Source: Fusarium oxysporum f. sp. lycopersici 4287
Taxonomy: Eukaryota; Ascomycota; Sordariomycetes; Hypocreales; Nectriaceae
Reading direction: 5' to 3'
Length of the DNA: 64,000 nucleotides
NCBI RefSeq assembly: GCF_000149955.1
Contig: NC_030992.1
Location: 4,170,850-4,234,849 of the forward strand
Under the pieces are notes generated by a model. The model had not been told where the DNA came from. It saw only the letters and a program-made list of their open reading frames with translations, and made no database searches. Of the stretch, positions 1-64,000 are shown one piece after another (the stretch's first letter is position 1; each line of letters begins with the position of its first letter). Both the position numbers and the translations under genes were made by a program.

Positions 1-1325
1 GCAGAGCTGGAAAGGCCAGCGGCCAGCAGAAAGCTGGATAATCGCATGATGGGCGAAAAGAATTACGATACTGTAAAGAGTGACTGTGTAAACGAGTGGC
101 TGCGTCCGGGAAGAACGCGAAAGGGAGCGAATGACTGAGAGACGGACAAGCAAAGACGAATGGAGTTTGATAATGTATGTATGTATATTACATTTTAATG
201 AAATGGTAGAGTGTCTCATCCTTGAATGTTTATCTCGATCCATGTAGCCCCTGCAGTAAATTGGCATAAGCTGAGCATCCACTATCCAAGATGACACCCC
301 CACAAATCAGCCCTGGGGGTTTCATCCTTTGATCCTACGCTGATTGACGAGTCTCAGAGGCATCACTAAAAAAGAACAGACCATTGAGTATCGGCCAGAC
401 CGGATAATGAGTTGATGCAGCCTCAGCCTCGATTGTCTCCTTGAATTTGCTATGAAACTCTACAGTAGTATTGTTGATGAACCAACTATCGGTGGACGGA
501 GAATAAGACTCCCCACATTCCGTGCCGATGTGCATTTCGCTTATTGCCGATCCTTGGGCTGTGCCTCACAAGGCAATTGTCGGCAGATATTTTCGCATAT
601 TAAGAGATGAGAGAAATTCATCGTGTTTTTAGACTACGCCACTGTGAACGAAGGATTTACGGTTATCTGACACCATCTAGATAGCTAGAAAATGACAGAA
701 ATCAGTCCGATTGTGAAGAGAGTCTAAAAGGTTGCGCAAGACAAGGGGGGTTATAGGCGTCGCCATTCATGATAGACGAATCACTTGAATAAAAGAGATT
801 GACTGGGTAGGAAGTGATGGGCAAAGGATTGCGCTCTCCGAGGGATTGACATTAGCGCTCCATATCACCATCTCCATAATAGCAAAGCCGTACAACATCC
901 AATAAGCATAACATAACTCCGAGATAAAATACTCAATGCAACAGTAATGTCGATGATCAGCTCTGCCTTACCAGGTTTCAAATCCAACTCAATTTCACCG
1001 AGTCCTTCCCGTTACATTCTCATCATGCACGGTCCAAATCTCCCAACAAGGCTGAGCATCAGCAGCTCCACAACGTTTCACGTAAGTTAATTAAGCTGAC
1101 GTGCTTCAAGGGTCAATAGATTAAGCTCCACTGCCATCTTTTGCAGCCGTGACGGGTATATTCTCACGGTATGTTTGTTCCATGAAAAGGCAACCCAGCG
1201 CCTCCCCTCCAACATTGGTCCTTTGTTTTACGGACACTCTTTCATTCGTTTGTCTTGGACTGTACTCCTTCATTCGTTTATGCTAGTATAGTCGTTCACT
1301 CTTTTATTTTCACGTTCGTTACATA
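1..1325. other. Intergenic region upstream of the mucin-like gene
   Basis: I see no convincing gene here. The only ORF of any size is a 66-codon minus-strand frame at 335-535 with no recognisable motif or splice partner. The last 150 bases before the ATG at 1326 are pyrimidine-rich (several TTCATTCGTTT-like runs), which is common in the 5' leaders of strongly expressed fungal genes. Confidence 0.5.
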
Positions 1326-4053
1326 ATGCAGCAGCCTTGGAAGTTGCGCGCTCTTGCGCTATGTCTTGCGACTTCGTTGTCGGGCGTTTCTGGGCAGGAG
1401 TTTTCTACAACAACGGGTACTGAGACTTCGACGGACCTGGGTTTCGTTGCGCCTTCAACTCAGGTTGCTCTTCCTGAGACGACCTCTTCAGAGCCTTTCA
1501 TCGATCAGGCTCCCTCTTCTGCTGCCTCTGAAGCGCAAGTGGAGATTCCTACTACTTCTGCCGATGAGGAGACAACTCAGATCAATGTTGCTCCTGCTTC
1601 AACTGAAGAGACTAGCCAGGTTGTAGAGCCTACAACAAACGTTGCTCCACCAGCTGGAACAACAGAATCTGCTGGTGCTGGTGTTGAGACATCTTCTCAG
1701 CCGGAGCAGTTGCCTGATACTGCCACCACCGACAACAACAACCCCGTTAACACTGCTACTGGCCATCCCGTGTTTCCCAACCCAAACACTCAAGAGACTG
1801 AGCCTGGTACCCAGTCCACTGACGCTGCTCCTGTGGACCAGACCTCAACTGAGCTTGCTGGTACTCTTTCTGAGGCTACTACCGGCGCCGCTACTGACGC
1901 TGTTACTGATATCCAACCTCCTGTTGTCTCTACCGAGTCAACTGAGGCTGCCGAGCCTACCACTCAGGTCCCAGCCCCCAAGGTCACCACTGAGACCTCC
2001 GCGGCTGCTCAGCCTACCACCGACAAGGCACCTGAGGTCTCGACTGAATCTGTTCCTGCTCCCAGTGTCGAATCTACTACGGAGGTGAAGGCTCCTGAGG
2101 TTTCCACTTCTGAGGAGGCTCAGATCCCTGTCGAGTCCACCACTGACAAGGCTGAGCCTACGACCGAGGTGAAGCCGGAACTAGAGCCTATCACTGAGTC
2201 CAAGGAGGCTGAGAAGCCCACCACTCAGGCTCCTGGTCCCAAACCCACAACTGATGACGCTGGCTCAAACGAGCCAACAACGAAGAACGAGCCTGGTCAG
2301 ACCGGTGCTCCCGACGAGCCCGAGAAGACTACCGCCCCTCCCAAGCCTACCACCACTGAGGATGGTATCGTTACTGGTTCCAACGGCGCTGTTGTGACTT
2401 ATGTCCCTGAGCAGGACAAGGACTTCTCCGACTTCACTGGTACCACCACTACTACTGATGATGGTGGTGCTGCTATCGTCATCTTCCCCGGTGGTTGGTT
2501 CTGGAAGCCCTCTGGAAATCTCCCTGCTGGTATTCTGCCCCCTCCTCCTGGTACTAACCCCGCTGGAGCTGGCGGTGGTACTCCTGGTGGCGGTGGTGAG
2601 GGCGAGGGAGATGGCGAGGATGACAAGAACGAGACCAAGAAGGAGGATGAAGAGCAGTCCACCAAGGAAGAGGAAAAGTCTACCGCTGAGCCCTCCACTG
2701 CTGAGACGACCGCCAAGACAACTGAGGCTACCACTACTACCGAGGCTTGCTCCGCTGTTGAGATCGAGGACTGCACCAGAACCATCTCGTACTACACCAC
2801 CGATGGAACCGTCACTCACACCGAATTCGGTGACTGCCCTACCGTCGCCAGCTGCGCAACTGGTACCCAAGCCACTTCTACCGAGACTGTGTCTGCCGAG
2901 GCCGAGGAAGGTGATGAGCTTGACATCGAAGAGCTGGAGAGCGATATTCCTGATGACTTTGACTCTGAGCCTGATGAGGAGACCGTAGAGGCTCTTGAGG
3001 ATGCTTTAGATGAGGGACTTGGTGTTGGTGCGACTACCACCGAGGAGCCTACTGCTTCGTCTACTGGTGCTGAGACCACTGGCGAGGCTACTTCCACTGA
3101 AGCTGACACTACCAGTGATGCCAAGACTGAGGAGACTACTTCTTCAGAAGCTACCACTGAGCGAACCACTACCATCCCCAGCACTCTCATCACGACTACC
3201 CGCAACACCGAGTCCTCCAACGAGTCTTCTGGTACAACTTCCGATGGTACTACAACCCAGCTCAGCTCTTCTGATATGATCACCTCCACCACTGCCACAA
3301 CCACCATGCGCACTTACTACCCCTGCATTCCCCACGGTGGCCCTCGCGTTGAAACTCCCTACTGTAACTGCGAGACAACCAGCGAGGGTAAACAATACGT
3401 CGTCACAGCGCCCATGATCTCAGGCCAATGCGCAGACTACACCGAGTTCCCCATGAGCATGTACACCACCCCCCCTCCTGCCCCCGAGCCCACTGTCTTC
3501 AAGGAGCCCTTCACCCGCACCGACGCCGGTACTGTTCTCGTTTACGAGTCCTACTCCCTCAGCTACTTCGCCGTCAACACCATCAAGGTCACCGCCACCG
3601 TGGGTCTCGGCGAAGCATCCACCGTATCAACTCCTCTGCCTACCGCCACGAACTGGAACGGCGATGGATCGAGTATCTGCAGCAGCGGTGACAAGAACGT
3701 TCGCAACGCTGTTGCTGGAGCTTGCGAGGCTGCGCTGAACAAGTTTGAGGATGACACTTTGTACACTGACTATGTTTCTCGATATGAGCGCATGGGAAGT
3801 ATTCTCAAGGTTCTCACTTTTGGAAAGGCGGGTTGCACGGTTCAGTTCTCTTGTGATGACTATGGCATTGGAATGAAGGGCAAGGACATTAAGGATCTGT
3901 AAGTTGACCCGATTTTCCTGTGTGAGAGATATATGCTAACTCTATTGCAGGCGCCGACAGCAAGAGGGCTTGACACGTTGTGGTAACATTGACCTGTCCA
4001 ACTCGTGCAAGATTCACATTGACTACTGTACAGAGTGTCACCATGATGGTTAG
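1326..4053 (+). CDS. Mucin-like secreted/cell-wall protein, Thr/Ser/Pro/Glu-rich
   Basis: Two exons (1326-3898, 3951-4053) encode about 891 aa. The 52-nt intron has GTAAGT, a GCTAAC branch site and CAG; splicing removes the stop at 3900 and adds a Cys-rich tail. Residues 1-23 form a signal peptide ending near SGVSG/Q. Residues about 25-340 are low-complexity repeats built on PTT, TTE, STE and PEVST units, expected to be heavily O-glycosylated. A Gly/Pro linker (GGWFWKPSGN, then GGGTPGGGGEGEGDGED) and an acidic Lys/Glu stretch follow. From about residue 670 the protein is more globular with spaced Cys, including YCNCE and CTVQFSCDD, and it ends with Cys pairs. No GPI signal is evident. This is probably a secreted wall or adhesin-like glycoprotein; the C-terminal domain is not one I can name. 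The frame is intact throughout. Confidence 0.85.
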
Positions 4054-4209
4054 AGAAGATAACTAGAATTACTCTAATATTTTATATTATTGTTAAAACA
4101 TAATACTTATTATCAACTCTTAAATGTTTTTAAACCCTTTCTGCCCAAGGGTGATGTTCAACTCTTCTAACCAGTCATGCAAACCCAAGGACACAGAGTG
4201 TATTCTGCA

Positions 4210-4230
4210 GGGCGTAGGGAGTAGGGTGTA
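4210..4230 (+). repeat. Three GGGNGTA heptamers
   Basis: GGGCGTA, GGGAGTA and GGGTGTA stand in tandem. The same heptamer family recurs at 4465-4485 and 8418-8451, and similar flanks follow the first two arrays (CTGAAC, then CCCAGCTC). They resemble degenerate telomere-like units but are 7-mers rather than TTAGGG. Confidence 0.6.
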
Positions 4231-4464
4231 CTGAACCGTCTTTCAACCCCCAGCTCCGCGACAATAACACCACCTGCTGGGCCAATTTTCAGTTCTGCTG
4301 GAAGCCAGCCTGATAGAACTGCCTACTAAAGAGGTCTGAAGCTTGATATTTGCCTGGTGTATTACTCTGTACCTAAAACTTGAGGTAGATACGAAGGGAG
4401 GCCAATCCATTATGACGCCCAACCTTCATAAGCTTAAGTAGGACGTCGGCAAGGCGCCTGCGTA

Positions 4465-4485
4465 GGGCGTAGGGTGTAGGGCGTA
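4465..4485 (+). repeat. Three GGGYGTA heptamers
   Basis: GGGCGTA, GGGTGTA and GGGCGTA in tandem, with a partial CGTA unit before and GAGTG after. This is the second array of the family, about 255 bp from the first and just upstream of the decayed MFS gene. Its flank (GTGCTGAAC...CCCAGCTC) resembles the flank of the first array. Confidence 0.6.
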
Positions 4486-4560
4486 GAGTGCTGAACTAAC
4501 AGTCTCGAGCCCAGCTCAGTTTCGGAGTGGAGTGGCACGCCGAGAGCCCACTATCTCGAT

Positions 4561-6314
4561 ATGGGATCAGAGTTGAGAAGCTCCGAAAAGATGAAAATAG
4601 TTCGGATGTTTGGCGGCCGTCTTATCAAGGCCTCTGTTGACTCGACCATCTATCAAACAGTCACTCTCACTATGGCCCCGTCACCAACAGGGAATGAATG
4701 GCTAGATGCCACGTTTGAACTACCAGATAACAAGAACCCTCTAAAGTTCTCTCGAGTAAGCAAAACTCAGTTATATTAAACTTTATATCACCGGTTTAGC
4801 AGTAGACTAAATAGTAACAGCGCAAACAAGCATAAGTCATAGCCGCAGGCATTACCATTATCGCAAACAGCGCCCTTAGCTTTTTGTTACTATCTGGAGC
4901 AATAAGCAATATTACTAAAGTATTTATAGTTACTAATTGCCTGCAGCTAATCCTAATTAACTCCCTTTATATACTTAGATTTGCAATCAGCCCTCTAATA
5001 TTCGGCCCCCTCAGCAAATATCTCAGGCCTCGGCCTATACTTATTAGCACATACCTCGGCTATATAATATTCACCCTATGCTGTGCCGTAAGCCCTAATT
5101 TTACTGCATTATTGATATTCCGCCTTCTCTATAGTGTCGCAGCCGCAGCGCCAAACGCTGTCGTTAGGCCTGTTTTCGCAGACATCTTTAACCATCCCGG
5201 GCCAAGAGGCAGAGCAACAGCATATTATATATGCGCTACGGCCATGGTACCTCCCTTAGGGCCTATCATTTCTGGGTACGCTACTAGATATTCGTGGCGC
5301 TTGACCTTCTGGGTCGGGCTGGGGATTTCAGGTGTCTTCTTGCCGCTCGTGTATTGTCTACCGGAGACCTATGCTCCTATCATTAAGAAAAAGCACCGTG
5401 TTGATCCCGAGGCCGCAGAGAAGCAACAGCCGAGCTTTGCACGAGAGCTCAAGGTTATCTTCTTAAGGCCGTTTGTCATGGCTGCACGTAAGCCAGTTGT
5501 TCTTTTTACATCCCTCTATCTGGCTCTTGTGCATGCGACTTTGTACCTATTCTTCCAAGCATACCCGATCATATTCCAAGGTTTAAGGCGCTTTACTTGA
5601 GCTGATTATCATGTCACTTATACTTAGTAGGGGTGTACCAACTATCATCTGGTGAAGTTGGCTTGACCTTTCTACCAAGTAAGTCTATGTGCCCAACGCG
5701 TCAATATTATCCTCTAGACTGACAAGAGGTAGTCACAGCGGGCTCGATAGTTGCTCTGGGGCTTTTCCTCGGGTATAGCTCCTACCATTCTTCAGCAATG
5801 AAAGCAGGTATCGTTTAGGCGAATAAAATAGAGTATCGCCATCTACCTCTGGCTTATGCTAGCGGCCCATTATAGGCAGTACATCAATCCTCATCATCTC
5901 ATAAGCTCACATGCCTCTAGAATCATCGCATCCCTATTCTGGCTTGGATAGACGTCATACGCAGAAGTTCACCCGGCCATACCGTCCCTATCAGGACTTC
6001 TCTTTGGCGCTGGCTACTTAGAGGAATTTATGGCATTACTGAACTATATCACCGATGCCTATGGGCAGTATTCTGCATCGGCCCAGGCCGCATCGAGTAC
6101 GATGCGGTCAATAACTGCTGTCGTCTTGCCACTTGCTGCGCCCTTAATGTACGAGAGCTTGGCGATTCAGTGGGCATATTCTCTGCTTGCTTTCTTTACT
6201 TTGGTACTCGCGTGCATTCCTTTCATGTTTATTAGGTACGGTGAAGCTCTGAGGAAACGAAGTCCCTTCTGCCAAAAGCTGTCAACAGCAGCAGGCCCAG
6301 TGGTTTCGGTATAA
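4561..6314 (+). pseudogene. MFS multidrug (DHA1-type) transporter pseudogene, RIP-like decay
   Basis: The fragments line up in order with a 12-TM DHA1 drug:H+ antiporter. There is an N-terminal ELPDNKNPLKFSR linker, then TM1-6 (4837-5600, including PLIFGPLS, PNAVVRPVFADIF and ISGYATRYSWRLTFW), an extracellular loop after 5632, and TM7-12 ending at 6314 (NYITDAYGQYSASAQAASST). Codons where this family normally has Trp read as stops: TAA at 4833, TAG at 5816 and TAG at 5949 (in LG*TSYAEVHPA). TGG-to-TAR changes, and TA-rich codons in 4840-5150, fit repeat-induced point mutation. Several exon joins still show GT/AG signals. It cannot make a full-length protein as it stands. Confidence 0.8.
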
Positions 6315-6849
6315 AAAGATTCAAGGACAAGTTGCCATGGGAATGGGAGACACTCCAATGGCAAACCGAAGAAAAGGCTTCAAACAGATTTCGAGAAGAG
6401 TTGAATAAGATACGGAAAAGCAGCAGTCGCTACACCATAGAAGATACCAGTATGTTAGTTGTATCATACTTAAATTAGCATGATGAGTTTGAAGGAGATC
6501 TAGCACCCTGCCAACTCCTATTTATAATAGGAAGGGTTGTAAATGCTTATAAGCAGAGGGAACAGAACAAGATATAAGGAATAAATTCAAGAATAACGCA
6601 TGGGGAGGACGGTCCTCTGTACCTCTAGCAGCTATCACTTGCTAACAATCATCACGGTGCTGCTCTCCCATCCCGGCCTTGCTAAGGTAACATAAGAAGC
6701 AGCTCACAACTGACACAACACCAATTTCAATCGGCATGTGAACACTTATGTCTTAAGATCGGAGGTTAATCATCACCAAAAGCCCTGATATAGTCATGTG
6801 CCGTCCCTCTGTTGATGAGGGTTGGGGCCAGCCCTGTGGGATAGTCTCG
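6315..6849. other. Intergenic region between convergent genes
   Basis: No gene-like frame is seen. It separates the end of the MFS pseudogene from the 3' end of the minus-strand reductase and probably holds only their 3' sequences. Confidence 0.4.
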
Positions 6850-8173
6850 TTACAAAATCCCGGCATCTAGCATACCTTGAACAGCATCCGTCAAACTATT
6901 CTCCAAGCCAATAAACTCCCATTTCCCTGATGATGTTCCCTCTGATAAAATCTTGATGCTAGCACTGGTGTCCCAGCCCGTCGGTTCGTTATTAGGCGGC
7001 AAGATTTGTGCCGGGTTTCCTTCGGGAATTTTGTTTTGCAACTGAGGAAAAGCTTTGCGCACGGTGTTGGCGACCAATTGAGGTGTGATCAAGCCAGCCA
7101 CCATGAGAATTCGTTTCCCCGACGCGGCTGGGTTTGTCAAAGAGTCCACGTGGGCCCGAGCTACATCGCGAACGTCAACCTAGAACAATCAGTCAGCATG
7201 AGGCTAGCTGGGAGTAATGCAAAATTGACTTACAAAGTGATAGAAGGGGAATTCGACACCTTCGATTTGCTGATGCGTTCCATCTAAGAAATTGTAGATT
7301 GCAAAGCGGTTTGTCTCATTAACCGACTTTGCTCCTGACATCGGGTGGATCATGGGCCCAGTGATGATATCAGGGTTGATAACAGCAAGATCAAATGAAG
7401 GGGTCTTTTCCTTCATTATCTTCCACGCTGCTCTTTCGCTTTCTACTTTTGAGGCATTATATCCAGAGACCACGTCGTTGTTCTGGATAGCATAAGTCGA
7501 AGTAACCTGTAGTCTATTATTAACTGCCCCTTAGAATGTTCCTCAAAATCTGACATACCGGGTTCCAGTCAGCTTCTGTATAATCTTTCCCAGCCTTGGT
7601 CTTGTCTTCAAAGGTGTTCAGAACAGCAACTGCGCTACCAAGGAGTACAATTCGTTTCAAAGTAGGCCCAGCTAGCTTGTGTGCGCTTTCGAAGACGCCG
7701 ATGGTTCTACACAGGTCAGTCGCTCCTAGAAAAAGCTTCATAAGGGTTACTACTTGCCCTTGGATAGCAGGATCGATCAGATCTTTCTGAATGTCCTTGA
7801 CCTTGAATGCAACTGGAGAGGCTGTATGAATGATGTAATCAAATGGTTGGCCCGCACCCTCGAAGAGATGATCGAAGGCCCCCTTCTTAGTCAAGTCCGC
7901 GACATATTCAAACTCGACATTCTCTTTCCAGTTAGGGTGAGTTTTATAAACAGCTTGCGCTTTGTCTTCAGACCGAACCGTGGCGGTAACCGAATAACCA
8001 CGCTGTTTGATGGTTTTATTAGCCTATTTTATACCAGCCGGGATATGCCGTTAGTTTCCATAGTGACTTACTTTCACCAAATCATTAAGTATATGCGACG
8101 CCACAAAGCCATTGCCTCCGGTGAGAAGGACACGTTTGCCCTTGCTGACGTTTTGAGATGAACTGCTTGCCAT
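6850..8173 (-). CDS. Extended SDR reductase (dihydroflavonol-4-reductase / cinnamoyl-CoA reductase-like)
   Basis: Five exons (8173-8072, 8023-7758, 7706-7559, 7506-7234, 7179-6850) give 372 aa with a continuous frame. The N-terminus has the NAD(P) loop LLTGGNGFVASH. The catalytic YNASK (Tyr-x3-Lys) follows the Ser of LLGSAVAV, and VDVRDVARAHV is typical of the DFR/CCR-like extended SDRs that reduce ketones or aldehydes on small molecules. Intron 2 (7707-7757) must use a GC donor (AAGG/GCAAGT) to keep PAIQG-TIGVFES in frame; the other introns are GT-AG. It is probably a cytosolic NADPH-dependent reductase with unknown substrate. Two other NAD(P)-binding genes lie within 8 kb. I chose the start because MASSSSQN directly precedes the Rossmann strand. 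Confidence 0.88.
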
Positions 8174-8417
8174 GTTGCTTAGTTGAGTATAAATCTCGAC
8201 GATTGATTTAAAAAAAAGTGAATTGGATTCCTTACTAGGCTCTTAAATCATTCACCTAATCTTGATGAACGTGTTACTAAAGTACGACCTCCGAAACAAG
8301 GTTTGCGGGGTTGATGTCACAAAATTACCTATGACGATATAGCTACGTGTCGATACTTCTGGTATCTCTCCAATTGGACTTGTGGTGGTATTGAATGCAG
8401 ATGAGTGCGGGCACGCC

Positions 8418-8451
8418 GGGCATAGGGCACAGGGCGTAAGACGTAGGGCAT
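8418..8451 (+). repeat. Five degenerate GGGCRTA heptamers
   Basis: GGGCATA, GGGCACA, GGGCGTA, AGACGTA and GGGCAT run in tandem between two NAD(P)-binding genes. The unit matches the arrays at 4210 and 4465. Confidence 0.55.
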
Positions 8452-8628
8452 GGTTCCGCTCTCGGTCAATGAACTGCAAGTCCCGGAGCAGTACTGGATG
8501 TCGAACTCAGTATCGGCTAGTCGATACAGGTGATGATCGATGAGCATCAGTGCACAGACCCTTCTACATGACTGTAGCTACCTAGGACCCGGCACCAAAA
8601 GTCTTGTTTGACCAGCGTTTTCGCAACC

Positions 8629-9454
8629 ATGGGTCAACACGTTCTTATCCTTGGAGGTCACGGAAAGGTCGCGCAGATACTGACGCGGCAGCTATTGAAG
8701 AAGTCATGGACTGTCACCAGCGTTATTCGAGCTCAAGAACAATTTCACCAGATTGAGAGTCTCGCCTCTGGACAACAGCGCCTTAATGTTCTCGTCCGGA
8801 GCTTGGAAGACATTAAGAGCGTTTTTTAAGCCAAGAATATTCTCGAGGAGGTCAAACCGGACGCTGTTGTCTGGAGCGCTGGAGCAGGTGGAAAAGGAGG
8901 TCTCGATCGAGTAAGCAACACCTGCCTAGCAAACTGTCGGTTACCATTAACATTCGGTTTATACCTTTGCTATCGATCGAGATGGTGCGATCAACTTTAT
9001 CAATGCAGCAGTTCAGACATATTCTATCAAAAAGTTCATTCTCATATCGTATCTGGCCTGCCGCCATAAATCGCCTAGCTGGTGGGACAGCGATGCCTGG
9101 GCGTACGCCCTCGACATGCAAAGCGGCGATCTTTCTGGTCATTGCAAGGCTAAGCTGGCTGCTGATGAGGTTCTTCTTCAAAATTCATCTCTCAGATCGG
9201 ACTTTTCAGGAATAAGTCTTCGTCCTGGTATGCTATCGGACGAGCCCGCTGGGAAAGTCGAAATTGGGAAGACCAAGACCTCAAGGGGCAATGTTAGCCG
9301 AGCGTCCGTGGTGGACACTATCGTATCACTACTGGAGAATCAAAATGTGAAAAGTTCATGGTTAGATTTGTTGGATGGCGACCACGATGTCAACGTTTCC
9401 GTAGAGAGGATCGCCAGCACAGGCCTGGACGCGGCCGAAGGAGAAGGCAACTGA
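8629..9454 (+). pseudogene. NmrA/SDR-like NAD(P)-binding protein, broken
   Basis: The frame starts with MGQHVLILGGHGKVAQ (Rossmann GGxGxxA) and continues through LNVLVRSLEDIK. It then meets an in-frame TAA at 8827 inside a T-run, although the same frame goes on with AKNILEEVKPDAVVWSAGAGGKGG. An intron donor (CGA/GTAAGC, about 8911) is present, but the expected acceptor before FAIDRDGAINFIN reads TTCGG instead of TTCAG. The rest is clear coding sequence (KKFILISYLA, CKAKLAADEVL, GISLRPGMLSDEPAGKVE, KSSWLDLLDGD) down to TGA at 9452. Two independent lesions, a nonsense codon and a lost acceptor, make this a pseudogene of a fungal NAD-dependent epimerase-like family. Confidence 0.8.
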
Positions 9455-10707
9455 TTATGTCGAGATTACCGGATCTCCTTGCTGTCGATAGATAATCACA
9501 CATGGTCTCTGCATGAGAACTTCGTAGCAATGCCTGTTCAGTTCACCAAACAAGTCTCGAGGCAACAGTTGAATGAAGGTTTCACAGCTACAGGATAGAC
9601 TTACTAATTATCATAAGGCAATGCTCCCAACGTTGTGTGCAGAGAAGACAATATTCTTAAGGGTAAAGATTTGATCAGTTTCATTAATTCGTCAATCCTA
9701 CTGGTCTCCGTGTAAATGGAAAACAAACGATACTTCTGGTCAGAGGAAGGCTGGTGGCTCGTGAGGAAGGATGGACTTGCATGGGTTAGGACTCTACAAG
9801 CCGCTGACAGGTGACTGCATACTTGAGCCTTATGATGATTATTAACATGCTTCATAATGTAAATATATATAACAAAGATACAATTTTATAAGTTTAGCTA
9901 ATCTAAAGGTTTATTTTGCAAGATAAAACAGACGTTATGACATTTTAAAATCTAAAATCTATATAATTGTCTGCCTGAATACTGACTTCCTCGGCCACAC
10001 TATTGCGAAACCAAGCAATAAGTTCGTTCTCTACTCCCAAGTCTCTGCCCAGCTCAAATCAATTAGGCCGCAAGAAACTTTCTGCGGTAAGAAAGATTTT
10101 AAAAAAGTTCAATAGGACTTTTTAAATAAGACAAACACGCAAGACTACCTCGTATATGCACAAGCGGAGGGCCAGGATGCTTTCGGTAGCCGGGCCGAGC
10201 TAGGCGAAGATCACTTCCATAAGAAATACCCATGTAATAACCCAGAGAAGGCGATGGGCTCATAGTCGGAAATTAGACAGAAGATCTAACTCCAATAGCA
10301 GCGCAACTAAAATACATTATATTGCGACAAGAACTCTGCAAAATATTAAGCGGTGCGTCAAAACCTGGTTGAGAAGGTCGTGACGGGTTTTCAAAGGATT
10401 TCCTGAGGATTGGCAGATCCTGGTTTATATCATTCCTTGGCGCTGATGCCAAGGCGGAATATCCAAACGGAATTCCGTCTGACAATAGATGAGTTCATGC
10501 AATGGATATATAAAAGGATCTAGAAGAGTCGAAGGATCGTACTTGCTTTTGTCAATCATCAGATCAGTGGTGGCATTATCTAGGACAGGGGCTGATGCTA
10601 TTATTTATCTGGTATAAGGAAAAGTATATAAGAGCCCGAAGAAATATTTAAGACTTCTGCAACATGCCACCCGAAGCTCTAACCGGCTAAAAGACACCTA
10701 CTTCGAT
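9455..10707. other. Intergenic region, AT-rich in part
   Basis: No gene is supported. The stretch 9850-9970 is AT-rich. A TATA-like TATATAAG lies at about 10625-10632, roughly 75 bp upstream of the GH16 start, and is the likely core promoter. Another TATATAAAA lies near 10505. Confidence 0.4.
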
Positions 10708-11935
10708 ATGTTGCGAAACACAGTTCTCGCTCTTCTCATCGCCGCCGAGGCAACTCATGCTCAGGCGGCCTTCACACTGAGAAAGACCTACGACTCCAGC
10801 AACTTCCTGGACTCGTTCAACTTCAGAGACGTAAGACGAGTTTCCGAAAAGCAATAAATCAAGCATTAATACTGACACAATGTAGCGTGCCTACTTTGAT
10901 AGTATTGACCCTGGCTACGAGGGTGACCCGACCGGTGGCTCCGTCAACTACTTAAGCAGGAGCCAAGCAGTGGCCTCTGGCATCGTCAACTCCAACAATG
11001 GCAAGGTTCATCTTGGTGTAAACTCCGTTGATAAAGCTGCGCTCCTTACGCCCGGTGGATCGAGGCATGGGCGTGGCAGCGTTCGTCTTGAGTCAAAGGA
11101 ATCCTATAGCTCGGGCATTCTCATCGCTGATATTGAGCATATGCCCGGAACTGCATGTGGTGTCTGGCCTGCTTAGTAAGTAACTCTTCAATTGGAGGAT
11201 GTGATGAAGCGTGCTGAATATATAGCTGGTCTTACAACTTTGACGAGGATCCGGTCGGCGAGATCGATATCATTGAGGGTATTAACGGTAACCAGAACGG
11301 CAACTATGTTTCTCTCCACACTTGTGGAGCATGTATCTTCAACCGTCCTGGAGGTGCTGAACCTCGAAATAATTGCAATATCGGCGGCTCTGACACCCGA
11401 TACTGCACGGACGGTAACAACTAGTCAGTGAAACTCTTCATGTTACAAAACTGCAGCTAACCAGCGTAGCTCCGGGTGCGGAAACACCATGCCTTCAGGG
11501 TCTTACGGCAAGACCTTCAACGCTAATAAGGGAGGCGTTTACGCCACCTGGCTGACAACAGAGGCCGTCAAGATCTGGTGGTTCCCTCGAAACAACATTC
11601 CCGCCGATATCAAGAACGGCAAGCCTGAGCCCAACACCTGGGGTCAACCAGCTACATCTCAGTTTGTCAATGCGAATGGCAACTGCGATGTTGGAAGGTA
11701 CTTCAAGAAGCAGACTATTGTAAGATTCCATACACCTGGTTTGACGGATGAAACGTGCTAATAGTTGCAGATTTTTAACACGGCGTTTTGCGGAAGCAAC
11801 ATCGATCAGGGTATCTGGAACCAGGAGTGTAGAGCTTCTACTGGCTATTCCACATGTGACGATTACGTTACCAACCAGCCTGGTGCTTTCAAGGAGGCGT
11901 ATTGGACTATTAACTCTCTGAAGCTGTACCAGTGA
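10708..11935 (+). CDS. Secreted GH16 endo-beta-1,3(4)-glucanase-like glycoside hydrolase
   Basis: Five exons (10708-10830, 10886-11175, 11226-11423, 11470-11719, 11771-11935) give 341 aa. Residues 1-19 form a signal peptide ending HAQA. The GH16 catalytic signature E-x-D-x-x-E is present as GEIDIIEG (nucleophile and acid/base Glu), preceded by GVWPAYW and followed by YVSLHTCGAC, as in fungal mixed-linkage glucanases. Further GH16 landmarks are GGVYATWLTTEAVKIWWFPR, IPADI, CDVGRYFKKQTIIFNTAFCG and a C-terminal YWTINSLKLYQ strand. It probably hydrolyses beta-1,3/1,4-glucans of plant or fungal walls outside the cell. All four introns are 46-55 nt with GT-AG ends, and the frame is intact. The family is clear; substrate specificity is not. 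Confidence 0.93.
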
Positions 11936-12175
11936 GATACGGTCTAGCACGTGAGAAAGATAAACAATGGATTCATGCTGGTGTTGGATTGGATCTTTCA
12001 AATGCTGTGTCGTATATTACATAGAAAATTGGAGAGACTTCGGATTCACTTGCGATTGAATACCATAAACACTATCGCATGAAGCATAGATATCATCCCT
12101 ATCAGATATATAAATGTTAAATGATAGAGGTTAAGCCTCAATCTCCAATCCAGCTTGACTCCGCAAACGTGAGTA

Positions 12176-13601
12176 TTAAGACGCAGGTTTTCTTCCCCAA
12201 AGGAAATGAACAGGGAGATAAAGGTGAATCGAAGGATCCTTGATCTCATTCTTAACCTTGGCCATAAAAACCTGTATTTCCTCCTGCGACCATCCAAGCA
12301 CGGCCGAGAAGATCTGCGGTGTGTATGATTCAATGGCTTGAGCCTCTTGTATGGACTGATATTTGCCAATTTCCTTGAGCTTCGGGTCTTTGGGCCATGA
12401 CCCGAGTGGCATCTGTTGGAATGTTAGATATTGGTTGGATGGTAGTTAAGTCTCGTGCATACCTTGCGTATCTCTTCCCGTACGTTCTCAAAGCCAGCAG
12501 CTATCAGCTTATCCTTCCACAAAGGAGCACAATCAATTGGTTTGCCGAACTTGGCAGATCCCTCACACAGGGTCTTCAACCATAGCTGGGCATTGACAGC
12601 CTTCTCGTCCGTACCATCATCTGATAAAAACGGTGCCGCGACTGCCTGCATTTCGATGTAACCGCCAGGAGCTAGGTGTTGTAAGGCTTGCTGGAAGAAC
12701 CGGTTGTCGTCGCTAATGCAGCCTTCCAGCTCTCGTGCGTGGATGAAGTCAAAGGGCGTGTGATAGAGCCATTCAGCCTCGAAATCGTCTACTTCAAATC
12801 GACAATTTGGTGGCGTCCTACGGTTTAGTTAGTCAGCTTCTGACCATAGACACGAGGATAGTTGCCATACCACTGTGGTTGGATAGGGCTAAGGTCAGTC
12901 CCGAGGACCTCAGCTGAGGGAAAGTCACTGAAAAGCAAAGTTAGCAAGAATAAAACATGTGAAAGACTTTCTGCCACGTAATAATTGACTCACTCTGCGA
13001 AGTCTATCGCCCAGATACCAGTGCCAGTTCCCAGATCTAGAACACGCTGAGGATGGTCACCAATAGGCGCCAAGAATAAAGCACCGTCTAGCATCAGAGA
13101 GTAAATGTGATGTACCAGGTCCATTCGCGTTTGCTCTTCTTCATCGTTGGGCTGAGAGAAGTTACATCAGCATTTCAATCTCAATGATACTTAGTCGTCA
13201 AAGTTCTGCGTACCACGAAGTAGGCACCTTCACGAAAAGCATGATACCGGCGGCCGTTCTTGGTCGTCTATTAGTAAATCGGATGGTTGGGCCATCAGGT
13301 GAACACTACCACGTATCTGTAGTTGAGAATGCTGGAGTTGATTGACGACGTCTGGCTGGCTGACCCCTCCCTTTGCGAAATGACGTTAGTCGGAACGAGA
13401 GCCATTGGTGCTGATAACTCACGACAGATTGTATGTGGAATCATTATCTTGAGTTTCCTCTTCCTAGACTTAGTTAGCACGGTGCTCAACAGAAGTAATC
13501 CATGGGAAACACACGTCAACTTCCAAAGGATCTTCTCTTGGCGGAGACTGAGTTTCAGCTACAAGGCCTTGGTTCGGGCTCGGACTCTTGTCATCTGCCA
13601 T
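12176..13601 (-). CDS. LaeA-like SAM-dependent methyltransferase (TAM-type)
   Basis: Eight exons (13601-13515, 13463-13423, 13370-13313, 13258-13214, 13151-12994, 12927-12871, 12817-12463, 12412-12176) give about 345 aa. SSILNYRY/NGRRYHAF precedes the SAM-binding motif I VLDLGTGTGIWAIDFA. It is followed by VLGTDLSPIQP (motif II), FIHARELEGCISD and the post-motif LAPGGYIEMQ. The C-terminus MPLGSWPKD...GWSQEEIQVF is typical of fungal LaeA/Llm-like methyltransferases, which act as regulators or as small-molecule methylases. The acceptor of intron 3 could be 9 nt earlier, adding TTK. It diverges from the SDR at 13968, with which it shares a 366-bp promoter. No lesion is visible. Confidence 0.9.
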
Positions 13602-13967
13602 GGTTACGATAAAGTTGAGAGAAATTGCAACGTTTGCGGGGTTTTCTAACCGGGCTTTCGGTCTGCATTTATGGCCCGCTCCATTCATCACATATCACAT
13701 TGCATGATAACATCCCTGCAAGCAGCAGCCAACCGAGATTGAAACCCAGCCCGCGCTACCGGGTTATTGAACAGATGGCGAATCGCATGTGGATTTAATC
13801 AGAGTTCGATATTTAGCCCGTGATCCTTTTGGTCCTTCTTGACCGCCAACGCTAACATCCTTGCTAAAATGATCTTGGACCCATTGGAATGGTAACTTGA
13901 AGCTGACATCAAACTGGTTTCATTTTTCCTGGACTACTGTGACCTCATTTGAATCTTCGGAATCATC
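13602..13967. promoter_or_regulatory. Shared divergent promoter region
   Basis: A 366-bp gap separates the starts of the minus-strand methyltransferase and the plus-strand SDR. No TATA box is obvious. The head-to-head layout allows co-regulation, but the sequence alone does not prove it. Confidence 0.35.
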
Positions 13968-15107
13968 ATGTCTCGCGTTCCTGTCAAAAGAATCCTTCTT
14001 ACCGGTGCAACAGGCTATGTCGGTGGTACCATTCTCGACCACCTCATAAAAGCCCAAGATGAGGTTCTAAAAGGCCTCACCATCGATCTCCTCATACGAG
14101 GTGACGACGCTGCCGCCAAACTTCGCTCGGCTTACGGCGACCGCGTGAATCCCATTCAATGGGCTGGTCTCCATGACGTCGATTCCATCAGAGACGTCGC
14201 CTCCAATTACGAGCTTATCATCAACACTGGCTCAGGTTTTATTTCAGACGGAGCCGAAGCTTTTGTGAGGGGTCTCGCACGTCGCGTTGAACCAGGTGTT
14301 CCCCCGCCTTGGCTATTGCACATTTCAGGTTGTAGCAATTTAGCTGATCGGCCACTTACTCAAAAAGCGTATCCGGATAGAGAATGGAATGATGCGGACG
14401 GAAATGCTGTTTACGAGTTTTTGAAGTCTGAAGACGTGCGAGAGTCTTATCCTCAGAGAACCACCGAGGTTCGTGTCTTGACAACAGCTGAAGAGACTGG
14501 TGTGCAAGCTGTCAGCCTCAATACGCCAGTGATCTTTGGGGCTGGTAAAGGACTTTTCAACCAACAGGGCATCATTATACCAATCATAATGCGCTACGTT
14601 ATTCAGCACGGACATGGGTTCAAGTTGAATGAGACTGCGAATTGGGACTGGGTTCATGTTGAGGATCTTGCTGACGCCTTTGTGCTTCTCACTCGAACTA
14701 TTCTGGAGCGGGAAGACCGTGGAGTAGGCCAAGTTCCAACTGGGAAGAATGGCATTCTTTTTCCAGCTGTTGGGAGGGCTTTCCAGACCGAGATCATGCA
14801 AAAGTGTCTTGATGCCGCGTTCGATGAAGAAATCTTACCTCGTGAAGATACGCCTCCGTCCAAGGAGATTCGGGATGTTACTTTACAAGAGCTGGCGGAT
14901 GAGATCACAGCTGGCCTTATTGATATGGCAGAACGCGGATGGGCGGGTACAAAGTCGATGAAAGGTACTGAGTTGAAACGACTGGTTGGTTGGAATCCTA
15001 GTCGTTTGGAAGATGCTTGGAAACAGGATTTTAAGGATGAGCTTGAGGCATTGAAGACTGGGAAGAGGCCATGGACACTGGAAAGCTGTATTGGTAAGGC
15101 TGGATAG
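13968..15107 (+). CDS. NAD(P)-dependent epimerase/dehydratase-like extended SDR
   Basis: A single-exon gene of 379 aa. ILLTGATGYVGG near residue 10 is the Rossmann dinucleotide-binding loop, and YELIINTGSGF and LLHISGCSNL follow at the usual strand positions. NWDWVHVEDLADAFVLL matches the vHVeDlA motif of extended SDRs. The classic YxxxK is not evident: the region after the Ser strand reads NAVYEFLKSED, so the Tyr-Lys pair may be atypical. This resembles the large group of fungal NAD(P)-binding proteins related to nucleoside-diphosphate-sugar epimerases, whose substrates are mostly unknown. ATG 13968 directly precedes the first beta strand. Its neighbours are the LaeA-like methyltransferase (divergent) and a PAN-like secreted protein (convergent). 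Confidence 0.88.
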   Translation: MSRVPVKRILLTGATGYVGGTILDHLIKAQDEVLKGLTIDLLIRGDDAAAKLRSAYGDRVNPIQWAGLHDVDSIRDVASNYELIINTGSGFISDGAEAFVRGLARRVEPGVPPPWLLHISGCSNLADRPLTQKAYPDREWNDADGNAVYEFLKSEDVRESYPQRTTEVRVLTTAEETGVQAVSLNTPVIFGAGKGLFNQQGIIIPIIMRYVIQHGHGFKLNETANWDWVHVEDLADAFVLLTRTILEREDRGVGQVPTGKNGILFPAVGRAFQTEIMQKCLDAAFDEEILPREDTPPSKEIRDVTLQELADEITAGLIDMAERGWAGTKSMKGTELKRLVGWNPSRLEDAWKQDFKDELEALKTGKRPWTLESCIGKAG

Positions 15108-15319
15108 GTCAACGAAGTACTACATTGGCGTGCTTGAGATCAGCTACCCGGTTCTACTGGATATGACGTGAGTTGGTTAGTATGATCCAACTCGTCTTAT
15201 TCCTATAACCTAACACAGCATCTTCTAACCCATAAGTCTCCTCGCGTACTAGTGAAATAACTTTTTCTTTCTCGAAAGAAATTACAAATGTTTCAGGCCC
15301 CCGGATGAGTGTTGCCCAG

Positions 15320-16548
15320 CTACTGAAGGCCAAGATTAGCCATGCAACCACAGGGACCATTGGCGAATACAGAATCAGCAGGGGTGTTGGGGTAATTACA
15401 GTATGAAGCCCATGACTTCTGGCCAGCAGGGCAGACATTCGAGGGCGAGCTGGCTATGTAGTTGTAGCAGGTCATGCTCCCGTCCGCTTGGCTCAAAAGA
15501 CAGCCGGAGCTTTTTATACATTCCACACAGCAGTTGTAACCCCCGAGGGAGTTCGCGTCGATGTATGTGTTAGGTAGATACACCACATTTCCGTTGAGGG
15601 TTAGAATAACGCCATTGCCGCCGTTCGACATTGAAAGCAGGGCTTTAAATCCGCAGGCTTCGTAGTATGGGACGACAGCGAGGATAATGGTCTCGACGGT
15701 CACTACATTTTATCGATTAGTGGTCATTCTTCCAGGGCCGAATGATACCAACTCACCTAGCTCTGTAGTAACACTTCCTGATGTAATGGTAGACCAGACC
15801 GTAGTTGTCGGCGAGGTAGTCGTGGTGCTGTACTTTGTTACCTTGCCAGGGAACTTTGTTTCAACGATAGTCGTAGTTGATGTGATGACCTTGACTTTTG
15901 TCTGGGCTGGTAGTGTCTTGTGAGGGCCGTGAACAGTGGTATTAATTGCCTTGATAATCGTCGAGAGAACTCTCTTGGTACAGTCGACTCGCTGGACATA
16001 TTTAGAGTCGGCTTTGGGATTGATAGGAGCAGCAGGAAGCTCTTTGGCAGCTGTCTTGGCAATATAATGGGGCGCGCCGAGAAGCTGGGTAAATCCACCA
16101 GGTGCTGAGACAATGCTGGTGGTGTACTTGGTCGTAATCGTGGATGATACTGATGTAGAGATCGTTGTCGTCACAGTGGTAGATCTAACAGTTTGCCAAT
16201 CTATTAAAAGTCAGCACAACACGGCCTCACTCGTTAAGTCAACTTCTTGCCAGTGACTGTCTTGGTGACAGTCTTCACATCAGGAGGAGCTATTGTGGTT
16301 GTAGTCGCCTTGGCAGTCTCTGTCCGAGTCGTGGTGCGAGGTCGAGAGACAACAATAACGTTGACTTCTCGGACAATCCTTTTGATGACTGTAACTTGGT
16401 TGATAACCGTAGTGTTGGCTGGTGGAATTTTGTTAGCCGGGATGCTGACAGTACCAAGCCTAGTAGTACAGACAACCTCGGTAGTGATTGCAAGAGCCTC
16501 ACTACTCCGGGCGAGGAGAGCCAGAAGAGTGGATTTTAGGGCCACCAT
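15320..16548 (-). CDS. Secreted Thr/Ser-rich protein with C-terminal PAN/apple-like Cys domain
   Basis: Three exons (16548-16251, 16200-15757, 15702-15320) give 374 aa. Residues 1-21 form a signal peptide (MVALKSTLLALLARSSEALA). The first two thirds are TTT/VTT-rich strands typical of wall-associated linkers (TKTVTVT-like, STITTKYTTS, TTTTSPTTTVWS). The C-terminal 125 residues hold 10 Cys, including GGYNCCVECIKSSGC and NVCPAG, a pattern close to fungal PAN/apple-like carbohydrate- or protein-binding domains. Intron 1 (16201-16250) uses a GC donor (ACTG/GCAAGA); every GT choice nearby leads to a stop. Intron 2 is GT-AG. It is predicted to be extracellular, with unknown ligand. Confidence 0.78.
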
Positions 16549-17240
16549 TCTGAATGAAAAAGATTGACACTCCCACAATGAGTATTTTTTCGAGGCAGGA
16601 AGGCAAGAGGAGTTATATACCTCCTGAGAAGTGGCATTACTCTGCGCAGTGGTTGATTAGGCTGTTAGTCGAGTCAAGAATCAAGAGAGCATTAAAATAT
16701 CTACAGAAAAGCATGGGTATTTTCAAGAGTTTAAGAGACTATTAACAGTTATTGCCGAAAGGGACAAGCTGAGTTAATAACGTAGCGAGACCCTAGTCCC
16801 TTAAATGTGATATGGGTCAGCGCTGACTTCTTTCTTAAGCTTTTAATCGTATGATAATTTGGGAGGCGACTTCTTGTACGCAGTAGATTGGTCAAAAGTA
16901 TGGCATTGGAGTCTAGGCCTTCAGGGGCCTGCAAGCGAGCTCTTCAGGTTGAATAAAAGCAAATAGAGAAATCGACTAGACAAGCAGCAGAGGAGAATAA
17001 GCAACCATTTATCCTGGCCAATGAACAAACCTTCGACGCCAGTAGAAACGAGGTGTTGACTACTTACATCCGTGACGTTGACGTGGCGGTCTACAGCCGT
17101 TAAGCATACCGGACGCTAATTCTTATAACAATAGTATAGATATATGTTTCAGAAAGATTCATTCGAATATTATGAAAGCTGTGTAAGTACCTCTCTTTGG
17201 TGGTACTAAGCACACGCATCGCCGTGTCCATCACAGCATA
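16549..17240. other. Intergenic region
   Basis: No supported gene. This is the upstream region of the PAN-like secreted protein and the downstream region of the F-box-like pseudogene. Confidence 0.4.
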
Positions 17241-17835
17241 TTACCGCTGCTGAACAGCAGGAGTTACAGGATTACAAAACTGCGGCTTTCCATACCCCTT
17301 CTCCCGCTTATACGCCAGCCCGCATCGAATTCCATTGAAAGCAATATAACATTCCACCGGGGAGCTCTCAAATCGATGTCTCTTGAATTCTTGAAGGCCG
17401 ATCTTCACCCCTGTGTCAGCCCAAGAGAGCGGGGACCCTAGACCGAGCTCGCAGCCCAACTTGGCTGAAGCGACGAAACTAGTTGTTGCAAAATAGAGAA
17501 TTCGGTCTTGTATCTCAATTGGAAGACTGTGGATTGCTGTTTTTTTGTGACCTCTGTCTTGAGAAGTTGGCCGCCCACATAAGCATGTCGATAGCAGTAT
17601 CGCACGCAGAAGTGCCATCGAACAGCTTTTCGGGTTTCGTCCATTCCAGATCACTCTCTAAAGCTCTACAAAGGACTACTTGCCGAACCGTCAAGATCGT
17701 ATATATTACTTCCTTAGATCTCAGCTGGCCTTTCGCATGTTCTCCTACAGTTTCAAGACCCCCTGAAAGATCCTGTGACAGGACAAACCAAGATGATCGC
17801 AATGCCGTCGGAACGAGTGCTTCCTGCTTAGACAC
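17241..17835 (-). pseudogene. F-box-like/LRR-type hypothetical protein with a frameshift at an A7 run
   Basis: On the minus strand one frame (17835 to about 17546) reads MSKQEALVPTALRSSWFVLS, then SDLEWTKPEKLFDGTSACDT. A second frame picks up directly after it with HSLPIEIQDRILYFATTSFV, SAKLGCELGLGSPLSW and SSPVECYIAFNGIRCGL, ending at 17241. The switch falls at a run of seven A (plus-strand T7, 17540-17546), so a single-base indel would join them into one protein of about 190 aa. I recall a Fusarium-restricted family with this LP-EIQDRIL opening, like an F-box, but I cannot name it. It could be a genuine frameshift mutation or a homopolymer sequencing error. No intron of normal size fits. 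Confidence 0.6.
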
Positions 17836-18009
17836 CTCAGCCCAGGCTTAGCATCGACTCTCAGCTTAGAGCGGCAAGAAATCAGCTCTAGGAATGGAAA
17901 TGGATTTTGGTGTGCTTGAGTTTTGTCTCCGAGTTATGTGGTATACAGCCATATCTACACACAATCCCCTGGGGCTCTCATACCATAGTTGTTCAGCAGA
18001 TGGAAAAAT

Positions 18010-19113
18010 ATGATTGTCAAAGCCGTCCAACCTCGTGTCCACGTCTTGGGTCTGGGAAGCATCGGCACGTTTGCTGCTCACTCGCTAGCTGAAGTCCCGC
18101 CTCCTCTAACCCCATCGGCCACTCTGCTACTACATCGAGCGTCTCTAGTTGACCAATACGTGAGAAACGGCAGCCAGATTACCTTGGAGGCAAGAGAAGG
18201 CGAAATTGTAAACTACGGCAATTACAACCTCGAAGTGCTGGAAGATGACCAATGGCATAGTGCCTCTTCAACGTGTCATGACTCGACACCAAATGGCAAC
18301 ATGACGGTTCAGGACGATATCATCGACCATTTTGTCGTCTCTATCAAAGGCCCGCAAACATCATCAGCATTACAACCCTTGAAACACCGCCTGAATGCTT
18401 CTTCACACATTCTCTTCTTGCAAAATGGGACCGGAATGATAGAAGACGTCAAGAAACATGTTTTTACCAAGGAAGAAACCCGACCTAACTTCATTACCGG
18501 GGTTATATCACATGGGGTAACACTCAACTCGCCCTTCAACATCACCCATACTGGATTCACAGCAACATCTTTGGGGCTGGTGCCTCGGGGCGAACAAATC
18601 TCTAAGGCCATCCCGAGAACAAAGCCCTATCTTCTGGAAGCTCTTGCCCTAGTACCGAGATTCAACGCAACCTCATACTCGTTCCTCGAAGTTTTCCAAA
18701 TACAGCTAGAGAAGCTCGCAGTCAACGCATTCTGCAATCCTCTCTGCGCCTTGAATGACGCTAAGAACAAATTCCTCTTCACCATTCCCGAGACGAGACG
18801 CGCTCTGCTTACAGAGATATCCCAAGTTGTGTGCGCCCTTCCTGAGTTACGCGATATACCTGGTGTTCCGGAGCGGTTTTCAGTAGAGAGGCTTGAGGCG
18901 ACAGTGGATGGGATTATTCAGAAGACGGCTGAAACTACATGTTCAATGGTGGTGGACCTGCGACGTGGACAGAAAACAGAGATACAGTTTATTAATGGGT
19001 ACTGGTGTCGGCGAGGCAGGGAGGTTGGAGTGCCGACGCCGATTAACGACAAACTTGTAAGAGAGATCTTAGAGAGGCAGGGAGATGCGAGGCTTGCCCT
19101 GGATTATACATAA
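18010..19113 (+). CDS. Ketopantoate reductase-like (PanE/ApbA family) oxidoreductase
   Basis: A single-exon gene of 367 aa. RVHVLGLGSIGTFAAHSL is the GxGxxG NADP-binding loop of the PanE/ApbA fold. HFVVSIKGPQTSSAL, ILFLQNGTGM and FITGVISHGV match the conserved strands. LEKLAVNAFCNPLCALNDAKN carries the catalytic Lys and the Asn of ketopantoate reductases, and the all-alpha C-terminal domain ends near residue 360. The family reduces 2-dehydropantoate to pantoate (coenzyme A pathway). Fungal genomes carry several paralogues of uncertain substrate, so the role here may be accessory. The frame is open back to a TTG at 17989, but the first ATG is 18010, nine residues before the Rossmann strand. 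Confidence 0.87.
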   Translation: MIVKAVQPRVHVLGLGSIGTFAAHSLAEVPPPLTPSATLLLHRASLVDQYVRNGSQITLEAREGEIVNYGNYNLEVLEDDQWHSASSTCHDSTPNGNMTVQDDIIDHFVVSIKGPQTSSALQPLKHRLNASSHILFLQNGTGMIEDVKKHVFTKEETRPNFITGVISHGVTLNSPFNITHTGFTATSLGLVPRGEQISKAIPRTKPYLLEALALVPRFNATSYSFLEVFQIQLEKLAVNAFCNPLCALNDAKNKFLFTIPETRRALLTEISQVVCALPELRDIPGVPERFSVERLEATVDGIIQKTAETTCSMVVDLRRGQKTEIQFINGYWCRRGREVGVPTPINDKLVREILERQGDARLALDYT

Positions 19114-19456
19114 GTGTTTAGCTAGTATCATGATGTAAATGTCATATGACACCAGTAACAGCAACACCATACTCATATTCTCTCCTTCAAGGTTCCCCAT
19201 ATCACTCTCTACTAGTAATTCTGCTCGACGATTTATCTCATCACTGCAAGGCTTCTCTCTGCCCAACTTTCGGATTGCAAACTACTGTAGCCTAATAGCA
19301 CTACGGTTATTTCCGGCCATAACCTATCAGTCGCTCTATTATGGCCACCAATGCTTTGGGTCATAATCACCATTTTGATTAAAATGGCTTTATGTGTTAT
19401 TTCTAGTGAAATGAATCTTTTAGTCACAGACGTAGGATATATAAGATCGCGACCGG
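19114..19456. other. Intergenic sequence up to the assembly gap
   Basis: No gene is supported in this stretch before the run of N. The 3' end of the minus-strand gene beginning at 20597 may lie within the gap or here, but I cannot see a coding frame for it on this side. Confidence 0.3.
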
Positions 19457-19757
19457 NNNNNNNNNNNNNNNNNNNNNNNNNNNNNNNNNNNNNNNNNNNN
19501 NNNNNNNNNNNNNNNNNNNNNNNNNNNNNNNNNNNNNNNNNNNNNNNNNNNNNNNNNNNNNNNNNNNNNNNNNNNNNNNNNNNNNNNNNNNNNNNNNNNN
19601 NNNNNNNNNNNNNNNNNNNNNNNNNNNNNNNNNNNNNNNNNNNNNNNNNNNNNNNNNNNNNNNNNNNNNNNNNNNNNNNNNNNNNNNNNNNNNNNNNNNN
19701 NNNNNNNNNNNNNNNNNNNNNNNNNNNNNNNNNNNNNNNNNNNNNNNNNNNNNNNNN
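19457..19757. other. Assembly gap (301 N)
   Basis: A run of 301 N. It removes the 3' part of the minus-strand gene that starts at 20597. Confidence 0.99.
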
Positions 19758-20597
19758 GTCCAGGTCTTGAGAGGCAAAGGTCGTTTCAGCTGCAGAAAGT
19801 CGGGGAAGTAAGCTCCGCTGCCATCGACGCTTCTTTGCTCAACGCCTATGTAGCAATCCTGAAAGTTTTGCGGCTGCTGGTCTTCATCGATGTACCACCA
19901 GTACGTTAGCGAGTAAAGCTGTCTTTGTTCCAAGGTCACTGTCTGTTCAATGTAACCATTTTGCGCGGTGTTTGTGATGGACCAATATCTGCATTGGTAG
20001 TGTTAGCATTTTGATCAAGGAGAATATTTTTGTGTACGAGGCGCTACGTACGCCGAGTGAAAGCCTGTGTGGGCGAGGTCAGACTTGATACTGACTGACA
20101 CGGGAGAGACAGCGTCTCCCAAAGTCCATGGAGATCCGTTAAAATCTCCGTCAGCGTTTGGTTCATCAAACGATGGGTTCAAAAAGAGTTCAGAGGGCGC
20201 AGATTCCTCAGTCGTGGTGGTGGTTGTCGGAGCATCAGAAGTGGTGGCCTCCAGCAGTATTGGTCGTCGTGAGAGTCTCGACCGAGGACGAGAGTTCGGT
20301 GGCTGAAGTCGTCGCAGTGGCCGGCTCGGTGGTCATAGACGAAGTGGGAATTTGGGAATCCGATGTCGCGGTGGCTGTTGAAGTAAGGGATTCGGAAATG
20401 ATAGAAGACAGGTCAGTTGTCGAGGACTCCGCAATAGAAGTGGCTGTCGAGATTTCAGTGGAAGCTGAAAGCGTTGCTTCAGTGGAGGTGGTTCCGCCAA
20501 TTGCTGTCGACGACGACTTTGGCTTGCATGGGCCTGCGTGCCCACTGCCGCAGAGCGCAAGCGCAATGAACGTCAGAGAAAAGCGCGTCGCCTTCAT
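19758..20597 (-). pseudogene. Secreted Ser/Thr-rich, carbohydrate-binding-like protein; frameshifted and cut by the gap
   Basis: The start at 20597 gives a signal peptide (MKATRFSLTFIALALCGSGHA) and a Ser/Thr-rich linker. At about 20235-20250 the frame runs into a stop (GGHHF*), while the next frame continues smoothly with EATTSDAPTTTTTEESAP, then ELFLNPSFDEPNADGDFNGS-PW. That NPSFD...W pattern is typical of CBM4/9-like beta-sandwich modules. An intron (19989-20051, GTACGT-CAG) joins HTGFHSA to YWSITNTAQNGYIEQ, and the second exon runs into the N gap. One extra base near 20240 would explain the break: either a true frameshift or an assembly error close to the gap. If intact it would be an extracellular glycan-binding protein. 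Confidence 0.65.
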
Positions 20598-21426
20598 GGT
20601 ACTCAAATTCGTAAGGTAATGACTGTAGGTTAAAGGGTTACATTTGTAGTCTTTATCCGGGACTTGGACGGCCTTTATTACAAGAAAATGTCAATCTTAA
20701 TTTACACATTAATTATAGTGTTCAATAGTGTGAATGGTGGTGGTGGCTAAAGCCAGGCGGTGTCAATAGTTAGCTACCACTGCACCTATCAGAATTCTTC
20801 AATGTTTTGGGCGTTCATGTTCTGGACTAGATACATGCCAGGGACATGCTACGGGAGGCGTGACCTTTGCCAATTCGGGCATAGAGGGGGTCGTGACTAT
20901 TGTAAGTTGTCCGCACAATAGCACAATTCAAGCTGTGCTGTCTGGGTAACTGCCCAGGTCAGGTGTGTCCTCTTAATCACTGTAAGTATTCATGACTTGA
21001 CACAATGCATGAGTGCATGGCAATCATTGTAAAAGGCGGACCAATTATGTACAATTGCATTAGTATGGGCACTTATGTTGGGGCGTTCAAGCTGAAGAGA
21101 AGGAGCTAATATGACTATAAGCCGTGATATACACTACACCTCAATTGAAAAGTGTTGGTGTGAGCTGAACTAGAAGCTAAATACAAGCGGTTCACCTGGC
21201 TGAACCGAAGGAGTTGAAGCCGCGGAATTCGGCGCTGGAAGTTTAGTTGCGGGCGCTAACAGATAGCGGCTTAAATTCGGCACATGACGTTATTATATAC
21301 CTCTTTTTAAGCTGTCTGAACCTCAATCTCTTATCTTTATTATAAGACAACTACAGCTGTATCTTAAAATTACCAGATGATCTTATATAACAACTGCTTC
21401 CTCCTCGAAACACGGTTTACTTGGAA
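20598..21426. promoter_or_regulatory. Divergent intergenic region
   Basis: 829 bp between the start of the broken carbohydrate-binding-like gene (minus) and the Zn2Cys6 factor (plus). No ORF is supported. A TATATA-type element lies near 21293-21300, about 130 bp upstream of the regulator's ATG. Confidence 0.35.
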
Positions 21427-23479
21427 ATGCCTCAAAACCGCCGAAGAGTCGTGTCTTGCCCAACGTGTCGCCGTCTCAAGACACGTTGTGAGGTACCCAG
21501 CGGCTCAGCTGTCTGTAGTCGTTGCAAAGCCTTGAGGTCAGCATTCTATAAAGACTCCGGAGAGAGTTTTTTCCCCAGAACCTATGTTGATGTCTAGTGT
21601 AGAATACCTTGCGAGCTTCCCCACGATGTACATCGCGTCACCAAGACCTCTATAGGGCTTGAGGATACCGCCACCAGCAGTTCACCTCGGCTTGTTCAAG
21701 CGTGCAATTGCGAAGAAAGGTATGCTGTCCGAGAATCTGCGTCATATACTCTGAATTAAAATTCTTTCCCTAGGCTTATGGCCCTCGAGTCTGAACTGGC
21801 AGAGTTGCGCTTGGCTGTTCGCGAGCTTAGCCAAACTGCGACCTCTCGCGCACTACAACCTACATCAAGTAATCAAGATGCCACTACATCAGTACCAGTG
21901 ATTGCTGAAGTCTCTCGGGGGAGAACTGAGGACCAAAGAGTTGCAACTTGTCTTGATCCACCAGTTGCTCCAGTTCGTGTCATTCGGAAGATGTACACCT
22001 GGATCAATGGCAACCCTGAAACTCCAAAGGACGTCGTCGAGCTATCTGAACCAATCAAGGCTCAATTATCTTCAAATGGACTGGGCTTGCGTCTGGTTGA
22101 AACGTGAGTTAATACTTGCAACTACTGATCTCCAAATGCACCCAATCTCATTCAACCACTTTGAACCCTTGAGCTTTGCTAATGCAAGCATTAGATCCAG
22201 GAAGAACATACCTCGACTGCACTTTATACAAGGAACCATCGACAAAACCTTGAGTGGAGAGTATAATCTACTCTCTGTCACCTGCATGCTTGCAGGGATG
22301 CAAACTAATTTCTCCATCATCAGCAAGGACCTTCACATGTCGCTTTACGGCATACTTAAATCTGAACTGGAAAAGCTCGCGCTCGAGTCTCCCCTGAGTC
22401 TGCCGTCCCTCTACGCGATGCTTCTGACATGTCTTCTCAATCTGAATCTCGGCTACTCCGATAGCTTTATCGATGCGTGGCTCTTGAGCGGCTCGCTCAT
22501 CCTTCACCTTATGCTCTCGTTGGACTTTCCTGTTCAGCAGCAAACGCCCTTGTCATTACGCTACCCTGAGGACGATAGAAACCGAATACTGACGTGGAAT
22601 GCTGCATGTCTCCAACATCTCAAGTATGTCATCTAATTCCCCATTTCATGCACAGAAAAGTACTTACTGGTGTGCGAGATTTACTATCGGTGTAGGGAAG
22701 CTGTCGGCTGTGCGAATAGACCTGGCGGCACATTACATCGACGTAGTCAAGCACGCAGACGGTTTCAACGAGTTAGACAAAGAAATTGTTGCCGAACTTG
22801 AGCTTTTCATATTACTATATCGAGGCATTGTTGAGGAGCATATCTCAGCAGAGCAACTTCAAAGCAACCTCTCACAATGGCATACCGCTAATACAAAACG
22901 TACGTTAATACTGCAACTACCCGGGCTTTTGCGTGCATCTAACGTATCACAGTGTTAAACTTGGACGAGAATCTGGATCTCAAGTTCGCCATTTCGACAT
23001 TCAGCTTGCTTACCCACAGATGGGAACTGTCCCGATTACGGCAAGCAGACATCGAAAACGCTCGTGAGAACGCCGTGTATGATCAGCACATTGGGCCCAT
23101 TCTGAAACACAGTCACCAAATTATACGAATCTCAAGGGAGATGACGAGACAGAAGAGGGTCATTCACACCTTTGACTTTCTCATGGGTGCTTATGCACAC
23201 GTCACGCTAGTCGAGTTTGCGGACCAACTCGAGGACATTGATAAGACGTTTCGTCTAATGGAAGAAGTGCAGAATCTACGAAAGGATACCTATGTTGTTG
23301 AACCAGTCTCTATCTGGGCTATGAACATGATGAGGAAACGGCTTCTCGATACGGTGCGACCAGAGATGGACGTGCAGACAGAGATGTTGCCTGGTCTGGA
23401 TGTTTGGTGGCCGCCTTTTGAAGCCTTGAGTACTAGGATGGAGTATACATCAACAGAAGTAAGCGAGCGGGATCAATAG
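21427..23479 (+). CDS. Zn(II)2Cys6 transcription factor
   Basis: Six exons (21427-21536, 21603-21719, 21774-22103, 22195-22623, 22679-22899, 22953-23479) give about 577 aa. Residues 11-38 hold the binuclear cluster: CPTCRRLKTRC, then CSRCKALRIPC, giving C-x2-C-x6-C-x8-C-x2-C-x6-C. A short linker (MALESELAELRLAVREL) that may form the coiled-coil dimer follows. The central and C-terminal parts (MLAGMQTNFSIIS, LLTCLLNLNLGYSD, IIRISREMTRQKRVIHTFDF) resemble the helical middle-homology region, though divergent. The nuclear protein would bind CGG-type half-sites. Its 3' neighbour, tail to tail, is an NCS1 permease, which may be a target. The acceptor of intron 4 is the least certain point. Confidence 0.85.
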
Positions 23480-23605
23480 TAGAGTTATTTGGCAATAAAT
23501 GATTCAAGGCTGGACACCATTGTGCCGGTTCAGATGATGAGATAAGGATCATTCAAGACTTGGGAAAACAAGAGATATTCATTTTAATCAAGGGCTAATA
23601 CTGGC

Positions 23606-25540
23606 TCAATACTTCTCCGTGGCAGACTTCTGAGCGTTGCCCATCTCCTGATCCCCGGAGGCAGCATCAGACGAGTCAATCACAACATTGACAAAGGTAC
23701 CATCATGGGTCTCCACAAAGTCCTTAGGTTCCTGCCACCCCGAGACCTTTGGAATATTCTTACTCGGGAAGAGTGTGTTTATCAACCAAAAGCTTCCAAA
23801 CGCCAAGAAGAGTCCTACAGGATAAGCAACATAGTAGAACCGTTGAATACCCAATGGTGCGCTAACACCCATTTGGTAGAGGAATCCATAGAAGTTGGGT
23901 GCAACGGCAATTAAGTAGACGGCAAACGCTCTGAGATTAAAGCCGTGGAAGAAGTGGTAGGTAGAGTCCTTGTGCCCTGAATAAAGCATGGGTATATCGA
24001 AGAGGCCGCGTCTGAGGAGGTAGTAGTCGCAGATAAGAATACCTGTGATGGCGCTAAGGAAGATCTGGTACGAGCTGAGGAAGTTGATGAACACGGCTGC
24101 AGATGAAAGCAGGTACCATGGGCAAATTGCGTACGAGATAACTGGAAGAGGAATTTTTAATCAGCGACGAGTTCCATGCAACTTGTTTCCAGGCATTGGG
24201 GAAAATAAGGTAACCTTACCTGCACATATGAAGAAGCCACGCTTCACTGTAATGTATTTGGGCATGAGAGCTGCGATGTCGTTTCCGGCGCTATGAGGAT
24301 GGGAACGTCAGCAAGGGGGTTGCATAGGTCGTGGAAGGAAGGGATTTATCCTGAACTTACGGAATAGAGTTCTCAAAAATAGCTGAGAAGACAGTAGAGT
24401 AGACATAAGCGAAAGAGATCAATGCACAGCCCGCTCGATTCGCAGATGTATGGCGATCACCCTGCATGAGCATGTCCAGTGTCGTAAGCGGATTCCAGAT
24501 GACCTCGCCAAAGATCCCCTTGCTGGCAGCCGCGATTAAGTTGCCAAACACACCGACCAAGAAGTTGGACATGGGAAAGCTGAAAACCTGACCAGCAATG
24601 ACATCGTTGGGCTTAGAGGCATAACGTTGCAGATCAGATGCATTGGAAATAAAAGTGCCGCAACTGGCAAGTCCGAGGAAGAAGAACTTGAGGATCATCC
24701 AGGACTTTTCGGAGCCTTTGACGGTTGATGGCTCAGTCAAGGTCTTGCGAACGCTGCCGGAGAGTGATAGTGTCCATGCCACGAAGGCGATGGTGGCGGC
24801 GAAGTAGACGGCAACCTTGATGTGGACGAGCTTCCTCATGCGGGGGACGGGGACGAAGAGAAAGGCGCAGTTAATAAGCCTGCCAAGATACAGTGATGTT
24901 AGTAAATACTTTCACGTGGGTAGTAATATCATACCAGTAGAGGAAGAAGCAAAGCATTTGAGCCGAGTTGAGGGCGGATTTGGAGCCCATAATGTCGGGA
25001 ATGTTGGCGATGGAAGGAAAGATGGCATGAAGAAAGACACTGCAACGGAGCATGATTAGCTTGGTCGTGGTCCAATAGTTGACAGAATCCGACTTACTAT
25101 AGACACTGCGCTCCCTGCACAGCATTCACACCATTCCATACAATCGACATAACCGCACGATTAAACGTCGGCCACAACGCACCCCAAGTCCCAAAGCTCG
25201 CTCGACACGCAACAGGGAAGGGAATTCTATACAATGCACCAGCACGACCATTCAGCGCCATGAGACAACCAGCGAGTAACTGGCCACCAAGCGAGCACGC
25301 CAGAGCCTCCCACATACTCAGCCCAGCAGATTGGCCGGTAGAAGCTGCGTATAGATTGCTCACGTTTGCAGTGGCTGCGAACCAGAAGGCTGAGTATGTG
25401 ATGGATGTCCAGGTCCGGTCCTTGACGGGGGTTGGGCGGATAGAGTCATTGTCGAGAAAGTTGGCTGGTTCGGTTGTTCCGTCTGCGCAGTGTTTTTTTA
25501 CGAGGAGACGGTCGTGGGCTTTGGAGAGGAGTGAAGCCAT
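23606..25540 (-). CDS. NCS1-family nucleobase/allantoin/thiamine-type permease
   Basis: Five exons (25540-25098, 25039-24935, 24879-24361, 24290-24220, 24141-23606) give 557 aa, the usual size for fungal NCS1 (Fur-type) transporters, with about 12 TM segments. Diagnostic pieces are RTWTSITYSAFWFAATANVS, LACSLGGQLLAGCLMALNGR, IPFPVACRASFGTWGALWP (TM2-3), then WNGVNAVQG, SDLQRYASKPND (TM6) and ILICDYYLLRRGLFDIPMLY (TM10). Fungal NCS1 proteins import uracil, uridine, allantoin, thiamine or hydantoins with protons. The substrate cannot be fixed from sequence alone. The gene is divergent from the 2OG dioxygenase at 26944. The frame is intact across all four GT-AG introns. Confidence 0.93.
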
Positions 25541-26943
25541 GATTTCTCCTACGTTGAGTTATGACAACGGGAAACGAGGGCTTGACTCTGTAAGATTGGA
25601 AACTGTTGTAAGTGCAGGACCGGGATTGATGTTTATAGAATGCAGCATATCAAGTTTGGACCAATCAGAAACATATAATCAAGACTCCCCAGATTCAAAA
25701 TCTAGAATTGATAAGGTCAGTGTTTACAACTTCATTCTCATTGGTGTCAATGTCATGTCCGACGGTCGCCGGTCAGGGTTGTTACACTAGCGACGCTGTT
25801 ATCTATCCCCGCAGAAGATAGCCAACGTCTATCAGATTGCGTGTCGCACTAGAGTCTTGTGTTTACCGGCTCAGCCAATACAAGGGCCAATCCTGTGGGG
25901 CTCAACTTGGAACTCTCAGCGATAGGGGAACGGGGAACTCCGCCACGGATGGCCCCGTCGGCAGTTATGGGTCCCCATCTCCGACGGTCTCCGTCTTGTG
26001 CCTAACCTAGAGTCACTCGAATATTGCGCAACTTCAACAACTCCAACTCTCCCCTGTAAAAATTCTTTCTTGGCACGCACTGTTAGTGCACTGTTAGGAG
26101 CGGGATTTTCTACGGGCTACTCGGCCACACAATACTGCGGGGACGCCATCGGCTCCCTAACAGCAGTTTTCAGAGAAGGAATTTTGGAGAGTTCACCTTC
26201 TCTGACAACACCTTTGTCGGATCTAATGGCGGCACCTCAGAACCAGAACGCCTTAGATATCGGAGGACGGTGCCCGTGGCATCGGTAGCGACATCCTCCC
26301 GATCAACGACGCCGATTGCGATGGGTTTTTCCCCTTTGAAGGCAAGCCGCACCGCCGGCCTCTGATTCCTTCCCAAGGTTTTTCCCTGCCGCCACGACAG
26401 TCGACTACGAGCTACAACTTGGTTACTGGAGATTGTGGACTGCGTCAGCAGATGTAGTGATGCGTGAGAGAATTCTGGTCGGTGGAAAAAGCTCGACAGT
26501 AGATTGCCCCCGAACCCGCTGACGGGTGACGGGCTTGAGAAATACAGCACCTTTTGTGCCATTGGTATGCTGGATGGTGAAGGAAGCGGGGTTTCCCTGT
26601 ACCTAGCTAGCTCAGCACGTCTTTTGCTCCAGTAGGAGATCTGGCTTCGTTACAGCCACCCAGACGAAAAATATACAAACAAACAAACAAACAAACAAAC
26701 AAACTTCAACAACTCAACTGCATCAAACGCGCGTCTATTATCTTATATGAGATCGCCAGTTCCGGATCTGTTACTTATGGTAGAGTTCTAAACATTAACA
26801 ACTGAGAAAACCGGCAATCCAGATAACCAATTCTCGGATATTATCCATCACTAGTCTTTCCCCACCTTAGACCATTCCATCTGCGGCATCTTCGTCGTCT
26901 CAACACTTGCATTTCACAGCGTTCGTGATCAAGATTAACCGTC
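25541..26943. promoter_or_regulatory. Divergent promoter region with a SINE inserted
   Basis: The region lies between the starts of the NCS1 permease (minus) and the 2OG dioxygenase (plus). SINE copy 1 occupies 26045 to about 26703, leaving about 500 bp to the permease start and about 240 bp to the oxygenase start. The insertion may alter shared regulation of the pair. No other gene is seen. Confidence 0.5.
26045..26703 (+). mobile_element. SINE-like retroelement copy 1 (Foxy-like), with (AAAC)n tail
   Basis: About 660 bp, ending in ATATAC followed by seven AAAC units. It is repeated at 54716-55382 with no difference that I can find by eye outside the tail. It is flanked by a direct repeat of about 14 bp (AACTTCAACAACTC at 26030-26043 and again right after the tail near 26702-26715), the mark of target-primed reverse transcription. 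It has no reverse transcriptase ORF; the 130-codon minus-strand frame is non-coding by appearance. Size, simple-repeat tail and TSD recall the Fusarium Foxy SINE family, but the identity was not checked. I saw no clear A/B boxes. Confidence 0.82.
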
Positions 26944-28153
26944 ATGTCTACCACCGCAATTGAGACCACAGCCCCAGTCTCGGCGTTCACAACGGTCCAG
27001 CTGATGACACCAAATGGACCTGTCTCCCGCCGTGTGCGCTGTGGGGCTCCCCGCACTCCAACCATTGATGAAATGCCCGTCATCGACCTCAGCTCCCTCG
27101 ATGGAGATGCGACTGCGCGCAAGGCCATCGCAACCAAGATCAAAGCGGCTGCAGAGAACACGGGGTTCTTCTACGTATGCAATCATGGTATTCCCCAGGA
27201 ATTGATTGAGCAGGCTCTCGAACAGGTCAAGGCCTTCTTTAACCAGGAGCAGCAAGACAAGGATCGTGTTTCGTTTGAGAAGGCGGGCAAGTTCTGTGGT
27301 TATCACGGTGTAGGAAGCACGCAGATCAACAATCAGGAGACTAGAGGTAGGCAAACGGCTGACTCATGCCTCAATTTACTTACACATACTGATTGTATCT
27401 TTCAGACAAGAAGGAAACTTTCTCTATGCGATATGATACTCGCATCGACCCATCAAACGATTGTGTCGATGATATCAACTCCAACTTCGCTTCCACAGAT
27501 TATGTCTGGGACGGGACAAGCCATCTCACAAAATTCCGCCCTGTACTCACCAAGTTCTACCAAAAGCGGCTAACTCTAGCCCGCAAACTCATCCGCTTGT
27601 TCGCCCTCGCCCTCGAACTACCCGAGGACTACTTTGACTCTATCATCACCACCCCTGGTGCAGACGCAGTGCACATTCACTACCCCGGCACCGACGGCAA
27701 CACCGACGATGTCGACGTCGGTATTGGTTCACATACGGACATCCAGTGCGTGACTCTGCTCTGGCAGGACATGTCTGGTGGGCTGCAGGTTCTCTCGGCA
27801 GACGATGAGTGGCTCGACGCACGCCCGATCGAGGGGACCCTTGTCATCAACATTGGTGATTTTTTGCAGAGACTTTCGAATAATCGGTTCAAGTCCACGG
27901 TTCATCGCGTGTATAACCGGCAAAAGACATCTCGCTATGCCATGCCGTTCTTCCTGGGGTTTAACCCGGACGCGGTCTGCGAGGTTGTGCCAACTTGTAT
28001 TGACGAGGAGCACCCTCCCCTCTATGAGCCGATTTCATGCGGCAAGGTAAATCATACTCCATATCCATATTAAAAAGTACGGAAACTAACTGCCTGCAGT
28101 GGCGTGACTCTCGTCTAAAGCTGGCAGAAACTCCGGATAAAAAGGCAGTATGA
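26944..28153 (+). CDS. 2-oxoglutarate/Fe(II)-dependent dioxygenase (isopenicillin N synthase-like)
   Basis: Three exons (26944-27346, 27406-28046, 28100-28153) give 365 aa. The DIOX_N region has MPVIDLSSLDGD and TGFFYVCNHGIP. The iron triad is visible as SHTDIQ (His, Asp) and STVHRV (distal His). The 2OG-binding Arg sits in SRYAMPFF, where the usual R-x-S reads R-Y-A, a small departure from the motif. The family includes thymine-7-hydroxylase, gibberellin oxidases and many secondary-metabolism oxygenases. Divergent pairing with an NCS1 permease makes a nucleobase hydroxylase a reasonable but unproven guess. It is probably cytosolic. Introns are 59 and 53 nt with GT-AG ends. Confidence 0.92.
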
Positions 28154-29594
28154 TGAACAACAGCTATAAAGAATTAGGAACCACAGACATATTTCGGACA
28201 GCTGACATTTACACATAACTCGTTTGTATGAAGATCTCGTATAAGTGGATAATAAATGAAAGGTTAAATGCGCACGGTTAATAAACCTCACGTGGACTGA
28301 CTCATAGAAATTCCCTGCATTTCTAGTTCTACACCATGACCTAGCTGCTCATTTAGTTATAAAATTGCCAGACAAGTGGATCACCAGGGAAGCTACTGCT
28401 CGCAACCTCGCAGGAACCAGTAATAATAACAAGACATATTATTTATAGTATACTTTAGTGATATCTTGAGAATCCTTTTGTGTTATTCTTGAATTTAAAG
28501 TTCTTTTAATGTTTTATGCTTTTTGACGATGCTGATTAAGCGGGGATGAGATATGAGCTGCGATATCCCTGAAATATTATATGTGGTCCTATTCTTTGCC
28601 CAGTGAACTTTAGGATCCATCCTAAGACACCGGGTCTACTTGTTACAACAGCGGTGAACAAAGCAGTAATGAACCTCAATATTGCCTCTCCTGGTATAAC
28701 CCAGTGCCCTAATGAACTAATCCACCCGGCCTGCGTCCCTCTTGTTGCTCTTCATTTGAATCTTCGACATACTTCTTCGCGTTACCGCCACAATGAAACT
28801 CCTCGATGTCCTCGTTGTCTATCTTCCTGCCGTGTCGGCCAATTATCCATGGTGGACAAACAGTGCTTGGGCCAAGCCAGCCGATTTCAACAGCAAGGAA
28901 TCCGCGGGTAATCCCAATGCTCAATACTTCTGTACCTACAATAATTGGGCTCTCTGAACTTGATTAACAGTCAGCAAGGGAACTTTATCTAGAACAAGGG
29001 GTGAGAACCCAGAGCCAAATGCATTCCCTTGGAGGCGCTATACTTGCGCTTTGGCGGACACTCTGGGGCGGGGATGTCACTGGCAGGGTGCTGTAGGAAG
29101 TGTAAGTTACTTATAAAGCTAAGAGATGATAAATACCAATGCATGAATAGGTTATCTGTGTTATTAATATGCTTCTTGAGGAGATAAAGTATCTTACTAA
29201 CAGGCCTTTAGTGTTAGACAGTGTTCGAGAACATCGTCCTTTGCACCCAGTTGTTAGCTCTGACTCATTGAAAAATAACACAGTTTTACTACCCTTAAGG
29301 CAACCAATCCATCTTTACTTCTGTAATTAGTGACCCGTGATGGTTACTGGGTACTATGATAATCAGGGTGCTCGACAAGTTCTTAGCACAATATTCAACA
29401 TAGGATTTCTAGTAAAACACATTGTTGTAAATAAATATGCTAAAAGAGTGACCGGTTTACTAAATTAGCATTTAAAACAAATCAAATAAATACAGACATA
29501 TTCTTATCCTGACTTAACGATAGTGACGGGTAGAGACCGTAAAGCAAACAATCCAAGAATAGGGCATTAATGGTCCACTCCTCCAATGATCGAG
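28154..29594. other. Intergenic region with one possible small secreted-protein frame
   Basis: Mostly AT-rich without genes. A 55-codon frame at 28793-28960 begins MKLLDVLVVYLPAVSANYPW, which looks like a signal peptide. A GTAATC...TTAACAG intron could extend it past 28973, but the continuation is not recognisable. I do not call it a gene. Confidence 0.3.
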
Positions 29595-30305
29595 CTACAT
29601 GGGGATCGCCTCTGACTTCTGTACCTCACTCAGATCCTTAGATCTATTCTTCCTGAGCCAAATAATGTCGGAAAGATCCGATTTCTGCTTCCTGGTGCTG
29701 TCATTGGAGGCCGCGAACTTCAACTCATAGATGTCACTCGCTGTCGCACATTTGGTGACTCGGTAGTTCTGGTGATCAAAGACGTCCACACTCTGATCTA
29801 AGATACCCTCCGTGGTAGTTCTAGCCTTCCATTGACGGCGTAAAGACATGATATCGATATCAATACGCACTTTCCCCTCATCGGTTAGATATTGCAGAGG
29901 GGACCCGCCATCAGGTCCTTCGATCAATCCTCCAATGACCTTCTCATATCTGTCCTTTTTGCAGTATCTGTCATGATGCTCTTTAACCAAAGCCGTAATT
30001 GCCTCCACACCATATTCTGTGGTAACAATATCAAGGTCCTTTGTTTGGCGTTCACCATAGCCAAGGATCTTGAGTGCGAATCCTCCCACAAGTGCAATGG
30101 GGATCTTCAGCTCGTATGCCAACCCTGAAATAGTTTTCAAGGCTTTGATAATTAGCTTGTAGTCCTGTTGGTTAGAGAATTCCGCAGGCAAAGTGATGTC
30201 TGTGGAACTCCCAGGACCAAAGCGCTTAGGGCCGAGATCATACTCGTATTCCGGCAGAGGTGGTGCCTGACCCTTGTTGACTGTATCGAGATCAATCTTG
30301 AGCAT
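29595..30305 (-). CDS. Nucleotidyltransferase-fold protein (MNT/AbiEii-like)
   Basis: A single-exon gene of 236 aa from the ATG at 30305; another in-frame ATG at 30341 would add 12 residues. The core VGGFALKILGYGERQTKDLD carries the nucleotidyltransferase pattern G-G-x(9)-R-x-T-x-D-h-D, and KVRIDIDIM supplies the third acidic strand. The preceding helix (KLIIKALKTISGLAYELKIP) and the C-terminal YELKFAASNDSTRKQKSDLSD, with lysines, resemble stand-alone MNT-type or AbiEii-type enzymes that transfer NMP to proteins, tRNA or small molecules. Such proteins are scattered in fungi and their role is unknown. No partner gene is evident next to it. The frame is intact. Confidence 0.75.
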   Translation of the reverse strand: MLKIDLDTVNKGQAPPLPEYEYDLGPKRFGPGSSTDITLPAEFSNQQDYKLIIKALKTISGLAYELKIPIALVGGFALKILGYGERQTKDLDIVTTEYGVEAITALVKEHHDRYCKKDRYEKVIGGLIEGPDGGSPLQYLTDEGKVRIDIDIMSLRRQWKARTTTEGILDQSVDVFDHQNYRVTKCATASDIYELKFAASNDSTRKQKSDLSDIIWLRKNRSKDLSEVQKSEAIPM

Positions 30306-30341
30306 GGTTGTGGCGCAGTGGAATTGGTAAGACAGTCTCAT

Positions 30342-33277
30342 GAACTTAAAAATGTGGTGAAGATGCTATGAAATTGTCCCTATACTGGTGGCCAAGAGCC
30401 TACTTATAACAACCCTGATATATTAAGTTAAATGGGCGTTTATCAATGTGTGGGCCGCTTGTTAAGAACCATCCAGAGTTGCTGCGCTATCAGGCATGGT
30501 CTGCCTACGTTAGATTTAGTACTGGAGCCTGTCCAAGAATGCTAAATGAGCGATGATAAAGCATCAATGGGGCTATAACGTGTAATCTAACTTTTAAAAC
30601 TTCAGCTAGGCAGCTTTTCAGCTGCCAAAAGAATGCAAAAACAACGAATCCGGTCCGGTTCTGTCTCGCTCAGCCAGCCATCTCCACCAGTTTTACATGC
30701 AGTCTGTAGATCATGCAAGTAGTCTCACCGCAATGTGGAATTGTGATGAGGACAAGTAAATCACATTACTTAGTATCTTGGTCTAACTATTTCCGATCAC
30801 TGACAAAGGGTAAATCTACCATCAAGACATATGCCAAGGCTCAGGTTGTACACAAACTCGAAGAGCATCCACTAAATAGAACATAGCTAGAGCCGCTCCT
30901 TGCTACTATCAGTTCGGTGGGAGGTATGAGGTCACGCATCTAGACGGGTATAATAGCTGCGGCCGATCGGATTGGTGGCGGGTATCTCGAAAGAATGAGT
31001 AGGCGAGACATTAGGACATCACTATTAAACAGAAAGGCCACGCCGATCTGAATTACGAGGTGAATCTGAGGCACTAGAGAAGGAGATCAAACTAGGAGCC
31101 GTAATACATATAGTAGCTCACTTTCCATATAGGTATAGACCCAATCCTATCTACGTAAGGTCTTGAGGTTTAAGAGGATAGCTAGGCGTCATTAGCAACA
31201 CGGATGCCTCGTCCAAATTACTGCTTAAAATTTAGTTTCAAGCCAACTGAGGTGCATAGTCTGCTATAAATTGCCGTTCCAGATGGAAAACATCAAGCAA
31301 CATCAATATCAAGTGTTAGCTAGTTTAAGCCACCAAAGATATCACATTTCCTGGGAGAAAGTTGATACTTCTACGACAATTCGACACTGGCCTCCTTTAC
31401 GTGATAGTTAGTCGTCCATCAGGACGGTGGCCCGCAGCTTGAAAAAACCAACAAATAAATGGTAAAACTCACAGATATGTCCCCACAAAGAAGCATCTAG
31501 TGCTACTCCGGTCAGGAATAGTCTTATTCTCCCACAAATGAATTGCCGTATCGGGCTATTGATCATAGCCGCGGCTGGCTGAAACAATGAAACTTGAGAC
31601 CAGGTCGTTGAGGACATGGCTGAACCTTATCTTAACCCTTTAACTAACCTAGGCGCCCGTATAAACAGCCATGCCGGTAATATCCATAACATGGTGGTGG
31701 CGTGTGTGATAGAACGACAAATGTGAAATATTTCACGTGGCACAAGAATGCTAACTGATCTCAGCCAGCCGCATTATCGCAAAGAGGCCGGTTAGGGAAG
31801 CCAAGCTCTATCCTCGGTCTGGGCTCAGCAAGCCACTCGCAAGCCACAATTGAACACTCAATGTTACTCAACTTGGTCTATTTAAAATTCGGCATGCATA
31901 ATTAACTATTTCATAATGTGGTAGCCATAAGAGATAATCTTAAACCCTGCTATGCAATACCTAATACCAAGCATATTCTAAGTAAGAGTGCTGCAGTTAA
32001 GAGAAGACCGTATTCTCTATTTCTGTACAGTGTCAACAGGGACTTTCTATAATAATGGAATCACAATAGTGTATTACAGATAGGTTCAAAGTGATTTAGT
32101 GATACCTGTTAGGGTATTGAGTGCCTCAGATCAGACAATAGCTGGATTCAAATTGCTCGATTCCATGCCACTCGTATGTCTAACTTTCGAGGGTACCAAG
32201 AAAGTATTCAACTCTCGATCTACATGCAAGGAAGAAGACTTTAATTCGGAGTTCATGTCTTGGTCATTTGGATAGACTTCAAGTGCGAATGTTGTTGCAG
32301 AGTTAGTCTTGCCCGGTCAAATTGGTATGGGAAGCCAGCTGAGGTATTATTGTCCCTGATTGTGATACGGTTTAGCTTTTAGGAAAATTGCGGGAACTAT
32401 GGCGTTTGTAGTAATGTATCACATTTCTTCTGTAGTTTGGCTGAAATGGTGTTAGACCTGACATTCTCTACTGATATATGATCTAGATATTACACTGTAA
32501 CCCATGTCAAATTTAGTAGCAGAAATAGAGGAGGTATGTCTTCCTACCTATGTGATAGCTAACAAAAAGTCTAAGGGCTTTGAACTTAAGGTTCTAATCA
32601 GTCGTACGATAGGGTCATCAGCTACCTATTTGAGCCGGTACAGCCAGACTTCAGCTAGCCACAAGAGGTCCGTAGGCCAGATGGTCACGAGCGCTATCGA
32701 AAACCGGCTCGATCCCGTGTAATGACAAATATTGGAAGGTATTCGCTGTAAGCTTGTCGTAAGTCGCAGCGATGCACCTGACCAGTTCTAGTCACAGTTC
32801 AAGATCAATATGTAAGTTGTGAGCTGAATGGAAAGCTAACTTGTTGAAATGTCATGAGCGTGACCACCAATCAACGAAACAACACGAGAAGCTTCGTTTA
32901 GCTGTTGCAGGACAATCTGAATAGACTTGGCTGATAATCTGGAATGGAAGTCTGAAAGCTCATTCCAAAACTATCCCCAAGATCGTGACGAGCATGAACG
33001 CCCGCCAAAATTCCAGGTCTCAATTCAATGTGATGTATACAACAATGGAATGCGCTCTTGTTCCTCCAGTCCGATACTCCAGACAGTAACATGCGACTGA
33101 GAACGGACATTAGTACTCATGATCGCATACTGGCTTCAACTATAAAGATCCCTGGTGGCCTGCTGATGCTTTTTATAATCATCATTCAGAATAACTTACC
33201 CATTCTAAATCTAACTTATATTATTCCATCTTGTTTTCTGACCTTGCCTTCAGTCCAGACTACCTCTCGAATCCAAC
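30342..33277. other. Long gene-poor region, probably degraded repeats
   Basis: Almost 3 kb without a supported gene. The stretches 30880-31210 and 32500-32720 are rich in CTAG, TAGG and other TpA steps and have only short broken frames, as in old RIP-mutated mobile elements. I could not match them to a family. Nothing else is recognisable. Confidence 0.4.
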
Positions 33278-36192
33278 ATGGGAGACCAAGAGGATCAGGC
33301 CAAGGGGGTGTTGAAGGCCATGAAGCATGCCTCGGAGGTAAATCAATCGTCAAGATTCGTTCGTCACTTGCTAACTCATCTAGACGGTCCGAGGTGCTAT
33401 CGCATCTGCAATCCCGGTTGCCAACAACCAGGTTTTTACTGTTTCGCTTCCTGGTACCATCATTGATTGGAAGTAAGGGATGCCTCCAACAACTCCCTGA
33501 GCTGTCTTACTGACCATACATCTAGAGAGTATTACTATAACGTTTCGAGACATGTCAAGCCTCCTCTTGATATCCAGGTCAAAGAGGCTAGGCTTGTAGA
33601 TGGCATGATTCCTCTTTCCAAGTACACTGTAAGTCACGATGTTCCATGGAACCCCAGCCATGTCTTTTGGAATCCGTAGCTGACTAGTCCCTCAACAGGC
33701 TGGCAAGACGGGCAAGTCTGTTGCCCGCAGCTACTTAGCCGCTTTGGACCTCCTTGTCCCCGTCGAAGCCTCGGTATCCGGAGTGGTTTCCAACGAAACC
33801 GCTGAAGTCACCGACGAACGCCTCAGGACTATCCGCGATCGATACAAGTACTCCATGTCATACCTCACCTCCGCTGATGATACGCCCAGTGGAGCTGGCC
33901 GAACCAAGGTCGACACATACGTCCTCAAGCAAGCAGCATGGGCAAAAGAGGTGGTAGAATACCAGAAGGCACAGGCGCAGGCACTTTCTTCTTTCGCACC
34001 TCCGGCTGGGGCAACGACTGCACAGATAAAAGCCTCACAGGAGAAGTATTTGCAATGGATCCAGGAGCACGCACGCGAGTTCAAGAACACTATCCAGACT
34101 AAGTATATGGACTGGGTGGTTCATGGATACAAGTTCATGGTATGAAGCCTTTTATCTTCTATCTTGTGATAACATGAGCCATTTCTTGTACTGATGACAT
34201 CTTGTTCTTATAGGTCGACTTCCATTTCGGAGTTGTTGACATATCCTCGGGTATGAAGCGGATTGAGAACAGCAAGGAGGCATATCGCAACTTGACCATC
34301 ATTGCTTCAGACGGCTCCAGTGAGTACAACGGCGTTGTACTGACGCCTGCCAACTGGTATGTTGCTTCTTCCCAAGACTTACAGCAACAGTTCGTGTAAT
34401 TGCAAACGCTGATGCCAAATAGGGCAACACTGGTTGCTAAAAAAACACTCAACTGGAAGAAGAACAACTCCAAGCCCAATCCAGCCGAGATTCGCGCCGA
34501 GATACGTCGTCTTCAGAGCCTTTTGACCTCCCACGAGACACTGAAAGATGTGAGCATCCGTGATTAGAGATATCGTTATGGCTGACTAACATTACAGGCT
34601 GTTGATAACGAAACATTCTTTCCCGTCCTGTCTGGTGACAGAGGAGATGACGGGAAAAAGATCAAGGCAGCCTACGCCCAGGTTTACAGTGACATGGACA
34701 GCAAGAATGCCGAAGACAGAGGTGAGGAGAAGCGTGAGGCGGCCAAGACGTCCTGGCTTAAGGAGAAGTATGGCATCGACGCCCCAGTGGAGAATGCCTT
34801 GGGCAATCTAGTCAAGGCTCAGAAAGAGCAGACTGAGGCTAGCCTGAGCCGCAATAGCCGAACTGTGCGCGAGAGCACTGAGCAGAGCAAGGCGAGGGCC
34901 AGCAGCTGGCTTGTTTCGCGAATTTCACAGATCACTAGGGATATTGACGATCTCCAGAAACAACTTACCAGCGCACAGGCGGAGCCGACATCATCTGCAC
35001 CGCCACTGCTGCCGGTTGTAAACGCTGAGGGCATAGTCGTCACTGGAGATGAACTTACAGCCGATCCAAGTATGTCCTCCATCATTAGAGGATCACCTAA
35101 AGCGATGCAAAATAATCTGACAATTCTCAGGCATCAAGAACCCACCGGGGTTCAACATGATTGACCTCGATAACGAGGATAGCTGGCGCAACACTGTTGA
35201 CGACGGCCCAGACCCTTGGACAAAGGTATGATATCGACGCCGCTGGTGAGCTTTCCAGAAGTTGATGCTGATGGATTACAGATCTCGTGCAAGGTTTCCA
35301 CTTCTACCAACTTGTCGGAGACATCAACCTCGCAGTCCGCCTCTTCAGTCTGTGCTAAGGCTGGTTGGGGATTCTGGAGTGCTTCAGCAAGCGCAAGTCA
35401 CACAAGCAGTAGCAGGTGAGTCCCCAGCACCCTCCCTTCCCCACATACTCCACAGATACTCACAAGGTGCAGTGAAGCAATGCAGTCGATGTCTAAGCTT
35501 GAGGTTGAAGTCAGTATGAGCTGCATGCTAGTCGAGGTTGAGAGGCCCTGGCTGCATGCAGAGTTGTTCGTCGATGCTGAGCTCGACTCTGGAGAGTAAG
35601 TCCGACGTTATCCCTGTTCCCTTCCGATATATATGCATGATGAGCAATGCTGATGGTCTACCCATAGCTTTAAAATCTCACCTGGTGAGAGCGCACTTAA
35701 AGATGCTTTTAACAATGATAAGAGCATCGACGGAACGTACCAGCAATTCTCCTCCTATCCATCAGCCTTTGTGGTTGCTGCAGATATTCAGCTCAGTGTT
35801 AGTCCCGACCTTTTCTGCACCTCGGAAACTCTCTCTAGGTCCTTGTGCACCCGGACTAACGCAGATATAGTTCTCTGGCGATACCAGCAAGCTCGAAAGC
35901 GCCGTTTCGGCCTCCTCTTCGTCCGCCAATCTTGCAGTTGGATATGGTCCCTTTGCGATTTCGGGATCTCATAGCTCCTCCAAGTCTAAATCCCGTACCA
36001 AGATGGAGTCTACTGCCACAGGATGCAGGTGAGCGCTGCTTTATTCTCCCATCTCCAAGCACCTTACTAACCTAGCGTCACAGAATCTCAGTGGAGGCGC
36101 CTCAGATTGTGGGATGGGTGCAGACTCTGCTTCCTGAGCTCCCAAAGCCCAAGAATGGTGTTTCCGCCATGACTGGTCCGTTCAGTCGGTAA
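33278..36192 (+). CDS. Conserved fungal protein of unknown function, 13 exons
   Basis: Thirteen exons join in one frame to 727 aa: 33278-33337, 33384-33472, 33526-33628, 33699-34139, 34214-34356, 34423-34549, 34598-35069, 35131-35225, 35282-35415, 35473-35595, 35668-35797, 35871-36028, 36084-36192. All twelve introns are 46-74 nt GT-AG. There is no signal peptide or membrane segment. Residues about 300-440 are Lys/Glu/Ala-rich and probably coiled coil (NRRAEIRRLQ-like; NLVKAQKEQTEASLSR). The C-terminal half has a SMSCMLVEVERPWLHAELF block, PSAFVVAADIQL, and SGSHSSSKSKSRTKMESTAT, then APQIVGWVQTLLPELPKP. I recall this ERPW...AFVVA arrangement in unnamed fungal and bacterial proteins, but no function is known. 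The long open model argues it is a working gene. Confidence 0.8.
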
Positions 36193-36879
36193 TTTGCCAT
36201 TGAAGACTTGGTATCGTATGTTTATGTTTGATTTTGCTTTGTTTTATTATGGAAGTTCGTGTGTAGTTACTCGAGAATGTCTTATTGCACTATCAGTCGT
36301 TACCTCTAAGTCTATGGAGAATAACACAGTCTTTACTGCCTTTGGAGTAGCCCTTATGCATGGGCTACTGTAGTCGCTGTTACTGTGACCCTCTGAGTAC
36401 GATCTGATGTACTCCTGATTGTAGACCGCTGCGATGTAAACGCAACTCTGTCTGAAAGTGCATAATCACTTGCTACTCAAACTGTCATGGTATTGGTTTG
36501 TCGGCCGCGAATTGAAGCAGTCGGTGCCTGGCGATTGCCCATATAGATAGTACTGTGATATAACGGTAACTCACATACAACTATAGTGGAAATAATTCAC
36601 CAACTGAAGACGCTGCACTCGTAGAATCCCTGGCGTCGTGGGCTCGGGCAATACGATCATGCGTACTACTATAGCCATATGGAGCGACATCAACGGGGAG
36701 CCACAGCCAACAAATGGCATGCGCTGCTGGAGCGCGGTTTCAGGTTAAGACAGGGGACAATGCCTAAATATAGCGCATGCTCACTGAAGGATGGGGGCCA
36801 AAACTGTGCAAGTACTCTTGAGGCGGGGTTAAAAGGAAGCTGCATCTTTTACTCCAACACCATCATACAACGAACAACA
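36193..36879. other. Intergenic region
   Basis: No gene is supported. An open frame runs from 36679 into the DUF7730-like gene, but its upstream part (ERHQRGATANKWHA) does not look conserved. I place the start at 36880. Confidence 0.35.
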
Positions 36880-38262
36880 ATGCCTGAAATGACTACCAAA
36901 CTACCAGATCCCCAGAGTCAGTCTCAATTTGCCACTCTTCTGCCTCGCGAAATCCGCGACAGGATCTATCTTGAGCTGTGGCGTTCCTACGGCCTTCGCC
37001 AACATATCGTCTGGCATCGTGATAAAGATGACAAAGCCAAATCTCACTTCTGCCGCTGGCGATGCACCACGCCATTTTCTGTACACGACGAGCTCCAAGA
37101 AACGATTGATGCCACAAGACTCCAGCTCGGTTTCCCATTGGGGGATAGCTTCAGTAACAAGACCTATACCCTGCAGCTCTTTTCTGCCTGGAAGAACCAC
37201 TTTCCGTGTGGCCAACGCATCGCAAGGGTGTATGGTGAGGATGCGGATCCTGGCATCCGAACCTGTTCTTCTCTAGGACGATGCTGGAGTAGCCATAAAT
37301 TGAGCTCTGAGAAATTGTCGACATGCAGACCATATTTGAGTATGCTACTGTCATGCAAGGTCTTGTAAGAGCCAGATGGACAGCTCTGCGCATATAGCTT
37401 ATTTGCTAATCATTGGCGTGCAGGTCCTCGGAATGCCTCGAGTCAATTTACGAATAGACTACCTTCATCTTCACAGATATCTTTGCTCTCAACATGTTTA
37501 TTGGTTTCTGTAAGGTACCGGAGCTCTGGAAAGAGGAGGTCGAGGTAGCCATTTCGCCGCCAGCCTTTCGCACCTACGGCAGACATCTTGAGATATCTTT
37601 AGAGCCAGTCTTCCCTATGCTGTTGCCGTGCTCGTCGCCTACGCTATCACCACTGCCAGAAGACCGTCACACGTCTCTCGATTTCCATGGGCTTCGCCTT
37701 GATCTTTTGGAGAATCTCATGACCCTCAACATCTGGGTATCCGCCCGCTGCACAGAATTATTGCTAGACAGCAATGCAGATAATATCGATCAGAGCCCTT
37801 ACAATATCACTCAGTTAGACCTTGAGTCTCTCAAAGAGGTCTTGTCACCCCTCAATCACGTGAGAAACGTCACTCTGAGCATGCCTCTGGCTCAAGTCTC
37901 TGAGCCTGAAGACGGTTATGTTGTTGAGGATGCGCACCTACGAATATGGCGAAGAGGTGTGGGGGATAGATACCATCCAGCCTTATCACCAATCATTGAG
38001 GTTGAACGCTTGAGCAGCAATGTCTATTCAAGCACAAAGAGGTATGTCGGCTGATTGCAAACAGGGCATTCGCACCGACATTTTCGTCAGAGCGGTCACA
38101 TTGGCGTATAATCCACAAGCAGAGTACCACGTTCATTATTCAATACTTGATACTTCCGCTCCAGGTGCGACGGAATCTCCACAACGTCGGGGCGTAGCTC
38201 GACTGGTTGAACTGATACGTGCTAAGGGGAATAAGATGAAGAGAGATCGCAAGACACAGTAA
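36880..38262 (+). pseudogene. DUF7730-like (LPREIRDRIY) protein, broken by a nonsense codon and a frameshift
   Basis: Exon 1 (36880-37364) reads FATLLPREIRDRIYLELWRS, then SYGLRQHIVWHRDKDD, and ends YLSMLLSCKVL, the pattern of the large Pezizomycotina DUF7730/F-box-like family. A GTAAGA-CAG intron (37365-37423) leads to SSECLESIYE, followed by an in-frame TAG at 37455 where homologues as I recall them read YES-TTF. Coding then resumes in the same frame with TTFIFTDIFALNMFIGFCK to about 38041. The last part (EYHVHYS, RRGVARLVELIRAKGNKMKR, stop near 38260) is in another frame. The 23-nt GT...AG stretch between them is too short to be an intron. Two lesions suggest a pseudogene; function of the family is unknown. 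Confidence 0.7.
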
Positions 38263-38401
38263 CTGAGTAAAGAATACTGCCATGGGAAAGGTGTTGGGCT
38301 ACTATGTGGGCGGTGTCAAATGGCTCAGCCCATGCAGCCTCAATTACTCGCTCTGTTAGGCAATGAGAGACACGCCGGCTCTATTATCAGAGCCGTCGAG
38401 T

Positions 38402-39367
38402 CTAAACTTGCTTCCCGTCAAGCACCTGATGAAATATCTCAAAGTTGCCTTCGTTCTTTGGGTCAAAGACCGCAAACCATACTTCCCGCCACCAATTTCC
38501 CGAAAACTCATCTTCCCTCAATACCTCCAGCCAGCAATGAGCAATGTCCTCTGGCGGGTTACCATAGACTCCACAGCCCAGAGCACCAAGCACAAGCATG
38601 TCATGTTTGTGTCTAGCCGCCATGCGCAAACAAAGTCTCATCTTAGCCTTTGTGATATCGCGGTCTCGATCGTTTGCAAAGACACGCTTTTCGAAGACTT
38701 CAGAACTGGACCTGCGCATTCTGTCCTTGCGAGGTTCGTTGGTGAAAAGGCGAACTGGTGGACTCCGTAAGGCAGCCACAGTCAGGGCGCTCACCACGGG
38801 GAGTTCTCTTGCTGGGAGTGAAGATATCTCATGGCTTGAGGATAGGTCATCACGCATGATGAGTGCATAGGGGCTGTAGAGAGCCTCGTCTCTCTCGAGG
38901 GGGTAGTGCTTTTTGTTGAGACTCAAGGCGAGGGTGCTGCGGTAGCAGAGTGCCTCCTCTTGGGCCATGGCCCCGTTGAGCCATCCCCCGCCTGGAGAGT
39001 GACGATTCGCAAAATTAACAACAATGGGAGGCTGACTCTTTGGACCAGCATCAGCTTGTGCCCTTTGGCAGAGTTCGATGGCAGCGTTGAGCGTATCATC
39101 GTTGATGACCTTTATGGTAGCTGGCTGCCTGTATGATGGACAGTGGCCAGGGTGAAGACGAGTAAGAGAGCCAAACGAGTACTTGACTGAGTGTCTCGCC
39201 AAATCGTTTGTACCTAATTCTTTGAGCAGACTGCGAGAGATGTCTAGAGTCTCTTGTGCAGTAGCTCTGAGTTCTTCTCTCTGGCTGCTATCATAGGGAC
39301 GGTATGGGGTTGAGTGCCGAGAAGATTGCCCATGTCGCCTAGTGTCTGAGAATGATGATCTCTTCAT
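38402..39367 (-). CDS. Poly(ADP-ribose) glycohydrolase of bacterial/fungal type (macrodomain fold)
   Basis: A single-exon gene of 321 aa. The PARG signature GGG-x7-QEE is present in full as SPGGGWLNGAMAQEEALCY, with catalytic Glu in QEE. ATIKVINDDTLNAAIEL and PPIVVNFANRHSPGG form the macrodomain core, and KHDMLVLGALGCGVYGNPP is the ribose-phosphate loop. The N-terminal RRHGQSS...ELRATAQETL segment matches the helical cap of the TIGR02452 group. It would remove ADP-ribose chains or units from proteins in cytosol or nucleus. The gene is head to head with a PARP-like ADP-ribosyltransferase at 40478, suggesting paired writer and eraser. Length is usual for the family, and there is no lesion. Confidence 0.93.
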   Translation of the reverse strand: MKRSSFSDTRRHGQSSRHSTPYRPYDSSQREELRATAQETLDISRSLLKELGTNDLARHSVKYSFGSLTRLHPGHCPSYRQPATIKVINDDTLNAAIELCQRAQADAGPKSQPPIVVNFANRHSPGGGWLNGAMAQEEALCYRSTLALSLNKKHYPLERDEALYSPYALIMRDDLSSSHEISSLPARELPVVSALTVAALRSPPVRLFTNEPRKDRMRRSSSEVFEKRVFANDRDRDITKAKMRLCLRMAARHKHDMLVLGALGCGVYGNPPEDIAHCWLEVLREDEFSGNWWREVWFAVFDPKNEGNFEIFHQVLDGKQV

Positions 39368-40477
39368 GTTCGAGTAAAATTTTGAGATGTGTTATCTTCA
39401 TGAGATTACGGATCAGGGCTTCTCGGGACTCTATCTAATACCTTCGTGCTAGGGCTAATAGCTTAATTAGATTCTTGCAGATGAAAACTGATTTAGGAAC
39501 CTGCTCTAGAGGGCTAATGAATTCGCAGCCTCGCCACGTCATTCGATATGCAGTAAGATTGCTGGGGGGTTGAAGGAGCCATCCAGTGAACTGGCCAGTC
39601 AGCAACGCCACGCTTGTGCATTAGAATGAATGCCTCAATTGTTCACACAACGGTGGAACAGGTCAGCTGATTGAACGTTTCTATTAAAATGATGGTTGAT
39701 TACGCACTCTCACAGGGGGTTTGAAACACAGTATCACAATCACCGGACATTAGATGGAACATAAATATAAACGAATGCAACATATAAGACAATGCACTTC
39801 TCTTTTGGGTAATCGGTAGACCGATTCAGAATAGTTGCTTACTTACGTGGCCGTCCGTAAGAAGCTTAGTTGCCCAGAACACCTTGTAAGTAAGCTTATG
39901 TTCCCTGCAACGCTGCATGCACTCGCCTGAGTTATGATATGAGTCAAGTCACCCAACCTCCAACCACCTGAAATTCCATTGGCTATTATTGAATACCCAA
40001 CTTCCATCTGATAAGCCGCAGAGCTTTCAGAGCTGATGTGATTACGCCAAAAGAGTTTCATGATTGATGATTGCAGATTGAAAGTGTAAAAAGGCCGGAG
40101 AATGGAAGGGAATTGTGCCACGTCAAGGATATCTAGGACTTTTGATGTGCATCAACGTCTGAGCTGCTCAGCAAACGTGAGGCGACAGTTTGACTGGCAA
40201 AGAGCTGCCTAATCCTTCTCGCCTATAGCATTCAGAGGCTCCGGACATTCTGATCCGTTAACTGCTTGTTGTCAGAATAGGCAATACACCTTGATAGCTG
40301 TTCTACTTATATGGCTCCTCAGATCAGGTCATCATGGCACCTAGAGCCGCACTCGCATGAGACAAATCGAAGTCTTTTTGAGATTCAAACGTTGGTCAAC
40401 CGACAGGAATTTGTTGAAATAGCTTGCGTCTTTTATCTCTCAAAGTAGCCAGCCTCAAGTCTTGTCTTATAACCACA
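39368..40477. promoter_or_regulatory. Shared upstream region of the PARG and ADP-ribosyltransferase genes
   Basis: 1110 bp between the divergent starts. No gene-like frame is supported; the 92-codon minus-strand frame at 39843 has no recognisable features. The arrangement is compatible with joint control of both genes. Confidence 0.4.
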
Positions 40478-41425
40478 ATGCCAATTGTATGTACTTGGCT
40501 CGACCACTTGAGACGGATACTAAGCAGTCTTTTAGCGCATGAAACGCTTGAGTCGAAGTGATCCAAACTACAAGGATCGTGAGGTCTTCTCTATCTCGCA
40601 TTTATCTTATCAGCACTAATCCAATTGTTCAGATGAGTTCAAGTTCTATCATTCATGGTGCCACGATGAGAAAAGTGCCAAGATCAAGTCAATCTACCTA
40701 GCCAGTCGAGACGATATCGACAAGTCTTATCGGGGGCAGCGCTTTTTCACATATCTGTAAGACAGAACTCGAGTTTACTGAAACCATGTGACCACTAATC
40801 TCAGTTACAGGAATGGTGGGAGTTATAAGAGGTTGTATCATGGTACATCGCGTGCATGTCACATTGGAGAGTCGGGCAATGATCTGAAGCTCTGCCACGA
40901 CGATGATTGTGGCACATGCGGCATACTCAGGCAGTCATTCAAACTGAAATATGCCGGTGAGTTCAGCGTTGACGAGAAATTACATAAGCACACTAACATT
41001 CCAAGATGACGACGGAATGTTTGGTCCCGGCATTTACTCTACACCGAATTCTTCAAGTGAGTCCCGCTCATATTCCCCAGTTATTTTGCAAGGATGTTCA
41101 TCAGAGATACAGAAGCAGACGTCTACGTGAAGAACCACTATATCAGCTCAAACCTCCACGCTATGCTTATTTGCTACGTCGTGGCGAGCAAACCTCAGCG
41201 CAAATTGCTAGCAGACCACGACATCACCAGGCCCTCTCGTGGCTTCAACTGTGTAAGTTCCCGATACCTGCGAACGATTGGTCACTAACGACATCAAAGG
41301 TCGAGGGCGTTACTATTAATAACGGGGGGTCGCTTCAATACCCAGAGTTTGTCGTGTATCGGGAGGATGCAATTGTTCCAGTTGGACTCATCATGTATAC
41401 TCGGAAGGGTTGGGAGCCATTATGA
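40478..41425 (+). CDS. PARP-like ADP-ribosyltransferase, small single-domain
   Basis: Seven exons (40478-40486, 40536-40578, 40633-40756, 40805-40956, 41006-41056, 41107-41252, 41300-41425) give 216 aa in one frame; introns are 47-54 nt. The PARP-type H-Y-E triad is visible: RLYHGTS (His), MFGPGIYSTPNSS (Tyr) and SLQYPEFVVYREDAIVP (Glu, like the Glu-x-I/V-V-Y of PARP1). HDDDCGTCGILRQSFKLKYA and NLHAMLICYVV match the broad fungal/plant group of stand-alone PARP-like domains. It would transfer ADP-ribose from NAD+ to proteins or nucleic acids; substrate unknown. There is no DNA-binding domain, so it is not a canonical PARP. The first tiny exon (MPI) and the acceptor of intron 5 are the least certain. 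Confidence 0.85.
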
Positions 41426-41778
41426 TTGGGAATCAGTCAATGCTGTGCTTAGGTGTGCTACCTGTCCAGGCCCTGTATAAGATTAATAAAATAGCAATTG
41501 AAGGTGCGACGCGGCTTCTACAGATTAAAGCTTAATAACGAGTCATTCGCCATGATTCATGATTAGCGCAAATCGAAGAACTTGGATACTGGAAGGTATC
41601 GTCCGTTTTGGTTTAGCGGAGATGTGTGAGATTTGTAATCAAGTCTGCTCATCAGTCTTCACCAGGTCAAGGTTTCTACAAATACCACATAACAAAGATT
41701 AGAATTCTTGGATTTCTCAGCTATCTAACCAAAGGCACCAATCGTCTTGTTACACTCCAACTCCACCATCTAGTCGCA

Positions 41779-43287
41779 ATGCAGTCAGCAATCATTTGGC
41801 CTACCAAGTTCCTGCCCGGAACCACCGACAACTATGTCTCCAATGAAGTAATTATACGCGACATCACCCATTGTGTTAAATCAGAAGTGTATTTTCTAAC
41901 CTTAGGACTAACTTATAAACTTAATACCGCCACGACCTTCTAATTGCTCTAAACCATCTTCTAGTCTAGCCTTCTTCCCTGATAGCACTAATATATATAT
42001 TATTATAAAACCTTTAGCTAAACTTTACTTATATATTAGTATTTATTAATAAATCTAAAAGTTATATACCTTACCTAAAAGTTAAATATGCCTTATTTAA
42101 GCTGCCTTTAATTATTAAAGCTTTCTCCCTTTATAATAATTATCCTTTTAGTAAATTACTATTTATATATTAATTAAAGATATAATTTAATTTTAATTTT
42201 ACTTAATTAGCTATATAGCCTTTTTCCTTTTTTTTTTAATTAATTTCTTTAACTTATAAAAAACCTTATATAAGGCCTTTTTTTTTTATTAAGTAATTTA
42301 AATAACCCCTAAAGAGAATTTATTTTACTTGGCTATATAAATAATAATATTATAATTAAAAAGAGCTAATTAAATAAGGAATTAATTATTAAGCTTATTA
42401 TATTCTTATATATTAATAGATTTTTATATAGCTTTATATTACTATTCAAAAGCCTTATAAATAAGTTAGCCCTAAAGAGTTATCTTATATATTATTATAA
42501 CCTAAGATATAATTATAAATTTATAAGTATAACTATAAAGGTCTACTTAGTTTAAGTAATTTTAATAAAAAAATACCCTTATTAATATAAAAGCTATTAT
42601 CTTAAAGATTTAGGGTTTTTATAATATTAAGTTAACCTATTTTAGCTAAGGGATTAGAGGTATTATCTTATATGCCTTTAAGGCTAATTAAAGACTTATA
42701 ATCTAGGTTTTCCTTATATTAGCTTTATATTATAGTAATTAGTTAGGTATTTTAGTATAATATCTAAGTTATAAGCCAGATGTGTTATTTGCAGTTGAGA
42801 CTTGTGGTTAAGAGCTTAATTTAGCATAGAGAACTTAGTACGCGATATCACAGCCGCCCAAATTTGGACCTACCTCGCCGACATCACACAATGGGAGTCG
42901 TACTACAATAACTGCAGTCATATCACGCCGCCAATCGGAGGCAACAACCTCAAGAAGGGCGACAGCTTCAGCTTCTCGACTTTCGGCTTTCCCCCCTTTC
43001 CGGCAGAAGTCATGGAGTCTCTGCCGCCGAGCGCGGGCTCACCAGGACGCTTGGCATGGAGAGCATGGGTAGATGGGAACGAGAGCTCTAAGCTAGATGT
43101 GTATCACGCTTGGATTGTGGAGGACTTGGAATATGGCGTGGTTAGAATCTTGACGCAGGAGTCTCAGATTGGACAGCCCGCGGCTAAGCTTGCGGCTACA
43201 AAGCCAAATCCCATGTTGAATGGTCATCAGGAGTGGCTCGACAGCTTGGTCAGCTTTACCAAGCAGAAACAGAATACCTTAAGCTAA
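41779..43287 (+). pseudogene. SRPBCC (START/polyketide-cyclase-like) gene split by an insertion
   Basis: The N-terminal piece starts at 41779 with SAIIWPTKFLPGTTDNYVSN and runs to EVIIRDIT at 41867. The rest resumes at 42839 as VRDITAAQIWTYLADITQWE, and continues through YYNNC, FSTFGFPPFPAEV, SPGRLAWRAWVDG, KLDVYHAWIVEDL and RILTQESQIGQPAAKLAATK to TAA at 43285. Without the insert it would encode about 175-180 aa, the usual length of this ligand-binding fold. The junction repeats 13 bp (TACGCGAYATCAC). A 971-bp intron is not plausible here because no splice pair keeps frame, and the insert is AT-rich. The gene is therefore disrupted. Confidence 0.82.
41868..42838. mobile_element. AT-rich, RIP-degraded insertion with 13-bp target-site duplication
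   Basis: About 971 bp with very low GC, dominated by TA, TTA and ATA steps, and no open frame. It is flanked by TACGCGACATCAC (41855-41867) and TACGCGATATCAC (42839-42851). The single difference is CA to TA, the RIP-type change. The element type cannot be told because the sequence is saturated with mutations; no clear terminal inverted repeats are visible. Its last 40 bp resemble sequence just after the host gene (43291-43330). Confidence 0.7.
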
Positions 43288-44273
43288 TACAACCTGTGGC
43301 TGAGAGCTTATAATCGGCACATAGAACTTGGTGCTAGAAGTTGCTGTTGGACAGTGTTCTTTATAATGCTATCGCTTTCTTCCAGTGTATGTTGGTGGAA
43401 AGTGTTTCCGGTGTTCGCACTATCACCATCGGTTCCTGAACACCTCATGGCATGTACTCGTTGTACTTTGAAACATCGTTCCGGCAAACCTGGTTCTTGT
43501 TGACCATTCGAGCTATTGGCACCACGTTGTGCGTAGCCGTTTAGGGCGTCAAGTGCAACGGCGTTGTTTGGGAGAGAAGACCTAGCATCAAACGTTTGCA
43601 ATGCATAATCATGCCGAGGCGGGCGGCCTACCATGGTGCCCTGGCTACAAGATCTTTCCCCGCCAATCCTTTCAATCATCATGATCTTGGTGTTACATAC
43701 GATCAGATATCGCTTCGCTCGTCTTCTCTTTCTCTTGCCTGGTCGATCAATGGCTTGTGTGCCTGAAGCAAGGCTACACTAATTGTACTGAACTTCAACA
43801 GCATCACATCTAGACTCTTCTATGGCCCGATGCGAGTAGATGTTGTATACATGTGGGAAGCATGCTAAGAGATTCCATTACAGTAAGAAGCACAGGTCGC
43901 TCGAGAAAGAAAAAAAAAGGTATTTTCGTCATTCGCCAAGGGCAAATTGACGACCAGTGGAAAAGTACTCGAAAACATGACAATCGCTAACATTAAGCAG
44001 AAGTGGGGGTTTTCGGATTTGCCGAGAAAGTAACAGAGATCGACAGAGACGGTCACGCATCGAGACATTGCTCCGCGTAAGGTTGCATGCACGGATCTAC
44101 ATAAGTAGAAGGAGGTTAGGCTTCGCCAAGGATGGCACGCGATCATGATAATTAATCAATGTCTCATTATTTCTGCGTTATTATTATATACATAAGTGAT
44201 CTTGACCTGCTTATTTGCAAGCAAAGGCTATTTAGTAGAGTGTGGTCTAGGCGTTTCATCGCTTGATCGAGAT
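43288..44273. other. Intergenic region
   Basis: No supported gene; frames such as the 124-codon minus-strand one at 43308 have no conserved look. The first 40 bp mirror the end of the AT-rich insertion. Confidence 0.4.
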
Positions 44274-46319
44274 CTATTTGTGTGCTGGGGCTTGCTCAAC
44301 GGTCTCGACAGTAGCCTGATCGGCTTTGCTCAACTGGTCGAGAACGTGATCATCGACAGACTCGTGGAAGACATCGACCTTGGTGGTAGCAAACTTTCGA
44401 GCGCTGACACCCTTCTCGAACAGAACGCCCAACTCGGCAAAGGTCTCGCAACGTGGGGCTCGCGCAGGCGGAAGTAGGTATAGATGACGCAGAGGAAGCA
44501 NNNNNNNNNNNNNNNNNNNNNNNNNNNNNNNNNNNNNNNNNNNNNNNNNNNNNNNNNNNNNNNNNNNNNNNNNNNNNNNNNNNNNNNNNNNNNNNNNNNN
44601 NNNNNNNNNNNNNNNNNNNNNNNNNNNNNNNNNNNNNNNNNNNNNNNNNNNNNNNNNNNNNNNNNNNNNNNNNNNNNNNNNNNNNNGGGGATCCCAGTGA
44701 GGCACTGACTCAAGACTTCCCAGACGAAAACCGCCGTAGTGACTCCAGATCCAAGCGGTGGGGTTGAGCATGTAAGGAGCCAGAATAGCCTTGACAATAC
44801 CCACAATGGCGCCGAATAGGTTAGCTGCGCGTACTTTTGTAGTTTGTGAGTCAGACTCTTAGAAGATACGTCCAAGAGCGACGGTCTTGATCTGAAGTCG
44901 TCGAGAAGGAAGCTCAGAGACAAGGGAGTAGGCCACGGAGCCGACGGTGAGCTGGTAAACAACAGCCCAGCCGATCATCAGACTTCCGGTGGCGAGAGCA
45001 CCCTTCTGGCGATCAGCCTCAGGGACAAGTCCAAGGAAGCCAAGAATGCACAAAACAGTGCAGAGACCGCACAATCCGTAAAGATAAAGAGTTCGGCGAC
45101 CAATTCCAATAGACATCAGACCCCATGCACCGAAGACACCAATCATGTTGATCGCATATTGGCCAAGAGCAAAGGAGTAGGCGTGCTCGGCAGACATACC
45201 GGCTTGCTCGAGGAAGTAGGTCGAGTAGTTAGAAAAGGAGTTACCGCTGAGATTCTGCATGGCCCAAACCATACAGACGATTTCTGTTCGGCGACGGTTG
45301 ACACCCTTGAGACAATCGATATAAGAGCTTCCTTCTGTCAGCTTCTCCTCGAGAGCAGTTGTATGAACCATCATAGCAACAGTCTCATCAGCATCGAAAT
45401 CGGTCTCACGGTTAAGGCTCGTAAGTCGGAGAAGACTCTTCTTAGCATCAGCAACACGGCCCTTGCGGACAAGCCACCAAGGAGACTCGGGAGCAAGCCA
45501 CAAGCCCACGATCAAAGGCAGAGGCCAGATCCACTGCAGACCATAAGGGATTCTGTAAGCCCACTGATCAGTTCGGCCGATCATAGATCGCAAGATTCCA
45601 ATGCCGATTTCCTGTCCGAGACCCCAGCAGAAGTTGACGTATGTGGTGAGATAACCTCGGAGGGCGATGGGGCAGACTTCGGAGGCGTAGGTGACACAGA
45701 TGGTCTGGAAGATACCCCATGGCAGACCGCAGAGGATCTCGGCGGCGAGGAGCATCTGGACGTTCTGGGCGGTGAAGAAGAGGGTGATGCAGGCTGAGAG
45801 CCAGATGAGGCAGCCGATAATGGTGTATCGATAACCGAAGCGCTCTGAGAGCCAACCGTTGAGGAAGAGACCGATGATGGAACCGACGTTGGCACCCTGT
45901 GACGGTTAGCTTTGTCAATTGAGTGACCTTTGACGGCTCATACATTACTCAAGCCGGCTTGCCATGCTGCTGACACCTGATATGTTCCATCAGGCTGGAG
46001 TTGGCCGTACTTCTTGTTCCACTGAGGGAAAGCATCTAAACAATAATTGTCAGTCCAAGTCGCGCGATATTGTGAGGCGCAACTCACAGAAGTTGTTGAC
46101 AAGGACAATATCGAATCCTTCCATGACAATGCAAGTCGAGATGAGAATACTCCACGCGACAGCCTTGGGATACAGCTTGATGCCCTGCATGAGGGTCATC
46201 TTCTGTTCCTTCTGGGCCGCAGAGCGCGCATGGTCGATAACATCAGGATGAGTCTTGCTAGGATCCGAAGCATCGAGATGAGCCTCTGGGGCAGCAGCCG
46301 AGACCTTTTCGTCCGACAT
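44274..46319 (-). CDS. MFS sugar (alpha-glucoside/maltose-type) transporter, damaged around the assembly gap
   Basis: Exons 46319-46088, 46035-45944 and 45896-44870 are clean and encode most of a hexose/alpha-glucoside H+ symporter: CIVMEGFDIVLVNNF (TM1), GLFLNGWLSERFGYR, then PESPWWLVRKGR (PESPR-like) and GNSFSNYSTYFLEQAGM (TM7). SRRLQIKTVALGR precedes a 45-nt intron. The fourth exon begins NLFGAIVGIVKAILAPYMLNP but then loses frame against the family pattern next to the N run, and on the far side CFLCVIYTYFRL and FAELGVLFEKGVSARKF are in different frames. These breaks sit at the gap edges, so misassembly is more likely than true mutation. Stop at 44274. It would be a plasma-membrane protein. 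Confidence 0.8.
44501..44686. other. Assembly gap (186 N)
   Basis: A run of 186 N inside the last exon of the sugar transporter. Sequence on both sides shows frame errors relative to the protein, so the edges may be unreliable. Confidence 0.99.
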
Positions 46320-48709
46320 GATTCAACAAAGGCCGGGACCGAAAACAACAAGAAAAAAGTGATATGAGAGAGAGAGATGCGGGGAAGTGTGATCTGGGGA
46401 AAGATGGAGAATGGGCAACCGCCCCAATATTTCTATTAAATGCTGGGGGGAAAAGATGGAGAGGTGATCGGCCAGGTTTCCGGAGGGAGAGACGGGCTAA
46501 GAAGTTTGCCTAGCCTTGAGAGTGCGGGACAGATGCCTGAATGGTATTAGCTTGCACATGAAAGATGGGGGGAGGATGGCAATCGTCGGCTTGGGTGCTC
46601 AGGTCTGGGCACCAAGAGACTGCAGACTCTTTATGTCTGCTTACCTGAATGAGTAGAATATTCTCTGTCTGTATTTCTCCAAGGTCATTCCCAGTTTTCT
46701 CTCAGTTCATGGCCCGATTCACCGCCAAATGGCACCACAGAATCTTGGAGAAATGTCTCCCAGTCCCAGTACGTAATTTTCTCGTGGCCCAATTTCTCCG
46801 CAACGGCGAGTCCAATCTGGGGGTGGGGTACTCTCGCACATGATTGACCAACGAGAAACAAGGTTATGGCAATCTCTCATGCTAATAAAGTGGATCAGAA
46901 TGCTCTCGAACAGACCAGCCAATCTCAACGTCTCCATCTCCAAAAACAGGGATTTTCGCTCGGCCAATTCCCGCATAGCTCGACGCGAAAACGCCCGTTG
47001 CGTTTCGTGGTCCAACGTTCAATTCAGTTAGGCTTTGCGTTTTCGTGACTCGTGATGAGGGACTGACGGTGAGAAGTCCGTGGTAGAGAAGTCCGTTGAA
47101 TGGTCTAGATCCAGAGAGACGGTTCAGATTTCCCCGCGATTCATCTGCCGGGGTCGAAAATGACGAATGATGGCTCTGTTGAAACACTATTGCAACGTCT
47201 AGACGCCTGTAAAGAATTGTCCATTGAAGCTTAGCTACGGTTTGTTAGTCTCGATTGGTTATACTCCTGTTCGGTTCATCGGCCGATCATGATAGCTGCA
47301 AACTATGACCAACACGTGGCAATCCATCTAGATCAAGTTGGCAGGTCGAATGCCATCCAGCGTTAAGAGACAGGATGTCGCATGCACAATCAATGCTCGC
47401 GATCTCCCTTGGAAAACGTGCTGTCATTGGTCCAGGGGAATCGGGCCGACTCCATTCACGCGTGTCGAGATGCCTACCCTGAACTGACCTGCAGTATGCT
47501 CCTCTCCTCAAGTCTTGCATCTCAATTGTGATAAAGATAAACAAAGAAGTATGCTCAGATCTTTCATAAATCATCACGAGCTCTGTATTCGTTTTAATAA
47601 GCATGTGTCTTTTACTATTGATAAACTTCTTGTACAGGGTTGACTTAATGTATTTTGTAAGGAACTTGTCGAATTACCGTCAGCAAGTCTCTAGTTAGAG
47701 CAGACTCAGCAGACGATGTCTAATTTCTAAGGCCAAATCGCAAGATATATATATCATTCAGACTATAATACAGCAACTTCTATTTTATCTTGACTTAAAT
47801 CCAGCCCCTGACAGATATCTCTTGAACTCTCGTTAAGCATTGGGTTCATAACCGAGGTCTATGAGTTTCAGCCTCTGGTGGATCCATAGAGTGATTGCTG
47901 ATAGGTCTGTGGAACAAAACATCCGAAAGTTTCAAAGCCTCTCCATTCTCGGTTAAGGGCCAGATCACAAGCGAGATAATCGAGATAACGCGAAGAATAA
48001 TCAGCAACAGCTCTGCTGCTTTAGCTAAGCCAGAGAACAGAATGATGAGCTGTATATCCTGTCCTGTGCAGGATTTAACATTATTTGCCTCCTGTAATCC
48101 ATTCCATATACGTTTTCAACATTGCATTCTCGATAGAGCTGTGATTTCGTCTGCTTCTCTGCGCTCGGCCACTGGGGTCGGTTGATCTGATTGGCCAAAC
48201 TTTGTCAACCTGGAGCAAGTATCGCTACAGCATTTACTCAGAATAAGAGTGACAAGCGTTTTCATTTGATCTTTTCTCGATGTTTATAACATCACTGTGT
48301 TGAAATGCATGACAAAGTCAACAAATTCTGCCCCTTGCACTAAGCGAATAAGATCTCCAATTGAGTTTAGATCAGATTGATAACCCACTAGAGTCACTAA
48401 CCCAACCAATCAAACTCCCGCCCACCATTCTCCAACATCCGGTATCGGGCACAATTTCTTAACCAAGTGGAATTCACTCTGGGGCTACGAGAAGAAATTA
48501 CACTACAAAACTCCAATAAAGCATAATTGTATGACTTATATCGTAAACATGCTCCGCTTCCATGGTCTTGGCGGTTAGAATCGGAGGTAATACTCATGAA
48601 ATGGAGAAAATTTCACATCGTGACAAAATGCAGATCTCGGGGTTACTTTCCTTTGTTTCTCAATATTCGGAAGGTGAACACGAGCTCGATTATCTGATCA
48701 ATTGCTACT
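46320..48709. promoter_or_regulatory. Divergent intergenic region, 2.4 kb
   Basis: It lies between the starts of the sugar transporter (minus) and the amino-acid transporter (plus). Short G-rich runs (GGGGGG near 46445, GGGGGGAGG near 46568) lie upstream of the sugar transporter. I see no supported gene; all frames are short and unrelated to known domains. Confidence 0.4.
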
Positions 48710-50341
48710 ATGCTTGGTACCGAGAAGGTTGATGACCAGGAGGGTCAGGTATTTGCTGGTGAAGTTCATGATGATCCTGGTCATGCTCATGATGCTGTTT
48801 TCGGAAGACTCACCAATGATGGCCCAAATTACCGCAATGTGAGTCTACTCTGCCTACTGATAATCCATGTTGTTAATTGTTTATGTCTAGGTCGGTTGGG
48901 TGGGCACAGCTGGCCTGATGATGAAGACGCAGCTTGGCCTTGGAATCTTGTCCATCCCGTCAGTGTTTGACACGCTGGGAATGATCCCTGGTCTCATCTG
49001 CCTTTGCGTTGTAGCTGCAATTACGACCTGGTCAGATTACATAGTCGGCACTTTCAAGCTTAGGCATCGTGAAGTCTACGGTATTGACGATGCGGGTGGT
49101 CTGATGTTTGGTCGTGCTGGCCAGGAAATCTTTGGCTTTGCCTTTGGTCTCTGTAAGTCAAAGCCCAATCATGTTTGAACACGAGATTGGTTGGACTATG
49201 ACTGATGCTTGGTGGTGTAGACTGGACATTCGTCTGCGGATCGGCAATGCTCAGTGTGTCAATTGGCTTCAATGCGGTTTCTAACCACGCAACTTGCACT
49301 GCTGTCTTTGTCGCCGTTGCAGCTGTTACTGGCTTCATCTTTGCCAGTATCCGAACACTTGGGAAGCTAAGTTGGCTCGCTTGGCTGGGATTGATCTGTG
49401 TCATCACTTCTGGTTAGTTCAAGACCTCCCCCTTGCCTTGGGAATACCATGCTAAACTCTCAAACATAGTCATCGTCCTTACAATCGCCGTGGGTATACA
49501 AGATCGACCTGCAGCTGCACCTAAAGATGCAGTATGGGTATCGGACTACGAGCTGTTCAAAAAGCCAAGCTTCACAAACGCCATGTCCGCCATCTGTGCG
49601 TTGATATTTACCTATGCAGGCACCCCGGCCTTTTTCAGTATTGCTGCAGAAATGAGGGATCCTAGACACTATACGAGATCTCTGATCTTGTGCCAAACAG
49701 TCGTCAGTGCTTGCTATATCGCAATCGGCTGTGTGGTATACTATTTCTGTGGCTCGTATGTTGCTTCGCCAGCTCTCGGATCTGCAGGTGTCTTGATCAA
49801 GAGAGTCAGCTATGGAATTGCCCTTCCTGGGCTGATAGTCACGACTATGTTGACTTGCCATGTGAGTGCTTACTTAGAATATGTCTGTGGGATGTTACTA
49901 ATACTGCGGATGTTCTAGCTGGCGAGCAAACATGTCTTCGTGCGTGTCTTGCGAGGCTCCAAGCATCTCGCGGCCAATACCTTCACCCATTGGGCTTCTT
50001 GGATAGGGTGTACCTTCGGTATCACAGTTGTTGCATATGTGATAGCCAGCGGTATTCCCATCTTTGGTGGGCTCGTTTCTCTTATTGGGGCATTGCTTGC
50101 CACATCACTCTCATTCCAGCCTATGGGATGCATGTGGCTCTACGATAACTGGAAGCGTGGGAAGCAAGACCGCTCAATCACTTGGTCCATCGGAGTGCTC
50201 TGGAGCGTCACCATCATCGTCTTGGGGACATTTCTAACTATTGCTGGGACGTATGCTTCCGTGGTTGACATTATAGCCTCATACAAAGTATCTGGAGGTT
50301 CAGCGGCCTGGTCGTGTGCTGATAACTCTGGTTCTTCATAG
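48710..50341 (+). CDS. Amino-acid transporter, AAAP family (neutral amino-acid permease-like)
   Basis: Five exons (48710-48838, 48891-49152, 49221-49412, 49470-49861, 49919-50341) give 465 aa with about 11 TM segments. GWVGTAGLMMKTQLGLGILS, then IPSVFDTLGMIPG, is the conserved first helix of AAAP permeases. TLGKLSWLAWLGL, AICALIFTYAGTPAFFSIAA and EMRDPRHYTRSLILCQ follow, the last being the central TM6 to loop region typical of the fungal Mtr/N-type permeases. It imports neutral or aromatic amino acids with protons in characterised relatives; the substrate here is unknown. Introns are 52-68 nt GT-AG and the frame is intact. It is convergent with the Zn2Cys6 factor that follows. Confidence 0.92.
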
Positions 50342-50557
50342 TTAGGCATTGATAGATACTTGAGTTACGGTGTAACTGTCATGTTTGCGATACGTCGCAA
50401 TGGAGATAACTGCCAACCGTTGCAGTTGGCGTTTCCCGTTTAATATTACACAATTGGCGGTATTTGTCTCTCACTCTAAAGCAAATTGAGCGTTAGATAC
50501 ACGCAATTGACACTACTATTTGCCTCATGGGGATGAAAATTCCATTTGCGATTTCTT

Positions 50558-53216
50558 TCACAAGAAGCTATCTAACATCTGGCTAAAATCCAATTTTGCA
50601 AGGTCTATACTTGGGTTCAATGTACCTTGCACTGACGGATAGCTTGCCCCAGGACTTATAGAAGTCCCCCATAGTCCATTATCATTCTCAGCAGCAGTAA
50701 GGAAATCATCAAGGCTCACAGTCATCTCCATCCCATCGAGAATGCCAAAACCACCTGCCCTATCAGCCATGATGCCGTTATTAAGCCAAGCCTCACTTGC
50801 TTGGGGTGACTCCCTTGATGGATTCGGAGTAGCAAGTATAAGAGGACTGGGCACACGGCCTATCTGACCTGGAGTGGCCTGGGGCGTAGCCTGAGCCGTA
50901 CGTCCCTCTTGATGCGGTGCTGAGATGCCCAGTCGAACGCCTGCTTGCTGTAACCCGCGTATCATTTTCCACAGACGCCTTGAGACATATGATCTCTTGC
51001 TGAAACCCCGAACCAGATCGAGAGCTGTGTTGAACTCGTGTCGTACGGTATCTCGATATACAGCAGGTTCGAGAGCAACAGCCAGGAAGATAACACCAAG
51101 AGCAGATATCAGGAAATGGTTAAAACACACTTGCTGTGTTTGGTAGATATCTGTTGTTTGATTGAGATGATGAAGCTTCTGAATCATGTCCTTGGCAATG
51201 CTAACCAACATCTGGACTTGCGACGTATCTCTTGCAGGTCGAGGGATAGCATGCAGTGCGGACTGATGCAGAAGGATCTTCATCTGGCAGGCTCTCAAAT
51301 ACAGAAGAATCTGCAGACGATGATGACCTCGACCCAGAGCAGGCGCTCCATCTTCGGGTAGTTTCAATATTAGGGGTATTTCTTTGTACCAGCGCTCCAC
51401 ACTGTAGTGAAGGAACTCAATCTCATCTCTGGGGACATTGGAAGCTGTGCTACCAGCGTTATAGAGCGTCGCCCAAACTTTAGCACCGATTCGATTGTAC
51501 GCTACCATGGCGTGAAGATAAGGAACCTCGTCATCCTGAGACGGTTAGCAAAGGAGTTCGTAGTGTCCAGTGTGATTTGATGTCGAGTTGGACTCACTGG
51601 CCACGGGATGTTTGAATCAATGTCATTGCTTTGGATTATAAACGGAAGTCCAGCACCAAAACTCCATCTCCTGTCTAGTGTATGCACACTCCAGAAGAGT
51701 CTGATGGCCATTTTTCTTTCCAATGGCTCCTCGAACATGGTAGTGTACGTGGTTGCTTGATGTAGCCCAAGTTCCAGACATGAACGCGCAGGAATCCCGA
51801 TAAGTCTCCATGCTTGCAGATCGTCACCGGAGAGAAATGAATGAATGGCCTAGATGATAGTTAGTATGGCGAGAAAAAGAATGGCAGGCTAACTTTCCAT
51901 CAAGGTGAAAAGGTATATCGAGTCAAGTGAAGGGGACTCCCAAATCTTACTCGACATCCTTTCCTGTGCTTTGACAAATAAAGCTTTGCCAAGTCCGCTT
52001 GAGCCACTTGTTTCAATGGTCATTGCTGATGACAGAGCCAGTCGCAGGATGTCAATTTCGTCAGCAGTAATAAGTGGTGGTCCAGGAAGTGAAACAAACG
52101 CAAAACCAGATCGTGAACCAGCCTCCATGGCGTCATAAAGCTTATGTACGTTTTCGACCAGACCTGACAGTGTCAAGAAAGGATAAGAGTTTCCGATTTC
52201 CTCTTCATAAACATGACATAGTCGCAACGCTTCCTGTTTGTCGATGAGCCACAGGGGATCAATTGTTGACTTGGTGAAGTTCCAAGAGTCTGGTGCTATG
52301 AGGGCTCCATTTTGAACGGGTTCAGATGGGTTGGCAGGGTCAGAAGACTCAGAGCCCCCAGCTCTGGAGCCTTGGGCTCGAAGATGCTGACGGGCAAGCT
52401 CCAGATTGAAGGTATAGTTGACAGCGGGCTGACGTGGCTGTCCGGTCGACGACGGCGTGATAGTTGGAGGTGTTGCGTGTGCATGTATCGCCAGATCAGC
52501 TGGATCCTCCTGGGCTGTTGTCGACAGTGCATGACGAGAAAGTGGTTGCCTCAAGGGTGTCTGTGATGCAGACTCTGGCCCTTCTCCAGGGCTTACAGCT
52601 GTTACAACGCTGCTTCGACGGTCCTTTCGTAGCTCCTGAAGGTTGTCTTGGAGCTGGGCAACCTGTTGACTTAGCGACCTAATAACCTTGGCCGAGCTGA
52701 TTTGTCAGCGTTAAGACATGCTGTGCATGGCTGCGGATGAAGACGAAGACATACGAAGCTGACTGGCTTGTCGAAGTTGAGGGTGCATAAATGCCTGTAG
52801 TTACGTCAGAGATTGTGAAGTATTCATGCTTTACAAGTTATCTTACAGTTGAGCGAATGCTGGACACATCGCGCGCACGGATGCTGCCCGTTGCATTTGC
52901 TTTTACGTCTCTTACACTCATTGCTTGATCAAAGGTTAGTCGGAGACGACCAATGCTGATATTCGACAGAATAAGAACAGTCTTACCAAGCCTTGGAGAT
53001 GTACTTGCCCCGTTTGGACTTGGGTTTATGTGGGCGTGATCCTCTTGACGCGTTATTGTTACCCTGAGAAGAAGTCTGAACTTGGGTGGCATCAGCTTGA
53101 TCATTATTATCGTTGCTGACTGGCCCAACACCTGCGGCCTCCTCTAAAACCTCACCGTCATTGTTTATTGCTACTGACCCTGTCTGCTGGTTAGGTGGGG
53201 TCTGAACGGTCGACAT
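50558..53216 (-). CDS. Zn(II)2Cys6 transcription factor with fungal_trans domain; one defective-looking donor
   Basis: Six exons (53216-52987, 52923-52847, 52794-52755, 52696-51898, 51849-51598, 51535-50558) give 791 aa. The cluster CNECKRRKSKC-NGQHPCARC-VQHSLNC has ideal C-x2-C-x6-C-x5-C-x2-C-x6-C spacing, with a basic N-terminal flank (KPKSKRGKYISKA) and a following coiled coil (VIRSLSQQVAQLQDNLQELR). The middle-homology domain includes LQAWRLIGIPARSCLELGLH, RLFWSVHTLDRRWSFGAGLP and a long helical C-terminus. Intron 4 (51850-51897) has a good branch site and TAG but begins GAAAGT instead of GTAAGT, so it needs a rare GA-AG splice or is defective. It probably regulates the neighbouring P450/NRPS-like group. 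Confidence 0.85.
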
Positions 53217-54700
53217 GTTGAAATTTGGTAATGTCTTGGTGAAATGGTACGATGAATGGCGGTAGCGGAAATGGAAGACAATTCCGGGGATTTTCGATTT
53301 CTTAAAGAGAATATTCGGAATTGGATGACTAAGTGCGGGGTACACTAGGTAGTTATGGAGGATGATAATGGCTGTTGGTCCTATATCTCAGGCTAACTCA
53401 AGCGAGACAGTGGCGTCCATATTCACAAAACTAACTAGTTATGTATTCCGATGTCTACTGTGGCATTTCCATCACGATTCTCCCGTTCACTTGTCCTTTC
53501 TCAAGTTTCTTTGCCATTGCGTCAATCTGGTCGAACGGAACCAGCGTAATAAGTGGCTTCACTTCTCCCCGAGCTGCAAGTTGAAAAAGCTCTTGCATTT
53601 CAGGAAGCGTGCCGACAGCACTCCCAATAAGCCTAAGGCCTAGCAGATCATCAGCTCCAGTTGTGTTGTCAGTGGTATAAAGTCAAGAGAGTTTTACTTA
53701 CCTCGGCGAACCATGTCTAGTGGAGAAATAGGGAGATTTTGCGGGTTGACGCCAATACAAACTATGGTCCCTGCGTTCCGTACGCATTGAGCTGCTTGCT
53801 GATAGGCAGCGATGGATCCTGCTGTGCAGATAACACCGTGGACGCCTAGAGATGTGAGTCTTGTGACTTCTCCTGACACCTGCGATATGGTCAGTATTTC
53901 TCGAGCTTGTTGCTGCCAACAACAAAGGATGAGGATGGCATACATCTTCGGCCAAGTAGTCGATAAAGTGAACAGCCCCAAACTCGAGACAAATCCTCCT
54001 CTTATCTTCGCCACTGTTCAAGGGTCATCAGCCATGTCTGCCAATGCTATAGATAAGCCAAGGGGTGATATACGTATCGACCGCAATGACTCGGTAGCCT
54101 TGAGCTATTGCAATCTGCACTCCACTAGACAGCGAGAATCAGCAGTGACCGATTATAATATGAACAGTGGCAAGCAAAACGCACAGATGTCCCAGTCCAC
54201 CACCTGCACCAGGGATCAACAGCCAGTTGCCAGTCTGCAAATCGCATTTCCTGATAGCAGAGTACATAGAGATACCAGCTACCAAATACCGAATTAGTGC
54301 TCTTATATATGTATGGCTTTTATGAACCGTCTATCTTACCACAGAGTAGAGGTGCAGCGATCTCACTCGGCAAATTGTCAGGCAGTGGATGAACGAAGTC
54401 AGCGTCAACGGCTATGTACTCTAGACATAATATTAGATATAAAGTACGATATATGTGGTATCTTCTCCTTACGTTGGAAAGTGCCAGCAAGATCCTATAA
54501 TGTTGTGAGTGAAGCCCGAGATACATGGTGTAAGTGGCATTTACCCTGCCCAGGTTTTGTTGCTTGGGGCACGATGTATACTCAACGTCGCAAATCTCGC
54601 ACTCCATGCAAGGGCGACTTAACCATCTGGACAGATAAGTCAGGATAATATCAGAAAAGCGTTATTTGTTCCTTACCCTAGTCCGACTCTCTTATTGATC

Positions 54701-54715
54701 ATATGGGAGGTGGCT
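54701..54715 (+). repeat. Left target-site duplication of SINE copy 2
   Basis: ATATGGGAGGTGGCT, identical to 55383-55397. It falls inside exon 3 of the alcohol dehydrogenase gene. Confidence 0.92.
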
Positions 54716-55382
54716 AACTCTCCCCTGTAAAAATTCTTTCTTGGCACGCACTGTTAGTGCACTGTTAGGAGCGGGATTTTCTACGGGCTACTCGGCCACA
54801 CAATACTGCGGGGACGCCATCGGCTCCCTAACAGCAGTTTTCAGAGAAGGAATTTTGGAGAGTTCACCTTCTCTGACAACACCTTTGTCGGATCTAATGG
54901 CGGCACCTCAGAACCAGAACGCCTTAGATATCGGAGGACGGTGCCCGTGGCATCGGTAGCGACATCCTCCCGATCAACGACGCCGATTGCGATGGGTTTT
55001 TCCCCTTTGAAGGCAAGCCGCACCGCCGGCCTCTGATTCCTTCCCAAGGTTTTTCCCTGCCGCCACGACAGTCGACTACGAGCTACAACTTGGTTACTGG
55101 AGATTGTGGACTGCGTCAGCAGATGTAGTGATGCGTGAGAGAATTCTGGTCGGTGGAAAAAGCTCGACAGTAGATTGCCCCCGAACCCGCTGACGGGTGA
55201 CGGGCTTGAGAAATACAGCACCTTTTGTGCCATTGGTATGCTGGATGGTGAAGGAAGCGGGGTTTCCCTGTACCTAGCTAGCTCAGCACGTCTTTTGCTC
55301 CAGTAGGAGATCTGGCTTCGTTACAGCCACCCAGACGAAAAATATACAAACAAACAAACAAACAAACAAACAAACAAACAAA
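54716..55382 (+). mobile_element. SINE-like retroelement copy 2 (Foxy-like), inserted in the ADH exon
   Basis: 667 bp that match the copy at 26045 throughout by eye, starting AACTCTCCCCTG and ending in ATATAC plus almost nine AAAC units (one to two more than copy 1). A perfect 15-bp duplication flanks it. Identity of the copies and intact TSD point to recent movement. It lacks its own enzymes and would need a LINE elsewhere in the genome. The copies show none of the CA-to-TA change seen in the decayed sequences nearby, perhaps because they are short or too recent for RIP. Confidence 0.88.
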
Positions 55383-55397
55383 ATATGGGAGGTGGCT
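55383..55397 (+). repeat. Right target-site duplication of SINE copy 2
   Basis: ATATGGGAGGTGGCT directly after the AAAC tail; identical to 54701-54715. Confidence 0.92.
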
Positions 55398-55753
55398 GCA
55401 GACCCAGCTAAAATAATATCAAGTAAATGTCCGAAACAGATATCTGGGCGATCAGATCATACCTTTCACCACTATACCAACTCCCTCATGGCCAACTATC
55501 TCTGAGATCAATGGCAACGTGTCATAAACGCGATTGAGGTCAGAGTGACTGGCGACTTGAGTTACTGTCCTTCAATGCCAGTCATATCATGGATGGATAC
55601 TTACCATAAACCAGTGACTACCAGTTTCACAAGGATTTGGCTTTCTGTTATCTGAGGAACAGCCTGCTCGTTCTGAATGACAAATCGAGCTTCCGCTCCA
55701 GGGTTCTGGACTCGTGCAGCTGTTTGAGTTACGGGGATATCAGTGGTACACAT

Positions 55754-56371
55754 AATTGCATGGGATTGAGATACTCGTCAATGGACCACGAAAGAATCTG
55801 TCTACTAGTAATTATCATGATAAGATTGGTGTTGTCTCAATGCCAGCATGATGCTATTGGATGACTCCACTGCGGAAAGTGTAGGGTCCGGAAAAAGTTT
55901 CCGCTCACCAATACCTCCCAGGCATAGCTTACTCTAAATAACGCGGGGATGGTTACGAGTTCTGCCGACCAAGGACTTATTTATCCGTTGTCTCCGCATC
56001 TAAAATCCAAAATTCACATGGGAAGAGTGAGGCTTGGGTCTTTACAGGCTTGATCTGCGTGGCGGAACCACTTTCCGAACCACTTCCGCACGCCACGATC
56101 GTCCCGCCTTTCCGCTCAGAGGATGACAACACCAAAAGCTAATAACAAAGCATGGAATCTTGACACAGCCAGGGGAACCCGAGGTCCGCCTTCGGATATC
56201 CAAGCAAAGAGCAGCGTTTTATGCTTACCCCATATTTGGGTTCCGTCATTCTGGTGTAATTGTTTCTAAAAGTCCGGGGTTCTTATACTCCAGACATGGT
56301 ATAATATACTCCGTTCAATCACCAAGGTGGCATTTTTGCTACTGCCTCATCCTCCATTATCTCTTGACAAA
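55754..56371. promoter_or_regulatory. Divergent promoter region between ADH and P450
   Basis: 618 bp between the two starts. GGAAAAAGTTTCCGC at about 55890 and nearby TTTCCG/CGGAA motifs (for example GCGGAACC, TTCCGCACG near 56060-56090) form inverted CGGAA half-sites, as Zn2Cys6 regulators often bind. Whether the adjacent factor uses them is inference. Confidence 0.4.
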
Positions 56372-58096
56372 ATGCTTATCGCCGAACTATTCAAGGCCCT
56401 CTCTAACGAGGCTGTCACGAGACCCTACCAGACCGCGGTGACGAGTGTTCTCGTGTCGTTCCTTGCTTACATTATCGTCAACGAGTACGTGGCGAGGAGC
56501 GCTAGGTTAGCCGCCTTCGATGGACCGAAGAGACTCCCCATAGTAGGAAATCTCCATCAACTGCGGTCAAACGCGGCAGAGAAGTACCGAAAGTGGGCAA
56601 AGACATATGGACCAGTATACCAGATCCAACTTGGCAACGTCCCCATTCTCTTGGTCAATAGTGCCTCCGCTGCGAGAACAGTCTTTGGAACAAACTCATC
56701 AGCCACTGCTTCGCGTCCCGAATTCTACACATTCCATAAGGTATTATGCCGTAACGCGCTATTACATCGTATCCTCGGCTAATCGTAATCTAGCTTGTTT
56801 CCAACACCGCGGGTACCACAATTGGTACAGCTCCATACAGCGAATCTCTCAAGCGAAGGAGAAAAGGAGCTGCATCTGCCCTCAACAGGCCCGCGGTTGA
56901 AACCTACATCCCCCATCTGGATCTCGAGACCAAAGACTTTATTGCCGAGGCCTACAAGTTCGGAAAGGCTGGAAAGACCGAGGTAGATCCGCTACCCCTG
57001 GTTCAGCGGCTGAGTCTCTCTCTGGCTTTGACGTTGAACTGGGGAACACGCATGCCCAGTTCTGACAGTGACCTGCTTAGAGAGATCACCCACGTTGAAG
57101 TCGAGATCAGCCGATTCCGAAGCACCACGGACAACTTGCAAGACTATATCCCACTCCTTCGCTTGAACCCCTTCTCGTTTGGGCACAAAAAGGCTGCCGA
57201 GTATCGTAATCGCCGAGATGCATACCTGGGCATGCTGAACCGCGATCTTGAGGAGCGGGTAAGCAAGGGGACTCACAAGCCTTGCATCCAGGCAAATATC
57301 ATGCTAGACCGAGAGGCCAAGCTCAACGACGTGGAGATGATGTCTATCAGCCTTACTATGCTGTCCGGTGGATTCGAGACTTTCTCAACGGTGACTACCT
57401 GGGCTATTGCCTACCTCGCAACGCACCCAGAGATCCAGGACAAGGCATACAAGGCCATCACAGATTTGCATGGCTCCAAGTCTCCTCTATGCGATCCTAA
57501 CGATGACCAGAAGTGTGACTATGTTCGCGCCCTTGTGCGGGAAAGTTTGAGGCAAGTAAACGTCTCGCCTAATATAATGAGATGTAGCTCTAACGTCCAA
57601 ACACAGGTACTTTACAGTTCTTCGCTTATCCCTGCCTCGGGCAACTAACAAAGACTTCTACTACGAGGGAAAGTTTATACCAAAAGGAACAGTAGTGTTT
57701 CTAAACTCCTGGGCATGCAATATGGGTATGTTATGGCCTTTCTTGCTGATGCTGCCGCGTAGACTAACATGTTTAGATGACGAGCTCTGGGAGGACCCCG
57801 AGATATTCCGTCCCGAGCGCTGGCTAGAGCATCCTGACCATCCCATGTTCACCTTTGGAGTGGGATACCGCATGTGTGCAGGCTCACTGCTAGCAAACCG
57901 CGAGCTATATCTCACCTTCATGCGCATGATAGCTAGCTTTGAACTCTCTACAAGAGATGAGATCGACACTAACCCGTTGACTGGGGTTGAAGACTTGACT
58001 AGTCTTGTGAGCACCCCGAGAAAGTATCGTGTCACCTTCAAGCCGCGAAACGATGCAGTCTTGAAGGCTGCGATTGCGCAGGGGTTTGATGAATAA
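56372..58096 (+). CDS. Cytochrome P450, CYP504-like (phenylacetate hydroxylase-type)
   Basis: Four exons (56372-56740, 56794-57551, 57607-57725, 57777-58096) give 521 aa. An N-terminal hydrophobic anchor (TSVLVSFLAYIIV) and the Pro-rich hinge (GPKRLPIVGNL) show an ER-bound microsomal P450. Motifs: I-helix GGFET, ExxR as RESLR, FRPERW, and heme loop FGVGYRMCAG with the Cys ligand. The WACNMDDELWEDPEIFRPER-to-SLLANRELYLTFMR stretch closely recalls phenylacetate 2-hydroxylase (phacA/CYP504). It probably hydroxylates an aromatic acid or related small molecule using NADPH-P450 reductase. Intron 2 (57552-57606) is a GC-AG intron (TTGAG/GCAAGT); the alternative GT at 57556 would shift the frame. It is divergent from the ADH gene and convergent with the Dal5-type permease. 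Confidence 0.92.
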
Positions 58097-58644
58097 GTAG
58101 TGGGTTATGTGGTATTGGAAAGTCCAGCTCTTTCAACTCGGCCTTTATTAATACATGCAGGGAGTATATACCAGTAGAAAATGTCAACAGACTAAGTTAA
58201 AAAGTTATCTTGGGCTATCTATCTTGTTTTGTCTGTAATTCCTCGATCAAGAAGCTTTAGACCTGCATTTTTTGGCTGCTGAGATAATATCTGCCTTGAT
58301 TATAAAAACTGTAAACTCAGGCCTTGGCCGTCTGCATATCGGTGCAACTGTATGACTTGTACATTTTCTTGGCAAGTCGTCACAGAAAGGTACCTAGAGG
58401 CAAAACTGCAAAGCGAAGCTGGGCTTGGAGAGATCTGTACCTTGCCACATAGATAAAACTTAAAGTAAATATTGGGTGGTGTAAAACAGCAACCCTGAGC
58501 ATGTAAAGTCTTATTGTGATAACTCAAGGTTAAGCCAGATGCGCGACACGACGTAATAAGCGATAGAAATTACAGCCACCACAATGCTCAAATATTCAAT
58601 TAAGTCTCAACACTACTATATAAGTATCTCTGCGACCTGGCTAC
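58097..58644. other. Intergenic region between convergent genes
   Basis: 548 bp, no gene supported; 3' regions of the P450 and of the MFS permease. Confidence 0.4.
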
Positions 58645-60374
58645 TCACAACGTGTAAGTGAAACCATCCGTGTTCTCAATAACAAGCTTTCCTTGCCTCT
58701 GAAGCTGATTCTTACGTCGAAAGACAACAGTAGTCAAGCCTACAGAGATGAAAGTGAGACTGGCAGCGGTCAAACAGGCGTAAAGTCCAGGTCTATAAAG
58801 AAGCGTCAGTCTGGGGCAGCCAGGTAAGTAGTGGTATATAGATCAGACTTACCTATAGCCGGGCTTATCTTGCCCTCGAAAGACAAGGCTGGCAATAATG
58901 CCACCGATACCACCCATTCCAACAATCAGTGCAGAACAAAAGGCACGACGCCACTGGCCAACAATATTATTAGATTGGTATGTCAGTGTAAGTGGTAAAC
59001 ACGCGTTATCACCACCAACCACAAAGTAGGCACCGATGTAGCGCACTACGTTGTCATGATGAAAACCTAGAAAGGAAAGGCCGATGATCTCAAGGATAGA
59101 GTTGAGCATGATGAAAGGCCCTCGAAGCTTGTACTTATCCGATAACCAACTCTCTGTCAGTCCAAGTATGCCGCCGAATACATAGCACTTAGGAGCATTA
59201 GCCTGGGCAATGGATGAGAAAGCATTGGCTTGAAACTTACCGGAGCATTCAGGGTTTGAGCCTCCACCACTGAGAACCCAAGCCCATCTCTTAAGACAAT
59301 GGGCAGGAAATAAGCGACAGCATAGATAACCATGGATGTCAGACCGAAGTTGATTGCCAAGATCCATACTTTCCAGTCAAGGGCATTCTCAAGGTAGGGT
59401 CGGAGGGAGAATTCAGTAGAATGGGCATCGCCTCTGTCCGCATCAATGCGACTGACCATAATATCAACCTCTTCAGCGGTCAGAAAGCGCTTTGTTTGGC
59501 GGGCGTTCTCTGGAAAGTCGACGATGAAGATATATCCGACGAACCCAAGCAAAGCCGTGACGACACCCTCCATAATGAAGATCCAGCGCCAGCCTTCATA
59601 ACCTGCAAGTCCGTCCATTTGTTGAAGCTAGAAGAGCATTAGTATCATAGCATTGGAGAGGTTGGCCGTAGGGGGGTTGAGGATACTCACTCCATAAGCA
59701 AGAACACCTCCAAAACCGCCAAAGACATTTCCAAACAGGTAGAAGAAGGCGATTCTGATGGCGACTTCATGCCGGACATACCAGGTGCTGATGAGAAAGA
59801 CGGAGCTTGGGAAGAACCCCGCCTCTAGCAGACCCAATAGTATTCTGAGACCAGCAAGGTCCTGCCAGCGATGAGCGAAACCAAAGGCAAGCATAACGAT
59901 ACCCCAAGCAACGCAGATCCCGGACAAGAACCAGCGCGGGCCAATCTTGCGAGCCATAACCGTCATGATGGGTTGGAAAAGAGTATAGGTTGGGAAGAAG
60001 AGGAGGACGATGATTGACTAGACATAAACTCATTAAACGTGTCTTTGCGAGGCTTTGAACATGAAGGGAGCTTACGTAGTTCATACCGCCGAGGTCGATA
60101 TCTTCACCCATTCCTGCAACGACGCTATATTCATCAGTGCCAACATCTACATCAGCTGTGACTCAACTCACGCATAGGCCAGATTCTGACGATCTATCTG
60201 ACAAACGGTGTATAAGACGGCGATGATGATGCACAGTCGCATGTCTACCTTGCGTCGGATCTTACGAACCCGATCACTGAGGTTATTCATGGCGGTGGCT
60301 TCCACGGACCCGACAGCATATTCGACCTGTTCACTGGCAGCATCTTCTGCGTGCTTCTCCGTGGAGGACGTCAT
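58645..60374 (-). CDS. MFS anion:cation symporter, allantoate permease (Dal5)-type
   Basis: Six exons (60374-60172, 60124-60076, 60017-59691, 59627-59241, 59187-58853, 58792-58645) give 482 aa. KVDMRLCIIIAVLYTVCQID, then RQNLAYA (the DR-N motif in TM1), is the hallmark of the Dal5/ACS family. IMTVMARKIGPRWFLSGICV, LLGLLEAGFFPSSVFLISTW and WRWIFIMEGVVTALLG (TM4-6) follow. The central loop FLTAEEVDIMVSRIDADRGD is also typical. Characterised relatives move organic anions such as allantoate, nicotinate, pantothenate or phthalate. Next to an adenylating reductase and a P450 it may carry a carboxylic acid. The frame is intact. It is divergent from the NRPS-like gene with a 627-bp shared upstream. 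Confidence 0.92.
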
Positions 60375-61001
60375 GGTGAAAGGCTTATGGTAGTGATAAA
60401 AGAGGTAGGCTGAGTCTTTCTTCTCGGGCAGAAGTACGACAGGGATAGGAAGCCCGTTTGTGCACGATTGAGGAGGATCGGCCAGTTTATGTGTAAATCC
60501 GGTATTCCCACATCATTCACGCCATTACGAACCAATTCCGCCAGTTGAATTGCTATGACTTCACACTAAGAGTCATTTTCATTGGATGGACATCGATATC
60601 CTTTACCTTAGTCTAAATCATCAACAGACTCTACCCCGGATTCTTATCCTGGCCAACTCCCCCATATTGCCATTCTATTCCCAAGCAACCCCGCGTTATG
60701 CGGAATCGGGATATCATTCCGTTTGACCGGAACCTTGATATTGAGTTAACCTAAATATGCCTAGTGTCACTGAGAACCGGAAAAGAGATTGCAAGCCGAG
60801 AAAATGACGGAAAGAGTTTCCTATTGTCTATTGTGGGTATTATATGAATTTCATATGTGAACTCACCAAGCATCCTAATGAGGTATCTACCAAGACATTT
60901 ATGTACCCTGGACTGCCTTCAAGATCACATAACTGTTATAAGTGAACGAAAGCGCTGCACAACTTCAATTGAATTTTTAATACAACCCCAACACGGACAG
61001 T
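60375..61001. promoter_or_regulatory. Shared promoter of the Dal5-type permease and the NRPS-like gene
   Basis: 627 bp of divergent upstream sequence. It contains CGGAA/TTCCG elements (ATGCGGAATCGGG near 60698, TTCCGTTTGACCGGAA near 60717-60732, ACCGGAAAAG near 60776) similar to those between ADH and P450, which suggests a common Zn2Cys6 regulator. No binding has been shown. Confidence 0.45.
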
Positions 61002-64000
61002 ATGGCCCTGGATGCAAGGACAATTGACGAGCTTGTCCGGCTAAATGCCGAGCGCAACAAGGATCATGTGGCAGTTATCGAGTCGCCTACAGGTGATCAA
61101 CATTCTCAGTCATACACGTCCAAGCAAATCGATGACTTTGCTTTCCAAGTTGCATGTGTCTATTCTGAGAAATACGACTTGCAACCTCGGACCTCATCTC
61201 ACCAGAAGCCCAAAGTTGTTGCGTTATGCGGTATTGGAGACTTTGAGTATCTCATTACTGCACTCGCTATAGCCAAGCTTGGCCATACTACTTTGTTTCT
61301 ATCTCCAAGATTGCCTCTCGAGAGCTGTGTTGGACTTTTAAGACCCTCAAACGCAGCGTTGCTGCTGGTTCAACAAGGCCAGCAATCTCTGGCAGAATAT
61401 GTAAATGGTGATTCTCTGGATGTTGCGGCCGAGGCTGTTGCGCCAATCGACCAAGGCATGCCAACCCGCAGCACAGAGGGCAGGCAGAATACCAATCTGA
61501 CAGCAGCCCTCGATATAGAAGCAGAGAGAAACACGGCTGTATGGATCCTCCACTCAAGTGGCTCAACAGGTCTTCCCAAGCTGGTATCTGTTCCCAACGG
61601 AGCTGCACTGCGTCGCTACACGGCAAATCTCGGTAGCCTTGGACTCGACACTCTTACAACTGTACCACTGTATCATGCATTCGGAATGAGCAGCTTCTTT
61701 CGTTGCTTCATAAGCCAAAAGACGATTCAGCTTTACGCAAAACTCCCCATTACAACCAGCCATCTATTGCAAGTTACACGAGATCGAATGTTTGGGTTGT
61801 TCTCTGCTGTGCCCTTCACTATCAAGCTGCTAGCAGAGTCAGAAGAGGGTATGCGCTTTCTGCGTGGCTTCAGTGTCATCACGACTGGTGGATCACCTAT
61901 GCCAGAGGATCTGGGTACCAAATTGGTAAGACAAGGGGTTCGGTTGGTGAGCGTCTATGGATCGTTAGTCTCATCCCTTTGCTTGTCAATTGTTGTTCTA
62001 TTACTGACATGGCCCCAAGATCAGAGACCGGAACACTCCTGACTTCGTTGCGCCCGGCTGAAGACCACGAATGGAGCTGGTTACGAGTCCCTGAGGAGGA
62101 TGGCGACCTTCTCCGGTTTGAACACCAGGGATCTGACACGTATGAGCTGATATGCCCCAAGGCATGGTCGATGCTGGCAGATTCGAACCAGGACGACGGT
62201 TCATGGAGAACAAAGGACTTGTTCACCAAGCACCTAACCATTCCTGGTGCATTCAAGTACATAGGAAGATTGGACGATATCTTGGTGCTTGAGAATGGTG
62301 AAAAGTTCAATCCAATCTCTGTCGAGAGCGAAATATCAAGCTCCCCGCTCATAGATGGATGCATCATCTTTGGGACAGGAAAGCCAGCTGCTGGTATCGC
62401 TGTGATTCCTTCCGAGGTAACAGATCATCTGACTAAGGATGAGTTAAGGCTTTTACTGAGGCGCACCATCGACAAGGCTCAGACTTCGTTACCGATGTAT
62501 GGAAGAATCACTGAGGATATGATTCTTCTTTTGCCCAGAAACTCAGTTGCTCCCCGGACGGAAAAAGGTACCATCATACGAAGCAAGTTCCTTAAGGCCT
62601 ATGAACAGCAAATTCAGGCCATTTACGAAAAACAGGATGCGGCTGTCGAAACGAGACAGTACACGAAAGATGAGATATTGAAGTTTTTGTCAAAGCAACT
62701 CGTAAGTGTCTTACAACTGTCTCCTGAGGCGGAACCAGGTCACGACCAAGACTTCTCAACCTTTGGTTTGGACTCTTTGCGCGCAATGCAGCTTCGCAGC
62801 GCAATAATGAAGCACGTCGACCTCGGAGTAAACAAACTCGGCATCAACGTGGTATTTGACTTTCCCACAATTGCTTCGCTAGCCCAGGAGATATCCAGGG
62901 TTAGCTCCGGTGCAGAGGCTAGCAGTCTTGACGCCAAGGACGAACAAGATGCGGCAAATATGTTACAGCGATATGCAAACTTCGGCGGCCAAAGAAGAGA
63001 ACCACGCAGTGCACGCACTTTGAGCCAAAACATCGTAAGTAAAGTCAAACTTGTGCTGGATTATGTTACAACTACTTACTCTGCAGCAGGTCTTGACTGG
63101 AGCGACTGGCTCACTCGGAGCACATCTACTGGCAAAGCTGGCCCTTTCTTCATCTGTCCAGACAGTCTACTGCCTCGTAAGGGCATCATCTAACGCGAAT
63201 GCTCAAGAACGTGTCGAGAAGTCGTTGGAAGAGAGAAACCTGAGATCAAACTTTCCAGAAGAGCTGCCGCGGAAGATTACTTGCTTGGCGGCTGATCTTT
63301 CTGACCAATACTTGGGTCTCGGGAAGGACACCTTTCGATCTATCGCGAGAGACGTCGATATAGTCTATCACTGTGGATGGACTGTCAACTTCAACCAACG
63401 TCTAAGCACATTCGAGAAGTCATGTGTTGCAGGCGTTCGCCATCTGCTCGATCTCTGTTTGGCCGACTCTGGTTTAGCTGCCGCGCGTTTCATCATGTTC
63501 AGCTCCATCGGCACTATCATGAGTACATCAGAGGACACCATCCCTGAGCGCCTACCAAAGTCCCTTGCAGAAGCCAACCGGACTGGATACTCGCGCTCTA
63601 AGTGTGTCGCAGAGCAAATCTGTGCCAAAGCTGCGGCTGAAGCTGGTCTTCCAGTAGCGATCGTTAGAATTGGTCAGATTGTTGGCGATACTATCAATGG
63701 CATCTGGAATACATCTGAAGCGGTGCCATTGATGATAAGATCAGCTCAAATAATTGGAGCACTGCCGACTTTGCAAGAGCGAGTCCGATGGTTACCTGTC
63801 GACGATGTGGCACAGATTGTTATCGAGATTGGATCAAGCGATGCTATAGTAGCAAACGAGACATCTGTCTTCAACATAGTGAATCCTCATACTCTCAGGT
63901 GGACAAAAGACTTACTCCCACTGCTAGCCCAGAATGGTCTGGCCTTCCAGGCTGTTCCACCTTCGGACTGGCTCAAAAGACTTGAGGGGTCTGATACTGA
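61002..64000 (+). CDS. NRPS-like adenylating reductase (A-T-R), partial at window end
   Basis: Exons 61002-61963, 62020-63034 and 63090 (or 63087) onward stay in one frame to the last base. Adenylation: VWILHSSGSTGLPK (core A3), PLYHAFGMSSFFR, TTGGSPMPE, VYGSSETG (A5), WRTKDLF and YIGRLDDILVLENGEKFNP (A7-A8). Carrier: DFSTFGLDSLRAMQLR with the phosphopantetheine Ser. Reductase: VLTGATGSLGAHLLAKLAL (NADP loop), IVYHCGWTVNFN, FSSIG, and GYSRSKCVAEQI (YxxxK). This is the alpha-aminoadipate-reductase-like layout: activate a carboxylic acid with ATP, hold it as thioester and release an aldehyde or alcohol. There is no condensation domain. The missing part is the C-terminus of the R domain. With the P450, ADH, permease and regulator it looks like a biosynthetic or detoxification cluster. 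Confidence 0.93.

What the first reader, a model, noticed from the sequence alone, without database searches (positions are those of the whole stretch)
38402..41425. Head-to-head ADP-ribose eraser (PARG) and writer (PARP-like ART) pair
A single-exon PARG with the complete GGG-x7-QEE signature and a seven-exon small PARP-like transferase with a readable H-Y-E triad sit divergently with 1.1 kb between them. Canonical fungal PARPs carry DNA-binding and WGR domains; this transferase is a bare catalytic domain. Pairing opposite activities resembles toxin-antitoxin-style or signalling modules known in bacteria. I know of no described fungal system of this form, so a co-regulated ADP-ribosylation module in accessory DNA is worth testing.
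Basis: partly seen in the sequence, partly recalled or inferred. Interest (0 to 1): 0.75.

Follow-up and report, generated by a model that had tools for sequence, protein, structure and literature searches.

The report
Linked ADP-ribose writer and eraser genes
A fungus of the Fusarium oxysporum type carries, back to back, an enzyme gene likely to attach ADP-ribose tags and an enzyme gene likely to remove them, and relatives of both genes share a stretch of chromosome in several other fungi, so this looks like a small inherited module of unknown purpose.

Summary
Window 38402-39367 (-) encodes a 321-aa microbial-type PARG (PF10021, E=4e-22; GGG-x7-QEE). Window 40478-41425 (+) encodes a seven-exon, 212-aa PARP-fold transferase (ART; PF00644; H69-Y118-E187); its 98% identical F. 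oxysporum homologue folds with pLDDT 95.4 and resembles tankyrase and PARP4. The start codons face away from each other across 1110 bp. Pairing is unlikely to be chance: of 6 other assemblies whose ART and PARG both appeared in my listings, 5 have them on contigs of equal length (two with consecutive gene tags), in Fusarium, Xylaria and Nemania; Chaetomium tenue does not. The PARG is much more widespread than the ART. None of 99 prokaryotic or viral PARG loci has such an ART nearby. Best reading: a conserved fungal writer-eraser cassette. Toxin-antitoxin or defence use is possible but untested; orientation elsewhere, expression and activity are unknown. 'No described fungal system' is too strong: SirTM-macrodomain modules are reported in fungi, and this genome has an apparent fused one.

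The parts
38402..39367 (-). Microbial-type (bacterial-type) PARG, 321 aa, single exon, GGG-x7-QEE signature; predicted ADP-ribose eraser
   Evidence: PF10021 E=4e-22; TIGR02452 E=1.7e-28; profile matches Thermomonospora curvata PARG 3sig E=1e-25; AF2 model pLDDT 83.5, Foldseek best 3sih E=9.9e-16
39368..40477 (.). 1110-bp region between the two start codons (candidate shared promoter; no function shown)
   Evidence: coordinates of the two ATGs; repeat scan shows only three weak two-copy repeats and one 14-nt imperfect inverted repeat, likely chance
40478..41425 (+). PARP-fold ADP-ribosyltransferase, 212 aa, seven exons (40478-40486, 40536-40578, 40633-40756, 40811-40956, 41006-41056, 41113-41252, 41300-41425); H69-Y118-E187; predicted writer
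40857..40919 (+). Coding span of the four-cysteine insert C75-x11-C87-x4-C92-x2-C95 in exon 4, between the catalytic H and the following helix; zinc binding is inferred
   Evidence: sequence with the exon model; all four cysteines 46 of 46 in the aligned relatives

Best explanation
A conserved, physically linked writer-eraser cassette for reversible ADP-ribosylation in filamentous ascomycetes. The writer is a minimal PARP-type transferase with an H-Y-E active site and a built-in four-cysteine (probably zinc) insert that follows the catalytic H-G motif and may help choose the target; it would transfer ADP-ribose, perhaps short chains, from NAD+ to an unknown protein or nucleic acid. The adjacent microbial-type PARG would cleave ribose-linked ADP-ribose and so limit the mark. 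Linkage keeps writer and eraser inherited, and perhaps expressed, together. Shown: both genes, their family and predicted folds, catalytic residues, and co-location on contigs of several species. Inferred: activity, chain formation, zinc, shared promoter, target, and any stress or defence role.
For: Catalytic residues and folds of both enzymes. The chemistry fits: an H-Y-E PARP-type writer and an eraser type that cleaves PAR; bacterial-type PARGs also remove 2'-OH-linked RNA ADP-ribose and 5'-phosphate ADP-ribose (PMC11833690, passages). Controls: the second, diverged ART of F. flagelliforme (P0017) is on another contig than that PARG, and the window genome's ART paralogue (C1) has no PARG match on its contig.
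Against: Chaetomium tenue has its ART and its listed PARG on different contigs (4,344,989 and 4,912,170 bp). A second N. serpens assembly (F5X97DRAFT, P0053) has the PARG but no ART row of its own was listed. The PARG subfamily is far wider than the ART: in the 123-row PARG tree it spans Aspergillus, Penicillium, Metarhizium and others, for which no named ART row was listed, so the PARG exists without this ART. Same-contig evidence rests on contig lengths and tags, not on DNA I could read; distance and orientation elsewhere are unknown. No expression or activity data. The F. mundagurra gene models both look damaged, and the F. nematophilum ART row is partial (112 aa).
Confidence: 0.62

Rival explanations
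1. Toxin-antitoxin-like or selfish cassette: the ART is harmful when unopposed, and the adjacent PARG protects the carrier; the pair persists through addiction, or through use in defence (virus, competitor, non-self fusion).
For: A bare catalytic ART next to an eraser is the general layout of DarTG-like modules; the ART is much patchier than the PARG, as expected if orphan erasers are harmless; in F. mundagurra both deposited models look degenerate, the ART model missing the H-G motif region and the PARG cut at 191 aa with QEE replaced by EEE.
Against: No match to PADLOC defence models; large F. oxysporum-type clusters (43 and 41 members) rather than scattered copies; two draft gene models in one species are weak evidence of co-decay; no toxicity data. 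ART relatives without a listed PARG (Sporothrix, Monosporascus, many Agaricomycetes) could not be judged, because only 120 of 847 PARG hits were listed.
Confidence: 0.2
2. Linkage is a passive leftover: two genes that were neighbours in a Sordariomycete ancestor and have simply stayed together, without functional coupling.
For: The PARG occurs without a listed ART in many lineages; the gap is 1.1 kb, larger than a typical compact bidirectional promoter (recalled).
Against: Opposite predicted activities, kept together between Hypocreales and Xylariales (orders recalled), where local gene order is generally poorly kept (recalled), make a passive leftover less likely; in this genome no other PARP-type match lies within 150 kb of a match to the three eraser families searched.
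Confidence: 0.15
3. One or both enzymes are inactive or do something else (for example a pseudo-ART that only binds NAD or RNA through its cysteine insert).
For: PARP-fold proteins can lose activity (RCD1 is reported inactive, PMC2964712, passage); the Pfam score of the ART is modest (30.8 bits).
Against: H, Y and E are kept in 45, 46 and 45 of 46 aligned relatives; the PARG signature is intact in the window.
Confidence: 0.08

Closest known systems
SirTM - Zn-macrodomain modules (bacteria and fungi)
   Same: Associated ADP-ribose writer and macrodomain-fold eraser; [quoted passage not shown] a frame with a macrodomain and a sirtuin-like part is in this genome at C10:161666
   Different: Writer there is a sirtuin, here a PARP-fold H-Y-E transferase; eraser there is a MacroD/Zn-macrodomain, here a microbial-type PARG; here separate divergent genes
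DarT-DarG and DarT-NADAR toxin-antitoxin systems (bacteria)
   Same: A transferase distantly related to PARPs beside an ADP-ribose hydrolase
   Different: Bacterial systems acting on DNA bases (PMC11833690, passages); no PADLOC model matched here; toxicity not shown here
Canonical fungal PARP1/PrpA and canonical PARG (FonPARP1 FOXG_07574, FonPARG1 FOXG_05947)
   Same: Poly-ADP-ribose writer and eraser in F. oxysporum (PMC11058995, passages)
   Different: Canonical PARP has BRCT, WGR and regulatory domains; in this genome the best PARP and canonical PARG matches are on different contigs, C4 and C2; the window pair is not in the passages I saw of PMC11058995, nor in parts 1-2 of 4 of PMC11569842
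Bacterial-type PARGs (Thermomonospora curvata, Deinococcus radiodurans)
   Same: Same family, signature and fold
   Different: None of 99 prokaryotic or viral PARG loci examined has a transferase of this type within about 4 kb; the D. radiodurans gene is in a putative operon with RNA/DNA repair genes (PMC11833690, passages)
Agaricomycete PARP-domain proteins with N-terminal cysteine repeats (e.g. Galerina GALMADRAFT_245586)
   Same: Same transferase family with the four-cysteine insert
   Different: Two read in full (P0144, P0171) are over 460 aa with N-terminal cysteine-rich repeats; some have near-consecutive tags; whether a PARG is linked could not be tested

Membership tests
PARP-type ADP-ribosyltransferases (PF00644) | Match to the catalytic domain above the curated cut-off | tested here: met
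   30.8 bits against 26.7, 214-aa model
PARP-type ADP-ribosyltransferases (PF00644) | H-Y-E triad in PARP fold | tested here: met
PARP-type ADP-ribosyltransferases (PF00644) | NAD+-dependent (poly)ADP-ribosylation | not testable with these tools
   needs purified protein
PARP1-like fungal PARPs (PrpA/FonPARP1) | BRCT, WGR and regulatory domains before the catalytic domain | tested here: not met
   only PF00644 passes its curated cut-off in the 214-aa model (a DUF5125 match at E=0.1, 13 bits, is below its cut-off of 27)
Microbial-type PARG (PF10021) | Catalytic domain match and GGG-X6-8-QEE signature | tested here: met
   E=4e-22; GGG-x7-QEE in sequence; signature definition from PMC4245714
Microbial-type PARG (PF10021) | Hydrolysis of poly(ADP-ribose) | not testable with these tools
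   needs purified protein
Canonical PARG (PF05028) | Match to the C-terminal catalytic model | tested here: not met
   E=0.21, 11.6 bits, below cut-off 26.3
SirTM-macrodomain module | Writer is a class M sirtuin | tested here: not met
   writer is PARP family and fold
DarTG-type toxin-antitoxin | DarT transferase and DarG macrodomain or NADAR sequence families | tested here: inconclusive
   no PADLOC model at E<=0.1 for either protein, but I did not verify which DarT models that library holds
DarTG-type toxin-antitoxin | Toxicity of writer neutralised by eraser | not testable with these tools
   needs expression tests

The most novel reading that the evidence does not exclude
A eukaryotic addiction or defence cassette: a minimal zinc-insert PARP that poisons the fungal cell or an invader by ADP-ribosylating RNA or protein, held in check by its divergently encoded PARG, and inherited as a unit from Fusarium to Xylaria.
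Probability: 0.15. Interest if true: 0.85.

Novelty: new variant of a known kind. Interest (0 to 1): 0.55.

Why it matters
Published accounts describe F. oxysporum as having one PARP and one PARG (PMC11058995, passages) or one main PARP, four additional PARP-domain proteins in strain 4287, and one PARG (PMC11569842, parts 1-2 of 4); this pair and the other microbial-type PARG genes are outside those accounts as far as I read them. If the pair is a functional module, it is a small, testable eukaryotic writer-eraser system without the DNA-damage domains, and the lack of a pathogenicity effect of deleting the canonical PARG would need re-reading because other PARG genes remain. The invariant cysteine insert offers a handle on target choice.

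Tried and rejected
Chance neighbourhood: rejected as the main reading by the five same-length-contig pairs. Paralogous pairs in the same genome: PARG relatives on C7 (2.756 Mb), C13 and C9 and the ART relative on C1 are not paired with each other; the nearest other PARP-eraser combination on one contig is on C9, about 154 kb apart. Eraser families searched were PF10021, PF05028 and PF01661 only; ARH-type hydrolases were not searched.

Bacterial or viral origin of the pair: the ART profile found no relative in the prokaryote collection (122 pattern matches, none confirmed) and one diverged protein in the viral collection. Of 120 confirmed prokaryotic PARG stretches the best 80 were kept; those 80 and 19 viral loci carried no ART of this family (0 of 99), with the viral-collection locus L032 detected as positive control. 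Only open stretches of 60 aa or more within about 4 kb (less at contig ends), this one ART profile, and E up to 1 were tested; other ART families were not.

Absence of a PARG beside other ARTs could not be judged, because one search lists 120 of 847 hits. The count of same-assembly pairs uses only ART rows whose species and tag prefix (or contig length) also appear among the listed PARG rows. Dropped as untestable: ART rows whose listed PARG came from another assembly (F. oxysporum, F. avenaceum, F. lateritium), rows with no PARG of that species listed (F. agapanthi, F. denticulatum, Fusarium NRRL 66182, Sporothrix, Monosporascus, Clonostachys rosea, F. clavum, Coniophora and the Agaricomycetes), and unnamed metagenome rows. 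The F. nematophilum ART row (P0143) is a 112-aa partial model that lacks the H-G region.

Foldseek also listed SPX-domain entries for the PARG model; they rank far below the bacterial PARGs (best E 1.8e-6 against 9.9e-16) and I take them as a side effect, perhaps of carrier proteins in those crystals. The bacterial PARG matches themselves carry rmsd of 7-9 Angstrom over 281-314 columns, so the model's loops should not be over-read. A search for promoter repeats gave nothing convincing.

Literature: searches turned up no listed title or abstract start describing a linked PARP-PARG pair in fungi in that library (one search listed 20 of 38 papers; one search found none). Beyond those listings I read: PMC11569842 parts 1-2 of 4; PMC4245714 passages and sections 11 and 14; passages only of PMC11058995, PMC7050489, PMC11833690 and PMC2964712. 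A 2018 paper on a 'unique' F. oxysporum PARG (title seen in a reference list) is not held.

Full report
Where it is. The window is G000:C7:4170850-4234849 of a 61.24-Mb assembly in 71 contigs. C7 is 4,347,182 bp, so the pair lies about 136 kb from its end. The closest deposited proteins are from F. oxysporum. Equal-scoring PARP matches on C3 and C6, together with the chromosome 3, 4 and 6 PARPs of strain 4287 in PMC11569842, suggest F. oxysporum f. sp. lycopersici 4287 or a close relative; this is inference.

The eraser. 38402-39367 (-) is a single frame of 321 aa. It matches Microbial-type PARG, PF10021, at E=4e-22, and not the canonical PARG model (11.6 bits against a cut-off of 26.3). Its GGG-x7-QEE signature is complete. 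A 32-row profile (the window protein and 31 of the 120 listed PARG rows) matches T. curvata PARG (3sig) at E=1e-25 and D. radiodurans PARG at about 1e-23. The AlphaFold2 model (mean pLDDT 83.5; residues 1-25 under 50) finds those same enzymes first by Foldseek (3sih E=9.9e-16, query TM 0.62, rmsd 8.3). In the 32 rows the signature columns are 30, 32, 32 (GGG) and 31, 31, 32 (QEE) of 32.

Between the catalytic H-G motif and the helix that follows there is an insert with C75-x11-C87-x4-C92-x2-C95 (window 40857-40919). All four cysteines are present in 46 of 46 rows, including basidiomycete proteins. It is not where I recall the tankyrase zinc site to be.

Pairing elsewhere. I had no fungal DNA collection, so I used species, gene tags and contig lengths printed with the homologues. 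Of the 124 distinct ART rows and the 120 listed of 847 PARG rows, six other assemblies show both genes. Chaetomium tenue does not (4,344,989 and 4,912,170 bp). By ART rows rather than assemblies the count is 5 of 7, the seventh being the diverged second ART of F. flagelliforme (P0017), which is on an 8,717,868-bp contig. A second N. serpens assembly (P0053, F5X97DRAFT) shows a PARG without a listed ART. Orientation and distance in those species are unknown.

Pairing inside this genome. PARP-type matches lie on C4, C3 and C6 (two genes each, equal scores), C9 and C1, and an ART paralogue elsewhere on C1. Erasers lie on C7 (2.756 Mb), C13 and C9 (microbial PARG), C2 (canonical PARG) and C10 (two macrodomains). 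Apart from the window pair, the nearest PARP and eraser on one contig are on C9, about 154 kb apart. One C10 macrodomain frame (625 aa) continues into a sirtuin-like part (read by eye, no sirtuin model run); it fits the fungal SirTM-macrodomain modules described in PMC7050489 (passages). These searches are exon by exon and are lower bounds; ARH-type erasers were not searched.

History. In a 123-row PARG tree made with the quick method the window protein groups with Fusarium PARGs, the F. nematophilum PARG stands in another, weakly placed group, and the Xylaria and Nemania paired PARGs sit among other Xylariales (order recalled); the same subfamily is common in Aspergillus and Penicillium, for which no named ART row was listed. 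In a 27-row ART tree the Xylaria and Nemania ARTs join (100/99) and ten Fusarium ARTs join (99/97); F. nematophilum and the deeper order are unresolved. Both trees are compatible with a pair inherited down the Sordariomycetes and lost, in its writer half, in many lines; they do not exclude transfer, and missed gene models could mimic loss. Many Agaricomycetes carry the ART family; two read in full have extra N-terminal cysteine repeats, so the ascomycete form looks like the bare version. Prokaryotic and viral PARG loci do not carry such an ART nearby: 0 of 99.

How it probably works. The H-Y-E triad is that of chain-forming PARPs (recalled), and PARG cleaves PAR chains but not efficiently the last protein-linked unit (PMC4245714, passages). 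Bacterial-type PARGs also remove 2'-OH-linked ADP-ribose from RNA and ADP-ribose from 5'-phosphate ends (PMC11833690, passages). So writer and eraser are chemically matched for either chains or RNA-linked marks. What the mark is for is not shown. A stress or defence role and an addiction role are both open; I give the plain writer-eraser module 0.62 and the toxin-antitoxin reading 0.2.

Relation to earlier work. PMC11058995 (passages) reports one PARP and one PARG in F. oxysporum f. sp. niveum; PMC11569842 (parts 1-2 of 4) reports one PARG and four additional PARP-domain proteins, on chromosomes 3 and 6, in strain 4287. Neither account, as far as read, includes this pair. PMC4245714 (sections 11 and 14) already records microbial-type PARGs in filamentous ascomycetes, so the PARG by itself is known; the linked pair is what appears to be new, within the nine literature searches named under Tried and rejected.

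Noticed in passing
window 29595-30341 (-): A 248-aa AbiEii-like nucleotidyltransferase (PF08843, E=1.1e-7), the family of a bacterial type IV toxin, about 8 kb from the pair.
   Followed up: no
window 36679-38054 (+): A DUF7730-like stretch (weak, E=0.001, below cut-off, first frame only) followed by a second open frame next to the 3' end of the PARG; possibly introns or a decayed gene.
   Followed up: no
window 42001-43000: A stretch of 24.9% GC beside the 3' side of the transferase gene, looking like repeat-induced mutation of an old repeat.
   Followed up: no
L028 52-957 and 1414-2424 (G000 C7 near 2.755 Mb): A BCS1-like AAA ATPase gene, recognised by eye, lies beside the PARG paralogue; this may be why several deposited fungal PARGs are named 'mitochondrial chaperone BCS1'.
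   Followed up: partly
L032 7644-8573: A viral-collection contig with a long RNA-polymerase-like frame (recognised by eye) encodes a PARP-like protein (profile E=2.6e-17).
   Followed up: partly
G000 C3:349187 and C6:4103803; C3:461652 and C6:3991393: Two PARP matches with equal scores on C3 and C6 in mirrored order and at nearly equal spacing, which looks like a segmental duplication between the two contigs.
   Followed up: no
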